From Candidatus Gordonibacter avicola (GTDB lineage Bacteria; Actinomycetota; Coriobacteriia; Coriobacteriales; Eggerthellaceae): DNA of 64,000 nucleotides. Under the pieces are notes generated by a model. The model was not told the DNA's origin and searched no databases. It saw nothing but the letters and a program-made list of their open reading frames with translations. This document shows, piece by piece, positions 1 through 64,000 of the stretch (positions within the stretch are counted from its first letter, which is position 1; the number at the start of each line of letters is the position of its first letter). The position numbers were made by a program, and so were the translations under genes. The stretch is taken from NCBI GenBank assembly GCA_019113915.1, contig DXGM01000003.1:62001-126000 (forward strand), read 5' to 3'.

Positions 1-1029
1 GCGCTCGTGGGGCTCCTGTTCAAAAAGCACCACTGCGCCGGTTTCTTCATTGAAGCCGCCGGGAAGATACACATCTTCAGCTACAAAGAGGGCACGCACC
101 TTGCGTTCCACCAGGGCAAGCCCGATGTCTGCCGGGTCAGCCGAAGCGCCGCCATGCGCCTCGGCATCGCCGAAGAGCTGCAGCAGCTCACGCGCGTGCG
201 CCTCACGGGCACGCTCAATTACCACACGTGCCTCGGCTAAAAGTTCGGGTTCGCCTATTCCACCGACATCCTTCTCGATACCTTCATCAAGCAGATGCGG
301 CAGCGTGGACACACGGCGAAACGCGGCCTGATGCTCGGGCAAGCTCACCAAAATGACGGGCAGGTCAACGTCCTTCAGCAGGCGTTCTGTCACCACCTTG
401 TCCACATAGCGGAAGAACTTTTCGGCCTCTTCCTTCTTCACGTCGTTGCGCGACTTGTAGCCATGGTAGGGCGGCATATGGTTTTCGAGCGACTCATAAT
501 CGAGCGCGCCCTCGAGGCCGTCATACACCATCGGGAAGAGCTCGCTGAATTCGTCGGACAATCCCTCGGGAAACTTCCAGCGGCGCAGGGAGCCGAAGTC
601 GCCTTCGATGAGGGCAAACCGGTCGGCTGACAAACCGAGCAGCACATAGTGTGACCCGAACGCGAAGTTCTTCAGCAGCGGCTTCACATAGAAGGAATCA
701 TCCACCACCGCAAGCGGCCCGACCGCATAGCCTAGCTGGTATACGAGCGTACGGTCGTTGCCGACCAGCACGGCTATGCTCCCTGCTGCACCTTCGGCCA
801 GCTCATCAAACCGCTCGATCACCTGATCAAGACGCGCATCAACGCCCGTATGCTCGCGGTGTGCGAACTCCTGTTCAAGCTTGTCATTCACCTCTTGCAG
901 AAGCTCCTTTAGGCGAATGCGCGCGGCGGCGCGGTCGTCCACCGGCAGATAGAGGGACACGAGCGGCCCTTCGGCCTGCTCAAAGAGTGTGGCGTCGAAA
1001 TCGGGCGCGACCGTAATGTCGTCATTCAT
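1..1029 (-). CDS. baeRF-like (bacterial eRF1-related) protein, 3' end outside window
   Basis: Open minus-strand frame from an ATG at 1029 running off the left edge, so at least 343 residues are coded here. A strong AGGAGG lies 7 bases before the ATG. The N-terminus carries PLVSLYLPVDD followed by RIRLKELLQEV. That is the opening signature of the bacterial archaeo-eukaryotic release-factor-like (baeRF) families, which share domain architecture with eRF1 but are of unproven function. A later segment, VLLGLSADRFALIEGDFG, fits the second domain of such proteins. Roles in ribosome rescue or stress have been proposed for the group by context only. It is divergent from dnaG, so the two promoters must lie in 1030-1235. 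The family call is by recognised pattern; the exact subfamily is unknown. Confidence 0.6.
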   Translation of the reverse strand, partial: MNDDITVAPDFDATLFEQAEGPLVSLYLPVDDRAAARIRLKELLQEVNDKLEQEFAHREHTGVDARLDQVIERFDELAEGAAGSIAVLVGNDRTLVYQLGYAVGPLAVVDDSFYVKPLLKNFAFGSHYVLLGLSADRFALIEGDFGSLRRWKFPEGLSDEFSELFPMVYDGLEGALDYESLENHMPPYHGYKSRNDVKKEEAEKFFRYVDKVVTERLLKDVDLPVILVSLPEHQAAFRRVSTLPHLLDEGIEKDVGGIGEPELLAEARVVIERAREAHARELLQLFGDAEAHGGASADPADIGLALVERKVRALFVAEDVYLPGGFNEETGAVVLFEQEPHER

Positions 1030-1235
1030 AGCAAAGCCTCCTGAAAGCCGGGGACGAAAAGGGGCGCCTCGCAAGCGCCAAACGTGTTCCGCCAGCATAG
1101 CAGCGCCCCCGTACCCGGCGAGAAAGCGCGACGGTACCGTCAGCGTTCGGTTGGCAATCTGCTGATCTCGCCGAGGTCGGCTGCGACGGCCTACCCGTGC
1201 GCTATACTATTGGGAACACAAACGGAAGGGCAGAC

Positions 1236-3134
1236 ATGGCGGGCATCAACGAAGACGACATACAGAAGGTGCGCGAGGCAAGCGATCTCGTGGCTGTCGT
1301 CGGCGAGCGCACGCCCGTGAAGCAGCGTGGGCGTGATTTTTGGTGCTGCTGCCCCCTGCACAACGAAAAAACGCCGTCGTTCAAGATCGACCCGGTGCTG
1401 CAGCTGTGGCACTGCTTCGGCTGCGGCGAGGGCGGCGATGTGTTCGGCTTCCTCATGAAGACCGAGGACCTCACGTTTCCCGAGGCTGTGCGCAAGTTGG
1501 CCGCTCGCGCCCACATTGAGTTGGCCGACGACGGGCGCACGCGCGTGGCGAACAGCAAGAAGGCGCGCCTGAAAGCCGTGTGCGAGGAATCGGCCCTGTT
1601 CTTTCATCAACAACTCATGCGCAACCCCGAACCCGATGCGTCTAACGCGCGCAGCTATTTGGCGAAGCGCGGGCTCGGCGGCGAGGTGCCGAAGCGCTGG
1701 CGGCTGGGTTTTGCGCCCGGACACGGCGCGCTGGTGCGCCATTTGGCAGCGCTTGGCTTCAAACCGAACGAAATGATTGAGGCGAATGTGGCCTTGAAAG
1801 GTCGCGATGGTCGCTTGCGTGACCGCTTCTACAACCGCATTATCTTTCCCATCAACGACGCGCAGGGCGAATGCATCGCGTTTGGCGGACGTGTGGTGGG
1901 CGTGGGCGAGCCGAAGTACCTGAACTCGCAGGAGACGCCGCTCTTCCATAAATCGCAGGTGCTCTACGGGCTTGACAAGGCGAAATCGGCGATGGCTTCC
2001 ACCGGCGTGGCCGTGGTGGTGGAAGGGTACACCGACGTTATTTCGCTGCATGAGGCGGGGCTGGAAAACGCGGTGGCTACCCTGGGTACCGCACTCACGA
2101 CCCGCCATATTCGGATACTTTCGCGCCATGCGCAGCATCGTATTGTGTATCTATTCGACGGCGATGCCGCAGGTCAGCGTGCGGCTGACCGCGCGCTGGG
2201 CTTTATCGACGAGAGCATGACGCCCGAAGCGGGGCGCCACCAGGTGGAGCTGGCCGCCGTCACGCTGCCCGACAACTTGGATCCCGCTGACTTTGTGGAG
2301 GCGCGCGGCGTGGATGCGCTGCGGGAACTCGTGGCCGACGCGCAGCCCCTGCTGAAGTATGGCATTGACCGCCGCCTGGCTGCCCAAGATCTCAGTACAG
2401 CCGAAGGGCGCGCCCGTGCGCTCGTGGAGGCGCTGTCGGTGCTGGCACCCATTAAGGATTCCATCCTCGCGAAAGACTACGCCATGCAGATAGCGGGTCG
2501 CGTGCGGGCGCGTGAGGAAGATGCGCTTGAACAGCTGGCACGCTTGGAACCGCCGCGGCGCGGTGACGAGGAAGCGGACGAGCCTTCGGGAGGCGCCTCC
2601 ACCGACCAGTTAACCGCGGCATCGCCCGCGTCGGCGCCTGAACAGGGAAAACCTCGCCGCGCTCTGCCTCAGGCTGAGGTGAACCGTCGTCGCTTTGAGC
2701 GCGAGTTCTTGAGTTTGACCGCCCAGCGCCCTGAACTGGCGCTTGCTCACGCCGACGCGCTTGCGCAAACCCAATGGCGCGAATCCGTACATGCCGCGCT
2801 TGCGCAGAGCGTACTTGACACACTCGCTGCCGACCCCACCTCATCGGGTGCGCGCGTCATCAACGAGGCCGCTCGTGAGATTCCGCGTGCGGCGGGCATT
2901 CTCACCTCGGGAACCATGGATGCGGGCACCGATCCGGGGGCGCTTGCGCGCTTTTTGGCCGAGGAGCTGGCCATAGGTGACGTGGAAGACACCGTAGCTT
3001 CAATGCGTGCGCAGCTGTCCGACCCCGCGTCGCTTCCGCCCGACGAGTACGAAATGCTCTTCCAAACGGTGACCGCGCTGCAAAAAGACCTCACGAACCG
3101 CCGCCTCGCTCATAAACCTCTCGTCACGGAGTAG
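1236..3134 (+). CDS. dnaG: DNA primase DnaG
   Basis: A 632-residue protein that makes RNA primers at the replication fork with DnaB helicase. The N-terminal zinc-ribbon is intact: C39, H42, C60 and C63 in CPLHNEKTPSF and WHCFGCGEGGD. The TOPRIM catalytic core begins near E263 (VVVEGYTDVISL), followed by the metal-binding DGDAAGQ near residue 308. The C-terminal third is a charged linker plus a helical region in the usual place of the DnaB-binding domain. I start it at the ATG at 1236 (MAGINEDDIQKVR), which has GGAAGG upstream; 13 in-frame codons before it lie in the promoter region. A TATACT -10 box sits at 1203-1208. Length is normal for the family. It appears monocistronic. Confidence 0.95.
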   Translation: MAGINEDDIQKVREASDLVAVVGERTPVKQRGRDFWCCCPLHNEKTPSFKIDPVLQLWHCFGCGEGGDVFGFLMKTEDLTFPEAVRKLAARAHIELADDGRTRVANSKKARLKAVCEESALFFHQQLMRNPEPDASNARSYLAKRGLGGEVPKRWRLGFAPGHGALVRHLAALGFKPNEMIEANVALKGRDGRLRDRFYNRIIFPINDAQGECIAFGGRVVGVGEPKYLNSQETPLFHKSQVLYGLDKAKSAMASTGVAVVVEGYTDVISLHEAGLENAVATLGTALTTRHIRILSRHAQHRIVYLFDGDAAGQRAADRALGFIDESMTPEAGRHQVELAAVTLPDNLDPADFVEARGVDALRELVADAQPLLKYGIDRRLAAQDLSTAEGRARALVEALSVLAPIKDSILAKDYAMQIAGRVRAREEDALEQLARLEPPRRGDEEADEPSGGASTDQLTAASPASAPEQGKPRRALPQAEVNRRRFEREFLSLTAQRPELALAHADALAQTQWRESVHAALAQSVLDTLAADPTSSGARVINEAAREIPRAAGILTSGTMDAGTDPGALARFLAEELAIGDVEDTVASMRAQLSDPASLPPDEYEMLFQTVTALQKDLTNRRLAHKPLVTE

Positions 3135-3135
3135 G

Positions 3136-3175
3136 GGAGCGCCGCCTCGCGCACCCTCGTGCACGCGCTCCTTGT
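3136..3175 (+). terminator. Putative terminator after dnaG
   Basis: GGAGCGC (3136-3142) pairs with GCGCTCC (3165-3171) and is followed by TTGTA. The loop is long and the T-tract poor, so strength is uncertain. Confidence 0.4.
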
Positions 3176-3257
3176 ATAGAACGTGTGTTCCTTTTTCGGT
3201 ACTCACTCGTACTGGTGTACGGGCGTGGTATACTCTTCACGAGAGAAAGGAGGAGCC

Positions 3258-3689
3258 ATGAGCCCCTTCATTTGGCTGGGAATTGCGGCTGTGATGGCCG
3301 TTGTCGAAGTGGCTTCACTCAGCCTCATCACCATGTGGTTTGTCGTGGGTGCCCTCATTGCCTTTGCGGCGAACTTGCTGGGCGCAGACGTGCTCATACA
3401 GGTGGTGGTGTTTTTGGTGGTGTCGGTGGTGTGCCTTATTGTGCTGCGCCCCGTCTTTGTGCGCTACCGTGACCGCGGCAAGCAGGAAGAGCCCACGTGT
3501 ATTGGCCTGACGGCCGTGGTGTGCGAGGCTATTGACAACGACCGCCTCGTCGGGCGCGTTGAAACGCCTGATCACATGACCTGGGCTGCCCGCTCCGCCA
3601 ACGGTGCGCCCATTCCCGAAGGTGAGAACGTGATCGTTGTCGGGCAGGAGAGCGTCAAGCTCATCGTTGAAAGAAAGGTGTCCTCATGA
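3258..3689 (+). CDS. NfeD-family membrane protein
   Basis: A 143-residue protein. The N-terminal 75 residues are almost entirely hydrophobic, enough for two or three membrane helices, for example FIWLGIAAVMAVVEVASL and VVVFLVVSVVCLIVL. A soluble C-terminal domain of about 65 residues follows (GLTAVVCEAI to VKLIVERK), matching the NfeD OB-fold. The ATG at 3258 is preceded by AAAGGAGG, and a TATACT box lies at 3229-3234. The gene overlaps the next one by four bases (ATGA), and the next gene encodes a SPFH protein. That pairing is the classic NfeD/stomatin arrangement in bacteria, thought to act in membrane microdomain organisation. The function in this organism is inferred from the pairing. Confidence 0.85.
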   Translation: MSPFIWLGIAAVMAVVEVASLSLITMWFVVGALIAFAANLLGADVLIQVVVFLVVSVVCLIVLRPVFVRYRDRGKQEEPTCIGLTAVVCEAIDNDRLVGRVETPDHMTWAARSANGAPIPEGENVIVVGQESVKLIVERKVSS

Positions 3690-4633
3690 TTGATCCTGTG
3701 CTTATCGCTCTTATTGTCGTAGTGGTGTTGGTGGTGCTGTTCAGCGTCACGTGCATCAAAATTGTTCCGCAGGCCGAAGCTGCCATCGTAGAGCGCCTGG
3801 GTTCGTATTTGGCTACGTGGGACAACGGTCTGCACATTAAGGTGCCGTTTATCGACCGCGTGCGTCCTTTTGTCTCACTCAAAGAGCAGGTGTTCGACTT
3901 CCCGCCGCAGCCCGTCATCACGAAGGACAACGTCACCATGTCCATTGACACGGTGGTGTTCTTTAAAATTGTGGACCCGAAGCTGTTTAGCTACGGCGTG
4001 GAAAACCCCATCATCGCCATTGAGAACCTGACGGCTACCACGCTGCGTAACATCATCGGCGACCTGGATTTGGACACGACGCTGGTGTCGCGTGACACCA
4101 TCAACGCCAAGATGCGCTCCATTTTGGACGAGGCAACTGACGCCTGGGGCATCAAGGTGAACCGCGTCGAGGTGAAGAACATCACGCCGCCTGCCGCTAT
4201 CCAGCAGGCCATGGAGAAGCAGATGAAAGCCGAGCGTGAAAAGCGTGAGGCCGTGCTTCTGGCCGAAGGTGAAAAGCAGGCTGCCATCACCATTGCTGAG
4301 GGTAACAAGCAGGCGCAGATTCTCGCCGCCGAGGCTGAAAAGCAAACGGTCATCTTGGCCGCGGAAGCCGAGAAAGAAAAGCAGATTCGCGAGGCCGAGG
4401 GTGAAGCTGCGGCTATCCTCAACGTGCAGCAGGCAACGGCCGATGGCATTCGCATGGTGCGCGAAGCCGGTGCCGACCACGCCGTGCTGACGCTCCAGGC
4501 CTACGAGGCCTTCAAGTCCGCTGCGAACGGTCGCGCTACCAAGATCATCATCCCCTCAGATATCCAGGGCATTGCCGGCTTGGCTGCCTCGTTGAAGGAG
4601 ATCGTGACGGACGCTCCCGAAGCAAAAGCCTGA
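3686..4633 (+). CDS. SPFH/Band 7 (stomatin/QmcA-like) protein
   Basis: A 315-residue membrane-anchored SPFH protein. One N-terminal hydrophobic helix (residues 4-25, ALIVVVVLVVLFSV) is followed by the SPFH domain (VPQAEAAIVERLGSY, then KDNVTMSIDTVVFFKI). A long coiled coil of about residues 190-245 is made of repeated AEGEKQ/AEAEKQ units. A short hydrophobic end carries ASLKEIV. The domain order matches QmcA/stomatin, with no protease domain. It is translationally coupled to the preceding nfeD-family gene by an ATGA overlap, supporting a two-gene operon ended by the terminator at 4663-4704. It likely forms oligomeric membrane scaffolds; the client proteins are unknown. Confidence 0.9.
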   Translation: MIDPVLIALIVVVVLVVLFSVTCIKIVPQAEAAIVERLGSYLATWDNGLHIKVPFIDRVRPFVSLKEQVFDFPPQPVITKDNVTMSIDTVVFFKIVDPKLFSYGVENPIIAIENLTATTLRNIIGDLDLDTTLVSRDTINAKMRSILDEATDAWGIKVNRVEVKNITPPAAIQQAMEKQMKAEREKREAVLLAEGEKQAAITIAEGNKQAQILAAEAEKQTVILAAEAEKEKQIREAEGEAAAILNVQQATADGIRMVREAGADHAVLTLQAYEAFKSAANGRATKIIIPSDIQGIAGLAASLKEIVTDAPEAKA

Positions 4634-4662
4634 TCAGCGGGTTTTCATTCATCATGCCACAC

Positions 4663-4704
4663 AGGGCGAGTGGAGGGGTACACCTTCTGCTCGCCCTTCT
4701 TTTT
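4663..4704 (+). terminator. Rho-independent terminator after the nfeD/SPFH operon
   Basis: AGGGCGAG (4663-4670) pairs perfectly with CTCGCCCT (4690-4697), followed directly by TCTTTTT. A good intrinsic terminator. Confidence 0.8.
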
Positions 4705-4819
4705 GCGGTGGTGGCGTCGGGCATGGAGGCGTGGCTTCCCTTTCTCACCTCGGGTTTCTGTGGATGTTTCCCGCAGGATACTAGACAACTTCCCGGTGAA
4801 ACCGCACAATGACGAGCAT

Positions 4820-4888
4820 ATGAACGTTTACGTCCCGGCCCTGCGCCGGGACGCCTTCGATAGCAGAGAAAAGGACGTGCCGACGTGA
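4820..4888 (+). CDS. Possible 22-codon leader ORF upstream of def
   Basis: ATG at 4820 opens a 22-residue frame (MNVYVPALRRDAFDS...) whose TGA at 4886-4888 overlaps the GTG start of def. A hairpin (GTCCCGGC at 4832-4839 with GCCGGGAC at 4845-4852) lies inside it. The ribosome-binding site is weak. The overlap geometry suggests translational coupling, but chance is possible. It has no recognisable product and may be only a leader peptide. Confidence 0.25.
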   Translation: MNVYVPALRRDAFDSREKDVPT

Positions 4889-5430
4889 TTTCCATCGTAC
4901 AATCGCCCAATCCCATTTTGAACACGGTGTGCGAACCGTGCGACTTGAACGACAAAAGCCTGCGCAAGCTGGCGAAGCAAATGGCGAAAGCCATGTACAA
5001 AAACAGCGGCTGCGGCCTGGCGGCACCCCAGCTGGGCGTGGCGCAGCGACTGGTGGTTATCGACTGCGACCAGGACGAATCCGGTGAGGAAGACCCTATT
5101 GTGCTGGTGAACCCCGTACTGATAGAAACAAAGGGCGACCCGGTGACGGAAGGGGAGGGGTGCCTGTCGTGCCCCGGCATTTCGGTACCCATTTCACGTC
5201 CGCCATGGGCACGTGTGCGCTACTTCGATTTGGACGGCGAAGAGTGGGAGATTGAAGGCGACGGGCTGTTGGGTCGCTGCCTCCAGCATGAACTCGACCA
5301 CCTTGACGGCATCACCATGTTTGAGCGTGCCGATCCGCTGGCTCGCATCCAGGCGCTGCGCGACTACGACGAGGCCCTTGCCCAGGGTGCGAAGCCCGGC
5401 GAAACCTCACTTGAACCGCGGGTGCGCTAA
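4885..5430 (+). CDS. def: Peptide deformylase
   Basis: A 181-residue enzyme that removes the formyl group from N-terminal formyl-methionine of nascent proteins. All three motifs are present: GCGLAAPQ (residues 42-49), EGCLS with metal ligand C93, and QHELDHLDG with H135, catalytic E136 and H139. I use the GTG at 4885 (MISIVQSPNP), the start that fits the family N-terminus, with AAAAGGA about 9 bases upstream. It is followed after two bases by fmt, and fmt overlaps rsmB. This gives the common def-fmt-rsmB order, in which formylation and deformylation enzymes are co-expressed. No missing residues are seen. Confidence 0.95.
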   Translation: MISIVQSPNPILNTVCEPCDLNDKSLRKLAKQMAKAMYKNSGCGLAAPQLGVAQRLVVIDCDQDESGEEDPIVLVNPVLIETKGDPVTEGEGCLSCPGISVPISRPPWARVRYFDLDGEEWEIEGDGLLGRCLQHELDHLDGITMFERADPLARIQALRDYDEALAQGAKPGETSLEPRVR

Positions 5431-5432
5431 TC

Positions 5433-6389
5433 ATGCGCGTCGTGTTCATGGGCACGCCGGAGTTCGCGGCCACCATTCTGGAAGACTTGTCTCAACAGTA
5501 CGAAGTGGTGGCCGTCTACACGCGCCCCGATGCCGTACGCGGCCGCGGCAAGCAGCTGGAGCCTTCGCCGGTGAAGCGTACGGCCGAGCGCCTGGGTCTT
5601 CCTGTGCTCACGCCCCGCACGCTGCGCACCGAAAAGGCGCAGGCGGAACTGGCCGCATTTGAACCCGAGGTCATTTGCGTTGCCGCATACGGGGCTATTC
5701 TGCCCAAGGCGGTGTTGGATATTCCGAGCCATGGCTGCCTGAACGTGCACGCGTCGCTGCTGCCGCGCTGGCGCGGGGCTGCACCGGTGGAGCGCGCGTT
5801 GTTGGCGGGCGACGAGGAAACAGGCGTGTGCGTCATGCGCATGGAAGAAGGCCTGGACACGGGTGCTTTCTGCGTGTGTCGCACGGCGCGCATCGACGCT
5901 AAAACCGCCGATGAACTCACCGATGAATTGGCGAACCTTGGCTCGCATGCGCTGCTCACGGCCCTGGTGCATGTGCAAAACGACGCGGCCGAATGGACTG
6001 ACCAGGACGAGTCACTAGTTACCTATGCCTCGAAGATTGAAAAGGGTGAGCTTGACCCGCTCCCAACCGACACGGCGGCCACGGCCGTGCGCAAGGTGCG
6101 TGCCTCGAGCGCAGCGCATCCGGCGCGCGCGATTCTTGCGGGGCGGCCGGTCACCCTCTGCGCGCTGGTTGAACCCGATGACGCACGGGGGCGCGAACTT
6201 GCTTCTGGATTGCCAGCAGGAGAGATTCGCTTCGCGGGCAAGCGGTTGTTCCTGGGCTTTGCCGATGGAGCGGCTGAGGTGTTTTCGGTGAAGCCCGACG
6301 GCAAGCAGGCCATGGACGCGAAGGCGTTTGCCGCCGGCGTGCAGGGTATCAAGGCGGGCGGCATGTGCTGGGAGGCTGCGCATGAGTAA
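5433..6389 (+). CDS. fmt: Methionyl-tRNA formyltransferase
   Basis: A 318-residue enzyme transferring a formyl group from 10-formyl-tetrahydrofolate to Met-tRNAi for initiation. It begins with the expected VVFMGTPEFAA. It carries the catalytic triad of the formyltransferase fold: N104 and H106 in LNVHASLLPRWRGAAP, and D142 in EEGLDTG. The C-terminal OB-like tRNA-binding domain covers roughly residues 205-315. The ATG at 5433 starts two bases after the def stop, and its end overlaps rsmB by 8 bases, so the three genes are tightly coupled. Family length and motifs are complete. Confidence 0.95.
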   Translation: MRVVFMGTPEFAATILEDLSQQYEVVAVYTRPDAVRGRGKQLEPSPVKRTAERLGLPVLTPRTLRTEKAQAELAAFEPEVICVAAYGAILPKAVLDIPSHGCLNVHASLLPRWRGAAPVERALLAGDEETGVCVMRMEEGLDTGAFCVCRTARIDAKTADELTDELANLGSHALLTALVHVQNDAAEWTDQDESLVTYASKIEKGELDPLPTDTAATAVRKVRASSAAHPARAILAGRPVTLCALVEPDDARGRELASGLPAGEIRFAGKRLFLGFADGAAEVFSVKPDGKQAMDAKAFAAGVQGIKAGGMCWEAAHE

Positions 6390-7818
6390 CGAGCAGCGCC
6401 GCGCATCCAAATCACGTGTGGGTCGCGTGTCAAGCGATGCCACTCAAAGCACAGCGCCGCGCACCTCGTCCAAGGCGAGCCCGGCGCGTCGTGCCGCGTT
6501 GGACGTATGCCGCGCCGTGCGCGAGCGCGATGCCTACGCACAAGACCTCATTGCCTCACATATTGATTCCTCGCGCTTGAGTCCGGAAGATCGCGCGTTC
6601 GCAACGCTTTTGGTGCGTGGTGTGACGAGCGCTCAGGGCACGCTCGATGAAGTGATTGACCGCGCCCTGCGTTCGCCGAATGACGTACAGGATGACGTGC
6701 GTGATGCGTTGCGCATTGCCGCCTACGAGATCATGTTTTTGGACAAAAGCCCGCATGCGGCCGTTGACCAGGGGGTTGAACTGGTGCGTGCCGTGCAGCC
6801 TCGCGCCGCCGGCCTCGGCAACGCGGTGCTCCGCAAAGTGACGGCGATGAAGGAGGACTTTCCGTTTGGCGATCCGGCGCGTGATGTGGCGGCACTTGCG
6901 CGTGCGAATGCGTTTCCGCTCTGGCTCACCAAGCGCCTCATTGCCGATTTAGGGGCACCCGCGGCGGTGAACTTCATGCGCGCTTCGAACGAGCCGGCAC
7001 CGGTGCATATTGCGGTAAACGAGATTCGCGCGAGCGCCGATGAAGTGCTCTCTGCGTTTGCTGAGGCGGGCTCGCCACTTGAGCCGGACGGCTCGGCAGG
7101 AATTGAGGTGGCGGGGTGCTACCGCGTGCACGACCCCCGCGTACTGCAGCACAAGCGCGTGAAGCAGCTGTTTACACAGGGCAAAGTGCTCGTGTCGGAT
7201 GCCACCTCCCAGCTCATTGCCGCTTCCGTATTGCCTGATCACATGCCCGCCTCTCTGTTGGAAATTGGTGCCGGCCGCGGCACCAAAACCGTACTGCTGC
7301 AAAGCGGGGCCCTGCGCGCCTACGGCAGCCAGGTGGAACTTTCCACGCTGGACAACCATGCATTTAAGACAAAGCTTCTGCGCGAACGCGCCGCAACGTA
7401 CGGCGTGCACGTGGCCGAGACCTTAACGGGTGATGCCACCGCGCTTGATGACGTGGTGGGAACGGGCCTGTTTGATGCGGTGTTCATCGACGCGCCGTGC
7501 TCGGGTTTGGGCACGCTGCGCCGCCATCCGGAAATCCGCTGGCGTTTGACCGAACAGCGTGTGGGCGAGCTGGCGGCGCTCGAACTGGCGCTTCTGCGCT
7601 CAGCCGCCGGGCATGTGGTGCGCGGCGGTCAGTTGGCGTACGCCACCTGTTCGGTCACGCATGCTGAGAACAACGGCGTGGTGAAGCGCTTTCTGGAAAG
7701 CCCTGAGGGCGCCGCCTTCGAGCTGGCCCCCCTGGCGGGTCGCTCGTGCATCGCCCCGCCGCTTGTGCCCGGTTCCCCCGACGCTCACTTTGCGGTGCGT
7801 TTCATACGCACGCGATAG
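6382..7818 (+). CDS. rsmB: 16S rRNA (cytosine-967-C5)-methyltransferase RsmB
   Basis: A 478-residue two-domain protein. The N-terminal part after a basic, low-complexity tail (about residues 35-165) is a NusB-like RNA-binding domain. The C-terminal part is a SAM methyltransferase with EIGAGRGTKT near residue 293, C373 in DAPCSGLG, and C423 in YATCSV, the two cysteines of the RsmB/NOL1 mechanism. I start it at the ATG at 6382 (MSNEQRRAS), inside the end of fmt, rather than at the longer frame from 6328. It methylates helix 31 of 16S rRNA in characterised homologues. It is the last gene of the def operon, closed by a terminator at 7825. Confidence 0.92.
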   Translation: MSNEQRRASKSRVGRVSSDATQSTAPRTSSKASPARRAALDVCRAVRERDAYAQDLIASHIDSSRLSPEDRAFATLLVRGVTSAQGTLDEVIDRALRSPNDVQDDVRDALRIAAYEIMFLDKSPHAAVDQGVELVRAVQPRAAGLGNAVLRKVTAMKEDFPFGDPARDVAALARANAFPLWLTKRLIADLGAPAAVNFMRASNEPAPVHIAVNEIRASADEVLSAFAEAGSPLEPDGSAGIEVAGCYRVHDPRVLQHKRVKQLFTQGKVLVSDATSQLIAASVLPDHMPASLLEIGAGRGTKTVLLQSGALRAYGSQVELSTLDNHAFKTKLLRERAATYGVHVAETLTGDATALDDVVGTGLFDAVFIDAPCSGLGTLRRHPEIRWRLTEQRVGELAALELALLRSAAGHVVRGGQLAYATCSVTHAENNGVVKRFLESPEGAAFELAPLAGRSCIAPPLVPGSPDAHFAVRFIRTR

Positions 7819-7824
7819 TCCGCA

Positions 7825-7852
7825 CAGCTCTCAAGCGCGGGGCTGGGTTTTG
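7825..7852 (+). terminator. Probable terminator after rsmB
   Basis: CAGCTC (7825-7830) pairs with GGGCTG (7840-7845) including one G-U, followed by GGTTTTG. Short stem, moderate support. Confidence 0.5.
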
Positions 7853-8006
7853 TTCATAAGAACTGCCGTTCACGGATACGCGTGAGAATTTTCTTCGTTT
7901 CCGCGTGAAGCCGACCAGAGTGCTATACAATAGGAAAACTTTTTCAAATGATGGCGCGCCACCTGCGAAGGCGGCGCTCGGATGACCGTAAAGGAGGTCT
8001 GCGCTC

Positions 8007-8588
8007 ATGGAGCCGAATATCAAGGAGGTGGCCGGGCGCATCCGCGCTCTGCGCGAGGATTTGGACCTCACCATGCAGGAGATGGCCGACGCGACGGGGC
8101 GCTCGGTGGCTGAATACACCGCTCAGGAATCCGGCGAACAGGATTTGTCGTTCACCTTCCTGTTCAAGTGCGCCCAGCGCTTGGGTGTGGATGTCATTGA
8201 GCTTCTGACCGGCGAAAACCCCCACCTGACGGGCTACTCGCTCACGCGCGCTGCCGACGGCCTTTCTATCAAGCGCCGCGCGGGCTTTGAGTATCTGCAC
8301 AAGGCACCGCACTTCAAGGATAAGCTTGCCGAGCCGTTTTTGGTCACGGCACCCTACCTTGAGGAAGAGCAGAACGTGCCCATTCACCTGTCGTATCACA
8401 AAGGACAGGAACTCGACTTCATCATCTCAGGCAAAATGCGCTTCGCCTACGAGGACCATGTGGAAGAACTCGAGGCCGGCGATTTGCTGATGTACGACTC
8501 CGGGCGCGGTCATGGCATGATTGCCACCGGCGGCGAGCCGTGCGTGTTTTTGGCTGTGGTCATGAAGCCGAACGGGGAGATTATCTAG
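8007..8588 (+). CDS. XRE-family regulator with C-terminal cupin domain (copy 1)
   Basis: A 193-residue protein with an N-terminal lambda-repressor-type helix-turn-helix (about residues 10-65; RIRALREDLDLTMQEMADAT) and a C-terminal cupin barrel (about 110-190; HKGQELDFIISGKM, LEAGDLLMYDSGRGHGM). This HTH-cupin layout is used by regulators that sense small metabolites in the barrel. A strong TATACAAT box lies near 7924, and AAGGAGG is well placed before the ATG at 8007. The downstream gene is an acyl-CoA synthetase, and the same pair recurs at 14224/14982, so each regulator probably controls its neighbouring ligase in response to the acid or its CoA ester. That regulatory role is inference. Confidence 0.88.
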   Translation: MEPNIKEVAGRIRALREDLDLTMQEMADATGRSVAEYTAQESGEQDLSFTFLFKCAQRLGVDVIELLTGENPHLTGYSLTRAADGLSIKRRAGFEYLHKAPHFKDKLAEPFLVTAPYLEEEQNVPIHLSYHKGQELDFIISGKMRFAYEDHVEELEAGDLLMYDSGRGHGMIATGGEPCVFLAVVMKPNGEII

Positions 8589-8630
8589 GCGCTGCCGCGT
8601 TTTCGCGACCGCGCCCCACCTTCGATAATC

Positions 8631-8653
8631 AATCCGTCTCGCGACGGGTTCTT
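8631..8653 (+). terminator. Small hairpin between regulator and synthetase
   Basis: AATCCGTC (8631-8638) pairs with GACGGGTT (8643-8650, one G-U) around a 4-base loop, followed by CTT. It could be a weak terminator or attenuator separating the regulator from the synthetase. Confidence 0.35.
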
Positions 8654-8687
8654 CCGCTGCATCTTGAGTAAGAAAGAGCTGTTCATC

Positions 8688-10466
8688 ATGAGAAATATCA
8701 ACCTTCGCTTCGTCACGGAAACCTACGACGAGGACGGCTTGCTGACCGATTTTGCCGTCAACTGCCCCGAGAACTTCAACTTCGGCTACGACGTGGTGGA
8801 TGACATTGCCGTGAACGACCCCGATCGGCGCGCCATGGTGTGGTGCAACCCCGAAGGCGAAGAGCACGTGTTTACGTTTGCCGACGTGAAAACGTGGTCC
8901 GACAAGACGGCGAACTTCCTGGCCGCGCAGGGCATCGGTCGCGGCGACATGGTCATGGTTATTCTGCGCCGCCACTACCAGTTCTGGTTTGTGGCCACAG
9001 CGCTGGCGAAGCTGGGCGCGGTCATGGTGCCCGCCACGTTTATGCTAAAAGAGCACGACCTGGAGTATCGCCTGAACGGGGCCTCGGTGAAGGCTATCAT
9101 TGCCACCTCGCTCGGCGACATCGCACAGGTGGTGGACAACGTGGCTGACGCGTGCCCGACGCTTACCTGCCGCATTCTGGTAAATGGCGCAGGTGGCGGC
9201 CTCACGCCGGAGGATGCGGAGGGCAACCTCGTATTCCCCGATGACGGGCTGCCGTTGGGCGCGGCGCTTTCCGGCCCGGACGGTATTTGCGCCGCACCGA
9301 TTGAGCGTGCAGGGTGGCTCGATTTCAACACGGGCGTGCGCGCTGCCTCGGCCGACTTCGCGCGCGTGGACACGCTGGCCGCCGACCCCATGCTCATGTA
9401 CTTCTCGTCCGGCACCTCGGGTAACCCCAAGATGGTGCTGCACGATTCCGAATACGCCATTGCGCACCTGGTCACGGCCAAGCACTGGCACAACGTGAAC
9501 CCCGACGGCCTGCACTTCACCATCGCCGATACGGGCTGGGGCAAGGCCGTGTGGGGCAAATACTATGGCCAGTGGCTCATGGAAGCGTGCGTGTTTACGT
9601 ACGACTTCGACCGCTTCCACCCCTCCGAAATTCTTTCGCTCATCGGGAAGTACCGCGTGACCACGCTCTGCTGCCCGCCCACGATGTATCGCATGATGAT
9701 GGCCGAGAACATCGACGCCTACGACCTCACGTCGCTCGTGTACTCCACCACGGCAGGCGAGGCGCTGAACCCGGACTTGTTCGATTTCTGGAAAGAGCAC
9801 ACGGGACTCACCATTTATGAGGGCTTTGGCCAGACCGAGACGCCACTTACCATTGCGAACCTCACGGGCTCCACACCGCGCCCCGGTTCGATGGGTAAGC
9901 CCGTGCCGCTGTACAACGTGGAAATTCAGCGCGCCGACGGCAGCCGCTGCGACACGGGCGAAACGGGCGAGGTGTGCATCGACATCCATCAGAAGGCTGC
10001 CGGTATCATGTTGGAATACTACCGTGACCCGGTGAAAACCGAGGCCGCCATGCACGACGGTTGGTACCACACCGGCGACACAGCCTGGTGTGACGAGGAC
10101 GGCTACTTCTGGTACGTCGGGCGCAACGACGACGTTATCAAGTCGAGCGGCTATCGCATTGGGCCCTTCGAGATTGAAAGCGTGCTGCTGGAACACGAGG
10201 CCGTGCGCGAATGCGCCGTTACGGGCGTGCCCGACCCGGTGCGCGGCAAGGCCGTGAAGGCCACCATCGTACTGGCCGAGGGCTTCGCGGGCACCGATGT
10301 GCTCACTAAAGAGCTCCAGACCTGGGTGAAGAAGCGAACGGCACCCTATAAATACCCGCGCATTGTGGAGTACGTGGACGCCCTGCCCAAAACCGTGAAC
10401 GGCAAGATTCGCCGCGCCGCTATCCGCGAGGTGGACGAAGCAGAAGCTCCGGAGGGCTTGGTGTGA
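8688..10466 (+). CDS. AMP-forming acyl-CoA synthetase (copy 1)
   Basis: A 592-residue member of the ANL adenylating superfamily, activating a carboxylic acid to its acyl-AMP and then acyl-CoA. The AMP-binding loop is YFSSGTSGNPK near residue 240. The YEGFGQTE motif is near 378, YHTGDTAW near 460 and GRNDDVIKSSGYRIGP near 480. The catalytic lysine motif KTVNGKIRR lies near the C-terminus. The start is the ATG at 8688 (MRNINLRFV); a TTG 8 codons earlier is less likely. The sequence resembles the medium-chain/aryl acyl-CoA ligase branch more than acetyl-CoA synthetase, but the substrate cannot be read from the sequence. It is coupled to the next gene by an overlap and follows the XRE-cupin regulator. 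Confidence 0.88.
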   Translation: MRNINLRFVTETYDEDGLLTDFAVNCPENFNFGYDVVDDIAVNDPDRRAMVWCNPEGEEHVFTFADVKTWSDKTANFLAAQGIGRGDMVMVILRRHYQFWFVATALAKLGAVMVPATFMLKEHDLEYRLNGASVKAIIATSLGDIAQVVDNVADACPTLTCRILVNGAGGGLTPEDAEGNLVFPDDGLPLGAALSGPDGICAAPIERAGWLDFNTGVRAASADFARVDTLAADPMLMYFSSGTSGNPKMVLHDSEYAIAHLVTAKHWHNVNPDGLHFTIADTGWGKAVWGKYYGQWLMEACVFTYDFDRFHPSEILSLIGKYRVTTLCCPPTMYRMMMAENIDAYDLTSLVYSTTAGEALNPDLFDFWKEHTGLTIYEGFGQTETPLTIANLTGSTPRPGSMGKPVPLYNVEIQRADGSRCDTGETGEVCIDIHQKAAGIMLEYYRDPVKTEAAMHDGWYHTGDTAWCDEDGYFWYVGRNDDVIKSSGYRIGPFEIESVLLEHEAVRECAVTGVPDPVRGKAVKATIVLAEGFAGTDVLTKELQTWVKKRTAPYKYPRIVEYVDALPKTVNGKIRRAAIREVDEAEAPEGLV

Positions 10467-11341
10467 CGGCGAAGGGCGGCAAGGGCCAGATGAGTGGAGC
10501 TGAGATTGCTCGTTTTTTCTCCAGCGGGCCTTTCGATAGATTGAAGCCTTTGCCCAGTTCAAGACCTCCCATAACACTGACAGCAGTCGTGGTTATTTGC
10601 GGGCATTATGGGGTAGGCAAGACTAATCTCACCCTGAATCTGGCGTTCGATATAGCGACGCGCGGGTTTGCGGTGACTGTCGTTGACCTTGATGTAGTGA
10701 ACCCGTTTTTCCGCTCAAGCGACTATCGCGCACGGCTTGCCGAACACGGTGTGCGCCTCATTGCGCCCGTGTTCGCCGGCACGAACCTCGACGGCCCGAG
10801 TCTGTCGGGAACTATCCTGCCCGCCGTTGAACAGGCACAGCGCTCGTGGTTGCCACTCTCTGCTTCAGTGTGTTCTCCCGATGAGCCTGCACCTATCGCA
10901 GAACGGCAAAAAAGAGAAGTGCTTATCATCGACGCGGGTGGCGATGATGTGGGCGCGACGGCGCTTGGTCGCTTCGCCAATACGGTGGCAGCCGGGCCCT
11001 ACGAGATGCTGTACGTGGTAAACCGCAGTCGCAATCTCACGCAGGAGCCGGCGGAAGCAGCCGCCATCCTGCACGAAATTGAGGCGAAGTGCCACCTGCG
11101 TGCAACCGGCATTGTGAACAACACGCACCTTCAGGATGACACCGACGGCGACGCTATTGCGCAAGGCATTCCCTTTGCTGAAGCTGTGGCGCAGGCGTGT
11201 GAGCTTCCCCTTGTGTGCACGACGGTGCCCGCCAGCGGCCTCGCGCAGGTCACCGACCGGGAAATCGCCCGCGTTGCGCCGAATGAGGGGGCCTGCGCGC
11301 TCTATCCTGTGCAAGTATATGTAAGAACTCCCTGGCAATAA
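10463..11341 (+). CDS. MinD/CobQ-like P-loop NTPase
   Basis: A 292-residue protein starting at a GTG that overlaps the TGA of the synthetase, with GGAGGG 6 bases upstream, so the two are translationally coupled. The deviant-type P-loop GHYGVGKTN covers residues 47-55, after a non-conserved 40-residue leader. VVDLDVVNPFF resembles the switch region of MinD/CobQ/CobB-type ATPases, and LIIDAGGDD follows as Walker B. No membrane segment or Fe-S motif is seen. It sits between an acyl-CoA synthetase and the ferredoxin-oxidoreductase genes. A role in cofactor or Fe-S maturation of the oxidoreductase is a guess from position only. Not recognised as a named gene. Confidence 0.75.
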   Translation: MTAKGGKGQMSGAEIARFFSSGPFDRLKPLPSSRPPITLTAVVVICGHYGVGKTNLTLNLAFDIATRGFAVTVVDLDVVNPFFRSSDYRARLAEHGVRLIAPVFAGTNLDGPSLSGTILPAVEQAQRSWLPLSASVCSPDEPAPIAERQKREVLIIDAGGDDVGATALGRFANTVAAGPYEMLYVVNRSRNLTQEPAEAAAILHEIEAKCHLRATGIVNNTHLQDDTDGDAIAQGIPFAEAVAQACELPLVCTTVPASGLAQVTDREIARVAPNEGACALYPVQVYVRTPWQ

Positions 11342-11344
11342 GAC

Positions 11345-11395
11345 TGAGAGCGCACCGGACCCCGTGAGGGTTACCCTGTGTGTCTGGACGAGATA
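11345..11395 (+). promoter_or_regulatory. Structured leader hairpin before the oxidoreductase operon
   Basis: In the 67-base gap, GCGCAC pairs with GUGUGU and an inner GACCC/GGGUU stem closes a CGUGA loop, giving a two-tier hairpin. CUGAGAG precedes it. The motif recalls parts of a TPP aptamer but the rest of that consensus is absent, so only a hairpin is claimed. Confidence 0.3.
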
Positions 11396-11408
11396 AGAGA
11401 GGCGAATC

Positions 11409-11615
11409 ATGGCGAGCATTAGCGTAGACGACTTCTTCTGCAAGGGGTGCGGCCTGTGTGTCGACGCGTGCCCCGAGCATATCATGGCGCTCGACCACGA
11501 CAAGATTACCGCGAAGGGCTATCACCCCGCGTACTGCACCGACCTGGATGCATGCACGGGCTGCGCGTCCTGCGCGACGATGTGCCCCGACGTGGCCATC
11601 ACGGTGGAAAGGTAG
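11409..11615 (+). CDS. 2-oxoacid:ferredoxin oxidoreductase delta subunit, 2[4Fe-4S] ferredoxin
   Basis: A 68-residue ferredoxin with two complete cluster motifs, CKGCGLCVDACP and CTGCASCATMCP, as in the KorD/VorC-type delta subunits that pass electrons from the thiamine centre to free ferredoxin. It has AGAGAGG before the ATG at 11409. It is first of four genes in the order ferredoxin, alpha, beta, gamma, with gaps of 3-6 bases or overlaps, so it is clearly one operon and one enzyme. No loss of cysteines is seen. Confidence 0.9.
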   Translation: MASISVDDFFCKGCGLCVDACPEHIMALDHDKITAKGYHPAYCTDLDACTGCASCATMCPDVAITVER

Positions 11616-11621
11616 GACGGC

Positions 11622-12695
11622 ATGGCAGAGAAAGTGCTCATGAAGGGCAACGAGGCCCTGGCGGAAGCTGCGCTGCGCGCGGGCTGCCGCTTCTTCTTTG
11701 GTTACCCCATCACGCCGCAGACCGAACTTGCGGCGTACATGTCCAAGCGCATGCCGAAGGTGGGTGGCACGTACTTGCAGGCCGAAAGCGAGATTGCGGC
11801 CATCAACATGGTGTACGGTGCGGCGGCGGCGGGCGCGCGTGTCATGACGTCGTCTTCCTCGCCGGGCATTTCGCTCAAGGGCGAAGGCATTTCCTACATG
11901 GCCGGCGCCGACTTGCCGGGCGTTATTATCAACGTGCAGCGCGGCGGCCCTGGCCTTGGCGGCATTCAGCCGTCGCAGGCCGACTACTGGCAGGCCACGC
12001 GCGCACTCGGTCACGGCGACTTCCGCGTGGTGGTGTACGCACCCTCCACGGTGCAGGAAATGGCCGACTACGTGTACACGGCCTTCGACGTGGCCGACAA
12101 GTACCGCACGCCCGTCATGATTCTGGCCGACGGCATGCTGGGCCAGATGATGGAACCCGTGGTCATGCCCGAGCCGCGCGACGAGCAGATCGAGAAGCCG
12201 TGGGCCACCACCGGCCACAAACACCAGCGCGCCCACAACGTGGTGAACTCGCTGTATCTGACCGCTGACGAGCTGGAACGCCTCAACATCGAGCGCTACG
12301 AGCGCTATGCAACCATCGAGCGCGAAGAGCAGCGTGCTGAAACCTTCCTCGTTGACGACGCCGATATCGTGGTGGTGGCATTTGGCGCGAGCGCCCGCGT
12401 GGCGCGCTCGGCCGTGGTTGCCGCCCGCGAGAAGGGCGTGAAGGCGGGCCTCATTCGCCCGATTACCCTCTGGCCGTTCCCGACGGATGCGATTGAGGCC
12501 GTGGTGCCCACCGCACAAGCGTTCCTTTCCGTTGAGATGAACATGGGCCAGATGGTGGACGACGTGCGCCTGACCGTGGCGGGCCGTCGCCCCGTGGAAT
12601 TCTTCGGCCGCACCGGTGGCGTTATCCCGACGCCGGTTGAAGTGCTGGTCAAGCTTGAGGACATGAACGAAACCATCGCGAAAGGAGGGGAGTAG
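11622..12695 (+). CDS. 2-oxoacid:ferredoxin oxidoreductase alpha subunit (VorB/KorA-like)
   Basis: A 357-residue alpha subunit. It opens with MKGNEALAEAALRAGCRFFFG and the family signature GYPITPQTEL, then carries ESEIAAINMVYGAAAAGAR and SSPGISLKGEG. These are typical of the pyrimidine-binding domain of thiamine-dependent ferredoxin oxidoreductases. The C-terminal transketolase-like domain starts near residue 245 (DIVVVAFGASARVAR). The sequence style is closest to VorB (branched-chain 2-oxoacid) or KorA (2-oxoglutarate), and I cannot separate these by eye. The complex converts a 2-oxoacid plus CoA to acyl-CoA, CO2 and reduced ferredoxin, or the reverse in anaerobes. Confidence 0.88.
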   Translation: MAEKVLMKGNEALAEAALRAGCRFFFGYPITPQTELAAYMSKRMPKVGGTYLQAESEIAAINMVYGAAAAGARVMTSSSSPGISLKGEGISYMAGADLPGVIINVQRGGPGLGGIQPSQADYWQATRALGHGDFRVVVYAPSTVQEMADYVYTAFDVADKYRTPVMILADGMLGQMMEPVVMPEPRDEQIEKPWATTGHKHQRAHNVVNSLYLTADELERLNIERYERYATIEREEQRAETFLVDDADIVVVAFGASARVARSAVVAAREKGVKAGLIRPITLWPFPTDAIEAVVPTAQAFLSVEMNMGQMVDDVRLTVAGRRPVEFFGRTGGVIPTPVEVLVKLEDMNETIAKGGE

Positions 12696-12698
12696 ACC

Positions 12699-13547
12699 AT
12701 GGCTGAAAAGGAAACGAAGGTTGTGTTCGAGCGCCCCCATGCGCTGTTGCCTGTTGTGACAAACTACTGCCCCGGCTGTTCGCATGGTATTGTGAACCGT
12801 CTGGTGGCCGAATGCCTCGATGAGCTGGACGTGGAAGGCGACGCCATCGGCGTTGCGCCCGTGGGCTGCTCGGTTATGGCGTACGACTTCTTCGGCTGCG
12901 ACATGATTGAGGCCGCGCACGGCCGCGCCCCGGCGGTGGCCACCGCGGTGAAGCGTGTGCATCCCGATGGTGTCGTGTTCGCCTACCAGGGTGACGGCGA
13001 CCTCGCCTCCATCGGTATGGCCGAGACCATTCACGCCGCCACGCGCGGTGAGCATATCACGGTCATCTTCATCAACAACGCTATCTACGGCATGACGGGC
13101 GGCCAGATGGCTCCCACCAGCCTGCCGAACCAGGTGACGCAAACCTCGCCCTACGGCCGCGACACGGCTCAGGCGGGTTTCCCCATTCGCGTGTGTGAGC
13201 TGCTGAGTTCGCTTGATGGCGTAGCGTACCTGGAGCGCGTGACCGTGGACAGCCCGCGCAATGTGCGCAAGGCGAAAAAAGCCATCAAGAAGGCGTTCAA
13301 GAATCAGATTGACGGCGTGGGCTACTCGCTTGTTGAAGTGGTGGCAACGTGCCCCACAAACTGGGGTTTGACACCGCAAGACTCGTTTGAGTGGATGCGC
13401 ACCAACATGCTTCCGTACTATCCGCTGGGCGTGTACAAAGACGTGGTGGCCGATGGCTTTGTGAATGCGGCGGAAGCTGCTGCGGCGCGTGCGGCCGACT
13501 GCCCTATTGCGAACCCTGCTCCGCAGACGGAAGGGAGTGCGCAATGA
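12699..13547 (+). CDS. 2-oxoacid:ferredoxin oxidoreductase beta subunit (TPP-binding)
   Basis: A 282-residue beta subunit that binds thiamine diphosphate. It has CPGCSHGIVNRL near the N-terminus, the TPP/Mg motif GDGDLASIGMAETIHAA with the following INNAIYGMTGGQM, and a C-terminal helical tail. This subunit class lacks the fused Fe-S domain of pyruvate:ferredoxin oxidoreductase; the CxxC of CPGC is one cluster ligand pair, as in KorB. It starts at the ATG at 12699, 3 bases after the alpha stop with AGGAGGGG upstream, and overlaps the gamma gene by four bases. It is complete. Confidence 0.9.
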   Translation: MAEKETKVVFERPHALLPVVTNYCPGCSHGIVNRLVAECLDELDVEGDAIGVAPVGCSVMAYDFFGCDMIEAAHGRAPAVATAVKRVHPDGVVFAYQGDGDLASIGMAETIHAATRGEHITVIFINNAIYGMTGGQMAPTSLPNQVTQTSPYGRDTAQAGFPIRVCELLSSLDGVAYLERVTVDSPRNVRKAKKAIKKAFKNQIDGVGYSLVEVVATCPTNWGLTPQDSFEWMRTNMLPYYPLGVYKDVVADGFVNAAEAAAARAADCPIANPAPQTEGSAQ

Positions 13548-14080
13548 GCTGCAACCTGAACATTGTGCTCGCAGGCTTCGGCGGCCAAGGTGTGCTGTTC
13601 GCCGGCAAGCTGATTGCCTACGCCGGCCTCATTGAGGACCGTGAGGTGTCGTGGCTGCCCTCGTACGGCCCTGAGATGCGCGGCGGCACCGCCAACTGCA
13701 GCGTGTGCCTGTCGGACGACCCTATCGGCAGCCCGCTGGTGCTGGCGCCGAATGCACTCGTGGCTATGAACCAGCCTTCGCTCGACAAGTTCGAGCATAG
13801 CGTGGCTGAAGGCGGCGTTGTGGTGGCCGATTCCACGCTCATCCTGAACATTCCGGAGATCCCCGGCGTGAAGATGTGCGCCATTCCCGCCACCGCGCTG
13901 GCCGAAGAGGCGGGTTTCAAGAAGCTCGCGAACATCATCATGGCCGGCAAGCTGTACGCCGAGACGCACTTCTGCGAAGAAGAAACCCTCTGGAAAGCCA
14001 TGGAGAAATGCGTCCCCGCCAGCAAAGCCGCCATGCTCGAGATGAACAAGAAGGCCCTACAGATTGGCATGAACGCGTAA
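13544..14080 (+). CDS. 2-oxoacid:ferredoxin oxidoreductase gamma subunit
   Basis: A 178-residue gamma subunit, the CoA-binding side of the complex. It starts with NIVLAGFGGQGVLFAGKL, the diagnostic gamma-family motif, then SWLPSYGPEMRGGTANC and a regular alpha/beta pattern. The ATG at 13544 overlaps the beta stop (ATGA), proving coupled translation; a longer frame from 13391 is a read-through artefact. It is the last gene of the operon. Just after its stop lies a short palindromic repeat and then the second XRE-cupin regulator. Confidence 0.9.
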   Translation: MSCNLNIVLAGFGGQGVLFAGKLIAYAGLIEDREVSWLPSYGPEMRGGTANCSVCLSDDPIGSPLVLAPNALVAMNQPSLDKFEHSVAEGGVVVADSTLILNIPEIPGVKMCAIPATALAEEAGFKKLANIIMAGKLYAETHFCEEETLWKAMEKCVPASKAAMLEMNKKALQIGMNA

Positions 14081-14086
14081 CCCCTT

Positions 14087-14171
14087 GTCATCCTGAGCGG
14101 AGGCGCGAAGCGCCGGAGTCGCGACGCGAAGCTAGTCCCGCAGGGGAAGGATCCCGAGCGGCGACAGCAGG
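14087..14171 (+). repeat. Interspersed repeat family 1, copy A
   Basis: Begins GTCATCCTGAGCGGAGGCGC and contains GCTAGTCCCGCAGGGGAAGG followed by ATCCCGAGCGG. The same blocks occur at 41015-41160 (both orientations), 41416-41472 and 45186-45304. Intergenic; no coding capacity. Confidence 0.8.
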
Positions 14172-14223
14172 AAAAGTTGCGAGTTTTTGTTTGGGAGACC
14201 GTGTGATTGATGAAAGGAACTTC

Positions 14224-14775
14224 ATGGTAGCTGAATTGGCCGAGATTGGCCTGCGTATAAAAGGCCTCCGCGAGGCGTGCGATGTCACGCGCGAAGAAAT
14301 GGCGGCCGAACTTGAGGTACCCTTGGAGACGTATGTCCGCTGGGAAGAGACGGGTGACGATGTGCCCATCTCCGCCATTTATCACATGGCACACCACTTC
14401 GGTGTCGAGTTCACCGAGATTCTTACCGGTACGGCGGCAAAACTCAACACCTATCAGGTGGTAAAGAACGGCGAAGGTCGCGAGGTGGACCGCTACCCCG
14501 GCTATCACTTCGAAGACCTCGCATGGCGCTACACCGGCAAGATTATGCAGCCGCTTCTGGTGGTGCTTGACCCCTCCGATGAACCTGCGAAACTGGTGAC
14601 GCACACCGGGCAGGAGTTCAACTTGGTGCTTGAGGGTACTGTAGTGGTGACCTGGTGTGATAAGGAGTTTGAACTGAATGCGGGCGATAGCATTTACTTC
14701 AACCCGGAGTATCCGCATGGACAGCGCTGTGGGGGAGACGTACCTGCCAAGTTCGTCACCATTATTGCTGAATGA
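14224..14775 (+). CDS. XRE-family regulator with C-terminal cupin domain (copy 2)
   Basis: A 183-residue paralogue of the 8007-8588 regulator: HTH at about residues 5-60 (IKGLREACDVTREEMAAEL) and cupin at about 105-180 (HTGQEFNLVLEGTVVVTW, LNAGDSIYFNPEYPHGQ). The barrel keeps an HxxxxHG-like end (YPHGQ), but metal ligands are not certain. I choose the ATG at 14224, with AAAGGA 6 bases upstream; an in-frame GTG at 14203 is possible. It lies between repeat copy A and a 115-base hairpin, with the second synthetase following. The same regulator-ligase order as copy 1 suggests local control of the acid-activating enzyme. Confidence 0.87.
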   Translation: MVAELAEIGLRIKGLREACDVTREEMAAELEVPLETYVRWEETGDDVPISAIYHMAHHFGVEFTEILTGTAAKLNTYQVVKNGEGREVDRYPGYHFEDLAWRYTGKIMQPLLVVLDPSDEPAKLVTHTGQEFNLVLEGTVVVTWCDKEFELNAGDSIYFNPEYPHGQRCGGDVPAKFVTIIAE

Positions 14776-14785
14776 CCTGCGGGAC

Positions 14786-14900
14786 GAGCATGGCGGGTGA
14801 GGAACGCCGTGCTCGGGCAGTCCTGAGCTCGCACGAAACGTCCGTCGGACGTTTCGGCTCGTGCGGAATCTGCGCGCGGCGTCCCTCACCCGCCATGCTC
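14786..14900. repeat. Large nested inverted repeat (about 115 bases)
   Basis: Outer arms of 24 bases (14786-14809 starting GAGCATGGCGGGTGAGG; 14877-14900 ending CCGCCATGCTC) match at 23 positions. An inner stem pairs ACGAAACGTCC (14833-14843) with GGACGTTTCG (14847-14856). It lies between the second regulator and its synthetase. It may be a REP/MITE-like element or a processed RNA hairpin. Confidence 0.75.
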
Positions 14901-14981
14901 TGCACTTTGTTGGTGGCGAACTTGTCATTAACAACCTGATGAGAAGTTCAACCTGTGAGATAGAGAGAAAGAACGCGACCA

Positions 14982-16655
14982 GTGAACTACATCCTGAATA
15001 AGTATTGTCCCCGCATTGATTTCGACTCATACGAGGACTTCTACGAGAACTTCCAGATCAACGTGCCTGAGGCGTTTAACTTTGGGTTTGACGTGGTGGA
15101 CGAGTGGGCGCGCGTCGAGCCGGAGAAGCGTGCGCTGGTGTGGTGCGATGACCACGACGGCGAGCGTACGTTTACGTTCACCGACCTGTCTCGCTTGTCG
15201 AACCAGGCGGCTAATGCTTTCCGTAAGCTGGGCATCGGCAAGGGTGACGTGGTCATGATGATTTTGCGTCGTCGCTGGGAGTATTGGGTGTGTGCGGTGG
15301 CGCTTTGCAAGCTGGGAGCCACCATTATTCCGGCGTCGTTGCAGCTCACGAAGAAGGACATCGCGTATCGCGCCAACTCCGCACAGGTGAAGATGATGGT
15401 GTGCGTGAATGACGACTACGTGTGTGGGCAGACTGAAGAGGCGCTGCCCGAGTCGCCCTCCATTGAGAACCGCATCATTGTGGCGGGGGAGCGCGCGGGA
15501 TGGACGCCGTTTGATGAGTTGATTGCGGGCGAGTCTGACGAATTCGAGCGCCCGACGGGTGAGGCGGGTGTCACGTCGAAAGACATCATGCTCATCTACT
15601 TCACTTCCGGCACCACCGGCATGGCGAAGGCGGTGTGCCACAACTTTGCACATCCGCTGGGGCACATCATCACGGCGAAGTATTGGCTGCAGGTGGAGGA
15701 AAACATGCTCCACATGTCTGTGACTGACAGTGGTTGGGCGAAGTTTGGTTGGGGTAAGATCTACGGCCAGTGGATTGCCGGTGCCACCATTTTCGCCTAT
15801 GACATGGACAAATTCGTGCCGACGAAGCTTTTGCAAAAGATTCAGGACTACCAACTGACTACCTTCTGTGCGCCGCCGACGATGTATCGCTTTATGCTGC
15901 AGGAGGACGTGAGCGCCTACGACCTGTCGAGCGTGCACAACTTTGCCACGGCCGGCGAGCCGCTGAATGCCGAGGTTACGCTTGCGTGGGAGCGTCTGAC
16001 CGGCAAGAAGATTCGCGAGGGCTTCGGTCAGACGGAGGGTCCTGTGCTGCTGGCCACGTTCCCGTGGATTGAGCCGCGGCCGGGCTCCATGGGGAAGCCG
16101 TCTCCGCTGCTGAACATCAAGCTGCTGGATGACGACGGTCAGGAAGTGCCCGATGGCGAAGAGGGCGCCATTTGCGTAACTGGTCTCAAAGAGGCCTACC
16201 CGCCAGGTCTGTTTGTGGGCTACTACCAGGACGAAGAGCGCACGCGTGAGGCTGTGGGTGGGGAGTACTACAACCTGCACGACATGGCGTGGCGCGACTC
16301 GGATGGCTACTGCTTCTTCGTGGGTCGCAACGACGACGTCATCAAGTGCTCGGGCTATCGCATCGGCCCCTTCGAGGTGGAAAGTGCGCTCATCGAGCAC
16401 CCCGCCGTCGTGGAATGCGCCGTCACCGCCGCACCCGACCCCATCCGTGGCAAGGTGGTCAAAGCCACCGTCGTGCTGGCAAAAGGCTGGGAACCCTCCG
16501 ATGAACTGGTGAAAGAGCTTCAGAACCACGTAAAGAAGACGACCGCGCCCTACAAGTACCCGCGCGTTGTCGAATTCACCGACGAACTCCCCAAAACCAT
16601 CGGCGGCAAAATCAAACGCAAACTAATCCGCACCAACGACGGCATCAAAGATTAG
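14982..16655 (+). CDS. AMP-forming acyl-CoA synthetase (copy 2)
   Basis: A 557-residue ANL-family ligase, paralogous to the copy at 8688 along its whole length. It has the same opening (NFGFDVVDEW versus NFGYDVVDDI), P-loop YFTSGTTGMAK near residue 207, EGFGQTEG near 345, HDMAWRDSDGY, GRNDDVIKCSGYRIGP, and the catalytic lysine region KTIGGKIKRK. It starts at the GTG at 14982 (MNYILNKYC) with a weak AGAGAAAG upstream. It is shorter than copy 1, mainly in the middle of the N-domain, so the acyl pocket may differ. Substrate unknown. It is followed by a good terminator at 16666. Together with the oxidoreductase it could feed acids into or out of 2-oxoacids (inference). Confidence 0.88.
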   Translation: MNYILNKYCPRIDFDSYEDFYENFQINVPEAFNFGFDVVDEWARVEPEKRALVWCDDHDGERTFTFTDLSRLSNQAANAFRKLGIGKGDVVMMILRRRWEYWVCAVALCKLGATIIPASLQLTKKDIAYRANSAQVKMMVCVNDDYVCGQTEEALPESPSIENRIIVAGERAGWTPFDELIAGESDEFERPTGEAGVTSKDIMLIYFTSGTTGMAKAVCHNFAHPLGHIITAKYWLQVEENMLHMSVTDSGWAKFGWGKIYGQWIAGATIFAYDMDKFVPTKLLQKIQDYQLTTFCAPPTMYRFMLQEDVSAYDLSSVHNFATAGEPLNAEVTLAWERLTGKKIREGFGQTEGPVLLATFPWIEPRPGSMGKPSPLLNIKLLDDDGQEVPDGEEGAICVTGLKEAYPPGLFVGYYQDEERTREAVGGEYYNLHDMAWRDSDGYCFFVGRNDDVIKCSGYRIGPFEVESALIEHPAVVECAVTAAPDPIRGKVVKATVVLAKGWEPSDELVKELQNHVKKTTAPYKYPRVVEFTDELPKTIGGKIKRKLIRTNDGIKD

Positions 16656-16665
16656 CGGCAGGTTC

Positions 16666-16692
16666 AGGGGGCTGTAACAAAAGCCCCCTTTC
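16666..16692 (+). terminator. Terminator after second synthetase
   Basis: GGGGGCT (16667-16673) pairs with AGCCCCC (16682-16688), followed by TTT. A clean 7-bp GC stem. Confidence 0.7.
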
Positions 16693-16754
16693 CGCTGCAC
16701 AAAAGTGTGACGCACTTCACGCTGGCTATTACGCCACGACTTTTCTCGCATCCT
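16692..16754 (+). repeat. Interspersed repeat family 2, copy 1
   Basis: Starts CCGCTGC, then AAAAGTGTGACGCACTTC, then GGCTATTACGCCACGACTTT and CTCGCATCCT. It matches the reverse complement of 58870-58926 over about 55 bases, and the left arm of that element at 58838. Confidence 0.7.
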
Positions 16755-17063
16755 TTACCTTACGACGCGGGCTGGCTGGCTTGTAGGCATTGTCTTGCGA
16801 TAGGGATAACCCCCGTAGCGGCGTTCTCCAGAGCGCCGTTCGCGCGAAGCGCGAAAACGCAGGTCATTATTGCGTTCTTTGCCTGGCGGCTGCGCGGATC
16901 TCACCTCTAAAGGGACTGGGCATCTCGCGCCGTCGCGGATTGGACTTCTACGGGTTGTTCCCTGTCTCTCTTGTGCTCTTTGGCTTGCGTGATTTGCGGT
17001 GACAGACAACGAACGATTTTCACGTGAAGCATCGGGGTACACTGTGCGTGCTATGATAGAGGC
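16755..17063. other. Intergenic stretch without a supported gene
   Basis: About 300 bases follow the repeat. Frames here are short and none has a family motif. GC-rich dyads (for example around 16830-16855, GCGCGAAGCGCG) and a TATGAT box at 17052-17057 for the next gene are all I can support. It could be decayed sequence. Confidence 0.4.
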
Positions 17064-17438
17064 ATGGAATCGAACCATCCGACATATCGAGACTTTGCCT
17101 GTTGGGCGGCGCTTCCGCTTGACGAACTTGAGCGTGATTGTGAGATTCAGGCGTTCCGTGCAAGCGGCCCCGGTGGACAGTGCGTGAACACTACAGACTC
17201 TGCCGTGCGTATGACGCACCTGCCAAGTGGCATAACGGTAGTGTCACGTGAATCGCGCAGCCAGTTTCGCAACCGTCAGCTCTGCCTTCAGAAGCTGCGC
17301 GCCGAATTCACTCGCCGCGCAGTGCCTCCCAAGGTGCGCCGTGCAACCAAGCCTTCTCGCCACGCCCGTGAACGTCGCCTCGCCGACAAACGCCACCGCG
17401 CCCACCTCAAAGCCACCCGCCACCTCATCGACGAGTAA
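17064..17438 (+). CDS. Release-factor-like GGQ protein (ArfB/C12orf65 type)
   Basis: A 124-residue protein made only of the class-I release factor catalytic domain. GGQ is at residues 37-39 in ASGPGGQCVNTTDSAV, where the glutamine side chain triggers peptidyl-tRNA hydrolysis. A strongly basic C-terminal tail follows (RRATKPSRHARERRLADKR), like the mRNA-channel tail of ArfB/YaeJ. No codon-recognition domain is present. It therefore probably rescues stalled ribosomes without reading a stop codon. The ATG at 17064 has a TATGAT box only 7 bases upstream and no Shine-Dalgarno, so the mRNA may be leaderless. It is monocistronic. Confidence 0.85.
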   Translation: MESNHPTYRDFACWAALPLDELERDCEIQAFRASGPGGQCVNTTDSAVRMTHLPSGITVVSRESRSQFRNRQLCLQKLRAEFTRRAVPPKVRRATKPSRHARERRLADKRHRAHLKATRHLIDE

Positions 17439-17566
17439 CGTTCGCGTTTCTCTTCACCAACAATCTTCGCACAGTTCGGTGACTGCTTGCTCAGGGGTCG
17501 TATCGTTGTCCTGTTGTGATGGATGGCGCTTGGCGGTGTGTCGGCGCCTGTGATAGAGGAGGCACT

Positions 17567-18427
17567 ATGGCGGAATTACAGAGTGCGAAGGATCGCATTG
17601 AGATGCGCAACGGATATAGCATTCCCTGCGTGGGCTTTGGAACGTGGAAAATGCCTGATGGCGAGACGGGGCTTGAGGCGTTGCATCAGGCGCTCGCCGA
17701 CGGATATCGTCACATCGACACAGCGGCAGCGTACGGCAATGAAGAGACGGTGGGTAAGGCTCTTGCCACAGCCGACATTCCGCGCGAAGAGTTGTTTGTC
17801 ACCACGAAGGTGTGGAACGACAGCCGTGGTTATGATGCCACGTTGAAGGCGTTCGAAGAATCGCGCGCCAAGCTTCACCTCGATTACCTGGATCTTTACC
17901 TCATCCACTGGCCGGCCGCTCAGGGCGCGGATGCCGATTGGCAGCGCACCAATCAGGAAACGTGGCGGGCGCTTGAGTCGCTCTACCTGGATGGCAAGGT
18001 GCGCGCAATCGGCGTGAGCAACTTCAAGCCGCATCACCTGGAGCCCCTCATGGATGCGGCGGAAATACTGCCCATGGTGAACCAGATTGAGCTCCACCCC
18101 GGGTGCAACCAAGAGGTCACGCGCGATTTCTGCAATCGCCACAACATCGTGGTGGAGGCGTGGTCGCCACTCGGCAGCGGACGCGTGCTTGAAAACCAAC
18201 TGCTCATCGACATCGCTGCCAGCTACGGTTGCACGGTGGCGCAGCTGTGCCTGCGCTGGTGCCTCCAGCGTCGCGCTATCCCGCTGCCGAAGTCCACGGA
18301 CGCAAGCCGCATTTCGGAAAACGCGCGCATTTTCTGGTTCAATCTCACCGACGAAGACCTCCAGCGCATCGACGAGTTAGACCCTCTCGGCCAAAGCGGC
18401 CTCGACCCCGACACCATCGACTTCTAA
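17567..18427 (+). CDS. Aldo/keto reductase
   Basis: A 286-residue NADPH-type aldo/keto reductase with a complete catalytic tetrad: D51 and Y56 (DTAAAYGNE), K81 (TTKVWN) and H114 (LIHWP). GVSNFKPHHLEPL and the cofactor-binding PLPKSTDASRISEN are also intact. The size and motifs match bacterial 2,5-diketo-gluconate reductase-like enzymes (AKR5 type); the physiological carbonyl substrate is not predictable. GAGGAGG precedes the ATG at 17567. An in-frame ATG 17 codons earlier lacks a ribosome site. It stands alone, ended by a strong hairpin at 18459. Confidence 0.9.
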   Translation: MAELQSAKDRIEMRNGYSIPCVGFGTWKMPDGETGLEALHQALADGYRHIDTAAAYGNEETVGKALATADIPREELFVTTKVWNDSRGYDATLKAFEESRAKLHLDYLDLYLIHWPAAQGADADWQRTNQETWRALESLYLDGKVRAIGVSNFKPHHLEPLMDAAEILPMVNQIELHPGCNQEVTRDFCNRHNIVVEAWSPLGSGRVLENQLLIDIAASYGCTVAQLCLRWCLQRRAIPLPKSTDASRISENARIFWFNLTDEDLQRIDELDPLGQSGLDPDTIDF

Positions 18428-18458
18428 GCGATAGCAAACACCAACCGCACTTCCCCAG

Positions 18459-18485
18459 AAGGCCCGCCTCACGCGGGCCTTCGTC
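18459..18485 (+). terminator. Terminator hairpin after aldo/keto reductase
   Basis: AAGGCCCGC (18459-18467) and GCGGGCCTT (18473-18481) form a perfect 9-bp stem with a 5-base loop; the following bases are CGTC, so the U-tract is only the last stem bases. Confidence 0.6.
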
Positions 18486-18612
18486 ATGCTTGCCGTCTGC
18501 GAGAACTTAGCTGGCAGCTAATGAATCCACCCTTGCATTTCACTAGCATGGTTGCTGCTTCGAAGAAGCTACTCATACAAGGGGATTTACTTACACGAAG
18601 GAGAGATGTGCT

Positions 18613-19113
18613 ATGAAAAAGTCTATCGCCAGGGTGGTGCTCGCGGCCTCGTTGGCCGGATGCATGATGCTGTTCGGCTGTTCATCCGGAGGATCTTCAG
18701 TGGAAAATGAAAAAACTTCCGATCCCACACCTCCCGAGCCTGCTCAGCAGCAGGAACAAGCTGATTCAAAGTATGCGGTCACAATCGATGATTGTCAGGT
18801 GACTTCGGATTATTCTGGAAAACCTGCTATCGTTGTCACCTATACGTTTGCGAATAATTCAGAAAAAGCAACGTCTTTTGTTGTAGCTATTTCTGCAAAG
18901 TGTTTTCAGAATGGGGTGCAACTTGATTCGGCAATCGTGAATGATATCGATAGCCAAAGCACGATGAATGAGATCAAGCCGGGTGCCACTACTACAGTAC
19001 AGTGGGCGTATTTACTTGACGATCAGTCTGATGTGAGCGTGGAATGCACCGAACTTATTAGCTTTAGTGACGCAGTACTTGCAGAAAAAACGTTCTCCGT
19101 CGCTCAGGCGTAG
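18613..19113 (+). CDS. Lipoprotein with DUF5067-like domain
   Basis: A 166-residue secreted lipoprotein. The signal peptide is MKKSIARVVLAASLAGCMML and the lipobox is LFGC with C23, followed by a Ser/Gly/Pro/Gln-rich linker to about residue 52. The rest (YAVTIDDCQVTSDYSGKPAIVV, then ANNSEKATSF) is a beta-rich domain that resembles the immunoglobulin-like DUF5067 found in Gram-positive lipoproteins. Base composition is noticeably lower in G+C than its neighbours, which may indicate relaxed selection or transfer. It has AGGAGAG before the ATG and its own terminator. Function unknown. Confidence 0.85.
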   Translation: MKKSIARVVLAASLAGCMMLFGCSSGGSSVENEKTSDPTPPEPAQQQEQADSKYAVTIDDCQVTSDYSGKPAIVVTYTFANNSEKATSFVVAISAKCFQNGVQLDSAIVNDIDSQSTMNEIKPGATTTVQWAYLLDDQSDVSVECTELISFSDAVLAEKTFSVAQA

Positions 19114-19124
19114 AGAAGTGTGTG

Positions 19125-19157
19125 CAAGGGCGTTGTGCTGCTCCAACGCCCTTGTTA
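19125..19157 (+). terminator. Terminator after lipoprotein gene
   Basis: CAAGGGCGTT (19125-19134) pairs perfectly with AACGCCCTTG (19145-19154), then TTA. A 10-bp stem. Confidence 0.7.
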
Positions 19158-19214
19158 CATCGATCTGATACCATGAAACGAAACCCTCAACCAAAGAAAA
19201 GAAGGAAACGGCGC

Positions 19215-19634
19215 GTGAGAGAGCCTTTAACTGAAGAACTGCTTCAGGAGTTGTTGGCGGCTCCTGATCCGCGTAGTTTTGCTGAGAGGCATCGGCTGAC
19301 TAAGCGCAGCCTTTCGGAGTATCTTCAGTATTTGCTTGACGAAAAGGGGTTTGAGCGATCAGACATCGTACGCAAGGCGGGGCTTAATGACACGTTTGGG
19401 TATCAGATATTCATGGGGCAGCGCGGCGCTTCGCGCAATAAGGTGTTGCAGCTTGCGTTCGCCATGGGACTCACACTAAAGGAAGCCGACCGGCTGTTGC
19501 AAGCTGCCGGCGCAAACCAGCTCTACTGCAAAGACCGCCGCGACGCCATCATTATCTTCTGCCTCGACCACGGCTACACCCTCCAAAAGACCGACGAAGA
19601 ACTCTACCGCTTCGGCGAGGACACCATTTGCTGA
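19215..19634 (+). CDS. XRE-like helix-turn-helix protein paired with a kinase
   Basis: About 139 residues from a GTG at 19215 (MREPLTEELLQELL), chosen because AAGGA sits 8 bases before it. An in-frame ATG at 19173 would add a 14-residue basic tail (KPKKRRKRR-like) but lacks a ribosome site. The central part (DIVRKAGLNDTFGYQIFMGQ, then NKVLQLAFAMGLTLKEADRLL) is a lambda-repressor-like HTH. The C-terminal CKDRRDAIIIFCLDHGYTL is the conserved end seen in proteins encoded next to Ser/Thr kinases in Gram-positive anaerobes. The kinase gene begins 75 bases downstream. A signalling pair in which the kinase modifies this protein is inference. Confidence 0.75.
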   Translation: MREPLTEELLQELLAAPDPRSFAERHRLTKRSLSEYLQYLLDEKGFERSDIVRKAGLNDTFGYQIFMGQRGASRNKVLQLAFAMGLTLKEADRLLQAAGANQLYCKDRRDAIIIFCLDHGYTLQKTDEELYRFGEDTIC

Positions 19635-19709
19635 AAGCTCTGGGCGCCGCAGCTGCTTTGGCGGTTCGCGCGACGCGTACTGTGCGGCTTCTGGTACCAT
19701 ACTGCTGTT

Positions 19710-21050
19710 ATGTCTGACGAACTTGCCGAACACCTCGATACCCTTGCGCGCGATGCCTGCTACCGGACAGACGTCGTGCTGAAAAGCAGTCCCTTTGAAA
19801 CCACGGAACGCGTGTACTTCAAGGGCGAAAATGGGGCAGAATTAGGCCCCTTCGTTCGCAAGGCCATTGACCGAGACGCGGGGCTTGGGATTGCGTATGA
19901 GCGTATCTGTGCAGCTCAAAAGGCTGGGCGCCGCTTTCGCTATCTGCCGCACATTATGGATTGCTACGACGTGGGCGGAAAGCTTGTCGTGGTGATGGAG
20001 TACGTGGGTGGCGAGACCTTGGCTGAAGTGGTGTATCGCTGCGACCCCTCCATCGCGCTTGCGTGTGACGTTTTTCCGCGCCTCTGTGATGCGGTGACCG
20101 AACTGCACGAAGGGTTTGATGTGCCACTTATCCATCGTGACCTCAAGCCTTCCAATATCATGTTGTCGCGCGATAGCATGACTATCATTGATTTTGGCAT
20201 CGCCCGTGCGTTCAAGGAAGACTCTGACGAAGACACGCGCCACTTCGGGACGAGGGCCTACGCGCCGCCTGAGCAGTTTGGGTTCGGTCAAACCGATGTG
20301 CGTTCGGACGTGTATGCGCTTGGAATGCTGCTCTATTTCTGCCTAACCGAAAAAACGCCTGATGCGAAGGCGCGTAAAGCGGACTTTCGGGAAGAAGGGC
20401 TGCCCGAGCCATTTCGCGCCGTGATAGAACGTGCCGCTGCGTTCGATCCAGCTGATAGGTTTGCGAGCGCATCCGAGCTGAAGCGCGCGTTCTGCGAAGC
20501 GGCGGCAACCGTGGTGCCCGACAGTGCGTTTTTGGGCACTGCGTCCGCAGCCTATGAAGTGCCACGCTTTGCCTCAGGAGCCAGCGGTTCTTTCAACCCC
20601 ACCGTGCAAACCACGCTTACCTCCACAGGAGGCAGTGACGGCGAAAAGCCCATAGTTCCTTCTGGCCGCGTAAAGGGGAGCCGCGTCCCGCGCACCGTGT
20701 TCGGAAGTTTTCTTGCGCGTATTCCGTTTCCCGTTGGCGTTATCTGGGATGTGGCCCTTGTTCTTTTCTTTGCCTTCTTTTGTGTGGCGGCATTTAACAG
20801 TGCTATTAACCCCTCTGCTGAGTCGATTCAGATGGGTTCAACTTTGTGGGCGCGCCTCATGGCTTATGGCAGTATAGCGCTGCTCATGATCGGACCGTTT
20901 CTTTTTACGCTATCAGATCGACGTCCCCTTGTTCGTCTGGTGCCGCGGTTTGCCTCGGTGCCAGTTGAAAGGGATATGGCGGCTTGTCTGGTCATTATTA
21001 TTGTTGGGGCGCTTTTGTATGCTCTATCGGGGGAACTTGTTGCGCAGTAA
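19710..21050 (+). CDS. Membrane-anchored Hanks-type Ser/Thr protein kinase
   Basis: A 446-residue kinase. The kinase domain spans roughly residues 20-270: candidate ATP-binding K51, catalytic loop HRDLKPSN (H142, D144, K146, N149), DFG at 161-163 and an APPEQFG segment closing the activation loop (residues 179-187, TRAYAPPEQ). The usual glycine-rich loop is poorly formed. After a Ser/Thr/Pro linker there are three hydrophobic segments (near 342-362, 385-405 and 425-443), so the C-terminus is in the membrane with little outside it. No PASTA repeats are present. It has no clear ribosome site before the ATG at 19710; CATACT lies about 12 bases upstream, so it may be leaderless. Its likely partner is the HTH protein upstream. 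Confidence 0.85.
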   Translation: MSDELAEHLDTLARDACYRTDVVLKSSPFETTERVYFKGENGAELGPFVRKAIDRDAGLGIAYERICAAQKAGRRFRYLPHIMDCYDVGGKLVVVMEYVGGETLAEVVYRCDPSIALACDVFPRLCDAVTELHEGFDVPLIHRDLKPSNIMLSRDSMTIIDFGIARAFKEDSDEDTRHFGTRAYAPPEQFGFGQTDVRSDVYALGMLLYFCLTEKTPDAKARKADFREEGLPEPFRAVIERAAAFDPADRFASASELKRAFCEAAATVVPDSAFLGTASAAYEVPRFASGASGSFNPTVQTTLTSTGGSDGEKPIVPSGRVKGSRVPRTVFGSFLARIPFPVGVIWDVALVLFFAFFCVAAFNSAINPSAESIQMGSTLWARLMAYGSIALLMIGPFLFTLSDRRPLVRLVPRFASVPVERDMAACLVIIIVGALLYALSGELVAQ

Positions 21051-21221
21051 AGTGACTTCCTCTCTCTTTTTCCTTCGTCATTAGAACCTATCAGGGGCGC
21101 TACGGCTGGTCAACAGCGTGCGGGGTGCCGTTGGAGGCGGAGGCTGGTGCGGCTAAAGTGGGTCGGACGGGGTGCGTGGCTTGGGGCTGCGTGCTAATTG
21201 ATGACTCGGAAGGAGCCGCGC

Positions 21222-22670
21222 ATGGGAACGGGCGCGCAGCACAAGGTGGCGAAGCATGCGGCAAGTACCACCGCTGACCCCTCGACGTCGGCATCCGCGT
21301 CGACGTCGGGCGCGGGAAACCAGCAATCCAACCAGGGATCTGGCTATAAGCAGCAGCTGAAGCGTGTGCTCACGGTGCCGGACATGATTGTGTATGGCCT
21401 CATCTTCATGGTGCCCATCGCGCCGTTTGGCATCTATGGCGGCGTGTTCTCGGAATCGGGCGGGATGCCCGCGCTGGTGTATCTGGTGGGTACGCTCGCT
21501 ATGGTGTTCACCGCGCTTTCGTACGGCATGCTTATTCGCGAGTGGCCCGTGTCGGGGTCGGTGTATGCCTACACCTCACGTGGCCTGGGAAAAGGCATTG
21601 GTTTCGTGTCGGGATGGACGCTGCTTTTGGACTATTTGCTTATCCCGTTGCTCATGTATGTGGTGGCCTCGACGGCACTCTCCGGGCTCGTGCCCGAGGT
21701 GCCGCCCTGGGTGTTCTCCATCGTGTTTGTGGTGGCGAACACGTTTGTGAACGTGCGCGGTATTGCGCTCACTGACATTGTGAACCGCGTCGCGCTTGTG
21801 CTGGAGTTGCTGGTGCTTGCCATCTTTGTGGTACTGGGTGTGCGGTGGCTGCTCACCGACCCCGCGTCGCACGGATTCTCACTTGACCCCTTCTACAACC
21901 CGGCCACGTTTGACCCGAACCTGGTCATGAGCGCGGTATCGCTCGGTGTGCTGTCGTTTCTAGGTTTTGACGGCATTGCAACCCTGTCGGAAGAAGCCAA
22001 GGATGGCCGGCGGGGCCCAAGCCGTGCCATGATGGCGTCGCTTGCCATTGTGGGCGGGCTGTTTGTGCTGCAAACCTACATCGCGGGCTGCATCAGCCCT
22101 GATGGCGCGGTGTTCGCTCACAACCAAGGTAATGCGTTCTACCTGGTGGCGCAGCTGGTGGGAGGGCGCTGGCTCTACGTGGTGTGCGCGGTGGCCACGG
22201 CGTTGTCGTGGGGCATCTTCACAGCCCTTGCGGCGCAGACAGCGGTGTCGCGCATCCTGTTCGCCATGGGGCGCGACGGTGGACTGCCGCATGCGCTTGC
22301 GAAGGTGCATCCGAAGTACCGCACGCCGTATGTGGCATCTATTTTCGTGGGCGTACTTACGCTGGTGTTGGTGCTGACGTTTGGGCAGATGGGCTCGGAC
22401 ACCATCTCCCTCTTCGTCAACTTCGGCGCACTCACGGCGTTTTTACTGCTGCACGTCACCGTGATTGGCTACTTTTTCGTGAAAAAGCGTGACGGACGCT
22501 GGGTGGCGCATTTGTTGGTGCCACTGTGCGGTATCGCAGTAATTGGCTATACGTGGTGGAGCCTTGATGTGCCGGCGAAAATTCTCGGCGTAACCTGGAT
22601 GGTTATTGGCATAGCCTATTACCTGGTGCTTCGCTACGTCTTGAAGCGTGAGGTGCACCTCGGCGGCTAG
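21222..22670 (+). CDS. APC-family amino acid permease
   Basis: A 482-residue permease with about 12 hydrophobic helices. It has a hydrophilic 45-residue N-terminus and the APC opening LTVPDMIVYGLIFMVPIAPFG, followed by GSVYAYTSRGLGKGIGFVSGW, FLGFDGIATLSEEAKDGRR and the C-terminal helices. FLGFDGIATLSEE and the GSVYAY motif match the amino-acid/polyamine/organocation superfamily, closest to the putrescine/general amino acid exchanger type. The ATG at 21222 has GGAAGGAG at ideal spacing; the earlier ATG at 21198 is not supported. It stands alone between the kinase and the Memo/AMMECR1 gene. Substrate unknown. Confidence 0.88.
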   Translation: MGTGAQHKVAKHAASTTADPSTSASASTSGAGNQQSNQGSGYKQQLKRVLTVPDMIVYGLIFMVPIAPFGIYGGVFSESGGMPALVYLVGTLAMVFTALSYGMLIREWPVSGSVYAYTSRGLGKGIGFVSGWTLLLDYLLIPLLMYVVASTALSGLVPEVPPWVFSIVFVVANTFVNVRGIALTDIVNRVALVLELLVLAIFVVLGVRWLLTDPASHGFSLDPFYNPATFDPNLVMSAVSLGVLSFLGFDGIATLSEEAKDGRRGPSRAMMASLAIVGGLFVLQTYIAGCISPDGAVFAHNQGNAFYLVAQLVGGRWLYVVCAVATALSWGIFTALAAQTAVSRILFAMGRDGGLPHALAKVHPKYRTPYVASIFVGVLTLVLVLTFGQMGSDTISLFVNFGALTAFLLLHVTVIGYFFVKKRDGRWVAHLLVPLCGIAVIGYTWWSLDVPAKILGVTWMVIGIAYYLVLRYVLKREVHLGG

Positions 22671-22719
22671 CGCGGTGCTACAATAAACGAAGAGCGTCCG
22701 CCTCGTGAAAGGATCTCCT

Positions 22720-24141
22720 ATGAGTATCGTCGCGGCTTACGTCGTTCCCCATCCGCCGCTCATTATTCCCGCCGTCGGGCGAGGGGAAGAGCGCGCGATT
22801 CAGCACACGATTGATGCGTATGAGGAGGTGGCGCGCCGCATTGCCGCGCACGCGCCCGACACCATTGTGGTTGTCTCGCCCCATGCGCCGGCGTTCTATG
22901 ACTGCTTCCACGTGTCCACGGGAGACGCCGCCCATGGCGATATGGGAAATTTTGGCGCGTGGGACGCGTCCATGACGGTGCCCTACGACCAGCAGTATGC
23001 CTCCGCCGTGTCGGCGTGTGCGCGCGGTCGGGGTGTCCCCATCTGCGGCAGCGGCATGCACGACGGGGAGCTGGATCACGCCACGTTTGTGCCGCTGTAT
23101 TTCGTGAATGAACAGTATGGCGGCTACCAGCTGGTACGCGCGGGGTTGTCAGGGCTTGCGGCGGCCGACCATCGTGAACTGGGTCGTTGCATTGCCGAGG
23201 CGGCGCGCGATTTGAATCGCACTACCGTGCTCATAGCGAGTGGGGATTTGTCTCACAAGCTGAAGGCGGACGGGCCGTATGGATATGCGCCGGAAGGCCC
23301 CGTGTTCGATCGCGACGTGACGCGGCTGTTGGATGCGGGCGATCTCGAGGGACTGTTCCATTATGATGGGGCGTTTTTGGAAGAAGCCGCCGAATGTGGC
23401 TTGCGTTCATTCCAGATTATGGCGGGCGCACTGGACGGTCTTGCGTGTACGCATGAGCTTTTGAGCTACGAGGGTCCGTTCGGCGTGGGCTATGCCGTGG
23501 CGGCGTTTGAGGTGAAGGGCGCGCAGGGTGACAACGCGGTGCAGGCGGCCGTTGATGAAGAAGCCGACGTACGCGAAACGCTTGATGAAGCGGCTGAGGC
23601 TCGCGTTGACCCGTTCGTAGCTCTGGCGCGTCGTGCGGTTGAGGCGTATGTGCGCACGGGACGCCCTCTTGCTCTGCCCGACGGACTGCCGCCTGAACTG
23701 GTGGATCAGCGTGCGGGTGTCTTTGTGTCGCTGCATGAGCGCGGCGACTTGCGCGGATGTATTGGCACGATTGATGCCTCTACCGCCTGCGTGGCTGAAG
23801 AAATTATACGCAACGGAGCGCTGGCGGCGAGCGAAGACCCACGTTTTGCCCCGGTGCGCGAAGATGAGTTGGATGCGCTTTCGTATTCGGTCGACGTACT
23901 GTTCCCGGCCATGCCGGTGAGTTCTTTGGATGAGCTGAACCCCACGTGCTGGGGTGTCATCGTGGAAAAGGGGAGTCGCCGCGGGCTGCTGCTGCCGGAC
24001 TTGGAAGGTGTCGACACGGTAGAAGACCAGGTAGCCATAGCTAAACGCAAGGCGGGCATTCATCCTGGTGACAACGACGTGGAACTGTATCGCTTTGAGG
24101 TGGTGCGTCACGACCGGGGAGGGGAGGCTCGTTGTGACTGA
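22720..24141 (+). CDS. AmmeMemoRadiSam system B-A fusion (Memo-like plus AMMECR1)
   Basis: A 473-residue fusion. Residues 1-270 are a LigB/Memo-like class III dioxygenase fold ([40 protein letters not shown]). After a linker, about residues 300-470 form the AMMECR1 domain with [12 protein letters not shown]. Known members occur beside a radical SAM protein (AmrS), and the three parts form the AmmeMemoRadiSam system of unestablished chemistry. Here the radical SAM gene directly follows with an overlapping GTG start but is reduced to a remnant (24134-24399). The fusion itself looks intact, so it may have lost its partner. It starts at the ATG at 22720 with AAAGGAT upstream. Confidence 0.85.
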
Positions 24142-24399
24142 GGGGCACTTTCAGCATTGTCCACCTGCCACGTAGAGGTGACAACCCTCGTTATCCCCGG
24201 CCTCAACGACAGCGAGGAAGAGATCGAGCGGGCGGCATCTTGGCTCGCCTTGCTCGACCCTTCCATCCCGCTGCATCTCACGCGCTTCTTCCCGAGCCAC
24301 CGGATGCTTGACCGGCCGCCCACACCGGTGGCCACGTTGCAGCGCCTGGCCGCCGTAGCACGCTGCCACCTGGACGACGTACTGCTCGGCAACTGTTAA
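24134..24399 (+). pseudogene. Remnant of AmmeMemoRadiSam radical SAM enzyme (internally deleted)
   Basis: GTG at 24134 overlaps the previous stop and reads [13 protein letters not shown] then TAG, a plausible native N-terminus. In another frame, from about 24163, the sequence reads HVEVTTLVIPGLNDSEEE and then IPLHLTRFFPSHRM, ending at GNC before a TAA at 24397-24399. That is the conserved C-terminal end of AmrS-type radical SAM proteins. Everything between, including the CxxxCxxC cluster motif and the barrel (roughly 200 or more residues), is missing, and the join changes frame. The simplest reading is a single internal deletion leaving both ends. A TTG at 24157 would allow an 80-residue product, but it could not be a radical SAM enzyme. 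Confidence 0.8.
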
Positions 24400-24408
24400 A
24401 TCAACCTA

Positions 24409-26028
24409 CTAAATGGCATCCGTGCGCAGCGCTTCCACGATGCTACCGGCGCGAGCGCGGTGGAGAGCGTAGGCTACACTCAGCGCAAGTACCACCAAAA
24501 CTACGGCCACGGCGGCACCAAGGTAGGGCCAGGGTAGCGTGAATGCAAGCCCCATGAACGACTGTGTCGTGGCCAAGTACAACGCATATGCCACCGCAAT
24601 GGCAATTACCAGGCCGATAACCAGCCCGCGCACCGCATAGCTTGCGCATTCGTAGGCCAACATACGGGCGAACGCGCGGTTGCCCATGCCGGTTGAGCGT
24701 AGCACGGCGAACTCGCGGGTGCGCAGGATGATACTGTTGGCCAGCGTATTGAACACATTCGCCACCGCAATGAGCGCCGTAATGACCGAGAAGCACAGCA
24801 CGAACAGTTGCATGGCTTGCATCATCAAGCGGTTCTGCCGCGAACTTTCGGTGATGTCCGCCACATTAAACGTGACCCCGCTGTAGGTAGCGCCCAGCGC
24901 TTCGAGCGCTTCGGCAGCCTTCGCGTGATCGTCCGCCTTGAACGAGAAGCTGGCGTTTCCGTAAGTCAGCGGGCTCTCGCTGCCACCGGCCGCCGCGCTT
25001 TCGGGTAGAATGAAAGCGGGGAAGCGGCTGCTCGCAGCCATGGTATTGAGCACGGCCGGCTCGTCCTCGGTGAGCGCGGCCACCTCCAGCGCTATCGATG
25101 TTGCCACTTCGGACGCGGGCAGCATCTTTATATCGTAGTCGGTATCGGCTTGAGTGTTAATGAAAGCCACAGCCGGCAAACCATCGTCGCCTTCGCTCAT
25201 TCCGATTGATAAGAAGCCCTCTCTATCCTGAATTGTGTACAGCGAAACGGCACCGACGTTCGCGAACGGTTTGGTGGACACGTACGTGCCGTCCGACAGA
25301 ACGTTGTTGAACGTATTGAGGCCAAGAGCACGCAAGTGTGCCGGATCGGCGAAGGCGCTCTCGTCCTGCCCCAGCTCATTCACGAGCTTACGCCACGACG
25401 CATCATCCACGTAGAACAGCGTGGCATCGCCATAATAGGTGCCATTCTTCCCGAAACTACGTGGGTAGTACGACGGCATCTGCTCGGTGTCAAGACTTTC
25501 GCGCACCTCGCGTGCTTCGGTGGTAATCATGTCACCAGGGATAACTACCTCGGTTTGACCCTGGCGCGCCGAGCCAAGGAACTCAACGCCGTCGAGTGTG
25601 CGCGCATCCGCAAGGAAGTGGTCGAGGTCCTCCACATGGTCGGACAGCATGGCATCGTTGCTCGCACTTGAATAGTCGATGTGTGCCGACACAATCACAT
25701 CCGCGCCGCTGCCGGCTCCACCACTGCTTTGGGCTCGTTCCATGATGGGGTCCATGGCAACCGCCAAGCTGCCGGTGGTTACAATAAGCACAGTGCTCAC
25801 CGCGAGCGACGTTACCACCGTGCGCCCGCGCGCGGTGGAGCGGGAAAGGTTGCGGTGCGCCACGAATCCGGGGATGCCGAACAGACGGCCGGCAAGCCCC
25901 AGCTTCACCGACGTGCCGTCCGCGCTGGCTGCCCCTTGCGCTCGGCGCGCTTCGAGAGGTGGACGTCCTGCGTCTGCCGGATAGCGTCCACGGCGGATAC
26001 GCGTGCCGCGCGAGCGGAGGGAATCCAC
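24409..26028 (-). pseudogene. C-terminal half of FtsX-type ABC permease (frameshifted from upstream half)
   Basis: Open for 539 codons, but only the part after about 25935 looks native. It reads GLAGRLFGIPGFVAHRNL, a first membrane helix (VVTSLAVSTVLIVTTGSL), a 300-residue extracytoplasmic domain and three C-terminal helices ending with ALHRARAGSIVEALRTDAI. This is the second half of the large two-FtsX permeases partnered with MacB/LolD-like ATPases. The upstream half ends in the overlapping frame. At the C-run at 25932-25935 (GGGG in the coding strand), adding one base joins the halves smoothly as RKG-AASADGTSVKLGLAG. It is therefore most likely one broken or frameshifted gene rather than two. 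Substrate unknown; antimicrobial peptide or lipid export is typical. Confidence 0.75.
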
Positions 26029-27302
26029 GCGCTTGCCAGCAAGGTTGCCAGCGAAAGCACCGCGGCCACAACCATCACAAACGGTTCTACCTGCACGGAA
26101 AGACCCGTCTCGTTGCCAAACATCGTGGCAAATGCCTCCTGTGTTACGGCGAACACACCCGCCGTCCCCGCCACACCCAGCGCAAGGCCCAGCGGCACGC
26201 CTATCACACCAAGCACCAGCGCTTCAACAAGCACGCTGCGGCGCAGCTGTCGCTTCGACGCGCCAAGCGAGGCCAACAGCCCGAACTGCCGCGTGCGCTC
26301 GGCCACCGAGATGGCGAATGCGTTGTAGATGAGCGACACCGACGCCACCACAATCACCACCGCCAGCACCGCGGCAACCATCCAAAGCGTTCCCCAGATG
26401 GGATTGCCGACGTCGATGCCCTGGTAGCGGAAGAGGTTCGTGTGGTAGATGGTTGCGTCTGAATCTGAGGCACCGGCTGTGGTCGCGAGCTCTTTCATGG
26501 CATCGAGGCTGGTCACACCACGTGTGGTGGCATAGGCGGCAAGAGCGCCTTCCTCGGTGTCGCCAGAGACGGTCAACGCCACAATGGAAGAAGCTGATGT
26601 GGTGTAATAGTCACCGCCGAAGGGAGGCTGGCGCTCATAGAACCCTACCACTGTGAAGGTTTGCGGCTGGGCATCAACGATCTCGCTCTGAGGTTCGCCG
26701 TCATCGGATACGGGTTCCACCTCGAAGCTCCCTGTAGCAATCGTACCGTCGTCGGTTTTTATCATGTGAGTGCCCAGGTCAAGTTCAAGCGTGCTGCCCA
26801 CCGCAAGCGGGCCGCCGCTGCGAGCACCGGCGCCTTCCAGCTCCTGCCCACGGCTGTAGTCCGGCAGCACGATCTCGCTGGGGGCTTCGGGCATGCGGCC
26901 TTCAATCAAATCGGGCAGCTGCGCCAGCGTCATGCCGTCAGTCTCCCACAACCCCTTCTCCACGGCTGGCAACTCGCGCACGGCCACGTAGGAGCCAATG
27001 TACTCCGCTTCCGCCTCGGAAAGCTTCGCCATGCCTCGTTCGCGCATGAGGGCCAGGTCAACCACTTGATCGTCGGCCGCGAGATTCGCTACGGTTTGCT
27101 CAGATACGCCCCGTGCGAAGATTTGCCACGTGCCTTCGGTGTCTGCCGTGCGTTCGTAGAGGCCCGCCTGCACGCTTGCCACGCTCGTTAGTACTGCAGC
27201 CAACAGCGCTGTGGAAAGCGCGATGCCTGCCACGGTAACGGCGGTGCGCACGCGGTTCTTCGCGAGCGACCGTAAGGTGAAACGCGTGAAGATGCCAGCC
27301 AT
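25905..27302 (-). pseudogene. N-terminal half of FtsX-type ABC permease (gene interrupted by frameshift)
   Basis: A 465-codon frame starting at the ATG at 27302 directly after the ATPase stop (adjacent, minus strand). It has a first helix (RTAVTVAGIALSTALLAAVL), a large extracytoplasmic domain and an FtsX core with three helices (residues about 310-430, VVIVVASVSLIYNAFA, then ASLGASKRQLRRSVLVEALVLG). The native text continues to VDAIRQTQDVHLSKRAERKG and then runs 8 residues into TGA. Typical full-length relatives continue into a second FtsX half, which is present downstream in the shifted frame. If no frameshift occurs during translation, the transporter is likely non-functional. Confidence 0.78.
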
Positions 27303-27983
27303 TTAGCGCCGCCTCTCGTCCGAGGCAATGCGCCCGTCCTCGATGGCGATCACACGGTCGGCCGCGCACGCGATGTCCTCGTCGTGTGTGATAACCACGA
27401 GCGTCTGCCCGAACTGGCGGTTCGAGTCGCGCAAGAGGCCCATGATCTCACGCGAGTTGCGCGAGTCGAGGTTGCCGGTGGGCTCGTCGGCCAGCACCAC
27501 GGCCGGCGCGTTCATGAGGGCGCGCCCAATGGCCACGCGCTGCTGCTGGCCGCCCGAAAGCTGGTTCGGCAGGAAGCGCTCGTGGCCGCGCAATCCCAGG
27601 CCGTCGAGCAGCGTGTTCAGGCGTTCCTCGTTCACCGGGCGACCGTCCATCAGCACGGGCAGCGTCATATTCTCCACCACGTTCAGCACGGGAATGAGGT
27701 TGTAGAACTGATACACCAGCCCCACTTCGCGGCGACGCAGCACGGCCAGTTCTTCGTCGGAGCGCGCGTACACGTCGGCACCCGCCAGCCGCACGGTGCC
27801 CGAAGTGGGCCGATCCACGCCGCCCATCAGGTGCAACAGCGTGGACTTGCCGGAGCCCGACGAGCCCACAATGGCCGTAAACTCGCCCTGCGTGATGTTC
27901 AACGACACGTCGTCAAGCGCTTTGAGGGCCGTGTGCCCCTGCCCGTACACCTTCGTGAGATGTTCGATGGTCAGAATGTCCAT
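27303..27983 (-). CDS. MacB/LolD-type ABC transporter ATPase
   Basis: A 226-residue ATPase with all motifs: Walker A GSSGSGKST (residues 40-48), Q-loop region LVYQFYNL, signature LSGGQQQRVAIGRAL, Walker B VVLADEPTGNLD and H-loop VITHDEDIA. The extra residues around VENMTLPVLMDGRP are typical of MacB/LolD/BceA-type ATPases, which drive mechanotransmission permeases rather than classical import. It is followed immediately by the permease gene. The kinase and response regulator genes lie upstream on the same strand, separated by an AT-rich gene. This is a Bce-like sensing and detoxification layout. Confidence 0.92.
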   Translation of the reverse strand: MDILTIEHLTKVYGQGHTALKALDDVSLNITQGEFTAIVGSSGSGKSTLLHLMGGVDRPTSGTVRLAGADVYARSDEELAVLRRREVGLVYQFYNLIPVLNVVENMTLPVLMDGRPVNEERLNTLLDGLGLRGHERFLPNQLSGGQQQRVAIGRALMNAPAVVLADEPTGNLDSRNSREIMGLLRDSNRQFGQTLVVITHDEDIACAADRVIAIEDGRIASDERRR

Positions 27984-28217
27984 AGGTATGCCTTTCTCGC
28001 TGGGAGGTCTACCAACCAGTCTGCCACCCCACCCTTGCCCCGGCGTGAAACCCGCATTACAGAATAGTCACTTTACCTTCAGAAGCGAGAGAAAGCCCTA
28101 CAAAACGGGATACACAAATCTGCCCCCCATAAAAACTAAGGCGAAACTGCATGCGGCTCCGCCCTTACAAAACCCGAAGGTTTTCACATCGTTTTGTTGG
28201 CACGCGGAAACTGGAAT

Positions 28218-28643
28218 TTAACCTATCGTTTGTTCCGCAAATCCAACGGGAACACCATTTTCATACATCCATTCTGAAACCTTTGTGATGGACAATTCAA
28301 AAAACACTTCATCGGTTTGAATAAATTCATCTTCCTTACTAAATGAATCAGGATAACGCATGAGATAGGCTTCCTTTATTTTACTGTTACTCTCATCGAG
28401 CGCAGAACCGAGCGTCTTTGCGTAACCTGTAAAATAGAAATTTCCAACGCACACGGCAATATGAGAATTAGCCGTCATTTCTTTTGCTTTTCTCGTAGCG
28501 GCTGATGTTCTAATGAATAGTCGCAATCCAATATTTACTGGACTAACGGGTCTGGAAGAAACAACATCGTTCAAACTTGTTGATAAATAAATGACTTCAG
28601 CCTCATTCAAGGTATTCTCTAATTTTTTCAAATCAACTTCCAT
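28218..28643 (-). CDS. Pyridoxamine 5'-phosphate oxidase-like (split-barrel flavin) protein
   Basis: A 141-residue protein from the ATG at 28643 (MEVDLKKLENTLNEAEVIYL), with GGGAG about 10 bases upstream; the longer frame to 28934 is antisense to the kinase and not real. The pattern SSRPVSPVNIGLRLFIRTS, then TRKAKEM and AVCVGNFYFTGYAKTLG is the FMN-binding split barrel of PNPOx-like proteins, often flavin-dependent reductases or F420/heme-binding relatives. The gene and its flanks (about 28060-28730) are visibly AT-rich compared with everything around. It is inserted between the two-component genes and the ABC genes they would regulate, suggesting recent acquisition. Substrate unknown. Confidence 0.75.
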   Translation of the reverse strand: MEVDLKKLENTLNEAEVIYLSTSLNDVVSSRPVSPVNIGLRLFIRTSAATRKAKEMTANSHIAVCVGNFYFTGYAKTLGSALDESNSKIKEAYLMRYPDSFSKEDEFIQTDEVFFELSITKVSEWMYENGVPVGFAEQTIG

Positions 28644-28701
28644 GTAGCAAAATCTCCCAACTTCCAATTTTTCGTCCGATAAACTGAAACGATCTATTTC
28701 T

Positions 28702-29706
28702 TTACACCACCATCTTGGGAAAGGTGAAGTCGAAGCGCGCGCCGGAGGTGGTGCGGTTGTTGCTGGCGCGGAGGGTGCCGCCTTGGGCGGTGGCCAGCGC
28801 TTGGGCAAGCGAGAGGCCAATGCCGAAGCCCTCGGAGCCGGCGCCACGATAGAAGCGCTCGAACAGGTGGGGGAGGTCCTCGGGCGCGATGCCGGGGCCG
28901 GTGTCAACCACGCGCAGCCGCAGGGCCACGGCATCTTCGGTGGCGCTGATGCGGATGGTTCCGCCGGTGGCCGTGTGCTCCATGCAGTTCTTCAGCACGT
29001 TGCCCAGCGCCTCGGCGGACCAGGCGGCATCGCCGGTGAATGTCGCGCCGGGTTGCACGTCCACCTGCACCGTGATGCCCCGCAAGTCGAGCGCGCCTGC
29101 GAGCGGAGCCAGCGCGTCATGCACGAGTCGCGCCACATCGACGGGAACCGCTTGCACGCGAATGGCACCCGCGTCGGCCTTCGCCAGCTTAAGCAGGGTG
29201 GTTACGAGCCACCCCACGCGGTCGACGAGGCCTTCCAGCTCGCGCAGCGCGCGAGCGCGCTCGGCTTCGCTTTGGGCGTCCTCGATAGTGGGCACCAGTA
29301 AGCTGATAGCCGTGAGCGGCGTGCGGATCTGGTGCGACACATCGGCTAGCGCGTTGGCTAACGCCTGTTTCTCCTGGTTGAGGTGTTCGTTTGCGCCTGC
29401 GAGTGCGGAGGTCATCTTCGTCAGCTCGTTCTTGAGTACGGCAAGGTCGCCTTCGCGATAATCCGAGAAGTCAATACGCCTCCCACCGTGCAGTATCTCG
29501 TCAACCTCCGCAGCTAACTGGGCGATCTCCTGGAAGCGCTGCACCGAGTACGCCCAGAACAGCGCGCAGGCTACCACCCCCGCGCCAAGCACCCAAAGGC
29601 TTGTCTGCGGCCCGGAAAGCAGCCAAGCGAGTGCGGCGAGTATCGCCAGTACGCCGGCCATCAGCGCTAATTCGGCGGCGAAGGTGCGGTTCCTCAGTAG
29701 GTTCAT
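28702..29706 (-). CDS. Sensor histidine kinase with two short membrane helices
   Basis: A 334-residue kinase starting at the ATG at 29706 (MNLLRNRTF) with AAGGGG upstream. Two hydrophobic helices (about residues 10-30 and 36-54) are joined by only a few residues, so there is no extracellular sensor domain. This resembles intramembrane-sensing kinases (BceS-type) that read the state of an ABC transporter. A HAMP-like segment follows, then the H-box DVSHQIRTPL with H125, and N, G1 and G2 boxes (LKNCMEHTA, VVDTGPGIAPEDL, GIGLSLAQAL). The response regulator gene is 10 bases upstream. The cognate transporter genes lie downstream after the AT-rich insertion. Confidence 0.9.
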   Translation of the reverse strand: MNLLRNRTFAAELALMAGVLAILAALAWLLSGPQTSLWVLGAGVVACALFWAYSVQRFQEIAQLAAEVDEILHGGRRIDFSDYREGDLAVLKNELTKMTSALAGANEHLNQEKQALANALADVSHQIRTPLTAISLLVPTIEDAQSEAERARALRELEGLVDRVGWLVTTLLKLAKADAGAIRVQAVPVDVARLVHDALAPLAGALDLRGITVQVDVQPGATFTGDAAWSAEALGNVLKNCMEHTATGGTIRISATEDAVALRLRVVDTGPGIAPEDLPHLFERFYRGAGSEGFGIGLSLAQALATAQGGTLRASNNRTTSGARFDFTFPKMVV

Positions 29707-29716
29707 GCGCGTCCCC

Positions 29717-30403
29717 TTACGCTCCGGCTCCTGGTCCGGCCTTATAGCCCAGGCCGCGCACCGTGAGCACCAGCTTCGGGTCGGCCGGGTCGTCCTCAAT
29801 CTTGTCGCGCAGGCGTTTTATGTACACATTCAGCGTGTTGTCGCTTACGTATTCGCCGGCGCTGTCCCAGATGGCGTTGCGCACATGCTCGCGCGTGACG
29901 AGCCGTTCCTGTCTCTGCGCGAATAGAAGCAGCAGTCGGTATTCAAGCGCCGTGAGCGCCACCTCGCACCCCGCCTTGCGCACGACGGCCGCCGCGGGGT
30001 CAATCTCGACATCGCCCAAACGCACCGTGGCCGCCGCTGCACCACCCGCACGCCGCAGCACGCTTTTGATGCGCGAGAGCAACTCGCGAGCGCGGAAGGG
30101 CTTGGCAATGTAGTCATCGGCCCCCATATCGAGGCCCGCCACGGTGCTGTACTCATCATCGGAAGCCGTCAGAAAGATAACCGCCGGCGCTGGATCGGCC
30201 GCCTTCGCCGCCGCGCACACCGCAAATCCGTTGCCTTGCGCGAGCGCCACATCCACCAGCGCCAAATCAAACGCCCCCGCGCACAGCAACTCCACCGCCT
30301 CGTCCTGCCGCGCGGCATTTGCGGTTTCATACCCTTCGCGGTGCAGCAATTCCGTCAAACTACCCACAATGGTCGCGTCATCCTCCACAATAAGTATGCG
30401 CAT
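29717..30403 (-). CDS. OmpR-family response regulator
   Basis: A 228-residue regulator from the ATG at 30403 (MRILIVEDDATIVG). The receiver domain has acidic residues E7, D8 and D9, phospho-acceptor D51 (LALVDVALAQG), and conserved T and K (FLTASD, IAKPFRARELL). The C-terminal winged helix (about residues 130-225; ALEYRLLLLFAQRQERLVTREH, then SDNTLNVYIKRLRDKIEDD) is of the OmpR/PhoB type. It is co-transcribed with the kinase and probably regulates the neighbouring FtsX-type transporter, a target inferred from position. The longer frame to 30658 is not supported. Confidence 0.92.
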   Translation of the reverse strand: MRILIVEDDATIVGSLTELLHREGYETANAARQDEAVELLCAGAFDLALVDVALAQGNGFAVCAAAKAADPAPAVIFLTASDDEYSTVAGLDMGADDYIAKPFRARELLSRIKSVLRRAGGAAAATVRLGDVEIDPAAAVVRKAGCEVALTALEYRLLLLFAQRQERLVTREHVRNAIWDSAGEYVSDNTLNVYIKRLRDKIEDDPADPKLVLTVRGLGYKAGPGAGA

Positions 30404-30483
30404 GCTGAAGCACCCTTCTCGAAACGCGTGTTGTAAGGCACGGTACCAGAAAACACGCGGAAGGGAAGAGGAAGGGGCACCTT

Positions 30484-30876
30484 TTAGGAATTCATGACGC
30501 GGTTGATGCGCTTGAGAACGGGGTAGGATATCGCGGCGCCTACGAGTGCGCCAAGGGCGTCGGGAAGCCAGCTGGCAAGGCCCATGTCCCAGGTGAACAG
30601 GCGATAGAGAGACACAGCTGCACCGAACAGGAGCGCGATGGCGGCCGCAGCCATGCACGCACGACTGAGCGGCATATGCTGGAAGAGCGCATTCGCCAGC
30701 AGAAACGCCAGCCCTGCGAACACCACAGCGCGCACAAGCGCGGACGATGTCACAAACCCGAGCGCAATAGCCACCACGCCAGCCACCACCAGCGCCCAGC
30801 GTCCAAACACAACCAACCCCCGCGAGGGGGAAGGGGATGAGCCATGAGAAGAGCGGTTGTCTGTTGGTTTTGTCAT
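30484..30876 (-). CDS. Small multi-pass membrane protein, unknown function
   Basis: A 130-residue protein from the ATG at 30876 (MTKPTDNRSSHG). A polar Ser-rich N-terminus of about 25 residues is followed by four hydrophobic stretches (WALVVAGVVAIALGFV, LVRAVVFAGLAFLLANAL, ACMAAAAIALLFGAAVSL, WLPDALGALVGAAISYPVL). No family motif is recognised. It lies alone between the response regulator and the AraC gene, all on the minus strand but with 70-100-base gaps. Confidence 0.6.
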   Translation of the reverse strand: MTKPTDNRSSHGSSPSPSRGLVVFGRWALVVAGVVAIALGFVTSSALVRAVVFAGLAFLLANALFQHMPLSRACMAAAAIALLFGAAVSLYRLFTWDMGLASWLPDALGALVGAAISYPVLKRINRVMNS

Positions 30877-30974
30877 ACTTGAATCATACTGTGTGAGCAT
30901 CGGTTATCAGATAATACAAATGCTCTGGCAAATAGGTGTTACTCAGACGATGTCGCGTCGCAATTCATGAACCT

Positions 30975-32048
30975 TCAAGAATGGTTTTGCCTAGGCGCCC
31001 GCACCGCTTTTACCGCTGAGCGCCAGGAGCGCGGCGTTGTGCCAAATCGGGCACGGAATGCCTCGGAAAAACTTCCCTGTCGGGCGAAGCCCGTCTGCTC
31101 TGCCACAGCAGAAAGAGGCAGGTCGGTATCGGCCAAAAGATCGCACGCGCGTTCCATACGCAGCTCGCGCGCGTATTCGCCAGGCGACAACCCACATGAT
31201 GTGCGAAAAAGGCGCGCGAGTTTCGTGGCACCGACACACGCTTCGTGGCAGAGTTCATCACTACTCACAACGCGGTGGAGGTTATGCTGTAACAGTCGCT
31301 GCGCCCGCGCGAGAGTACGCACATCCTCTTCCGACAGATGCTCGAGACCCATTCGGTTGTTCGCAAAACGCCAGTCCACAATCAGGGAGCACGCCTCAAT
31401 GATCTTGCTGCGGTAGTAAGCTCGCGCCGTGACGGCGCTTGGTCGAGCACGCCGCAGGTCGTCGAGCAGCGCAGCGAGGCCGGCTGGGCAAGCGGAGCCA
31501 TCAAGCGCGCCGATGGCCGACGATAGCACCACGGGGTCGCAGCTAAGTTCAAGGCTCACCGCACGCAAACCTGAGGGCAGAAGCGCGACAAAGGTTTCGC
31601 CGAGTCGTTCGCCCGCGTGCACGGGCTGGTAGTAGGGCCGTCGTTTCCATATGTGACCGACAACCGTTCGATCAGGTCCCTCCTCACAGGTGCCCAGGTA
31701 GGGGAGCATTGTGTGCGAATACGAGCCGAAGTACCAGCAGTCGGGCGCGTCGCAGGCAAAGCCGCCATCCTTGTGCAGGGTGAATGTGAACGCCCCGACA
31801 GCAAGCCCCTCTTCAACGGCGAAGTACCAATAAAAACCTTCGCCTCGCGCAGGGTCGAAGGTCCAGACGCGTCCCTGCCGCCCCTGCGCCCCTGGTGGGG
31901 CGGGCACGCCGCCAAGCTGTATGATCTGAGGAGAGAACAACTCCTCCACCTGCGACTCAGCAGCATTGGATTCGCTCTGGGGGCGGTCTGTTCGCAGGGC
32001 GGGCGCAATTTCGGCCCGCGCTTCAGCTTTTTCGGCAGTGTCACGCAA
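30975..32048 (-). CDS. AraC-family transcriptional regulator of the ECF/ABC locus
   Basis: A 357-residue regulator. The start is most likely the TTG at 32048, because AAGGAGG ends 6 bases before it; the TTG at 32054 touches that site. The first 240 residues are a divergent sensing domain (WTFDPARGEGFYWYFAVEEG). The C-terminal 100 residues are the two-helix-turn-helix AraC domain (SSDELCHEACVGATKLARLF, LPLSAVAEQTGFARQGSFSEAF, FGTTPRSWR). It is transcribed divergently from the EcfT gene across about 50 bases, so it very likely controls the transport genes to 38909. AraC proteins of this layout commonly sense the imported metallophore or metal state; that is inference here. Confidence 0.85.
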   Translation of the reverse strand: MRDTAEKAEARAEIAPALRTDRPQSESNAAESQVEELFSPQIIQLGGVPAPPGAQGRQGRVWTFDPARGEGFYWYFAVEEGLAVGAFTFTLHKDGGFACDAPDCWYFGSYSHTMLPYLGTCEEGPDRTVVGHIWKRRPYYQPVHAGERLGETFVALLPSGLRAVSLELSCDPVVLSSAIGALDGSACPAGLAALLDDLRRARPSAVTARAYYRSKIIEACSLIVDWRFANNRMGLEHLSEEDVRTLARAQRLLQHNLHRVVSSDELCHEACVGATKLARLFRTSCGLSPGEYARELRMERACDLLADTDLPLSAVAEQTGFARQGSFSEAFRARFGTTPRSWRSAVKAVRAPRQNHS

Positions 32049-32098
32049 CGGCAACCTCCTTCCCTTGCAGTTCCTCCTGCTTCGTTAGTATGTTAACC

Positions 32099-32947
32099 AT
32101 GGATAACAATGATAGCATACCACAGGCCACGGTGCACACCGTGGCACCTCAGGCGAACTCCGGCGCGTGCACGGCATCGTTCTCAGGAAGAATGGCACCA
32201 AGGCAGGTGCTGGCTCTCGACGCCGCTGAGGCAAAACGCACATCCGTCACGTTTCGCAGATTGGATCCCCGTGTGGCTCTCGGCATCGTGCTGCTGCTCA
32301 ATGTGACTGCGTTCTCGTCCTCGTCAATCCTCTTCGAGCTGGCCGCAATGGGCGGCAGCGCCGCAGCCATGTGTTGGAGTGGACGTACGCGGTCGGCCCT
32401 TCGCTGGCTTGTCGCCTATGCCGCGTTGCTCATGCTTAGCACGCTTTTCGTGGCGGGCGGGGGGCTGCTCGCGCCGTTCGGGGCATCGGTGACGATGATT
32501 CGCCGGGTGCTCTGCATTGCGGCGTTCGCATCGAACATGGTGGCCACGACGCGTGCGGGCGAGTTGGCCTGCGGTTTGCAACGCTTGCGCGTTCCGCGCA
32601 AAATGGCGTGTGCCCTCTGCGTTATGCTGCGGTTCTTCCCAACGCTTGGCCAGGAGTTTCGCTGTGTGCTCGACGCGATGAAAGTGCGGGGGGTGGCGCT
32701 CACGCCTCTGCGTTTACTACGTCACCCGCTGCAAGTCATCGAGCACGTGCTTGTGCCGGTGGTGGCACGCGTGGGCATTGTGGCTGACGAGTTGGCGAAC
32801 GCTGCTGTCGTCCGCGGTATAGACTCTGACGCTTCCCGCACCTCCTACTTCGATCTGCGGATCCGTCCTTGCGATTTCGTGTTTGCTGTTTACTTCGCCG
32901 CGCTGACCGTTCTGGTTGTTGCGACGCGTTGGGGGGTGCTCGTATGA
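32099..32947 (+). CDS. ECF transporter transmembrane (T) component, EcfT-like
   Basis: A 282-residue membrane protein. A non-conserved 50-residue N-terminus is followed by 5-6 helices (VALGIVLLLNVTAFSSSSIL, WLVAYAALLMLSTLFVAGG, FVFAVYFAALTVLVVATRW). Between them are the cytoplasmic coupling helices with FRCVLDAMKVRGV and AAVVRGIDSDASRT, matching the two Ala-Arg-Gly-type motifs of EcfT that contact the ATPases. I use the ATG at 32099; an ATG three codons earlier is possible and neither has a good ribosome site. It overlaps the ATPase gene by four bases. Together with the next two genes it makes a complete ECF transporter. Confidence 0.82.
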   Translation: MDNNDSIPQATVHTVAPQANSGACTASFSGRMAPRQVLALDAAEAKRTSVTFRRLDPRVALGIVLLLNVTAFSSSSILFELAAMGGSAAAMCWSGRTRSALRWLVAYAALLMLSTLFVAGGGLLAPFGASVTMIRRVLCIAAFASNMVATTRAGELACGLQRLRVPRKMACALCVMLRFFPTLGQEFRCVLDAMKVRGVALTPLRLLRHPLQVIEHVLVPVVARVGIVADELANAAVVRGIDSDASRTSYFDLRIRPCDFVFAVYFAALTVLVVATRWGVLV

Positions 32948-34461
32948 ATGCCGTGTCGTTTAATCATGTGTCGTTTCGCTACTCAGACGCCGAAGGTGCT
33001 TTGAGTGAACAGGTACTCGACGAGGTGACGCTCGAAGTGCCTGCTGGTCAATGTTTGGTGCTGACCGGCGCGTCGGGTTGCGGCAAGACCACGGTCACGC
33101 GCCTTGTGAACGGCTTGATCCCGCATGTGTACCAGGGAGAACTCGCCGGGGAGGTGCGCGTGTTCGATCGCTTGACCGACGAGTTGGGCATGGATGATCT
33201 GTCCCGGCGGGTTGGCTCGGTGTTTCAGAACCCGCGCAGCCAGTTCTTCAACCTGGATACCACCTCTGAGATTGCGTTCGGCTGCGAGAATCTGGGCTTG
33301 CCGGCGAACGAGATACGCTCCCGGGTGCACGATGCGGCTTGCGATCTGGGAGTAGAGCACTTACTTGACCGCGACATTCGGGCGCTGTCGGGAGGGCAGC
33401 GTCAAATGGTGGCTCTCGCGTCGGTCTACGCGTTGGGGCCGGATATCCTCGTGCTCGATGAGCCTACGGCGGCACTTGACGTGCATGCGATGCGCACGCT
33501 TGCGCGCACAGTGGCGCGCTGCAAGGACCTGGGCAAGACAGTAATCGTTTCGGAGCACCGGCTGTGGTGGCTGCGCGACATGGCTGACCGCATCGTGCAC
33601 GTGGAGGGCGGCCGCATCGCCCATGATTGGACGGCAGAAGAGTTCGACGCACTTTCTGTAGACGAGCGGCATGCACTCGGCCTGCGGGCGTGGCGACTCG
33701 ATGAACTGCACGCACCCATCGGCCCAACGAGTGGCACCCAGCGGGGCGCCAACGCTCCACCCGCGTTCGCTGTCGAAGACCTCCATGTGGGCTACGGTCG
33801 CGCAAGGGACGTGCTGTCCGGTGCGACGGCGGCATGGAGGGCAGGCAGCGTTACGGCCCTCGTGGGCAGTAACGGCGCAGGTAAGAGCACGCTCGCGCGG
33901 TGTGCGGCAGGCTTACATCGCGAGCGTGCGGGTTCCGTAGCGCTCGCCGGACGCTCAGAGCCGTGTCGTCGCCGCGCCGGTCGAGTGTTTCTCGTCATGC
34001 AAGAGCCGGGCTATCAACTGTTGAGCGATACGGTACGCGGTGAGTTGGAGGGGGCAGCTGTGCACGTTGGCCGCCAGACCGACGTAACTTGTCTGCCAGC
34101 GGCGGAAGCGCTTTCACGCTTTGGCCTGGAAAACCTTGCTTCTCGCCATCCGTTGTCGCTGTCGGGTGGGGAGCGCCAACGGACAGCCATCGCAGTTGGT
34201 ACCTTGCAGGGTGCGCGCGTCGTCGTGCTTGATGAACCCACGAGCGGTTTGGACTACGGCAACATGGAACGCGTGGCGCGTGAGCTACGCCGTTTGCGTG
34301 ATGAAGGCGCGTGCGTGCTGGTCATCACGCACGACTATGAGTTTTTGTGTACCGCCTGTGACAGCATAGTGGTGCTTGACGGCGGCGTTGTGACCGACCA
34401 CTACCGCCTCGACGACAACACGCTCGACAAAACGCGACGTACGCTCGGGTTCGCCTCGTAG
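32944..34461 (+). CDS. Fused dual ATPase of ECF transporter (EcfA-A')
   Basis: A 505-residue protein with two ABC ATPase domains in tandem. The first has GASGCGKTT, LSGGQRQMVALAS and VLDEPTAALD. The second (from about residue 275) has GSNGAGKST, LSGGERQRTAIA and VLDEPTSGLD. Both are intact, so a single chain supplies both ATP sites of the transporter. The ATG at 32944 overlaps the EcfT stop (ATGA). Fused EcfA pairs are common in actinobacteria and in CbiO-like systems. It belongs with the T component upstream and the MptD-type S component downstream. Confidence 0.9.
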   Translation: MNAVSFNHVSFRYSDAEGALSEQVLDEVTLEVPAGQCLVLTGASGCGKTTVTRLVNGLIPHVYQGELAGEVRVFDRLTDELGMDDLSRRVGSVFQNPRSQFFNLDTTSEIAFGCENLGLPANEIRSRVHDAACDLGVEHLLDRDIRALSGGQRQMVALASVYALGPDILVLDEPTAALDVHAMRTLARTVARCKDLGKTVIVSEHRLWWLRDMADRIVHVEGGRIAHDWTAEEFDALSVDERHALGLRAWRLDELHAPIGPTSGTQRGANAPPAFAVEDLHVGYGRARDVLSGATAAWRAGSVTALVGSNGAGKSTLARCAAGLHRERAGSVALAGRSEPCRRRAGRVFLVMQEPGYQLLSDTVRGELEGAAVHVGRQTDVTCLPAAEALSRFGLENLASRHPLSLSGGERQRTAIAVGTLQGARVVVLDEPTSGLDYGNMERVARELRRLRDEGACVLVITHDYEFLCTACDSIVVLDGGVVTDHYRLDDNTLDKTRRTLGFAS

Positions 34462-34529
34462 TGTTTCCTACGCGGAAGCTGTTTCACTCTTACGTCTTTG
34501 GTATCAATCTTCGGAAAGGAGTTTCACTC

Positions 34530-35180
34530 ATGGAAACGACAACAACAAAAACGAAAACGAAGGTATCTACGAAAGCTGCGATCACGGGCCGCACTGCGGG
34601 CAGGATGACAGGCCGCGATTACGTGCTGGTTGCGCTGTTCGGCGTGCTGCTGTTCGCGGTATTTATGGCCTGCTCAATGGTGTTCTCAGCCAACGCGAAC
34701 ATGGCATGGTTCACCCACACGGTGGGCGCCGTGCCTGGTGGCATCGTGTGGACGTACGTGCTGGCGCGCGTGCCGAAGCGCGGCGCAGTGGCGGTAATGA
34801 GCGTGCTCGTTGGTGCTCTGGGGCTGCTTATGGGTATGTTTTGGACCGGCCCGGTTGGTATTGTCGTCGGCGGTCTCGTTGCCGAACTCGTGCTGGGGGC
34901 ACCCACTCAGCGCACCGCGACAAAGCGTATTGTTGCCTTTGCGGCCTTTGTACTGTGCTTCTGGGCTGGGCAGATATCACTCATCTTCATTGCGGGGCAA
35001 ACCTATGTGGATATGTGCGTAGCCATGGGCCTATCGGCCGAGTACGGCCAGCAACTCGTTGACTTCGTGTACGGACCTCTCTGTCTTGTGGCGGCCTGCA
35101 CCACGGTGATCGGTTCGGTGGCAGGCGGTCTGCTTGGTGAAAAGCTGTTCAAGAAGCACTTCGCCCGCATGGGCGCGTAA
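34530..35180 (+). CDS. MptD-family ECF transporter substrate-specific (S) component
   Basis: A 216-residue membrane protein with a Thr/Lys-rich start and 5-6 hydrophobic segments (DYVLVALFGVLLFAVFMACS, VPGGIVWTYVLARVPKRGAV, GMFWTGPVGIVVGGLVAELVLG, VYGPLCLVAACTTVIGSVAGG). GTGPV/GG-V-AE-like residues in the third helix region match the MptD/Trep_Strep group of predicted S components. AAAGGAG precedes the ATG at 34530. The ligand of the MptD family is not established; its neighbours in several Gram-positive pathogens are metal or siderophore genes. A terminator-like hairpin follows at 35194. Confidence 0.82.
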   Translation: METTTTKTKTKVSTKAAITGRTAGRMTGRDYVLVALFGVLLFAVFMACSMVFSANANMAWFTHTVGAVPGGIVWTYVLARVPKRGAVAVMSVLVGALGLLMGMFWTGPVGIVVGGLVAELVLGAPTQRTATKRIVAFAAFVLCFWAGQISLIFIAGQTYVDMCVAMGLSAEYGQQLVDFVYGPLCLVAACTTVIGSVAGGLLGEKLFKKHFARMGA

Positions 35181-35193
35181 CGCAAGAGAACAC

Positions 35194-35223
35194 GGGAGTG
35201 CAGCGTCTGCTGCGCTCCCTTTT
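35194..35223 (+). terminator. Terminator/attenuator between S component and ABC exporter genes
   Basis: GGGAGTGCAGC (35194-35204) pairs with GCTGCGCTCCC (35209-35219) over 11 bp with one U-G, followed by TTTT. It may partially separate the ECF and ABC transcription units. Confidence 0.7.
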
Positions 35224-35228
35224 GGTCT

Positions 35229-35256
35229 CACAACCTGGCCGTTGAGCCAGGTTGTG
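35229..35256 (+). promoter_or_regulatory. Perfect 11-bp inverted repeat upstream of the ABC pair
   Basis: CACAACCTGGC (35229-35239) and GCCAGGTTGTG (35246-35256) with a 6-base spacer, 23 bases before the ABC gene start. It could be an operator for a dimeric repressor or an mRNA hairpin. The AACCTG/CAGGTT core recurs in a palindrome just after the operon at 38925-38937. Confidence 0.55.
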
Positions 35257-35278
35257 CGGCGGAAAGGAGCTTTTTATC

Positions 35279-37177
35279 ATGTCAAACGAATCGTCGGCCG
35301 CCGCCGCTCCGCTTGCGGGCGATGCTGTCGCGCCGATATCGACCGAAGTTTGGCGCGATGTCGGAAAGGAAGCGAAGCCGCGAAACGCCATTCTACGTCT
35401 GCTCGACTTCGCTGGTCCCCGAAGGAAGCTTGCTGTTATCGGCTGTATCCTTTCGGCGGTGAACGCCGTCGTGGCGCTCATGCCGCTCGTGTTCGTGTGG
35501 TTTGTCGTGCGCGACCTTGTGGCCGTTGCGCCGAACTGGAGTGAAGCTGCTGACGTGACCCAGTGGGGCTGGTGGGCCTGCGTCTTCGCAGCGGCGGCTC
35601 TCTTCATTTATCTTGGAGCACTCATGTGTACGCACCTGGCGGCATTTCGCACGGCGGCTAACATGCGCCGCGCGGCCCTCAAGCACCTCGGGCGCGTACC
35701 GCTCGGGTACTTCGACTCCCATGCTTCGGGGCAGGTGCGCCGCATTGTGGATGGCTGCGCGGCCCAAACCGAGGACGTGCTGGCGCATAAGCTGCCCGAC
35801 TTCGTGGGCTCGCTCGTCACGCCGGTGGCGTTCCTCGCGGTCATGCTCGTATTCGATTGGGTGCTGGGACTCGTGTGCCTCATTCCGATTGCCGTGTCAT
35901 TCTTCGCCCTGTGGTGGATGATCGGCCGTCAGACGAAACGCGACGGCATGACATTCATGGTGCGCTACCAAGACGCGCTCAACCGCATGAACAAGGCGGC
36001 CGTGGAGTACGTGCGCGGCATTCCCGTGGTGAAGGTGTTCCAGCAGACGGTGCATTCGTTTAAGGCATTCTCCGAGGCCATTATGAGCTACCGCGACATG
36101 GCTGGCAGCTACGCGAGGTCGTGTCAAAAGCCGCAGGTCATTCAGCTTGTTGCCATCAACGCCACCTTCGCCGTGCTCGTGCCGGCAGGCATCCTTTTGG
36201 CGCACAGTGCGGGTGACTTCGCCACCTTCCTCACCGATTTTCTGTTCTATGTGGTGTTTTCAGCCTTGACCACCATCATGATGTCGAAGGTGATGTACGC
36301 CGCCGAGGCTGTGCAGATGGCGCAGGACTCCGTGCGTCGTATCGATGAGGTGCTGAGCGTGGAACTTTTAGCCGAGCCGCCGGTCGATTGCGGCTTGATG
36401 CCGCGCGATGCCTCGATCTCGTTCGAACGCGTCGGGTTCACCTATCCCGGCGCCGACGGGCCGGCGCTGTCGGGCGTAAGTCTGGAGGTTCCGACGGGTG
36501 CGACGGTAGCTCTTGTAGGACCGTCCGGTGGCGGCAAGACCACGGCGGCCAGCCTCGTGCCGCGTTTCTGGGATGCGTGCGAGGGCGTCGTGCGTGTGGG
36601 TGGCGTGGACGTGCGCGACATCCCCACGAGTGAGCTCATGGCGCAGGTGGCGTTCGTATTCCAGAACGACCGATTGTTCAAGCGCAGCCTGGCCGACAAT
36701 ATTCGCGCTGCTTGCCCTTCGGCCACGCGCGCTCAGGTGGAGGCGGCGGCTCATGCGGCGCAGTGTGACGACATTGTGTCGAAGTTCCCAGCGGGCCTCG
36801 ACACGGTGGTGGGCGCGAAAGGCGTCTATCTGTCGGGCGGTGAATGCCAGCGCATCGCGCTTGCCCGCGCCATCTTGAAGGACGCGCCCATCGTGGTGCT
36901 TGATGAGGCCACGGCCTTTGCCGACCCCGAGAACGAGGCGCTCATTCAGGCTGCGCTCGCCGAGCTGACAAAGGGCAAGACGGTGCTGATGATCGCGCAT
37001 CGTCTGTCCACCGTGGTGCACGCCGATGCCATCCATGTGCTTGAAGGCGGACACCTCGTGGAAAGCGGCACGCATGACGAGTTGGCTGCGGCCGGTGGTT
37101 TGTACGCGAAGATGTGGGACGACTATCGCACGTCAGTGTCGTGGAAAATCGAAAGGGGTGAAAGCCATGCTGCGTAA
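35279..37177 (+). CDS. ABC transporter, fused membrane/ATPase subunit A
   Basis: A 632-residue type IV (exporter-fold) ABC half-transporter. Six membrane helices cover about residues 45-340 (KLAVIGCILSAVNAVVALMPL onwards). The nucleotide-binding domain follows, with Walker A GPSGGGKTT, signature YLSGGECQRIALARA, Walker B VVLDEATAFAD and H-loop MIAHRLSTV. This reading, especially GPSGGGK and SGGECQR, is typical of the YbtP/IrtA-like pairs that import siderophores despite the exporter fold. GGAAAGGAG precedes the ATG at 35279. It overlaps subunit B by 11 bases, so the two form a heterodimer. Confidence 0.88.
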   Translation: MSNESSAAAAPLAGDAVAPISTEVWRDVGKEAKPRNAILRLLDFAGPRRKLAVIGCILSAVNAVVALMPLVFVWFVVRDLVAVAPNWSEAADVTQWGWWACVFAAAALFIYLGALMCTHLAAFRTAANMRRAALKHLGRVPLGYFDSHASGQVRRIVDGCAAQTEDVLAHKLPDFVGSLVTPVAFLAVMLVFDWVLGLVCLIPIAVSFFALWWMIGRQTKRDGMTFMVRYQDALNRMNKAAVEYVRGIPVVKVFQQTVHSFKAFSEAIMSYRDMAGSYARSCQKPQVIQLVAINATFAVLVPAGILLAHSAGDFATFLTDFLFYVVFSALTTIMMSKVMYAAEAVQMAQDSVRRIDEVLSVELLAEPPVDCGLMPRDASISFERVGFTYPGADGPALSGVSLEVPTGATVALVGPSGGGKTTAASLVPRFWDACEGVVRVGGVDVRDIPTSELMAQVAFVFQNDRLFKRSLADNIRAACPSATRAQVEAAAHAAQCDDIVSKFPAGLDTVVGAKGVYLSGGECQRIALARAILKDAPIVVLDEATAFADPENEALIQAALAELTKGKTVLMIAHRLSTVVHADAIHVLEGGHLVESGTHDELAAAGGLYAKMWDDYRTSVSWKIERGESHAA

Positions 37178-38909
37178 CATGTTTGCGCTCACCGAGCAGG
37201 GTGTCCGCGACTTCAAGCGGGGAGCGGCATCGGCCGCGCTTGCCAACATCGTGCTCATGGCGCCTATCGGGCTTTTGTACCTGGTCACATCAGAGTTCGT
37301 AGCGCATCTCGTCAATCCAGCTGTGCCGCTGCCCGCCTTGGGCGGCTACCTTGTGGCCATCGTGGCCATCCTCGCGCTCATGTTCGCCACCCAATGGCTT
37401 GAGTACGCCAACACCTACAACGTGGTGTATGACGAGAGCGCACGCAAGCGCGTGAACCTGGCCGAGAAGCTGCGCCGTCTGCCGCTGTCGTTTTTTGGCA
37501 AGCGCGACCTGTCGGATCTTACGAGCGCTATCATGAAAGACTGCGCCGATCACGAGCGCATGTTCTCGCATGTCATGCCGCAGCTGTTCGGGCTGTCCGC
37601 CTCGACGCTTGTGGTGGCTGTGTGTCTGATTATCTTCGACTGGCGCCTTGCGCTCGCGGCGTTGTGGCCCATCCCCGTGGCCGTGCTGCTGGTGGCGGGC
37701 ACGGCGAAACTACAGCAGCGAGCCGGGCGGCAGCGCAACGCTGCGAATCTCGCACTGACCGATTCCCTTCAGGAATACCTCGAGTGCGCCCGCGAGATCC
37801 GAGCGACGAATCAGACCGACGCGTTTTACGACAGCGTCAGCGAGCGAGTGCGCGACTTCGAGCGAGCGAAGATCAAGGTAGAGCTGGTAACGGGCGTTTC
37901 AGTGTCGTCGGCACAGGCCTTCCTTAAGTTGGGTACGGCCACTACGGTGCTGGTGGGTGCACTGTTGATTGCGGCGGGGCAGGTGGATTTCATGGTGTAC
38001 TTTTGCTTTCTGCTGGTGGTAACGCGCGTGTACGATCCCATCAATCTCGTGCTGCAGACCACGGCCGAGCTGCTCGACTTACGCCTGAACGTGAAGCGGC
38101 TGCAGGCCATCGAGGCCGAGCCGGCGCAAGCGGGTTCCAAGACGTTCGAACCAGCGGGGCATGATCTGGCCTTCGAGCAGGTATCGTTTTCGTATGGCGA
38201 TGGAGAGCGTGTGCTTGAGGATGTGACGTTCACAGCCCGCGAAGGGGAGGTGACCGCCTTGGTAGGGCCATCGGGCGGCGGCAAGTCCACCTGCGCGAAG
38301 CTGGCGGGCCGCTTTTGGGATGCGTCGGAGGGCACGGTGCGCGTGGGCGGCGTTGACGTGGCGGGCGTGGATCCTGAGACGCTGCTGGCCGATTATGCCG
38401 AGGTGTTCCAGGACGTGGTGCTGTTTGACGACACGGTGATGGGCAACATCCGCCTGGGCCGGGCCGATGCCACCGATGAGGAGGTGCGGGCAGCGGCCCG
38501 CGCTGCGAACTGCGACGAGTTTGTGGCGCGCATGCCACAGGGCTACGACACGATGATCGGCGAAAACGGCAGCCGCCTGTCGGGCGGTGAGCGGCAGCGC
38601 ATCTCTATCGCGCGTGCCATTTTGAAAGATGCGCCGGTGGTGCTTCTCGACGAAGCCACCGCCTCGCTCGACGTGGAGAACGAGACGCAGGTGCAGCAGG
38701 CGCTGTCCCGCCTGCTCGTGGGCAAGACGGTGCTCGTCATTGCGCACCGCATGCGCACGGTGGCCAATGCCGACAAGATCGTCGTGCTCAAGGAGGGCCG
38801 TGTAGCCGAACAGGGCGCACCGGCCGAACTCATGGCCCGCGAGGGCGGGCTGTATCGCCGAATGGTGGACCTACAGACCGAGGCCGCCGGGTGGTCGCTC
38901 GCGTCATAG
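37167..38909 (+). CDS. ABC transporter, fused membrane/ATPase subunit B
   Basis: A 580-residue partner of the preceding half-transporter, starting at the ATG at 37167 (MLRNMFALTEQGVRDFKRG) within the end of that gene. Membrane domain at about residues 20-310; nucleotide-binding domain with GPSGGGKST, LSGGERQRISIARA, VLLDEATASLD and VIAHRMRTV. Both ATP sites of the heterodimer appear competent. The pair is YbtPQ/IrtAB-like. Sitting behind an AraC regulator and an ECF transporter, it most likely takes up a metallophore, haem-like or related ligand (inference). A convergent terminator lies at 39000. Confidence 0.88.
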   Translation: MLRNMFALTEQGVRDFKRGAASAALANIVLMAPIGLLYLVTSEFVAHLVNPAVPLPALGGYLVAIVAILALMFATQWLEYANTYNVVYDESARKRVNLAEKLRRLPLSFFGKRDLSDLTSAIMKDCADHERMFSHVMPQLFGLSASTLVVAVCLIIFDWRLALAALWPIPVAVLLVAGTAKLQQRAGRQRNAANLALTDSLQEYLECAREIRATNQTDAFYDSVSERVRDFERAKIKVELVTGVSVSSAQAFLKLGTATTVLVGALLIAAGQVDFMVYFCFLLVVTRVYDPINLVLQTTAELLDLRLNVKRLQAIEAEPAQAGSKTFEPAGHDLAFEQVSFSYGDGERVLEDVTFTAREGEVTALVGPSGGGKSTCAKLAGRFWDASEGTVRVGGVDVAGVDPETLLADYAEVFQDVVLFDDTVMGNIRLGRADATDEEVRAAARAANCDEFVARMPQGYDTMIGENGSRLSGGERQRISIARAILKDAPVVLLDEATASLDVENETQVQQALSRLLVGKTVLVIAHRMRTVANADKIVVLKEGRVAEQGAPAELMAREGGLYRRMVDLQTEAAGWSLAS

Positions 38910-38924
38910 TTTCTATTGAAGGCG

Positions 38925-38942
38925 AACCTGTCAGGTTGACAG
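38925..38942 (+). promoter_or_regulatory. Overlapping palindromes after the ABC operon
   Basis: AACCTG-T-CAGGTT (38925-38937) and CTGTCA-GGT-TGACAG (38928-38942) overlap. The first shares its half-site with the 35229 inverted repeat. Possibly a binding site; no promoter is evident beside it. Confidence 0.3.
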
Positions 38943-38999
38943 TAGGGTAAAGACTTTGTCCTTGCTAGCAACCACGTTTGACCTACAAGTTTTCTCATG

Positions 39000-39037
39000 C
39001 TGGGCGACAAGGGTAATCCTTATCGCCCAGATTTTTG
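39000..39037 (+). terminator. Terminator of the AraC-controlled transport locus
   Basis: CTGGGCGA (39000-39007) pairs with TCGCCCAG (39023-39030), with an inner AAGG/CCTT stem, followed by ATTTTT. Strong intrinsic terminator on the plus strand. Confidence 0.85.
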
Positions 39038-39045
39038 CATTGGAA

Positions 39046-40974
39046 TTATTTCATGTTCCTCACGTTCATGGCGCGCATGGCGTTCAGGATAGCGATGATG
39101 GCTACCCCCACGTCGGCGAACACGGCAAGCCACATATTCGCAATGCCGAAGGCGGCCAGCACCAGTACCAGCAGTTTTACGCCGAGGGCGAACACGATGT
39201 TTTGCCAGACGATGCTCATAGTGGTGCGCGCAATGCGGATGGCACGGGCGATGTTGGACGGCTTGTCGTCCATGAGCACCACGTCGGCCGCTTCGATGGC
39301 GGCGTCTGAGCCCATCGCGCCCATGGCGATGCCGATGTCGGCGCGCGTGAGTACCGGTGCGTCGTTGATGCCGTCGCCGACGAAGGCCAGTTTGCCTTTG
39401 CCGGTGCCGTGGGCATGCGTTTCGTCAAGCAGCTTCTCCACTTCGGCCACCTTGTCCTGGGGGAGCAGCTGCGCGCGGTATTCGTCAATGCCGAGTTCTT
39501 GCGCTACGGCTGCCGCCACGTCGGCGCGGTCGCCGGTAAGCATGACGGTTTTGCGCACACCGGCCGCTCGCAGCGCGGCTATAGCTTCAGCGGCATCCGG
39601 TTTCACCACGTCGGCAATCACAATGTGGCCCACGTACTCGCCGTCAAGCGACACGTGCAGGATGGTGCCCGTCAGTTCGCAGTCGTGGAAGTCGGCGCCG
39701 CATGCGCGCATGAGCTTGTCGTTGCCCACATACACCGTGCGCTCGTCCACGCGCGCCCGCACACCGTGGCCGCTCTGTTCTTCGACCTCCGCGATACGCT
39801 CGCGGTCGATGGGCCCCGCATACGCCGCCTTCACGGAAAGCGCGATGGGATGGTCGGAATATGCCTCGGCGTGCGCGGCGATGGAGAGCAGCCGGTCGGG
39901 GTCGATGCCCGTCTCCGGGTGCACGGCCACTACGTTGAACGAGCCGTCGGTGAGCGTACCCGTTTTGTCGAACACGACGGTTTCCGCATGCGAAAGCGTT
40001 TCGAGGTAGTTGCTGCCCTTCACCAGGATGCCGAGGCGCGACGCCCCGCCAATGCCGCCAAAGAACGACAGCGGCACGCTGATGACCAGGGCACACGGGC
40101 ACGACACCACGAGGAACACCAGGCCGCGCTGCACCCAGTCCGACCAGCTTTCGCCGAAGAAGAGCGGCGGAATAACGGCCAGCAGCACCGCAATGCCCGT
40201 GACCGCCGGTGTGTAGTAGCGCGCGAAGCGGGTGATGAAGTTCTCGGTGCGTGCCTTCTTCTCGGCGGCGTTTTCTACCAGCTCAAGGATGCGGCTTACG
40301 GTGGACTCGCCGAAGGGCTTGGTCACGCGCACGGTAATGAGACCGGTAAGGTTCACGCACCCGGAGATGATCTCGTCGCCCTCGCGCACCTCGCGCGGCA
40401 CCGATTCACCGGTGAGCGCCGCGGTGTCAAGCTGGCTTGCTCCGCTGACTACCACGCCGTCGAGCGGCACCCGTTCACCCGCCTTCACGACAATCTCATC
40501 ACCGACGGCCACCTCGTAGGGGTCAACCTGCACGAGTTCGCCGTCGCGCTCCACGTTGGCGAAGTCGGGCGCGATGTCCATCATCTCGGCGATTGACGCG
40601 CGGCTCTTGCCCACGGCGTAGCTTTGGAACAGTTCGCCCACCTGGTAGAACAGCATGACCGCCGCACCCTCGGCCATGTGCGGGTCGCTGTCGGGGAAGA
40701 GCACGAGCGCGAACGCGCCGATGGTGGCCACGCTCATGAGGAAGTTCTCGTCGAACACCTGGCCGTGGCCGATGTTCTTCGCCGCACGCAGCAATACGTC
40801 GTAGCCGGCGATAAGGTAAGGAATGAGGAACAACGCAAACTCCGCCCACAGCGCCGCCGTCTCGCTGCCAAGCCACGTGGAGAGCGGCATAAGCTCCGCA
40901 ATCACGTAAGCCACAACGAAGAGCGCAATGGCAATAAGAATGCGATTCCTCGTACGTCTTTGTTTTCTATTCAT
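39046..40974 (-). CDS. Heavy-metal P1B-type ATPase (Zn/Cd/Pb type) without N-terminal metal-binding domain
   Basis: A 642-residue P-type ATPase from the ATG at 40974 (MNRKQRRTRNRIL), with AAGGAT upstream. It has the transmembrane metal site SCPCALV, phosphorylation motif DKTGTLTDG, HP motif SDHPIAL, TGES in the actuator domain (LTGESVPRE) and GDGINDAPVL. The CPC followed by ISVPLSFFGGIGGASRLGILVKG matches the Zn/Cd/Pb (ZntA/CadA) subgroup rather than the copper subgroup. It has no HMA domain of its own; a separate 72-residue HMA protein is encoded upstream. The CadC/SmtB-like repressor gene lies at 41481, so this is probably the efflux pump it controls. Confidence 0.9.
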   Translation of the reverse strand: MNRKQRRTRNRILIAIALFVVAYVIAELMPLSTWLGSETAALWAEFALFLIPYLIAGYDVLLRAAKNIGHGQVFDENFLMSVATIGAFALVLFPDSDPHMAEGAAVMLFYQVGELFQSYAVGKSRASIAEMMDIAPDFANVERDGELVQVDPYEVAVGDEIVVKAGERVPLDGVVVSGASQLDTAALTGESVPREVREGDEIISGCVNLTGLITVRVTKPFGESTVSRILELVENAAEKKARTENFITRFARYYTPAVTGIAVLLAVIPPLFFGESWSDWVQRGLVFLVVSCPCALVISVPLSFFGGIGGASRLGILVKGSNYLETLSHAETVVFDKTGTLTDGSFNVVAVHPETGIDPDRLLSIAAHAEAYSDHPIALSVKAAYAGPIDRERIAEVEEQSGHGVRARVDERTVYVGNDKLMRACGADFHDCELTGTILHVSLDGEYVGHIVIADVVKPDAAEAIAALRAAGVRKTVMLTGDRADVAAAVAQELGIDEYRAQLLPQDKVAEVEKLLDETHAHGTGKGKLAFVGDGINDAPVLTRADIGIAMGAMGSDAAIEAADVVLMDDKPSNIARAIRIARTTMSIVWQNIVFALGVKLLVLVLAAFGIANMWLAVFADVGVAIIAILNAMRAMNVRNMK

Positions 40975-41014
40975 GGGATTGATCCTTGAGGTTCGATTAA
41001 GTTTTAAGTGGTTT

Positions 41015-41160
41015 GTCATCCTGAGCGAGCGAAGCGAGTCGAAGGATCCCGAGCGGTGCCAACCGAAAGACTCCCAGCTATCGCCCGCTCGGGATCCTTC
41101 CCCTGCGGGACTAGCTTCGCGTCGCGACTACGGCGCTACGTGCCTCCGCTCAGGATGACA
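41015..41160. repeat. Interspersed repeat family 1, copy B (paired inverted units)
   Basis: GTCATCCTGAGCGAGCGAAG at the left and CGCTCAGGATGAC at the right face each other, each with its GGATCC-containing inner block (AAGGATCCCGAGCGG and GCTCGGGATCCTT). It lies between the ATPase and the HMA gene. Confidence 0.85.
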
Positions 41161-41175
41161 AAGAGGTTTGCTTCA

Positions 41176-41394
41176 CTACCGCACAATCACACAGTCGGGT
41201 TCTATCTTTTTGCAGATGCGGGCGGCTTCTTCGACAATTTCGTCGAAGCGAGCGTCGTCGGCTTCGAGCACGAGTTTCTGGGTCATGAAGCTCACGGTGG
41301 CGCTCTTTACGCCGTCGATGCTCTTGATACCGTTCTCCATTTTGGCGGCGCAGTTGGCGCAATCGAGATCCTGAAGTTTGAAAGCCTTACGCAT
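41176..41394 (-). CDS. Stand-alone heavy-metal-associated (HMA) domain protein
   Basis: A 72-residue ferredoxin-fold HMA domain with the metal-binding motif LDCANCAAKMENGI and the usual SVDGVKSATVSF-like strand (IDGVKSATVSFMTQK). It begins MRKAFKLQDLDC, an Asp-Cys-x-x-Cys type site (DCANC) that favours zinc, cadmium or lead over copper in ATPase metal-binding domains. The adjacent ATPase lacks such a domain, so this protein may act as its metal chaperone or detached regulatory domain. It is between repeat copies B and C. Confidence 0.85.
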   Translation of the reverse strand: MRKAFKLQDLDCANCAAKMENGIKSIDGVKSATVSFMTQKLVLEADDARFDEIVEEAARICKKIEPDCVIVR

Positions 41395-41415
41395 AGTGGT
41401 TCCTTTCGATCGGAT

Positions 41416-41472
41416 GTCATCCTGAGCGGAGGCGCGCAGCGCCGGAGTCGAAGGATCCCGCGCGGCGCCAGC
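41416..41472. repeat. Interspersed repeat family 1, copy C (half unit)
   Basis: GTCATCCTGAGCGGAGGCGC, then AGTCGAAGGATCCCG; a single unit without an inverted partner, between the HMA and repressor genes. Confidence 0.8.
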
Positions 41473-41480
41473 TGGATATA

Positions 41481-41915
41481 TTATTCGCAGATATGGGTCA
41501 GGCCTTGGGCCAGCATGGTATGTACGTGGTCGTCCGACAGCGAGTAGATGACGTTTTTGCCGTCACGCTGGAACTTCACGAGGCGCGCCTGCTTGAGTGT
41601 GCGCAGCTGGTGCGACACGGCGCTCTGCGTGGCGCCAATGAGCTCGGCGATGTCGGCGACGCACAGCTCCGTGCCCATGAGGGCGTAGAGAATTTTGATG
41701 CGCGTCGTATCGCCAAACACCTTGAAGAGGTCGGCGAGGTCATAGAGAAGTTCCTCGTCAGGAAGGGTAGGGGGAAAGCCGTTTTCGGCCGCATGCTGAG
41801 CATTGCCGCACGAGCACCCACCGTCGTGGGAACTCGCCTTCGTCGCGGCCTCCTTATCAGGAGTGCGGATAACGGGCACTTTCGCGTTCTTGGTTGTTTT
41901 CTTCGATGCAGCCAT
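41481..41915 (-). CDS. ArsR/SmtB-family metal-sensing repressor (CadC-like)
   Basis: A 144-residue winged-helix repressor. Two potential metal sites are visible. The CadC-type site has C34 and C36 in the N-terminal arm (GGCSCGN) and C85 in helix 3 (ELCVADI). The SmtB/CzrA-type alpha-5 site is complete: D128, H130, H141 and E144 (D-x-H-x10-H-x2-E). The DNA-recognition helix is ATQSAVSHQLRTLK. Immediately upstream is a perfect 7-2-7 palindrome (41932-41947) typical of ArsR-family operators, so it autoregulates. Probable inducers are Cd, Pb or Zn. It likely controls the HMA and ATPase genes downstream. Confidence 0.92.
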   Translation of the reverse strand: MAASKKTTKNAKVPVIRTPDKEAATKASSHDGGCSCGNAQHAAENGFPPTLPDEELLYDLADLFKVFGDTTRIKILYALMGTELCVADIAELIGATQSAVSHQLRTLKQARLVKFQRDGKNVIYSLSDDHVHTMLAQGLTHICE

Positions 41916-41931
41916 AGTAACCTCTCAACAT

Positions 41932-41947
41932 ATGAACAACTGTTCAT
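41932..41947 (-). promoter_or_regulatory. ArsR/SmtB-type operator
   Basis: ATGAACA-AC-TGTTCAT, a perfect 16-base dyad 16 bases upstream of the repressor ATG. It matches the common 12-2-12 ArsR-family operator core. Confidence 0.85.
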
Positions 41948-42108
41948 AAGTATACGAATGAGAAGCAGCGTGTCAAGAGGGTTCTTAAAGATTTTGTTAC
42001 GGGCCTTACTTCTTTGCACGAGCTGCTTCCTGGACGCCGACCGCAATTTCGTTCAAACGACCACCGTGGCTTCGTGGTATTGTTCTCATCTTGGACGAAA
42101 GGGAGGAC

Positions 42109-43011
42109 ATGGGAACGCTTGAGGAATGGAACGTACGGCCCGAAGTGCGGGGTGCGCGCCTGGCCGACCCTGATATGGGCGCGGAGCATCGGCACATCGC
42201 GGAGTTTCGGGCGTGTTCGGGAGTGGAGCTGGTGACGCTTGAGGGTGTCGTGCAGCCGTTTCCCCTGCATTTCCATGACTTCTGGACCATGGGCGAAATT
42301 GTATACGGGCGCCGCCGCACCACGTGTCGCGGTGAGGTGCGTGAGCTGGGGCCGGGGGACATCGTGCTGTTTGGCCCTGGTGAGGTGCACGGCTGCGAGC
42401 CGATGAACGGGGAACCGTTCTTTTATCGCAGTGTGGTGGTGCCGAATGACCTGTTCGCTCAGGCGTGCGGGGAAACGCCGGCGCGTTTCGATCGCTTTAC
42501 CGTGCGTGACGAGGCGCTGGCGTCCGAGCTTGGAGCGGTGTACGCGCTCGCGGATGATGCGATGGCCGACGCACTTGAGCAGGAGGAAGCGCTCGCTGCC
42601 CTCATTTCCCGTGCCGCCACGTACTGCGAGGGCGCTGCCATTGAAGACCCCGCACCAACTGCCACCTCCGCCGCGGTTGAGCGCGCCCGCGCCCTGCTTG
42701 AAGAGCGCTGCGCCGCTGGCCCGACGCTTGCCGAGTTGGCCGAGGTTGCGGGTCTTTCGCGCTACCATCTGGTGCGGGTGTTCGCGGCCGAAACGGGTCT
42801 TACGCCGCATCGCTACTTGCAAGCTGTTCGCGCGAACCGTGCACGTGACCTGCTGGCGCAGGGTGTCGAGCCCGCCGAGGTGGCCGCTCGCGTTGGCTTT
42901 TCTGACCAGGCGCATATGACCCGCGTGTTCAAAGCTCTGTTCGGCCTGACGCCCGGACGCTACCGGGAAGCGGCGGCCGCATCCGCGCGCCATGACGAAG
43001 AGGGGCGGTAA
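42109..43011 (+). CDS. AraC-family regulator with N-terminal cupin
   Basis: A 300-residue regulator from the ATG at 42109 (MGTLEEWNVRPEV); GAAAGGGAGG is close upstream. The N-terminal cupin-like ligand domain (residues about 45-110; FPLHFHDFWTMGEIVYG, LGPGDIVLFGPGEVHGCEP) has a His-rich strand that could bind a metal or small ligand. The C-terminal AraC domain has two HTH motifs (LAELAEVAGLSRYHLVRVFA and VAARVGFSDQAHMTRVFKAL, then GLTPGRYRE). The EamA transporter gene starts two bases after its stop, so the two form an operon. The regulator probably controls export by that transporter. Confidence 0.9.
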   Translation: MGTLEEWNVRPEVRGARLADPDMGAEHRHIAEFRACSGVELVTLEGVVQPFPLHFHDFWTMGEIVYGRRRTTCRGEVRELGPGDIVLFGPGEVHGCEPMNGEPFFYRSVVVPNDLFAQACGETPARFDRFTVRDEALASELGAVYALADDAMADALEQEEALAALISRAATYCEGAAIEDPAPTATSAAVERARALLEERCAAGPTLAELAEVAGLSRYHLVRVFAAETGLTPHRYLQAVRANRARDLLAQGVEPAEVAARVGFSDQAHMTRVFKALFGLTPGRYREAAAASARHDEEGR

Positions 43012-43013
43012 CC

Positions 43014-43949
43014 ATGCCAACAATCGCCGAAGGAGAATCCAGCACTTCAACCGAGACAGCGCTTCGTCATCCCGCAGCACGCGGGCATGTCTTTGCGCTG
43101 GTCACCGTCTTGGTATGGGCGGTCACCTTCGTGTCCACCAAGGTGCTGCTCGTCCATTTGACACCCATCGAAATACTCTTTTTCCGCTTCGTCATTGGCT
43201 TTGTTGCGCTTGCCGCCCTGCGTCCGCGCCGGCTGCACGTCGAAGGTTTCAAACAGGAGAAATGGTTCATGCTTGCAGGTGCCACCGGCATCACCCTCTA
43301 CTATTTATTAGAGAACATTGCGCTCACGTTCACCACAGCTTCCATCGTGGGCGTGGTGGTGGCTGCAGCACCCCTGTTCACGGGCGTGTTATCGGCCCTC
43401 GTGCTGAAGGAGCGTTTGCGCGTGCCGTTCTTTCTGGGGTTTGCGCTTGCGATGGCGGGCGTGTGCTTGGTGAGCTTTGCGGGCGGTGCGGCCACCGACG
43501 GGCTGGGGGAGGCCGGACTCACGGGCGTGCTGCTGGCGCTTGCCGCGGCCGCCACCTGGGCGGTGTATTCCATCGTGACGAAAAAGATAGCGGGGTTCGG
43601 CCACGACAGCATCCTTGTAACGCGCCGCACGTTCGCGTGGGGCTTGCTGTTTATGGTGCCCACACTGCCGTTTTTGGGCTTCTCACCCGACTGGGGTTCA
43701 CTCGCTGCGCCGGAAATGTGGGGCAACCTGGTGTTTTTGGGCCTCGGCGCAAGCGCGCTCTGCTTCGTCACGTGGAACCTTGCGGTGAAAGAACTCGGCC
43801 CGGTGAAAACGAGCCTCTATATCTACCTGGTGCCAGCCCTCACGGTGCTTGCGTCTGCCGCCATCCTCAGCGACCCACTCACGCCGCCCGTCATCGTAGG
43901 CGTCCTCCTCACCATCGGCGGCCTGCTGCTTTCTGAGCGAGGGAAATAG
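43014..43949 (+). CDS. EamA/DMT-family metabolite exporter
   Basis: A 311-residue, roughly 10-helix protein made of two EamA repeats (GHVFALVTVLVWAVTFVSTK, then SIVGVVVAAAPLFTGVLSALVLKERL, and GVLLALAAAATWAVYSIVTKK, then GLGASALCFVTWNLAVKELG). The second repeat ends with VPALTVLASAAILSDPLTPP. The family includes amino acid and drug exporters; substrate unknown. It is translationally close-coupled to the AraC gene. Confidence 0.88.
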   Translation: MPTIAEGESSTSTETALRHPAARGHVFALVTVLVWAVTFVSTKVLLVHLTPIEILFFRFVIGFVALAALRPRRLHVEGFKQEKWFMLAGATGITLYYLLENIALTFTTASIVGVVVAAAPLFTGVLSALVLKERLRVPFFLGFALAMAGVCLVSFAGGAATDGLGEAGLTGVLLALAAAATWAVYSIVTKKIAGFGHDSILVTRRTFAWGLLFMVPTLPFLGFSPDWGSLAAPEMWGNLVFLGLGASALCFVTWNLAVKELGPVKTSLYIYLVPALTVLASAAILSDPLTPPVIVGVLLTIGGLLLSERGK

Positions 43950-44019
43950 CACTCTTGGCCCGTTGCGTGTACCTGCCTAATGAGAAACAACGGGGAAGGG
44001 TGAAGCAAAGTGGGTGAAC

Positions 44020-44685
44020 TTATGCTTCAGGTGCGCTTGTAAGAGGCAGGCCTTCGCGGTTGAGAAGTGGGGCGTAATTTCCGGTGAGCCAGAGAGTGGC
44101 TTCCTTCGTGTCAAGCGCGAGGGGCATGCGGTCATGGACCGGTGCCACTGTTTCATTCGGCTGTGTGGTTACCAGCGAGAAGCACCCCTGATCGTGAATG
44201 CCTGCCAGCAGAAGCGGCGCGCCATCGGGACGTTCGAAGGCGTATTGGCGCTTCACGGGCTTGCCGGTGCGCGCGCTTGGGACGGTTTCGGTGGCGTGTG
44301 ACTCGTAAAACGCCCACGCTGGCACAAGGCAGCGCCGCTTCGCGAGCGATTCCGCCCACATGCACGTCGGGTCATCAAGCGCCGTTTCAATGCGCGTGTT
44401 AAACACCGGCCCCTTCTTCCAAGGAACCTCAAACCCCCACACCATATCCGCGACCGCCAGCTGAGCGCCCACGCCAGTTGGCGCAATAAGCGGCACAACT
44501 GCCTGGGGAAACGCTTCGCGCTGCACCCCCGGCGCATCCGACACTGGCGCGCTTAAAAAAGGACGCCACGCCTCCAGCGGGTCAAGCACACTCAACTCGC
44601 CCGCATGTGCCGCCACATCGCGCGCAACTTCAGCAGCAATACGTGCCACCTCCGCCCGCTCAACCACCACAAACCGTCGACACAC
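44020..44685 (-). CDS. SRAP (HMCES/YedK-type) abasic-site DNA-protein crosslinking protein
   Basis: A 221-residue SOS-response-associated peptidase-family protein. The mature N-terminal cysteine must follow the start codon. That holds if translation begins at the GTG at 44685 (MCRRFVVVE), which has GGAGG 10 bases upstream; the longer frame from 44715 would bury the cysteine and is rejected. Further catalytic residues fit: the Glu in FYESHATE and the His in PVHDRMPLAL. In characterised members Cys2 forms a thiazolidine with abasic sites in single-stranded DNA. The usual CGRF is CRRF here, a small deviation. Isolated gene. Confidence 0.87.
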   Translation of the reverse strand: MCRRFVVVERAEVARIAAEVARDVAAHAGELSVLDPLEAWRPFLSAPVSDAPGVQREAFPQAVVPLIAPTGVGAQLAVADMVWGFEVPWKKGPVFNTRIETALDDPTCMWAESLAKRRCLVPAWAFYESHATETVPSARTGKPVKRQYAFERPDGAPLLLAGIHDQGCFSLVTTQPNETVAPVHDRMPLALDTKEATLWLTGNYAPLLNREGLPLTSAPEA

Positions 44686-44778
44686 GGTGTTTATACCTCC
44701 GCTCTTAGCGCGCACTCAATCGTGCGGGGCATTGTATCACGGCCTTCAACCGTCCGCGGGTAGTCCAGTGATTGACGC

Positions 44779-44806
44779 TTGACAATACCCATAGGGGGTA
44801 TATACT
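44779..44806 (+). promoter_or_regulatory. csoR promoter with embedded CsoR operator
   Basis: TTGACA (44779-44784) and TATACT (44801-44806) with a 16-base spacer. The spacer and -10 contain ATACCCATAGGGGGTAT (44785-44801), a near-palindromic CsoR box. CsoR binding would block polymerase directly. Confidence 0.85.
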
Positions 44807-44823
44807 GACGCCAAAAGAGAGAT

Positions 44824-44840
44824 GCCCCTAGGGGGTATAT
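44824..44840 (+). promoter_or_regulatory. Second CsoR-type operator
   Basis: GCCCCTAGGGGGTATAT with a perfect CCCCTAGGGG core (44825-44834), 39 bases after the first site and just inside the transcript, suggesting double-site repression. Confidence 0.8.
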
Positions 44841-44862
44841 GAAAGGCGAAGGAAGTGCACTC

Positions 44863-45165
44863 ATGGAAGACAAAGCCTGCTGCCATCAAAAGAATACCCC
44901 GCGCTCAGAAGAGTTACAGGCCGATTTGCAAAAGCGCCTCAACCGCGCAATCGGCCAGCTCAACGGCGTGAAAGCCATGATTGAAGACAACCGCTACTGC
45001 GGAGATGTGCTCACACAACTTGCGGCCGCCGAAAGCGCCGTGCATCGCGTCTCGGCGCTTCTCCTGCAAGACCACCTGGAAACCTGCGTCGTCGAACAAA
45101 TCCAAAAAGGCAACGTAGAAGTGGTCGACGAAGTAATGCAACTACTCCAAAAGTTCTCACGATAG
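44863..45165 (+). CDS. csoR: CsoR-family copper-sensing repressor
   Basis: A 100-residue DUF156 protein, all helical. The copper ligands are complete: C46 (RYCGDVL), H71 and C75 (DHLETCV), as in CsoR. The N-terminal KACCH may add binding. I start it at the ATG at 44863 (MEDKACCHQK) with GAAGGAAG upstream; the ATG at 44839 lies in the operator. Two operators in the promoter region fit autoregulation, and the copper ATPase gene follows after a repeat element, so csoR-copA is probably one copper-induced operon. Confidence 0.93.
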   Translation: MEDKACCHQKNTPRSEELQADLQKRLNRAIGQLNGVKAMIEDNRYCGDVLTQLAAAESAVHRVSALLLQDHLETCVVEQIQKGNVEVVDEVMQLLQKFSR

Positions 45166-45185
45166 AGAGAGTGAAGCCCCTTCCT

Positions 45186-45304
45186 GTCATCCTGAGCGAG
45201 CAAAGCGAGTCGAAGGATCCCGTGCGGCGGTAGCGGGGAGGCTTTCAGTTAACACCGCACGAGATCCTTCGACTTCGGCGCTGCGCGCCTTCGCTCAGGA
45301 TGAC
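45186..45304. repeat. Interspersed repeat family 1, copy D (paired inverted units)
   Basis: GTCATCCTGAGCGAGCAAAG at the left and CGCTCAGGATGAC at the right, with AAGGATCCCGTGCGG and GCACGAGATCCTT blocks inside. It lies between csoR and copA and would form a long hairpin in the operon mRNA. Confidence 0.85.
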
Positions 45305-45362
45305 AAAAGGGTGCGGCAATAGCGAATGGGTAGTTCAGGCTTCAACTAGAGAGGAATTCGTC

Positions 45363-47963
45363 GTGAAGGTGACGTTTGATATTGCGGGTATGACCTGTGC
45401 GGCGTGCTCGGCGCGGGTGGAGAAGGCCACGCGCGCGGTGGACGGCGTGCAGGACGTGGCCGTGAACCTGCTTAAGAATAGTATGGAAGTGGAACTCGAT
45501 GACCTCAACACGGCAACCGCCATCGAGGCAGCCGTGGAAAAGGCGGGCTATGGGGCCACCCAGCGCCCCGAGCGGGGTGCTGCGCCCAGTACTCGCGCCG
45601 CCGAGGCGCGCCCAGTGGCCGACGCTGCGGCCGAAGCCAAGCGCGTACGCAACCGCCTCATCATATCCATCATATTCACGATGCCGCTGTTTTACCTGTC
45701 CATGGGCCACATGTTCGGCTGGCCGCTGCCGGGCTTTCTCACGGGCGACTCAAACATCATGCCGTTCGCCTTTACGCAGTTTTTGCTGCTGCTGCCCGTG
45801 ATCTTTGTGAACTTCAAGTTCTTCCGCGTGGGTTTCAAAACGCTCGCGCACGGCGCGCCGAACATGGACTCGCTCATCGCCCTCGGTTCGGCCGCATCCA
45901 CCATCTACGGCGTGTACGCGCTCTACAAAATTGGGTACGCGCTCGGCGCGAGTGATGCAATGGGCGCGCATGTGGCGGTGATGGATCTCTACTTCGAGTC
46001 CGCTGCCATGATTCTCACGCTCATTACACTGGGGAAATACTTCGAGGCGCGCGCGAAGGGCAAGACCACCGACGTCATCGCGAAGCTCATGGATTTGGCG
46101 CCGAAGGAGGCCACGCGCTTGGTGGACGGCCGCGAAGAGCGCATTCCCGCTGATGACGTGCGTGCGGGAGATGTGTTGGTGGTTCGCGCGGGCGAAGGGG
46201 TGCCGGTAGATGGTACGGTGCTTGAAGGCACCGGCACGCTTGATGAGTCGGTGATCACGGGAGAAAGCGTGCCGGTGGACAAGGGTCCGGGCGATACGGT
46301 GACGGGCGCTACCGTGAATCGTACGGGATGGTTCACCATGCGCGCCGACCGCGTGGGCGACGACACCACGCTCGCGGGCATTATTCGCCTGGTTGACGAA
46401 GCCACGTCCACCAAGGCTCCCATCGAGAAGCTGGCCGACAAGATTTCGGGTGTGTTCGTGCCTATCGTTATTGGCATTGCGTTGGTCACCTTTGCGGTGT
46501 GGCTGCTTGGTGGCGCAACGCTGGAAGTGGCGCTCTCGCACGCCGTGAGTGTGCTCGTTATCTCGTGTCCCTGCGCGTTGGGCCTGGCCACGCCCACGGC
46601 TATTATGGTGGGTACGGGCCGCGGCGCACAAAACGGCATCCTCGTGAAGTCGGCCGAGGCACTGGAAACGGCGCACGGCGTGAAAACGGTCGTGCTCGAC
46701 AAGACGGGCACGGTCACGGAGGGCACCCCGAGCGTCACCGACGTACGCGTAGCCCCCGGCGTGGACGAAGCGCGCCTGCTTGAGGTGGCCACATCCATCG
46801 AAGGCCGCTCCGAGCATCCGCTCGCACGCGCCGTCTGCGACTACGCCCGCGCACACCAGGCGTACCCCCTCATCGTGGAGGACTTCAAGCAGATTCCCGG
46901 CGAAGGGGTGGAAGCGCTCGTGGATGATATTCCCACGTGTGCGGGTAACCTGCGCATGATGGAGGCGCGTGGCATTGCGCCAGGTGAGTTGGCTACTGTT
47001 GCGCAAACCTTCGCTGACGAGGGCAAAACCCCGCTCTTCTTCGCACAGAACGGCGAGGTGCTTGGCGTGCTGGCGGTGGCCGATACCGTGAAGCCCTCAA
47101 GCGCCGCCGCACTGGCCGAACTCAAGGCCATGGGCATTCACACCATCATGCTCACCGGCGACAATGAGCGCACCGCGGCCGCCATTCAGCGCGAAGTGGG
47201 TGCCGACGAGGTTATTGCGGGCGTGCTGCCCGACGGCAAAGAGCGCGAAATTCGCCGCCTGTCCGAAAGCGGCGCCACGGCCATGGTGGGCGACGGCATT
47301 AACGATGCGCCCGCGCTTGCCCGTGCGGATGTGGGCATTGCCATTGGGGCGGGTACCGACATCGCCATCGAAAGCGCCGATGTGGTGCTCATGCGCAGTG
47401 ACCTGATGGATGTGCCTGCCGCCATCCAGCTGTCGCGTGCCACCATGCGCACCATCAAGCAAAACCTTTTCTGGGCGCTCATCTATAACGCCGTGTGCAT
47501 TCCCGTGGCCGCTGGCGTGCTGTCAATGTGGGGCGTGAACCTGAACCCCATGATTGCCGCTGCCGCCATGAGTTTGAGTTCGGTCTGCGTTGTCACGAAC
47601 GCCCTGCGCCTGCGCGGCTGGCGCCCCCGCTTCACGGCAGTCGCACCGCTCCCGCCGTTGGAAGCGTCACTTCCTGAGGGAACACCGGGCACCACGCCCG
47701 AGAACCAGACACAAACCGAGGACGCAGAAGCGCCCGCACGAAAGGAGATCACCATGGAGAAGACGCTGCACGTAGAAGGCATGATGTGCCAGCACTGCGT
47801 GGCTCACGTGAAAAAGGCCCTGGAAGGCATCGACGGAGTTGAAGAGGCCGTGGTTGATCTCGATGCCGGTACCGCCACCGCCCACCTGACTCACGATGTG
47901 CCCGCTGATACGCTGTCCGCCGCCGTCGTTGACGCCGGCTACGAAGTGACCAGCATCGACTAG
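45363..47963 (+). CDS. copA: Copper-translocating P1B-type ATPase with C-terminal CopZ domain
   Basis: An 866-residue copper efflux pump. The N-terminal HMA domain has C12/C15 (GMTCAACSA). The core has ISCPCALGLATPTAIMVG (CPC in the copper-type context), DKTGTVTEG, HP motif SEHPLAR and GDGINDAPAL. The last helix pair ends near residue 735. After an acidic Thr/Pro/Glu linker, a second HMA domain (residues 798-866) has C809/C812 (GMMCQHC). A C-terminal HMA domain is unusual for CopA and reads like a fused CopZ chaperone. An internal ribosome site before Met798 could also make it separately (see 47754). The start is the GTG at 45363 with GAGAGGA upstream. It is probably under CsoR control. Confidence 0.92.
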   Translation: MKVTFDIAGMTCAACSARVEKATRAVDGVQDVAVNLLKNSMEVELDDLNTATAIEAAVEKAGYGATQRPERGAAPSTRAAEARPVADAAAEAKRVRNRLIISIIFTMPLFYLSMGHMFGWPLPGFLTGDSNIMPFAFTQFLLLLPVIFVNFKFFRVGFKTLAHGAPNMDSLIALGSAASTIYGVYALYKIGYALGASDAMGAHVAVMDLYFESAAMILTLITLGKYFEARAKGKTTDVIAKLMDLAPKEATRLVDGREERIPADDVRAGDVLVVRAGEGVPVDGTVLEGTGTLDESVITGESVPVDKGPGDTVTGATVNRTGWFTMRADRVGDDTTLAGIIRLVDEATSTKAPIEKLADKISGVFVPIVIGIALVTFAVWLLGGATLEVALSHAVSVLVISCPCALGLATPTAIMVGTGRGAQNGILVKSAEALETAHGVKTVVLDKTGTVTEGTPSVTDVRVAPGVDEARLLEVATSIEGRSEHPLARAVCDYARAHQAYPLIVEDFKQIPGEGVEALVDDIPTCAGNLRMMEARGIAPGELATVAQTFADEGKTPLFFAQNGEVLGVLAVADTVKPSSAAALAELKAMGIHTIMLTGDNERTAAAIQREVGADEVIAGVLPDGKEREIRRLSESGATAMVGDGINDAPALARADVGIAIGAGTDIAIESADVVLMRSDLMDVPAAIQLSRATMRTIKQNLFWALIYNAVCIPVAAGVLSMWGVNLNPMIAAAAMSLSSVCVVTNALRLRGWRPRFTAVAPLPPLEASLPEGTPGTTPENQTQTEDAEAPARKEITMEKTLHVEGMMCQHCVAHVKKALEGIDGVEEAVVDLDAGTATAHLTHDVPADTLSAAVVDAGYEVTSID
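47754..47963 (+). CDS. Candidate internal start: 69-residue CopZ-like copper chaperone
   Basis: ATG at 47754, in frame within the 3' end of copA, is preceded by AAAGGAG with 6 bases of spacing, a near-perfect Shine-Dalgarno within coding sequence. Translation from here yields MEKTLHVEGMMCQHCVAHV..., a complete 69-residue HMA domain of CopZ size with the CQHC motif. The family reading is secure; use of the internal start is inference. A comparable two-product solution is known for E. coli copA, where frameshifting yields a small chaperone. Confidence 0.5.
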   Translation: MEKTLHVEGMMCQHCVAHVKKALEGIDGVEEAVVDLDAGTATAHLTHDVPADTLSAAVVDAGYEVTSID

Positions 47964-47989
47964 GCATTGCGTCACAAGTGCAGAGCAAA

Positions 47990-48028
47990 AAGGGGAGGGA
48001 CACAGCCCTCGCGTCCCTCCCCTTACAT
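47990..48028. terminator. Terminator between convergent copA and aminotransferase-fold gene
   Basis: AAGGGGAGGGAC (47990-48001) and GTCCCTCCCCTT (48013-48024) form a perfect 12-bp stem flanked by AAA on the left and ACATTT on the right, so it may serve both strands. Confidence 0.8.
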
Positions 48029-48058
48029 TTGTTCACTTACAGAACGCTCTGCGCCTCG

Positions 48059-49186
48059 CTAGCACCCGGCGATAATCTCGCGCAGGGCTGCAACCAGCTT
48101 CTCGTTGTCCTCGCGCGTGCGCACGGCCACGCAGAAGTAGCGGCCATCGGAAAGCCCCGGCGTTCCTTCCAGCTTGCGAATAAGGAACCCGGCCAGCTGC
48201 AAACGGTTCGCCAGCTCTTCGGTGTTTGCCACGTTCAAATCTAAGTCCGGGCCGTTCTCGAACGTACACATGACGTAGTTCGCCTCGGCGGGGAAGATGT
48301 CGATACCCGGCACCAGGCTAAGCATGCACTGCATCCAGGGAATTTCGTACTCCAAAAACTCGCGCGTGCGTTCCAAATGCTCGCGCTCAGCCAGGGCTAA
48401 CTCGCCCAGTACCTCGGCAAACATGGGCACGCAGGAACTGTCGTAGAAGCGCGCGATCTGCGCGATGGTGTCAGGGTGCGCCACGCAGTAGCTAATGGGA
48501 ATGCCCGGCATGGCGTACGGTTCGCAGAACGAGCGCACCACCACCAGGTTGCGATGTTCGCGTACAAGCGGCACCATGCTTTCGCCGCCGAGCGTCAGCT
48601 CAATGGAGCGTTCGTCCACCACCACCCACGTGCACGCTTCCAAATAGGAAAGTAACGTGGGCAGGGGCAGAAGGCGGCTCGTGGGATACCCCGGGTTCGC
48701 CAACACGGCGGCATCGAACACAATACCGTGGCGAGCAGCCGCCGCGGGGTCGGGCATCACAAAGCCAGCGGGCCCAGAAATTTCCACCACGCGATGACCA
48801 GCGTTGCCGGCCGCAAGTGCGTACTCAACCGGGCCCGGCACCGTCACGCCCACCGTGCAGGGCTGATAGGTTTGCGCAACGGCACGCACCATGTCGCCCA
48901 CAGTTGAGCCAACCAAGAACGACTCCACCGGCATGCCGTGCTGACGCGCCAGCACACTGCGCAGCGCGTGGGCCTCGCGGTCAGGCGGGTAGTTCAACTC
49001 GCCGGCCGTGAGGGCATCTTGCATGGCGCGAATGAACGAGGGCGGCGTCCCCAGCGGATTCGCCGTTCCCGAGAAATCAATCCAGTTCATTTCGGTACGG
49101 AGTTCATAGGGAGGGGAGAGCAGCTGTTCAGGCAGTGCAGTGACTGCGGCACGCACGGCAGAGCGCGCCTCGCTTCCGTTCGGCAT
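48059..49186 (-). CDS. PLP-aminotransferase-fold protein lacking the catalytic lysine
   Basis: A 375-residue class I/II aminotransferase-fold protein resembling HisC/CobD (threonine-phosphate decarboxylase) along its length, for example FSGTANPLGTPPSFIRAM (normally FS-N-NP-G-P). NPGYPTS stands where NPNNPTG is expected, and VVVDER retains D191. However, where the Schiff-base lysine should sit, the sequence is SFCEPYAMPGIPISYC, giving E222 instead of K, and the phosphate-binding Arg of the GLRxGY motif is replaced. It should not form a normal PLP aldimine. It may be a non-catalytic paralogue or use another chemistry. The ATG at 49186 has AAAGGAG upstream. Not a truncated gene. Confidence 0.75.
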   Translation of the reverse strand: MPNGSEARSAVRAAVTALPEQLLSPPYELRTEMNWIDFSGTANPLGTPPSFIRAMQDALTAGELNYPPDREAHALRSVLARQHGMPVESFLVGSTVGDMVRAVAQTYQPCTVGVTVPGPVEYALAAGNAGHRVVEISGPAGFVMPDPAAAARHGIVFDAAVLANPGYPTSRLLPLPTLLSYLEACTWVVVDERSIELTLGGESMVPLVREHRNLVVVRSFCEPYAMPGIPISYCVAHPDTIAQIARFYDSSCVPMFAEVLGELALAEREHLERTREFLEYEIPWMQCMLSLVPGIDIFPAEANYVMCTFENGPDLDLNVANTEELANRLQLAGFLIRKLEGTPGLSDGRYFCVAVRTREDNEKLVAALREIIAGC

Positions 49187-49394
49187 CTTTGGTGTCTCTC
49201 CTTTCCCGTTCGAACCCGTGTGTGCATGAGGGCCAAAGGGGAATCTGAAGCGTACGTTTCAGCTGGTGGCAGATTCAGAAGCGGCCGTGCATGCCCATGG
49301 CATCCAGCCGCGCGCGGCACGTCGGATGCAAGGGAATGATTATCCTAGCACAACTTGGCAACCGGCGCGCGTCGCATGGTAGACTAATCCTTAT

Positions 49395-50783
49395 ATGAAG
49401 CCAGAATTCCCGCAAAGCGCAGCGCCCCTCCACGGCGCCAGCACCCCCGCACGAGCGGCGGGAACTGCCACCACGCCCGCTAGCGTAGAAAACACGGGGG
49501 CGGAACGCGATGCCTTACCGCTGGAGCCGTGGGAAGGCCCCGCCATTTTGCTGGTAGACCTGGATGCGTTCTTCGCGTCGGTTGAGCAGCTGGACCACCC
49601 CGCGTGGCGCGGCAAACCGGTCGTGGTGGGCGGCGACGCGGACAAGCACGGCGTGGTGTCCACGGCCTCGTATGAGGCGCGTGTCTTCGGCGTGCGCAGC
49701 GCCATGCCGGCCTCCACCGCCAAGCGCCTGTGTCCCCAGGCCATTTGGACGCACGGCCACTTCGACCGCTATCGCGAAATGTCGAACAAGATTATGGACA
49801 TCCTGCGCGCTGAGACGCCGCACGTGCAGCAGGTGAGCATTGACGAGGCGTTTCTCGATGTGACGCCCACCACGGTGAATCGCGAACACCCCGTGGCGGT
49901 GGCGCGCCGCATTCAGGTGCGCGTGGAAGAGTTGGGCGTGACGTGCTCCATTGGTGTGGGCACGTCGAAAACCATCGCAAAAATTGCCTCTGATATGGAT
50001 AAACCGCGTGGGTTGACCGTAGTGTATCCCGGCGGCGAGCGCGACTTTTTGGCGCCGTTGCCCGTGCGCACCATGAGCGGCATCGGCGCGGCGGCCGAGG
50101 AAAAACTGCGTACCCGCGGCATTCGCACGCTGGGGCAGCTGGCCGACGCCGACCTAAATATGCTCGTGCGCCTGTTCGGTAAGAACGGCCGCGTGATGCA
50201 CCTGCGCGCAAACGGCGGCGACGATGCGCCGGTTGAGCAAGACGACATCGTAAAGTCGGTGTCGAACGAAATGACGTTTGCCGTCGATCTCACCGAACGC
50301 ACCGACATGGAAGCTGCCATTGCCACGATGGCGGCGAAGGTGGGGCGGCGCCTGCGGCGCAAAGGGCTGCGCGGCCACACGCTCAGTTTGCGCGTGAAGT
50401 TCAACGACCTCAGCGTGCGTTCGGTGCAGCGCCAGCTGCCGAACCCAAGCGACGACGAGCTGGCGTACACGCCGCTGCTCTATCGCATGGTGGATGAAAT
50501 ATGGCGCCCAGGTATGCCGCTGCGCCTCATAGGTGTGGGCATGAGCGGCTTTGACGAGGTAGCGGTGGTGCAGGAAAGCCTTTTCGACGTGGCCGAAGCC
50601 GCGCCCACCGAAGACGACGTGGAGCCCGTGATAGCTGACGCGCGCAAGCGCCGCGGTCTCATTGAAGCCACCGACCTTGTGAAAAACCGCTTTGGCGAAA
50701 GCGCCGTTCGCTTCGGCCACGAACTCCGCAACGACGAAAACACCACCGGCTCCGCCGCCAAAAACCCCGCAGACTATAAATAG
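49395..50783 (+). CDS. dinB: DNA polymerase IV (Y-family, DinB)
   Basis: A 462-residue translesion polymerase. A 45-residue variable N-terminus is followed by the palm motif LLVDLDAFFASVEQ, VVSTASYEARVFGVRSAMP, SIDEAFLDVT (second catalytic acidic pair) and SIGVGTSKTIAKIASDMDKP, then the thumb (GIGAAAEEKLRTRGIRTLGQL) and little finger. The ATG at 49395 has no ribosome site. A TAGACT box ends about 9 bases upstream, so the mRNA may be leaderless. The tail after about residue 390 is non-conserved; a clamp-binding peptide could be ESLFDV. It mediates error-prone bypass. Confidence 0.93.
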   Translation: MKPEFPQSAAPLHGASTPARAAGTATTPASVENTGAERDALPLEPWEGPAILLVDLDAFFASVEQLDHPAWRGKPVVVGGDADKHGVVSTASYEARVFGVRSAMPASTAKRLCPQAIWTHGHFDRYREMSNKIMDILRAETPHVQQVSIDEAFLDVTPTTVNREHPVAVARRIQVRVEELGVTCSIGVGTSKTIAKIASDMDKPRGLTVVYPGGERDFLAPLPVRTMSGIGAAAEEKLRTRGIRTLGQLADADLNMLVRLFGKNGRVMHLRANGGDDAPVEQDDIVKSVSNEMTFAVDLTERTDMEAAIATMAAKVGRRLRRKGLRGHTLSLRVKFNDLSVRSVQRQLPNPSDDELAYTPLLYRMVDEIWRPGMPLRLIGVGMSGFDEVAVVQESLFDVAEAAPTEDDVEPVIADARKRRGLIEATDLVKNRFGESAVRFGHELRNDENTTGSAAKNPADYK

Positions 50784-50817
50784 TTGAATGCTCCGCCTAC
50801 GGCGGAGAGGGCGATTC

Positions 50818-50865
50818 GTGACGCTTCTGGCGTAATCGGTAGCGCGTAAGCGCGTCACACTTTTT
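50818..50865. repeat. Interspersed repeat family 2, copy 3
   Basis: Its reverse complement reads AAAGTGTGACGCGCTTACGC followed by GATTACGCC, matching copies at 16692-16754 and 58838-58926. It is between convergent dinB and degV genes, next to a CTCCGCC/GGCGGAG hairpin at 50791-50807. Confidence 0.65.
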
Positions 50866-50866
50866 G

Positions 50867-51739
50867 CTATCGCTTGTCAGCCAAGAAGAACAAAGCCATA
50901 GTGCCGGGGCCCGAGTGGGCGCCGATCACCGGGTCGACGTAGTTGATGACAACTTCCTTTACGCCGAAACGCTCCTTCACCTGGTCGGCCACATATTCGG
51001 CCTCTTCCAGGCAGTCACCGTGAGTGATGAACACCATTTGCTGGTCGATGGGCTGAATGGCCGACTGCTCCATGTGATCCACGAGCGCGTTCAGCGACTT
51101 CTTGCGGCCGCGCACCTTCTCCAAAGGTACCAAGTGGCCCTCGTCGTCCACGTGCATGACCGGCTTGATGTTCAGCATGGTGCCCGCCCAGGCCGCCGTC
51201 TTGGATACGCGGCCGCCGCGGAACAAGAACATGAGGTCATCCACCGTAAACCAGTGGGCCAGATGCAGCTTGTTTTTCTCCAGCCAGTCGCGCACTTCTT
51301 CGATGGAGGCACCGGCGCGGGCGCGCTGCACGGCGTGCCACACTAACAAACCCTCGCCGCCTGAGGCCGCCAGCGTATCCACCGCAAGAATGGTGCGCTC
51401 AGGGAACTGCGCGGCCAAATCGCGCATCAGCAGCTCAGTGGCCTCAAACGTGCCCGACAGCCCGCTCGAAAAGCCAATGTACAAAATGTCGCGGCCCTGC
51501 TCCAACAGCCCGCGCATAAGCGCCTCGGAATCGGCCAGGTTCGGCAGGGAGGTGGTGATCACCTTGCCGTCGCGCATCATGGTATAGAACTGCGCAAGGT
51601 CGGTGTGTTCGCCTTTGAGGTAGCTTTGATACTGCTCGCCGTCCACCATAAACGTGAGGGGCAAAATGTGCAGCCCGAAATCATCAATCATGTCCTCAAT
51701 GAGGTTACTGCTTGAGTCGGTGACAATTTCAAAATTCAT
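50867..51739 (-). CDS. DegV-family fatty-acid-binding protein
   Basis: A 290-residue DegV protein: DSSSNLIEDMI at the N-terminus, TTSLPNLADSEAL, and the fatty-acid carboxylate pocket GFSSGLSGTFEAT. The C-terminal domain includes HMEQSAIQPIDQQMVFITHG and ends LFFLADKR. Members deliver exogenous fatty acids to FakA-type kinases in Gram-positive bacteria. No FakA is in the window. GAGGACC lies before the ATG at 51739. Monocistronic. Confidence 0.92.
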   Translation of the reverse strand: MNFEIVTDSSSNLIEDMIDDFGLHILPLTFMVDGEQYQSYLKGEHTDLAQFYTMMRDGKVITTSLPNLADSEALMRGLLEQGRDILYIGFSSGLSGTFEATELLMRDLAAQFPERTILAVDTLAASGGEGLLVWHAVQRARAGASIEEVRDWLEKNKLHLAHWFTVDDLMFLFRGGRVSKTAAWAGTMLNIKPVMHVDDEGHLVPLEKVRGRKKSLNALVDHMEQSAIQPIDQQMVFITHGDCLEEAEYVADQVKERFGVKEVVINYVDPVIGAHSGPGTMALFFLADKR

Positions 51740-51953
51740 AGCGGTCCTCCGATGCGCTCTCGCCGCCTAAGCGACGGGTGATGTCCTCGGTAAAGTATAC
51801 CTATTTCCCTGCAGTTTCCTGTGTCACATTTTTGAAATGTGGCCCCGCCGCGCGGGAATGTGCGCGTATTGGCCGCGCATTCGCCTATACTATAGCGGTT
51901 TGAAAGAAAAGCGTCTTGACGCGCTGAGCATAAGATGAAAGGTACGGACGGCC

Positions 51954-54803
51954 GTGGCGAATAGTTACAAAGAAACGATGAACCTGCCGAAGACCGACTT
52001 CGCAATGCGGGCAAACCTGCCCGAAAGCGAGCCGAAGCGCCTTGCGAAGTGGGAAGAGGAGCGCATCTACGAGCGCGTGCTGGAGAAGAACAAAGACGGC
52101 AAGCCGTTTATCCTGCACGATGGCCCGCCGTATGCGAACGGCCCCATCCACATTGGCCACGCTTTCAACAAAATCCTCAAGGACTTTGTGAACAAATCCC
52201 ACGCGCAGCGCGGGTTCTTCACGCCGTACGTGCCGGGTTGGGACTGCCACGGCCAGCCCATCGAGCACATGGTGGAAAAGACGCTCGGCCCCGAGAAAAT
52301 GGCGAAGATCGACCAGCCGACGCTGCGCCGCCTCTGCCGCGAGTGGGCCGAAAAGTACGTTGACGTGCAGCGCGAGGGTTTCAAGCGCCTGGGTGTGAAC
52401 GGCGACTGGGAGCATCCCTACCTCACGTTTTTGCCGAACTACGAGGCCGGCAACGTTGAGGTGTTCAAGAAGATGTATCTGGACGGCTCGGTGTATCGCG
52501 GTCGCAAGCCCATCCATTGGTGCTCGCGCTGCCATACGGCGCTCGCCGAGGCGGAAATCGAATACGGCGACGAAACTTCTCCCTCTATCTTTGTGAAGTT
52601 CAAGCTGGACGTGATGCCCGGCATGTTTGAGACCGCGGGTGCCACGGGGGATGCGTATGTGCTCATCTGGACCACGACGCCCTGGACGCTGCCGGCAAAC
52701 ACGGCCGTGTCACTGGCGCCCGACGCCGACTACGTAATGGTGGTCGCGGATGGTTCGAACATGATCATGGCGCGTGAGCTGGTGGAACAGGTGGCTGAAA
52801 CGGCTGGCTGGCAGGACTGGCATCTGGTGGAAGAGTCCACGGGCACCCTGGTGTCTTTGAAGGGCCGCGAGCTCACGGGGCTCACGTACACGTGCCCCAT
52901 CCGTCAGGATCTCAAGGGCACCATCATCTACGGCGACCACGTGACGCTGGACACGGGTACCGGCTGCGTACACACGGCCCCTGGTCACGGCCAGGACGAC
53001 TACCTGGTGGCGCTCGAATTCGACGTGCCGCTGCTCATGCCGGTTGACGACAACGGCGTGCTCACCGACGAGGCGGGCCCCTTCGCCGGCCTTTCGGTGG
53101 ACGACGCGAACCCGGTTATCATTGACTGGCTGCGCGAGCGCGGCACGCTGGTGGCTGAGAAGAAGATCACGCACAGCTACCCGCACTGCTGGCGCTGCCA
53201 CGAGCCCGTCATCTTCCGCGCCACCGACCAGTGGTTCGTGTCGATGGACAAGAATTCCCTGCGCGAGGATGCGCTCCATGCCATCGATAACACGGTGGAG
53301 TGGATTCCCGCGTGGGCGAAGAACCGCATCGGAAGCATGGTGGCCGATCGTCCCGACTGGTGCATCTCGCGCCAGCGTTCGTGGGGCGTGCCCATCCCTG
53401 TGTTCAAGTGCGCGAAGTGCGGCAACACGGTGGCGAACGAGGCCACGTTTGACGCGGTGATCGACCTCTTCTATCGCGAAGGTGCCGACGCGTGGTTTAC
53501 GCGCAAGCCGTCCGAGTATCTGCCGCGCGGCATCAAGTGCGAGACCTGCGGCTGTACCGAACTGGTGCCCGAGAAGGACATTTTGGATGTGTGGTGGGAG
53601 TCGGGCGTGTCGCACACCTCCGTGCTGAAGCACCGCGCTAATGAGGGCCTGCGCTTCCCGGCCGACATGTATCTGGAAGGCTCTGACCAGCACCGTGGCT
53701 GGTTCCAGTCATCCCTCCTCACCAGCATGGGCGCCTACGGTGTGCCGCCGTACAAGAGTGTCATGCACTGCGGCTTCACGGTGGACGGCGAGGGCCGTAA
53801 GATGTCGAAGTCGCTCGGCAACGGCGTGGATCCGGCCGAGGTTATGGCGAAGTCCGGCGCCGACGTGCTGCGCCTGTGGGTGGCGAGCGTTGACTACTCG
53901 CAGGACGTGAGTATCTCCGACGAGATTCTGCAGCGCACGAGCGAGGCCTACCGCCGCATCCGCAACACGTTCCGCTTCCTATTGGGCTCGCTCGACGACT
54001 TCAACGACGAGCGTAACGTCGTCACCGAGTGGGATGTGCTTGAGCCGATGGATCAGTGGATGATGGTGCGCACGCAGCACCTGCTCGCTGACGTGGAAGC
54101 AGCCTACGACGACTACAAGTTCCACCTGGTGTATCGCGCGGTGTATGACTACATCGTGAACGATCTGTCGTCGGTGTACATGGACGCCACAAAGGATCGC
54201 ATGTACTCTGAGGCGCCCGATTCGCCGCGCCGCCGCGCCGTGCAGACTGTGCTCATGAACATTCTTGAGGTGCTTGTGCGCGTGCTGTCGCCCATCCTGT
54301 CGTTCACGACCGACGAGGTGTGGGAACACTACCCGGTTGCGCTGCGTGAGCGCGAAGGCCGTCCAACGAACGTACAGTTGGCGGGCTGGCCTGAGCGCCG
54401 CGACTTTATGCCCGCGCTGCCCGAGCATGCCGCTGCCGAGAAGATTGCCGAGAACTTCGGCGTGGTGCTGGGCGTGCGCGAAGTGGTGACCAAGGCGCTT
54501 GAAGATGCCCGCGCGGAGAAGGTCGTCAACAAGAGCCAGGAGGCGGCCGTCGTGGTGCGTGCGCCGCGCTCGGTGCTCGACGTGACGGAGCAGTTCGACC
54601 GTGAGGTGTTCGAGGAGCTGTTCATCGTGGCGAGCGTGGCCTTCGAAGAGGCCGACGAGCTGGCGGTAACCATCACGCCCGCTACCGGCGAGAAGTGCCC
54701 GCGCTGCTGGAACTACCGCGAACTGGGCGGCAACGCTAACCATCCGGATGTGTGTGAGCGCTGCGGAGATGTGCTGGACATCCTCGCGGCGAAGGGGGAG
54801 TAG
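51954..54803 (+). CDS. ileS: Isoleucyl-tRNA synthetase
   Basis: A 949-residue class I synthetase. HIGH motif at residues 66-69 (PPYANGPIHIGHA), editing domain in the middle (TTTPWTLPANTAV), KMSKS at residues 616-620 (GRKMSKSLGNG), anticodon-binding helical domain, and a C-terminal zinc ribbon (CPRCWNYREL and CERCG). It is the shorter bacterial type rather than the eukaryote-like type. The start is the GTG at 51954 (MANSYKETMN) with AAAGGTACGG upstream and a TATACT box at 51886-51891. I see no T-box leader. It is followed closely by lspA, the frequent ileS-lspA arrangement. Confidence 0.96.
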   Translation: MANSYKETMNLPKTDFAMRANLPESEPKRLAKWEEERIYERVLEKNKDGKPFILHDGPPYANGPIHIGHAFNKILKDFVNKSHAQRGFFTPYVPGWDCHGQPIEHMVEKTLGPEKMAKIDQPTLRRLCREWAEKYVDVQREGFKRLGVNGDWEHPYLTFLPNYEAGNVEVFKKMYLDGSVYRGRKPIHWCSRCHTALAEAEIEYGDETSPSIFVKFKLDVMPGMFETAGATGDAYVLIWTTTPWTLPANTAVSLAPDADYVMVVADGSNMIMARELVEQVAETAGWQDWHLVEESTGTLVSLKGRELTGLTYTCPIRQDLKGTIIYGDHVTLDTGTGCVHTAPGHGQDDYLVALEFDVPLLMPVDDNGVLTDEAGPFAGLSVDDANPVIIDWLRERGTLVAEKKITHSYPHCWRCHEPVIFRATDQWFVSMDKNSLREDALHAIDNTVEWIPAWAKNRIGSMVADRPDWCISRQRSWGVPIPVFKCAKCGNTVANEATFDAVIDLFYREGADAWFTRKPSEYLPRGIKCETCGCTELVPEKDILDVWWESGVSHTSVLKHRANEGLRFPADMYLEGSDQHRGWFQSSLLTSMGAYGVPPYKSVMHCGFTVDGEGRKMSKSLGNGVDPAEVMAKSGADVLRLWVASVDYSQDVSISDEILQRTSEAYRRIRNTFRFLLGSLDDFNDERNVVTEWDVLEPMDQWMMVRTQHLLADVEAAYDDYKFHLVYRAVYDYIVNDLSSVYMDATKDRMYSEAPDSPRRRAVQTVLMNILEVLVRVLSPILSFTTDEVWEHYPVALREREGRPTNVQLAGWPERRDFMPALPEHAAAEKIAENFGVVLGVREVVTKALEDARAEKVVNKSQEAAVVVRAPRSVLDVTEQFDREVFEELFIVASVAFEEADELAVTITPATGEKCPRCWNYRELGGNANHPDVCERCGDVLDILAAKGE

Positions 54804-54807
54804 GCTC

Positions 54808-55389
54808 TTGGAGGAGCAGAAGCACGCCGAAACCGCCAGCCCTGCCCCCGCGCGGCTGGCGGGGCTCTCACGCCCCCGCGCTGCCGTGATTCTCGCTGCC
54901 CTTGTGGCAGTGTGGTTCGCGCTTGACCAGCTTACCAAGGCATACTTCAACGGCTCGTTTGCGGTGGGCGAGGTGGCCGCGGGGCCGTTTCTTGGCCTCG
55001 TGCGCTTCCGCCTGGTGCACAACACAGGCATGGCCTGGGGACTGTTTGGCGACTCGACGTTTCTGCTGGGCGTGGTGTCGCTTCTGGTGTGCGTGTTTCT
55101 AACCGCGTATCTTTTCGTGCTTTCGCCGCGGCCGAGTGTGTTGGAAACCATCGGCGTGGGGCTTGTGGTGGCGGGTGGCCTCGGCAATGCGCTAGACCGC
55201 TTCACCCTGGGTTACGTGGTGGACTTCATCGAGCCGGTGTTTATTGACTTCCCGGTGTTCAATGTGGCTGATATTGGAGTGATGTGTGGGTTTGTGCTGT
55301 TTGTGGTCGGCATGCTGCTCAGCTATCGTCGCGCGGCGCATGAGGAACGCCAGCTTGCGGCATCGGGCGAAGAGGGCGAGGATCAATGA
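54808..55389 (+). CDS. lspA: Lipoprotein signal peptidase (signal peptidase II)
   Basis: A 193-residue, four-helix aspartyl protease that cleaves prolipoprotein signal peptides. It has DQLTKAYF, RLVHNTGMAWG and the catalytic aspartates in GNALDRF and NVADIGVM. GGGGGAG lies 8 bases before the TTG at 54808 (MEEQKHAET reading from L to M); the frame start at 54748 inside ileS is not real. It overlaps the next gene (ATGA). Substrates would include the lipoprotein at 18613. Confidence 0.93.
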   Translation: MEEQKHAETASPAPARLAGLSRPRAAVILAALVAVWFALDQLTKAYFNGSFAVGEVAAGPFLGLVRFRLVHNTGMAWGLFGDSTFLLGVVSLLVCVFLTAYLFVLSPRPSVLETIGVGLVVAGGLGNALDRFTLGYVVDFIEPVFIDFPVFNVADIGVMCGFVLFVVGMLLSYRRAAHEERQLAASGEEGEDQ

Positions 55390-56420
55390 GTCGTTCGCTC
55401 TGTCATATCGTGGCCGCACCTGATGCGGGCATGCGCCTTGACGCGCTCTTGGCGGAGCGCGGGTTGTACCCCAGCCGCAGCGCTGCCGCGCGCGCCATCG
55501 AAGAGGGCGTCGTGTTCGTGAATGGCACCGTGGTGGCCAAGAAGTATGCCGTGGCTTCCGGCGACACCATTGTCTATGAAGTGTCCGAAGACCCTGCTCC
55601 CACCAAGCTGGAAGGCCAGCCCATCGACCTGGACGTGCGCTTTGAAGACGACCATCTTATGGTGCTGTCGAAGCAGGCGGGGCTTGTGTGCCACCCGTCG
55701 GTCGATCACTACGACGGCACGTTGGTGAACGCGCTCGTGTATCGCTGCGGGGCGGGCAATCTCTGCAATGTGCAGGGCGAAGATGACCGCCTGGGCATTG
55801 TACATCGCCTCGACCGCGACACAACGGGCCTTATGCTGGTGGCCAAGGATAACGCAACTGGCGAGGCGCTCATGGCCGACATCCGCGACCGCGCCGTCGA
55901 CCGCCGCTACCTGGCGCTCGTGCATGGCGTGATTGCGCACGACACCGGCATGATTGATGCGCCCATCGCACGCTCGGCCAACGAGCGCACCCGCATGGCT
56001 ATCCGCGACGTGCCCTCGGCGCGCGACGCTGTTACCACCTTCCGCGTGCTGGAACGCTTCGAACACGGCTCGCGCGACGACGGCTACACGCTCATCGACT
56101 GCAAGCTCTTTACCGGCCGCACGCACCAAATACGCGTGCACATGGAATACGCCAAGCATCCGTTGGTAGGCGAGCCCGTTTACACGTCGAACGCGCCGAA
56201 AGATGCGGCGGCAAACTGCGGACTTGAGCGGCAGTTTCTCCACTCGTTCATGCTGTCCTTTGAGCACCCGATGACAGGCGAGTCCCTTTCCTTCGCCGAC
56301 AATCTGCCAGCCGACTTGCAAGGGGTTCTTGATGCCCTCGCGCCGCGCAGCACGGGGCGCACGGAGGCGGGCGACGAAGTGTTCTCGCTTCTAAGCAACG
56401 CGCCCCACCCGTATCTTTAG
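55386..56420 (+). CDS. RluA/RluD-family pseudouridine synthase
   Basis: A 344-residue enzyme with an N-terminal S4 RNA-binding domain (residues about 15-70; MRLDALLAERGLYPSRSAAAR) and the RluA-type catalytic domain. The latter has the catalytic aspartate in VHRLDRDTTGLMLVAK, FTGRTHQIRVHMEY, and the end HSFMLSFEHP. It isomerises uridines in rRNA; position specificity (RluD-like 23S sites) is likely but unproven. Its ATG overlaps the lspA stop, so ileS-lspA-rluD form one operon. Confidence 0.9.
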   Translation: MSRSLCHIVAAPDAGMRLDALLAERGLYPSRSAAARAIEEGVVFVNGTVVAKKYAVASGDTIVYEVSEDPAPTKLEGQPIDLDVRFEDDHLMVLSKQAGLVCHPSVDHYDGTLVNALVYRCGAGNLCNVQGEDDRLGIVHRLDRDTTGLMLVAKDNATGEALMADIRDRAVDRRYLALVHGVIAHDTGMIDAPIARSANERTRMAIRDVPSARDAVTTFRVLERFEHGSRDDGYTLIDCKLFTGRTHQIRVHMEYAKHPLVGEPVYTSNAPKDAAANCGLERQFLHSFMLSFEHPMTGESLSFADNLPADLQGVLDALAPRSTGRTEAGDEVFSLLSNAPHPYL

Positions 56421-56551
56421 TCCTGCGCAGGTTCCGGGATAATTCCGCTCTTTCGTTGTTCACTGGTCGCAAAGCGCCGGCGGAAGGCTACACTGGTGCC
56501 GAATCGTCAACGACGAGGCAACCTGTCTCACACACGAAAGGGACTGTCATC

Positions 56552-57568
56552 GTGCACGAGCAAGACCGTTGTGGCATCCTTCTGGCGAATACCGGCACGC
56601 CGGCCGAACCGCGTCCTCACGCAGTGCGGAAGTATCTCGCAAAGTTCCTCTCGGATCCGCGCATTGTTCCCATGAACCGCGTGGGATGGTGGTTTATTCT
56701 GCACGCATTCATCCTGCCGAAGCGCGGACGGGCCTCGGCTGAAAAGTATGCGGCCATCTGGACCGACGAGGGTTCTCCTTTCGCCGTTGCGCACGACAAA
56801 CTTCAGCATGCACTGGAAGCGCGGCTTCAGGAAGAAGGCTTCGATGTGGTGGTGCGCTGCGGCATGAGCTACAGCGAACCGTCCGTACACGATGCCGTTC
56901 GCGACCTCAAAAAGGGCGGGTGCACACGCCTCGTGGTGCTGCCGTTGTACCCACAAAGCGCGCATTCTACGACGGGCGCTGTGTCCGACGGCGTGCAGCG
57001 GGCGCTGCGTAAGGAGCGCTGGGATGTGCCGCTCACCTTCGTGGACAACTACCACGACAACGGCACCTACGCGCGCGCCATCGCCGCTTCCATCAAGCAT
57101 GCCGGGTTTAACCCTGATTCTGATGACAAGGTGCTGTTCTCATTTCACTCCATTCCGCTCACGGATATTGAAGAGGGCGACACCTACGAGCTGCAGGCGG
57201 GAGCTTCCAGCTTGCATATAGCTGGTGAGCTGGGCATAGACCGTAACCGTTGGACTATTGGGTATCAGTGTCGCTTCGACAAGGGACGCGAATGGCTTTC
57301 GCCCTATACCACCGACGTGCTGGCACGTTGGGCCGAGGCACGGGTTGGGCGCGTGTTTCTCGTGTGCCCGAACTTCGCCGTGGATTGCCTGGAGACGCTC
57401 TACGACGTTGACCACGAACTCAAGCCGTACTACTACGACAAGATTAAGGAAACGGGGGGCACCCCGCACGAGGACAGCCTCGTGTACGTTCCCTGCCTTG
57501 ACCGCAGCCGCGCGCACGTACGCGTACTGGCCGACGTGCTGCGCCCCCATGTGGAAGGAGACCGCTGA
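56552..57568 (+). CDS. hemH: Ferrochelatase
   Basis: A 338-residue ferrochelatase inserting iron into a porphyrin. It starts at the GTG at 56552 (MHEQDRCGILLANTGTP), with AAAGGG 9 bases upstream; the frame from 56456 is longer but unsupported. GILLANTGTPAEPRP fits the family opening. H199 (FSFHSIP) and E281 (DCLETL) are the two metal-handling residues. IGYQCRFDKGREWLSP corresponds to the FQSR-x-G-x-x-WL-P region. Whether it acts on protoporphyrin or coproporphyrin cannot be told here. It overlaps coaBC by one base. Other haem genes are outside the window. Confidence 0.9.
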   Translation: MHEQDRCGILLANTGTPAEPRPHAVRKYLAKFLSDPRIVPMNRVGWWFILHAFILPKRGRASAEKYAAIWTDEGSPFAVAHDKLQHALEARLQEEGFDVVVRCGMSYSEPSVHDAVRDLKKGGCTRLVVLPLYPQSAHSTTGAVSDGVQRALRKERWDVPLTFVDNYHDNGTYARAIAASIKHAGFNPDSDDKVLFSFHSIPLTDIEEGDTYELQAGASSLHIAGELGIDRNRWTIGYQCRFDKGREWLSPYTTDVLARWAEARVGRVFLVCPNFAVDCLETLYDVDHELKPYYYDKIKETGGTPHEDSLVYVPCLDRSRAHVRVLADVLRPHVEGDR

Positions 57569-58800
57569 TGGCCGAACGAGAAGCGCTGAGCGTTGAGGAA
57601 GCGCGCGACGCACGTCCCACGGTGCTGGTGGGTGTTACGGGATGCATCGCCGCGTACAAGTCCTGCGAGATCGTGCGCCTTCTGCAGAAGGCTGGCGTGC
57701 GCGTAAAGGTGGTCATGACCGAACACGCCACCGAATTCGTGGGGCCCACCACGTTCCGCGCGCTCACGCGCGAGCCGGTAGCGGTGGGGCTGTTCGACAA
57801 CCCGTCGGACCCCATCCACCACATTTCGCTTGCTCAGGAGGCCGACGTCTTCGTTATTGCGCCGTGTACCGCGAACGTCATTGCCAAAATTGCGAACGGG
57901 TTGGCCGACGATCTGCTGACCACGACCGCGCTTGCCTGCACGTGTCCGCTGGTGGTGGCACCGGCCATGAACGTGAATATGTATGAGAACCCCGCAACGC
58001 GCTACAACATCGGGAAGCTGCACATTCGCGGCGCACGTATTGTGGAAGCGGACGAAGGGTATCTGGCCTGCGGCGATGTGGGGCGCGGGCGCTTGGCGGA
58101 ACCCGTCGACATCGTGAGCGCGGTGCTGGATGAGGTGGGGATGACGCACGACTTGGCCGGACGCCGCGTGCTCGTGACGGCGGGCCCCACGGTGGAACCG
58201 CTTGATCCGGTGCGCTACCTCACGAACCGCTCATCGGGTAAGACCGGCTACGCCCTTGCGCGCGCGGCGGCGCGACGAGGGGCGGAAGTGACGTTGGTGT
58301 CAGGCCCGGTGGCGCTTTCTGCACCGGAAGGCGTGCGCACGGTGCACGTGGAAAGCGCGCGTGACATGCTTGTCGCCGCCGAGGCGGCGTTTGCTACGGC
58401 CGACATCGCGGTGTTTTCTGCTGCAGTGGCAGACGTACGTCCAAAGGAAGTGGCAGCTCAGAAGCTTAAGAAGGGTACTGAGGGTGTGGACTTGAGCACT
58501 ATTGAATTGGTGGAGAACCCCGATATCTTGGCCACCCTTGCCGTCAGGAAGCGCCCGGAGCAGGTGGTAGTAGGCTTCGCTGCTGAAACCAACGACGTGA
58601 TAGCCAACGCCCAGAAGAAACTCTCCACCAAGCACGCCGACCTGATTGTAGGTAATGAGGTGGGAGAGGGTCGCGCGTTCGGCACCGACGACAACGAAGT
58701 CTGGTTTGTCTCAGCCGAAGAAACCTACGCGCTCCCCCTTATGTCCAAAGACCGCCTCGCCGACGAAATCCTCGACAAAGCACTCCAGTTCTTCAAGTAA
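57568..58800 (+). CDS. coaBC: Bifunctional phosphopantothenoylcysteine decarboxylase/synthase
   Basis: A 410-residue CoA-biosynthetic enzyme. The N-terminal CoaC flavoprotein domain has VLVGVTGCIAAYKSCEI, the ADVFVIAPCTANVIAKIANG segment and PAMNVNMYENPATRYN. The C-terminal CoaB domain (from about residue 195) has VLVTAGPTVEPLDPVRYLTN, SSGKTGYALA and AAVADVRPKEVA. All landmark motifs are present. The ATG at 57568 overlaps the hemH stop (TGATG). It converts 4'-phosphopantothenate plus cysteine to 4'-phosphopantetheine. Confidence 0.95.
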   Translation: MAEREALSVEEARDARPTVLVGVTGCIAAYKSCEIVRLLQKAGVRVKVVMTEHATEFVGPTTFRALTREPVAVGLFDNPSDPIHHISLAQEADVFVIAPCTANVIAKIANGLADDLLTTTALACTCPLVVAPAMNVNMYENPATRYNIGKLHIRGARIVEADEGYLACGDVGRGRLAEPVDIVSAVLDEVGMTHDLAGRRVLVTAGPTVEPLDPVRYLTNRSSGKTGYALARAAARRGAEVTLVSGPVALSAPEGVRTVHVESARDMLVAAEAAFATADIAVFSAAVADVRPKEVAAQKLKKGTEGVDLSTIELVENPDILATLAVRKRPEQVVVGFAAETNDVIANAQKKLSTKHADLIVGNEVGEGRAFGTDDNEVWFVSAEETYALPLMSKDRLADEILDKALQFFK

Positions 58801-58812
58801 CACCCAATGCTA

Positions 58813-58842
58813 CCGTAGGGCAAGGGCTCTGCCCTTGCCGCT
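58813..58842. repeat. Palindromic repeat family 3, copy 1
   Basis: CCGTAGGGCAAGGGCTCTGC then CCTTGCCGCT: a GGCAAGGGC/GCCCTTGCC hairpin with TCT loop. The inverted copy at 60139-60168 differs at two positions that are paired with each other. Confidence 0.75.
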
Positions 58843-58926
58843 GCGAAAAAGTGTGACGCGCTTCGCGCTAGGAATGTGAGAAAACTTGTGGCATACTAGC
58901 CAGCGCGATAGCGCGTCACACTTTGT
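58838..58926. repeat. Interspersed repeat family 2, copy 2 (full palindromic form)
   Basis: Left arm AAAGTGTGACGCGCTTCGCG (from 58848) and right arm GCGCGATAGCGCGTCACACT (to 58922) flank a 32-base middle. The right part, reversed, matches 16700-16754, and the left arm with CCGCTGC matches 16692-16723. It lies between coaBC and tRNA-Pro. Confidence 0.75.
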
Positions 58927-59075
58927 CCGCGCCAATCTGGCAGGTAAGGAACTTTCGTTGTGGCGCTTCATGCTGAAAATCGTCAATTCGCGTAAATTCC
59001 TTCTTGAAATGTGAAAGCGTTACCGGTAAGATAAGCAAGCTGTTTGAAACGCCCCGGGCGCAACAAGCAGGAAAA

Positions 59076-59152
<77 letters not shown>

Positions 59153-59160
59153 GCAACTAC

Positions 59161-59198
59161 ACAGGTCGGAAGTTCAAAACTTCCGACCTGTTTCTTTT
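59161..59198 (+). terminator. Terminator after tRNA-Pro
   Basis: CAGGTCGGAAGTT (59162-59174) pairs perfectly with AACTTCCGACCTG (59178-59190), followed by TTTCTTTT. Strong. Confidence 0.92.
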
Positions 59199-59211
59199 CC
59201 GGGAGGGAAGT

Positions 59212-59628
59212 ATGAAACACCGCGTAACGGTGACCGTCCTCGAAACCACGGTGAACACGGCGCTTCAGAAAGCGTATCTGGCGAATCCTGAAAGCGGGCC
59301 GTGCCCTTGCTTCTCCGAGGGCGACGTTTTCGAATTCTGGCGCGAAGAGGGCCGTGACGATTTCTACCGGTTTGGCGGAGACACCCGCTTTCCCTGTGCG
59401 GAGGCGTGGGATTGCATCAGCCGCTACCTCTACACTGGCCTGCAAGGTGGCGCATTCATGCAGAAGTGGACTCGCGACGAGCGCGTGATGATTGCCTGCT
59501 GCAACGATGGCACGCGCCCGGTCATCTTCAAGCTTGAGCGCAGTGACGTGCCCGAGACCGACGAAGATCGCCGCTACCTTGAAGAGCACGATTTCACCTG
59601 GGGTGCCGCTGACGCCTATACCGGCTAG
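59212..59628 (+). CDS. TIGR04076-family small protein
   Basis: A 138-residue protein from the ATG at 59212 (MKHRVTVTVLETTVN) with GGGAGGGAAG upstream. It has CPCFSEGDVFEF, CAEAWDCISRYLYTGLQGGAF and DGTRPVIFKLERSDV. The PC-x-F-x-x-G-x-x-F and AW-x-x-I motifs are those of the uncharacterised TIGR04076 family found in anaerobic bacteria and archaea. Cysteine-rich (six or more), so possibly metal- or cofactor-binding, but the function is unknown. Monocistronic, after the tRNA terminator. Confidence 0.8.
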   Translation: MKHRVTVTVLETTVNTALQKAYLANPESGPCPCFSEGDVFEFWREEGRDDFYRFGGDTRFPCAEAWDCISRYLYTGLQGGAFMQKWTRDERVMIACCNDGTRPVIFKLERSDVPETDEDRRYLEEHDFTWGAADAYTG

Positions 59629-59790
59629 GCTGCCTTTCTGCCGTGTTACACGGCGGTATCAGATTACCCTCGATGCGCAACGCGCTGCCCACAACTCGCA
59701 TACGGCCCGCTCATGTGGGGGTGTGTGTCGCTCCACTCCACTATGCTCCAAGATGAAGATTGACACAGTGGTGGAAGGAGTGGTGCAATT

Positions 59791-60042
59791 ATGAGCATTA
59801 TTGTTTGGATTATCATCGGTGGTCTTGCGGGTTGGGTTGCGAATATGATCATGAAGTCCGACGGCGGCCTCGTGAAGAATATCGTGACGGGCATCGTCGG
59901 CGCCTTGATAGGCGGGTTCGTCATGAGTTTCTTCGGCGCTGCGGGCTTTACCGGCTTCAACCTGTGGTCGTTTGTGGTGGCGCTTATTGGTTCGGTCATT
60001 TTGATTGCCATCATCAACCTGCTCACCGGCAAGCGCGCGTAA
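59791..60042 (+). CDS. GlsB/YeaQ/YmgE-family membrane protein
   Basis: An 83-residue protein with three hydrophobic helices (IVWIIIGGLAGWVANMIM, NIVTGIVGALIGGFVMSFF, WSFVVALIGSVILIAIINLL). The GGLAGW and NI-GIVGA-IGG motifs are those of the transglycosylase-associated/GlsB stress-response family. Ribosome site AAGGAGTGG before the ATG. Function in envelope stress is proposed for relatives. It is ended by a terminator at 60059. Confidence 0.9.
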   Translation: MSIIVWIIIGGLAGWVANMIMKSDGGLVKNIVTGIVGALIGGFVMSFFGAAGFTGFNLWSFVVALIGSVILIAIINLLTGKRA

Positions 60043-60058
60043 AGACGCAGCACCTAAA

Positions 60059-60083
60059 AAGGGGGCTGTAATAGAGCCCCCTT
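60059..60083 (+). terminator. Terminator after GlsB-family gene
   Basis: AAGGGGGCT (60059-60067) pairs with AGCCCCCTT (60075-60083). A 9-bp stem nearly identical to the terminator at 16666. Confidence 0.75.
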
Positions 60084-60086
60084 ACT

Positions 60087-60122
60087 GCCAGGTCAATCGT
60101 AGGCAACTACAATTGACCTGGC
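60087..60122. repeat. Inverted repeat, 11-bp arms with inner stem
   Basis: GCCAGGTCAAT (60087-60097) and ATTGACCTGGC (60112-60122), with GTAG/CTAC pairing inside. It lies directly after the terminator; no promoter is evident. Possible second terminator stem for the convergent gene at 60192 or a protein-binding site. Confidence 0.6.
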
Positions 60123-60138
60123 ACCTTTATGTTTGCTG

Positions 60139-60168
60139 AGCGGTAAGGGCAGAGCCCTTACCCTACGG
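60139..60168. repeat. Palindromic repeat family 3, copy 2 (inverted)
   Basis: AGCGGTAAGGGCAGAGCCCT then TACCCTACGG; the reverse complement matches 58813-58842 at 28 of 30 positions, with both differences preserving the stem. Confidence 0.75.
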
Positions 60169-60191
60169 AAAGCTTACTCTCAGTGGCCGCA

Positions 60192-61283
60192 TTAGTTCAG
60201 CGGTATCTCCACGTCTCCCACAGTGATGGTTGCCACTTCGTTCACGTCGATGAACTGGGTGAACATTGAACTGGTATGACAGATAGTCTCGCCCTCAACT
60301 TCGTCCGATCCCCAGGCGCCATAGGTGGCATCAATAGTGCTGCCGTCTTTCATGGTAACCACAATCGTTGGCATAAAGCGCATCAGTTCGCGTGTGGATT
60401 CATTAGCGGCCAAACCTGAGTTTTCCTGCAGTGAGAGATGATCGTTCACCGTGTAATATACGGTTATGGCAATGGGGGAGATGCTTACCGAGTTAAGTTT
60501 CGCATCCATCCCGCCAAGGTTAAAGTACTGACCTGCGGGTACGTCAACCGTTGTGTCCTCGTAGTTGATAACAAATTCCATCTCCCAGGGGCCCTCAGCA
60601 ATAACGATGTCGTTTTCCTTATCGTTGTAAGCCGACAAGTGTCCAAATGACACACGCGCCGTTTTGCCAATAAGTGTCTCGCCGTCTGCCATGGAGGCTG
60701 ACATCTTCATAACGAGCTGAATAGCGTTATCTGCTGGGTCAGCATCATAGAAATAGGAGCTGCCTCCCGAGCCAGTCATCCCTTTAATGCTATTAAGGCC
60801 ACCCCCGATGCTCATGGGTAATGCTCCGCCCTCCAAAGGCTCGATGCCCTCGAAGGGGGTTCCGTCGACGTTTGTTACGGTGAACACGATGGCATAGTTC
60901 GAGCGATCACCAATGATGGCATCGGCGGTTATGGTGACACCATCTGCTGTAGCGCTTGCTCCTACCGGGCGCCCAATCTTGTCAACCACTTCTGTCTGTG
61001 CAGGCGCGCCGCCGAACAAATCGGAGAAGGCCTGCTCCATGCTCACCAACACACCTGACGCGTACGCGCCGCCGCCCACAGCCAGTACAAGCGCCGCCGC
61101 AGCAGCCACCGCGGCAATCACGCGCCACCGGTGGCGACCACCGCGCACCGCTGTGACGGGCGCCGTTGCCTGCGACTCAGCAGCAGCCGCTGCAGTCACG
61201 TTCTGCACGAGGCGTTCCTTCGCCTCAGGCGAAAAATGCAAGGCATCCAGCGCCTCGTGATACTCAGGAAAGTCTTCATTCAT
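60192..61283 (-). CDS. Anti-sigma-factor-like membrane protein with DUF4179-type domain
   Basis: A 363-residue protein. A cytoplasmic N-terminus of about 52 residues (DFPEYHEALDALHFSPEAKER) is followed by one membrane helix (VIAAVAAAAALVLAVGGGAY, about 54-75) and an extracytoplasmic region of 280 residues with ASATADGVTITADAIIGDRS. The latter matches the DUF4179 type found in anti-sigma proteins. The gene overlaps the ECF sigma factor gene by 8 bases, the usual sigma/anti-sigma order. It probably holds the sigma factor at the membrane until a surface signal is received. Confidence 0.82.
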   Translation of the reverse strand: MNEDFPEYHEALDALHFSPEAKERLVQNVTAAAAAESQATAPVTAVRGGRHRWRVIAAVAAAAALVLAVGGGAYASGVLVSMEQAFSDLFGGAPAQTEVVDKIGRPVGASATADGVTITADAIIGDRSNYAIVFTVTNVDGTPFEGIEPLEGGALPMSIGGGLNSIKGMTGSGGSSYFYDADPADNAIQLVMKMSASMADGETLIGKTARVSFGHLSAYNDKENDIVIAEGPWEMEFVINYEDTTVDVPAGQYFNLGGMDAKLNSVSISPIAITVYYTVNDHLSLQENSGLAANESTRELMRFMPTIVVTMKDGSTIDATYGAWGSDEVEGETICHTSSMFTQFIDVNEVATITVGDVEIPLN

Positions 61284-61767
61284 GGGTGTCTCCTTCTAAA
61301 AGGGTACGCAATTTTGCGCGACCACGGCTGAGGTTGGCATGCACGGCATCCTCGTTGCGGTCGGTCATGCGGGCAATTTCCCGCGCGGTGTAACCTTCGT
61401 AGTAATACAGATACAGTGCCTCGCGAAACGCCTCGGGCAATTCCATCACCGCTTCCAGCACGGCATTGTCGGGCGGCTCCGGCGCGGCGGCGGTGGCTGC
61501 TGCTTCAAGAGGTGCGGATGTACGCCGGCGTGCACTTTTCAAAACATCCTTGCAGGCATTCGCCGTCGCCCTGATTACCCACGCGCGCTCGTGTTCGGCA
61601 TTCTGGAATGTCTGCGCGCTTCCTATGAGTTTGATCAGCACGGTTTGGCAGATGTCTTCCGCGTCATGCGTGGACTTGAGGTAGGTATAACTCACACGCA
61701 AGATAAGATCCGCGTAGGTGTACACCAGCCGCTCCGCCTCGTGATCGCGTTCTGTTCTCGTGTTCAT
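61276..61767 (-). CDS. ECF-type RNA polymerase sigma factor
   Basis: A 163-residue sigma-70 family protein with region 2 (VYTYADLILRVSYTYLKSTHDAEDICQ; the DAEDICQTV -10-recognition helix) and region 4 (LPEAFREALYLYYYEGYTAR, then EIARMTDRNEDAVHANLSRG) recognising -35 elements. No region 1.1 or 3. The ATG at 61767 begins MNTRTERDHEAER. It is encoded with its likely anti-sigma protein. The SLH gene is divergent, about 200 bases away, but has an ordinary TATACT promoter, so it need not be a target. Confidence 0.92.
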   Translation of the reverse strand: MNTRTERDHEAERLVYTYADLILRVSYTYLKSTHDAEDICQTVLIKLIGSAQTFQNAEHERAWVIRATANACKDVLKSARRRTSAPLEAAATAAAPEPPDNAVLEAVMELPEAFREALYLYYYEGYTAREIARMTDRNEDAVHANLSRGRAKLRTLLEGDTHE

Positions 61768-61908
61768 GCCTTGTCTTTCTGGTTGTCCCGGTTATGCTGG
61801 TGTTTCAGCAACGTCGCTTCACCTGCAATACGATTCAGGACCGCTTTTCCTGACAGCATAGCCGAAAAAAGCGTGAGGTCGCTGCGTTCATGCGTTTATG
61901 CCACCCAC

Positions 61909-61937
61909 TTCACGGGGGGAGGGTGAATACCTATACT
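61909..61937 (+). promoter_or_regulatory. Promoter of the SLH protein gene
   Basis: TTCACG (61909-61914) and TATACT (61932-61937) with a 17-base spacer, ending 33 bases before the ATG at 61971. Confidence 0.55.
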
Positions 61938-61970
61938 TCAGGGTAATCATTCACAAAGAGGAGGAATCTC

Positions 61971-63236
61971 ATGAAGGAGCTTCGGTGCGCGGGGCCTCGG
62001 TTTGCCGCGTCCCTGGTGGCCTTTGCCCTTGCGGCACTCATTGCGGTGTGCTTCGCGCCGGGAAAAGCCTGCGCCGACGAATGGGTTTCTCTCGAGGAGT
62101 CCGGGTTCGAGTACAACGTCTTCTACGGCCACGTGGAAATAACGGGACACTCAGGCGAGGGCAGCCTGAACGCACGCATTCCGGCGTCACTAGGAGGCAC
62201 GTCGGTAACCAGCCTCAACATTGGTTCGTGGAATAATCTTCCGGCCACCTCTTTTGACGTAAGTGCGTGTTATGCACTGGAAAGTTTTTCATGTCTCTTT
62301 GCACCCGACGCTTCGGTGGTGGGCCTCCAAGAGTGCACGTCATTGAGAGCTATCAAACTGGGGCAAGGCATGTCGGTGCTCCCCGACCCCGAACGCATTG
62401 ATTTCTCGAACTTATCATGGCTCGAAGATCTCTCCATCGGTGAGTGCGGCGTGAAGCGCGTTGATCTCACGGGATGCGCCAGCTTGCGCCGCCTCTTCTT
62501 GGCGGGCAACTGCCTTACGGCGTTGGACGTAACGAATCTCGGCCGCCTGCAGTTTCTCAACGTGAAGAACAACTTCTTGGCCGAGACGAGCGGCCTGGTG
62601 GATCTGTTCGGCGCTGGTAACGTGCTGCCGCAGAAGACTTACACCGCTAAATCGCAGTTCAGCGACGTGAGTGCAGACGATTGGTACATGCAGGCGTGTG
62701 TCGTGCCCTACGTGGTGGAACACGACCTCATGGGCGGTTACGGTGACGGACGCTTTGGCCCCTACGATACCGTGACGCGCGGGCAGGTAGCAACGGTGCT
62801 CTGGCGCCTGGCGGGAGAGCCGTACAGCAAAGCGACACCGTTCTACGACGTGGACTACACGCAGTACTACGGACCTGCTATCAACTGGGCGCGCTCAACG
62901 GGTGTGATCAGCGGCTATCAGGATGAGCCGGGCGTCTATCGGCGCTTTGGGCCCGATGACCTGGTCACGCGTGAGCAGTTGGCCGCCATGATGGCCAACT
63001 ACGCAACGCGCATAGCGGGAGCTGACATAGACAGCGACGGCGTGCGACTGGCTGCCATGCCCGATGCCGATTTCGTGTCGAGCTGGGCGCGTCCTACCCT
63101 TGCGTGGGCGATGGACGCAGGGCTTATATCGGGAGAAGTGACGTACCCCGGCGTGTCCTACTTGAACCCTGCGGGCACTGCACAGCGCTGTGCCTTGGCG
63201 AAGATGGTGTCGGCGTTGGACAGCAGGGTGATCTAA
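61971..63236 (+). CDS. Leucine-rich-repeat surface protein with three SLH domains
   Basis: A 421-residue exported protein. A signal peptide of about 36 residues (hydrophobic FAASLVAFALAALIAVCFA, cleavage near ACADE) is followed by leucine-rich repeat-like segments (about 60-215; CTSLRAIKLGQGMSVLPD, TGCASLRRLFLAGNCLTALD, LGRLQFLNVKNNFLAE). Three S-layer homology domains occupy the C-terminal half (starting near 225, 289 and 363; SDVSADDWYMQACVVPYVVE, GPAINWARSTGVISGYQDEP, WARPTLAWAMDAGLISGE). SLH domains bind secondary cell-wall polymers, so it is displayed on the surface. GAGGAGG precedes the ATG at 61971. Ligand unknown. Confidence 0.88.
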   Translation: MKELRCAGPRFAASLVAFALAALIAVCFAPGKACADEWVSLEESGFEYNVFYGHVEITGHSGEGSLNARIPASLGGTSVTSLNIGSWNNLPATSFDVSACYALESFSCLFAPDASVVGLQECTSLRAIKLGQGMSVLPDPERIDFSNLSWLEDLSIGECGVKRVDLTGCASLRRLFLAGNCLTALDVTNLGRLQFLNVKNNFLAETSGLVDLFGAGNVLPQKTYTAKSQFSDVSADDWYMQACVVPYVVEHDLMGGYGDGRFGPYDTVTRGQVATVLWRLAGEPYSKATPFYDVDYTQYYGPAINWARSTGVISGYQDEPGVYRRFGPDDLVTREQLAAMMANYATRIAGADIDSDGVRLAAMPDADFVSSWARPTLAWAMDAGLISGEVTYPGVSYLNPAGTAQRCALAKMVSALDSRVI

Positions 63237-63279
63237 CCCGCACCCCGCAGTTCACGGTAATCAGTCGAAGATAAGCACA

Positions 63280-63314
63280 AGCGGCGCGGCGAGGGTTGTT
63301 CCCACCGCGCCGCT
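63280..63314 (+). terminator. Hairpin after SLH gene, overlapping the next promoter
   Basis: AGCGGCGCGG (63280-63289) and CCGCGCCGCT (63305-63314) form a perfect 10-bp stem. There is no T-tract, and the loop contains the -35 of the following promoter. Confidence 0.5.
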
Positions 63315-63324
63315 CGCGTATACT
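63296..63324 (+). promoter_or_regulatory. Promoter of the MATE transporter leader
   Basis: TTGTTC (63296-63301) and TATACT (63319-63324) with exactly 17 bases between; start expected near 63331, giving a leader of about 170 bases. Confidence 0.7.
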
Positions 63325-63330
63325 GACGCC

Positions 63331-63503
63331 TGTTCGAGATGACCCGAATTGCGGCTGCGTTGAGCCCTACCAATGGTGGGAAGTTCCGCTCCGCGTTAGT
63401 CTGCCGGGACAACCCGGGAAATCCAGCGAGTAATCAGCGGGTGCGCTCAACACGAGTGCACCCGCTTCCAACCGCTTACACCACGCATAACGGAGCAACA
63501 CTG
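63331..63503 (+). ncRNA. Long structured 5' leader of the MATE gene (possible riboswitch or attenuator)
   Basis: Hairpins visible: CCTACC/GGTGGG (63367-63380), CCGGG/CCCGG (63404-63417), and GCGGGTGC/GCACCCGC (63437-63465) with inner CTC/GAG. GTTGAGC (63359-63365) can pair with GCTCAAC (63445-63451), which lies inside the last hairpin, so two mutually exclusive folds exist. I do not recognise a named riboswitch class, and no long U-tract follows the last hairpin. Confidence 0.45.
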
Positions 63504-64000
63504 ATGGTAGAACAACAAGGGGAGAAGCACCCGATCAAAAGCACACCCGCCGCGCCTTGCGCTGAAGAGGAAAACATCAAGCGCTACTATGAGAACCGCC
63601 CCGCGGTGGATACGGGCGACTTGGAGGTGGCCGTACCGATAGAGCGCACCGACCGCCAGCGCGCGGGGGATGCGAAAATCGACCGCATGGGCACCGCGAG
63701 CACGTTTAAGCTGCTGCTGGAGTTTTCCATTCCGGCCGTGTTTGGCGTGCTGGTGCAAACACTCTATAACGTGATTGACGCCGTGTACGTAGGCGCATCG
63801 GTGGGGGAATATGGCCTCGCCGCCACCACGGTGGCGAACCCCGCCATGACCTTTATGGTAGCGGTGGCCATGCTGGTGGGTGTGGGCGGCAATGCGCTTG
63901 CAGCCATCAAGCTGGGCGAACGCAAGAAGCGCGTGGCTGAACGCGTGTTGGGCAACAGCTTTGTGCTTCTGGTGGGCGCAGGCGTGCTCGCCTGGATTGT
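63504..64000 (+). CDS. MATE-family efflux transporter (5' part, cut by window end)
   Basis: At least 165 residues from the ATG at 63504 (MVEQQGEKHPIKS) with CGGAG 9 bases upstream. A hydrophilic N-terminus of about 65 residues, longer than usual for the family, precedes the first MATE helices: FKLLLEFSIPAVFGVLVQTLYNV, then IDAVYVGASVGEYGLAATTV, PAMTFMVAVAMLVGVGGNAL and the IKLGERKKRVAERVLGNSF loop. IP-x-x-x-x-x-x-x-LYNVID-x-x-VG is the MATE opening signature. Substrate unknown. The long leader suggests expression is controlled after transcription starts. Confidence 0.88.
   Translation, partial: MVEQQGEKHPIKSTPAAPCAEEENIKRYYENRPAVDTGDLEVAVPIERTDRQRAGDAKIDRMGTASTFKLLLEFSIPAVFGVLVQTLYNVIDAVYVGASVGEYGLAATTVANPAMTFMVAVAMLVGVGGNALAAIKLGERKKRVAERVLGNSFVLLVGAGVLAWI

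Follow-up and report, generated by a model that had tools for sequence, protein, structure and literature searches.

Few enzyme families have been studied as well as the PLP enzymes, and CobD (L-threonine-O-3-phosphate decarboxylase) acts in cobamide synthesis, where CbiB uses its product. All catalytically active aminotransferases have the Schiff-base lysine, which is absolutely conserved among them, and the remaining residues compared below are listed as PLP or substrate contacts (PMC9309667). Only two precedents for fold-type-I proteins without this lysine were found in the literature. SPT1/LCB1, a eukaryotic protein of the AOS family, is kept by selection and forms a known obligate heterodimer; SPT1 lacks the lysine, and serine palmitoyltransferase requires both subunits (PMC6148460). 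ColD is a fold-type-I dehydratase that works with a histidine replacing the lysine (PMC8987622); ColD and the E1 3-dehydratases remain active by means of bound PMP and a catalytic His that is conserved. YwlG, considered as a bacterial PLP-linked precedent, was set aside because it is described with a different fold. Our literature search returned no paper joining Eggerthella, aminotransferase and pseudoenzyme. Among the published examples found, the lysine-less protein is either a eukaryotic partner subunit or a dehydratase that uses His, whereas the protein described here, P0001, belongs to a free-standing bacterial clade.

P0001 is encoded in a 64,000-nucleotide stretch of Candidatus Gordonibacter avicola DNA (the window). 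A first-pass annotation of this DNA had placed the gene correctly, and its strand is minus: the open reading frame runs from 49186 to 48059, with 375 codons, an ATG start and a stop at 48061-48059. The good start it had noted is an ATG preceded by an AAAGGAG ribosome site, and the two stretches that it quoted, SFCEPYAMPGIPISYC and NPGYPTS (the latter in place of the canonical NPNNPTG), are both present exactly as given. The complete 375-residue aminotransferase fold that it had proposed agrees with a Pfam Aminotran_1_2 match (37.2 bits, above the gathering score of 19.7) and with an AF2 model built from an alignment of the protein's own orthologs, which predicts a confident and complete fold (pLDDT 89.9, pTM 0.88). 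Salmonella CobD is the closest described protein in both sequence and fold. It is the best solved relative in a phmmer search (1lc5, E value of 2.6e-31) and the best structural match of the model (1lc7, Foldseek E value of 7.9e-32; Z score of 39.1, root mean square deviation of 2.6 Å over 344 residues, 29% identity), and the two proteins are of equal length and have the same domain order. A confident model (pLDDT 88.7), with an unchanged order of elements, was likewise obtained for the ortholog that diverges most (37-38% identity).

Features of the P0001 locus, with positions in the window
Feature	Position	Strand	Remarks
Pseudo-aminotransferase CDS (P0001, 375 aa)	48059..49186	minus	CobD/HisC-like fold type I, without Schiff-base lysine
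Glu222 codon	48521..48523	minus	aligned with CobD/HisC Schiff-base Lys; variable, no Lys in 63/63 orthologs
Pro230 codon	48497..48499	minus	aligned with PLP-phosphate Arg; P or H across family
Tyr167 codon (NPGYPTS)	48686..48688	minus	aligned with PLP O3' Asn; aromatic in 61/63
Cys352 codon	48131..48133	minus	aligned with CobD R337, substrate-carboxylate Arg; C/S/L across family
dinB (DNA polymerase IV)	49395..50783	plus	divergent neighbor; occurs with or without pseudoenzyme; yardstick and synteny anchor
Putative extended -10 of P0001 gene (TGC-TAGGAT)	49342..49347	minus	conserved in 14 genomes
Putative -10 of dinB (TAGACT)	49380..49385	plus	mostly conserved in 14 genomes

The likeness to CobD does not extend to the active site. 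CobD has the Lys, both Arg, the Asn and the Tyr contacts, whereas P0001 keeps the Asp that contacts the pyridine nitrogen (N1) alone. In the phmmer alignment, E222 falls on the lysine of SLTKFYAIPGLRLGY in CobD and P230 on the PLP-phosphate arginine of PGLR, just as the first-pass annotation had claimed for the lysine and for the arginine that follows it. Residue roles were mapped onto P0001 by sequence alignment, and 61 clade orthologs were compared with 31 canonical CobD/HisC-like relatives (other column counts given here use n = 63). The Schiff-base Lys is present in 0/61 clade members versus 30/31 canonical relatives, and the O3' Asn in 0/61 versus 29/31. The PLP-phosphate Arg, the substrate-carboxylate Arg, the stacking aromatic, the interface Tyr and the helix Gly are each found in none of the 61 clade members but in all 31 relatives; most orthologs have a Tyr or Phe one residue before the interface Tyr position. 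The second ring Tyr/Phe persists in 9/61 (31/31 in the relatives), and the N1 Asp, D191, is the sole contact fully retained (61/61). The extent of loss described earlier, namely the Lys, the Arg and the NPNNPTG motif, was therefore right as far as it went but understated, since the substrate Arg, interface Tyr, helix Gly and stacking aromatic are gone as well.

Glu222 was ruled out as a catalytic residue by its variable column. The glutamate is not conserved across the orthologs (Glu in 32/63, with Val, Thr, Ala, His, Asp, Ser and others in the rest), and the entropy of position 222, in the 92nd percentile of P0001 columns, is among the highest. Because residue 222 varies freely, the suggestion that E222 is a functional replacement or the basis of a lyase with Glu-based chemistry is refuted. 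A relocated lysine was also searched for, and Lys occurs in at most 37 of the 63 sequences at any alignment column; neither Glu222 nor a relocated Lys can therefore be the catalytic group. Nor is P0001 a single mutant, since all 63 orthologs, at 38-91% identity, lack Lys at this position.

The lysine that marks catalytically active aminotransferases (PMC9309667) is thus missing from the clade, although its loss alone is no proof of lost catalysis, because lysine-less fold-type-I enzymes such as the His-using ColD exist. An enzyme with new chemistry, either PLP independent or using PMP without a lysine, would be consistent with this precedent (PMC8987622) and with the invariance of D191 and E192 in the clade. 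We consider it very improbable, however, given that no catalytic side chain is conserved at position 222 (the His on which ColD relies occurs there in 3/63) and that the PLP-phosphate, ring and substrate contacts are all lost. P0001 is like ColD in its fold and in the replacement of the catalytic Lys but differs from it in its variable residue 222 and lost cofactor contacts; it is like SPT1/LCB1 as a fold-type-I protein without the PLP lysine that is kept by selection but unlike it in family. Neither model seems to fit P0001. Judged from these residues, normal PLP chemistry is almost certainly impossible for P0001, which likely binds no PLP.

Orthologs were found in 63 of the 138 Eggerthellaceae genomes searched (E values of 2.4e-90 or better); the next paralogs follow only after a wide gap (8.6e-33 or worse). 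A wider profile search of 396 genomes of the class gave 473 versus 166 bits with no intermediates, with all strong matches within the Eggerthellaceae, and in the same genomes a search with P0001 as the query gave no members outside this family at an E value of 1e-34. The named relatives of the window are Gordonibacter, Eggerthella, Paraeggerthella, Enteroscipio, Rubneribacter, Raoultibacter, Hugonella and Senegalimassilia. The clade is monophyletic (support 100/100), and the gene is single copy at one chromosomal locus. On the ileS tree, its presence and absence require at least nine changes at one syntenic locus, which in noncarriers is mostly recognizable with the gene cleanly missing. With one origin and one syntenic place, an ancestral gene with repeated loss is the simplest account, and the gene is probably an accessory one that was ancestral in the Eggerthellaceae and was cleanly lost many times. 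Genome G087 (L119, about 6318-6508) has cleanly and recently lost it between copA and dinB, whereas its close sister G089 (L138) retains it. Such repeated clean loss provides natural strain pairs for finding the role of the protein.

Pairwise NG86 dN/dS values of the P0001 orthologs were about 0.01-0.20, compared to 0.01-0.38 for dinB of the same pairs (one pair saturated in dS), and were lower for the pseudoenzyme in 14 of 18 pairs. The catalytic residues have been lost clade-wide and the rest of the protein is under purifying selection, as expected of a pseudoenzyme under selection. The first-pass annotation had held that the gene did not look like random decay and might encode a pseudoenzyme, and the family-wide loss of Lys, the low dN/dS and the intact predicted fold strongly support both ideas. 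A recently decayed gene or pseudogene, or else an error of assembly or sequencing, for which the missing residues are the sole argument, is refuted by the 63 open frames without an internal stop (E values below 1e-89), the low dN/dS and the conserved promoter blocks, and we give this reading practically no weight.

A CobD or HisC identity was considered and rejected. The best NCBIfam match of P0001 is CobD (TIGR01140), at 162.1 bits well below the equivalog cut-off of 290.55. CbiB is absent in 13 of 17 carriers tested, the window's genome included, which together with the lost contact residues argues against P0001 being CobD; two genomes, G095 and G124, have a further CobD-like gene, with the Lys, beside CbiB. 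HisC (histidinol-phosphate aminotransferase) is of the same fold and branch, but P0001 reaches 104 bits against TIGR01141, far under the cut-off of 276.55, and a true HisC (337 bits) is encoded elsewhere in the same genome. In Gordonibacter, Eggerthella and related bacteria that are common in the human gut, the pseudoenzyme can easily be misannotated as CobD, as HisC or simply as an aminotransferase. As a separate observation, a CobD-like paralog in another Eggerthellaceae genome (L152; G119:C40:1500-2750) has Ala at the Schiff-base Lys position (SFTASYAMAGLR), with NPNNPTG and both Arg intact, and either lost the Lys independently, as a single event, or reflects an assembly error.

P0001 could instead be a lysine-less subunit that forms a heterodimer with an active enzyme of fold type I, for example HisC, in the way that SPT1/LCB1 pairs with SPT2/LCB2. 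This precedent, and HisC scoring above the cut-off in 11 of 12 carriers tested, speak for such a partnership. HisC as an obligate partner is contradicted, however, by G046 (99% complete), which carries the gene and has no HisC above the cut-off; HisC-like proteins also occur in genomes without the gene, and SPT1/SPT2 come from another family. A different aminotransferase might still serve as the partner, but we regard this arrangement as improbable.

Our main reading, to which we assign a probability of about 0.7, is that P0001 represents a family-wide, selected and noncatalytic pseudoenzyme of the CobD/HisC lineage that acts by binding. Sixteen positions other than 222 have gained constraint in the clade. 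Within the clade, W35, D37, V112, H131, R171, Y181, W187, P283, W284, Q286, L291 and F351 show little or no variation but are free in relatives, and I282, within I282-P283-W284-x-Q286, replaces a canonical Arg. In fold type I, the starts of the large-domain strands face away from the cofactor. V112, H131 and W187 lie at such starts in the secondary structure and, from this topology, would face away from it too.

These newly fixed residues bear on the alternative that the pocket, once emptied and rebuilt, accommodates some other small molecule, making P0001 a metabolite sensor (one of the roles suggested in the first-pass annotation) or a ligand carrier. Former PLP positions are fairly fixed (P230 in 86%, Y167 in 76% plus F in 16%, S170 in 94%, C352 in 84% and D191 in 100%), and the N-terminal PYxxR arm and the N43-P44 region are still conserved. 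Against this stand the pocket positions as a whole, which apart from structural ones lie near the middle of the entropy scale, the clade-gained invariant residues, which fall mostly outside the old pocket in the sequence, and the lack of a DNA-binding or output domain in P0001. This alternative seems unlikely to us, though less so than those above; the old pocket may retain a role, since D191, P230, Y167 and C352 are fairly conserved. Because constraint has shifted away from the pocket, our guess is that P0001 binds proteins, as a scaffold or regulator, and is not a sensor of small molecules.

On the pseudoenzyme reading, a CobD/HisC-lineage aminotransferase fold lost its whole PLP and substrate apparatus once, in the clade ancestor, and strong purifying selection has maintained it since then in some members of the Eggerthellaceae. 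It would neither bind PLP productively nor carry out PLP chemistry and would most likely function as a scaffold or regulator, in homodimeric or hetero-oligomeric form, binding through newly fixed residues rather than the old pocket. Candidate binding residues are W35/D37; H131, Y181 and W187, together with V112, in the large domain; and I282-P283-W284-x-Q286 and F351 in the small domain. Such a protein would be a clean case of enzyme-to-nonenzyme conversion, with virtually all cofactor and substrate contacts gone and constraint mostly above that on the adjacent DNA polymerase IV. More tentatively, P0001 and its orthologs might be a class of bacterial regulators or metabolite sensors that is new and specific to gut Eggerthellaceae, in which the entire PLP site of an aminotransferase was dismantled once and the scaffold repurposed around a newly fixed binding site.

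In almost every case the gene and dinB are divergently oriented, with ileS-lspA-rluD/DegV on one side of the locus and a glycosyltransferase gene, glf and pta-ackA on the other; csoR-copA is inserted in Gordonibacter, Senegalimassilia and some others. The divergent promoter region contains two conserved -10-like blocks in opposite orientation. The divergence and the conservation of the extended -10-like blocks in 14 genomes support the earlier proposal that the gene has its own transcription unit. No specific functional link emerged from this neighborhood (dinB, DegV, ileS-lspA, glycosyltransferase, pta-ackA and sometimes csoR-copA). A link to dinB was rejected because dinB occurs in 21/21 noncarriers searched, and one to copper resistance because csoR-copA is adjacent in some genera only and persists where the gene is absent. 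P0001 gave no PADLOC match to anti-phage defense.

A SRAP (SOS response-associated peptidase) gene is located about 5 kb from dinB (44020-44715, minus strand), and a second heavy-metal-type P-ATPase of 657 amino acids is encoded near csoR-copA (39046-41019, minus strand). The copper-type P-ATPase (45300-47963, plus strand) has a C-terminal HMA domain, just 5' of which lies an in-frame internal ATG (47754) after AAGGAG-N6. This site is conserved in 12 related-genome loci (11 with AAGGAG and 1 with CAGGAG), which suggests that the gene may also produce a separate CopZ-like chaperone from the internal start.
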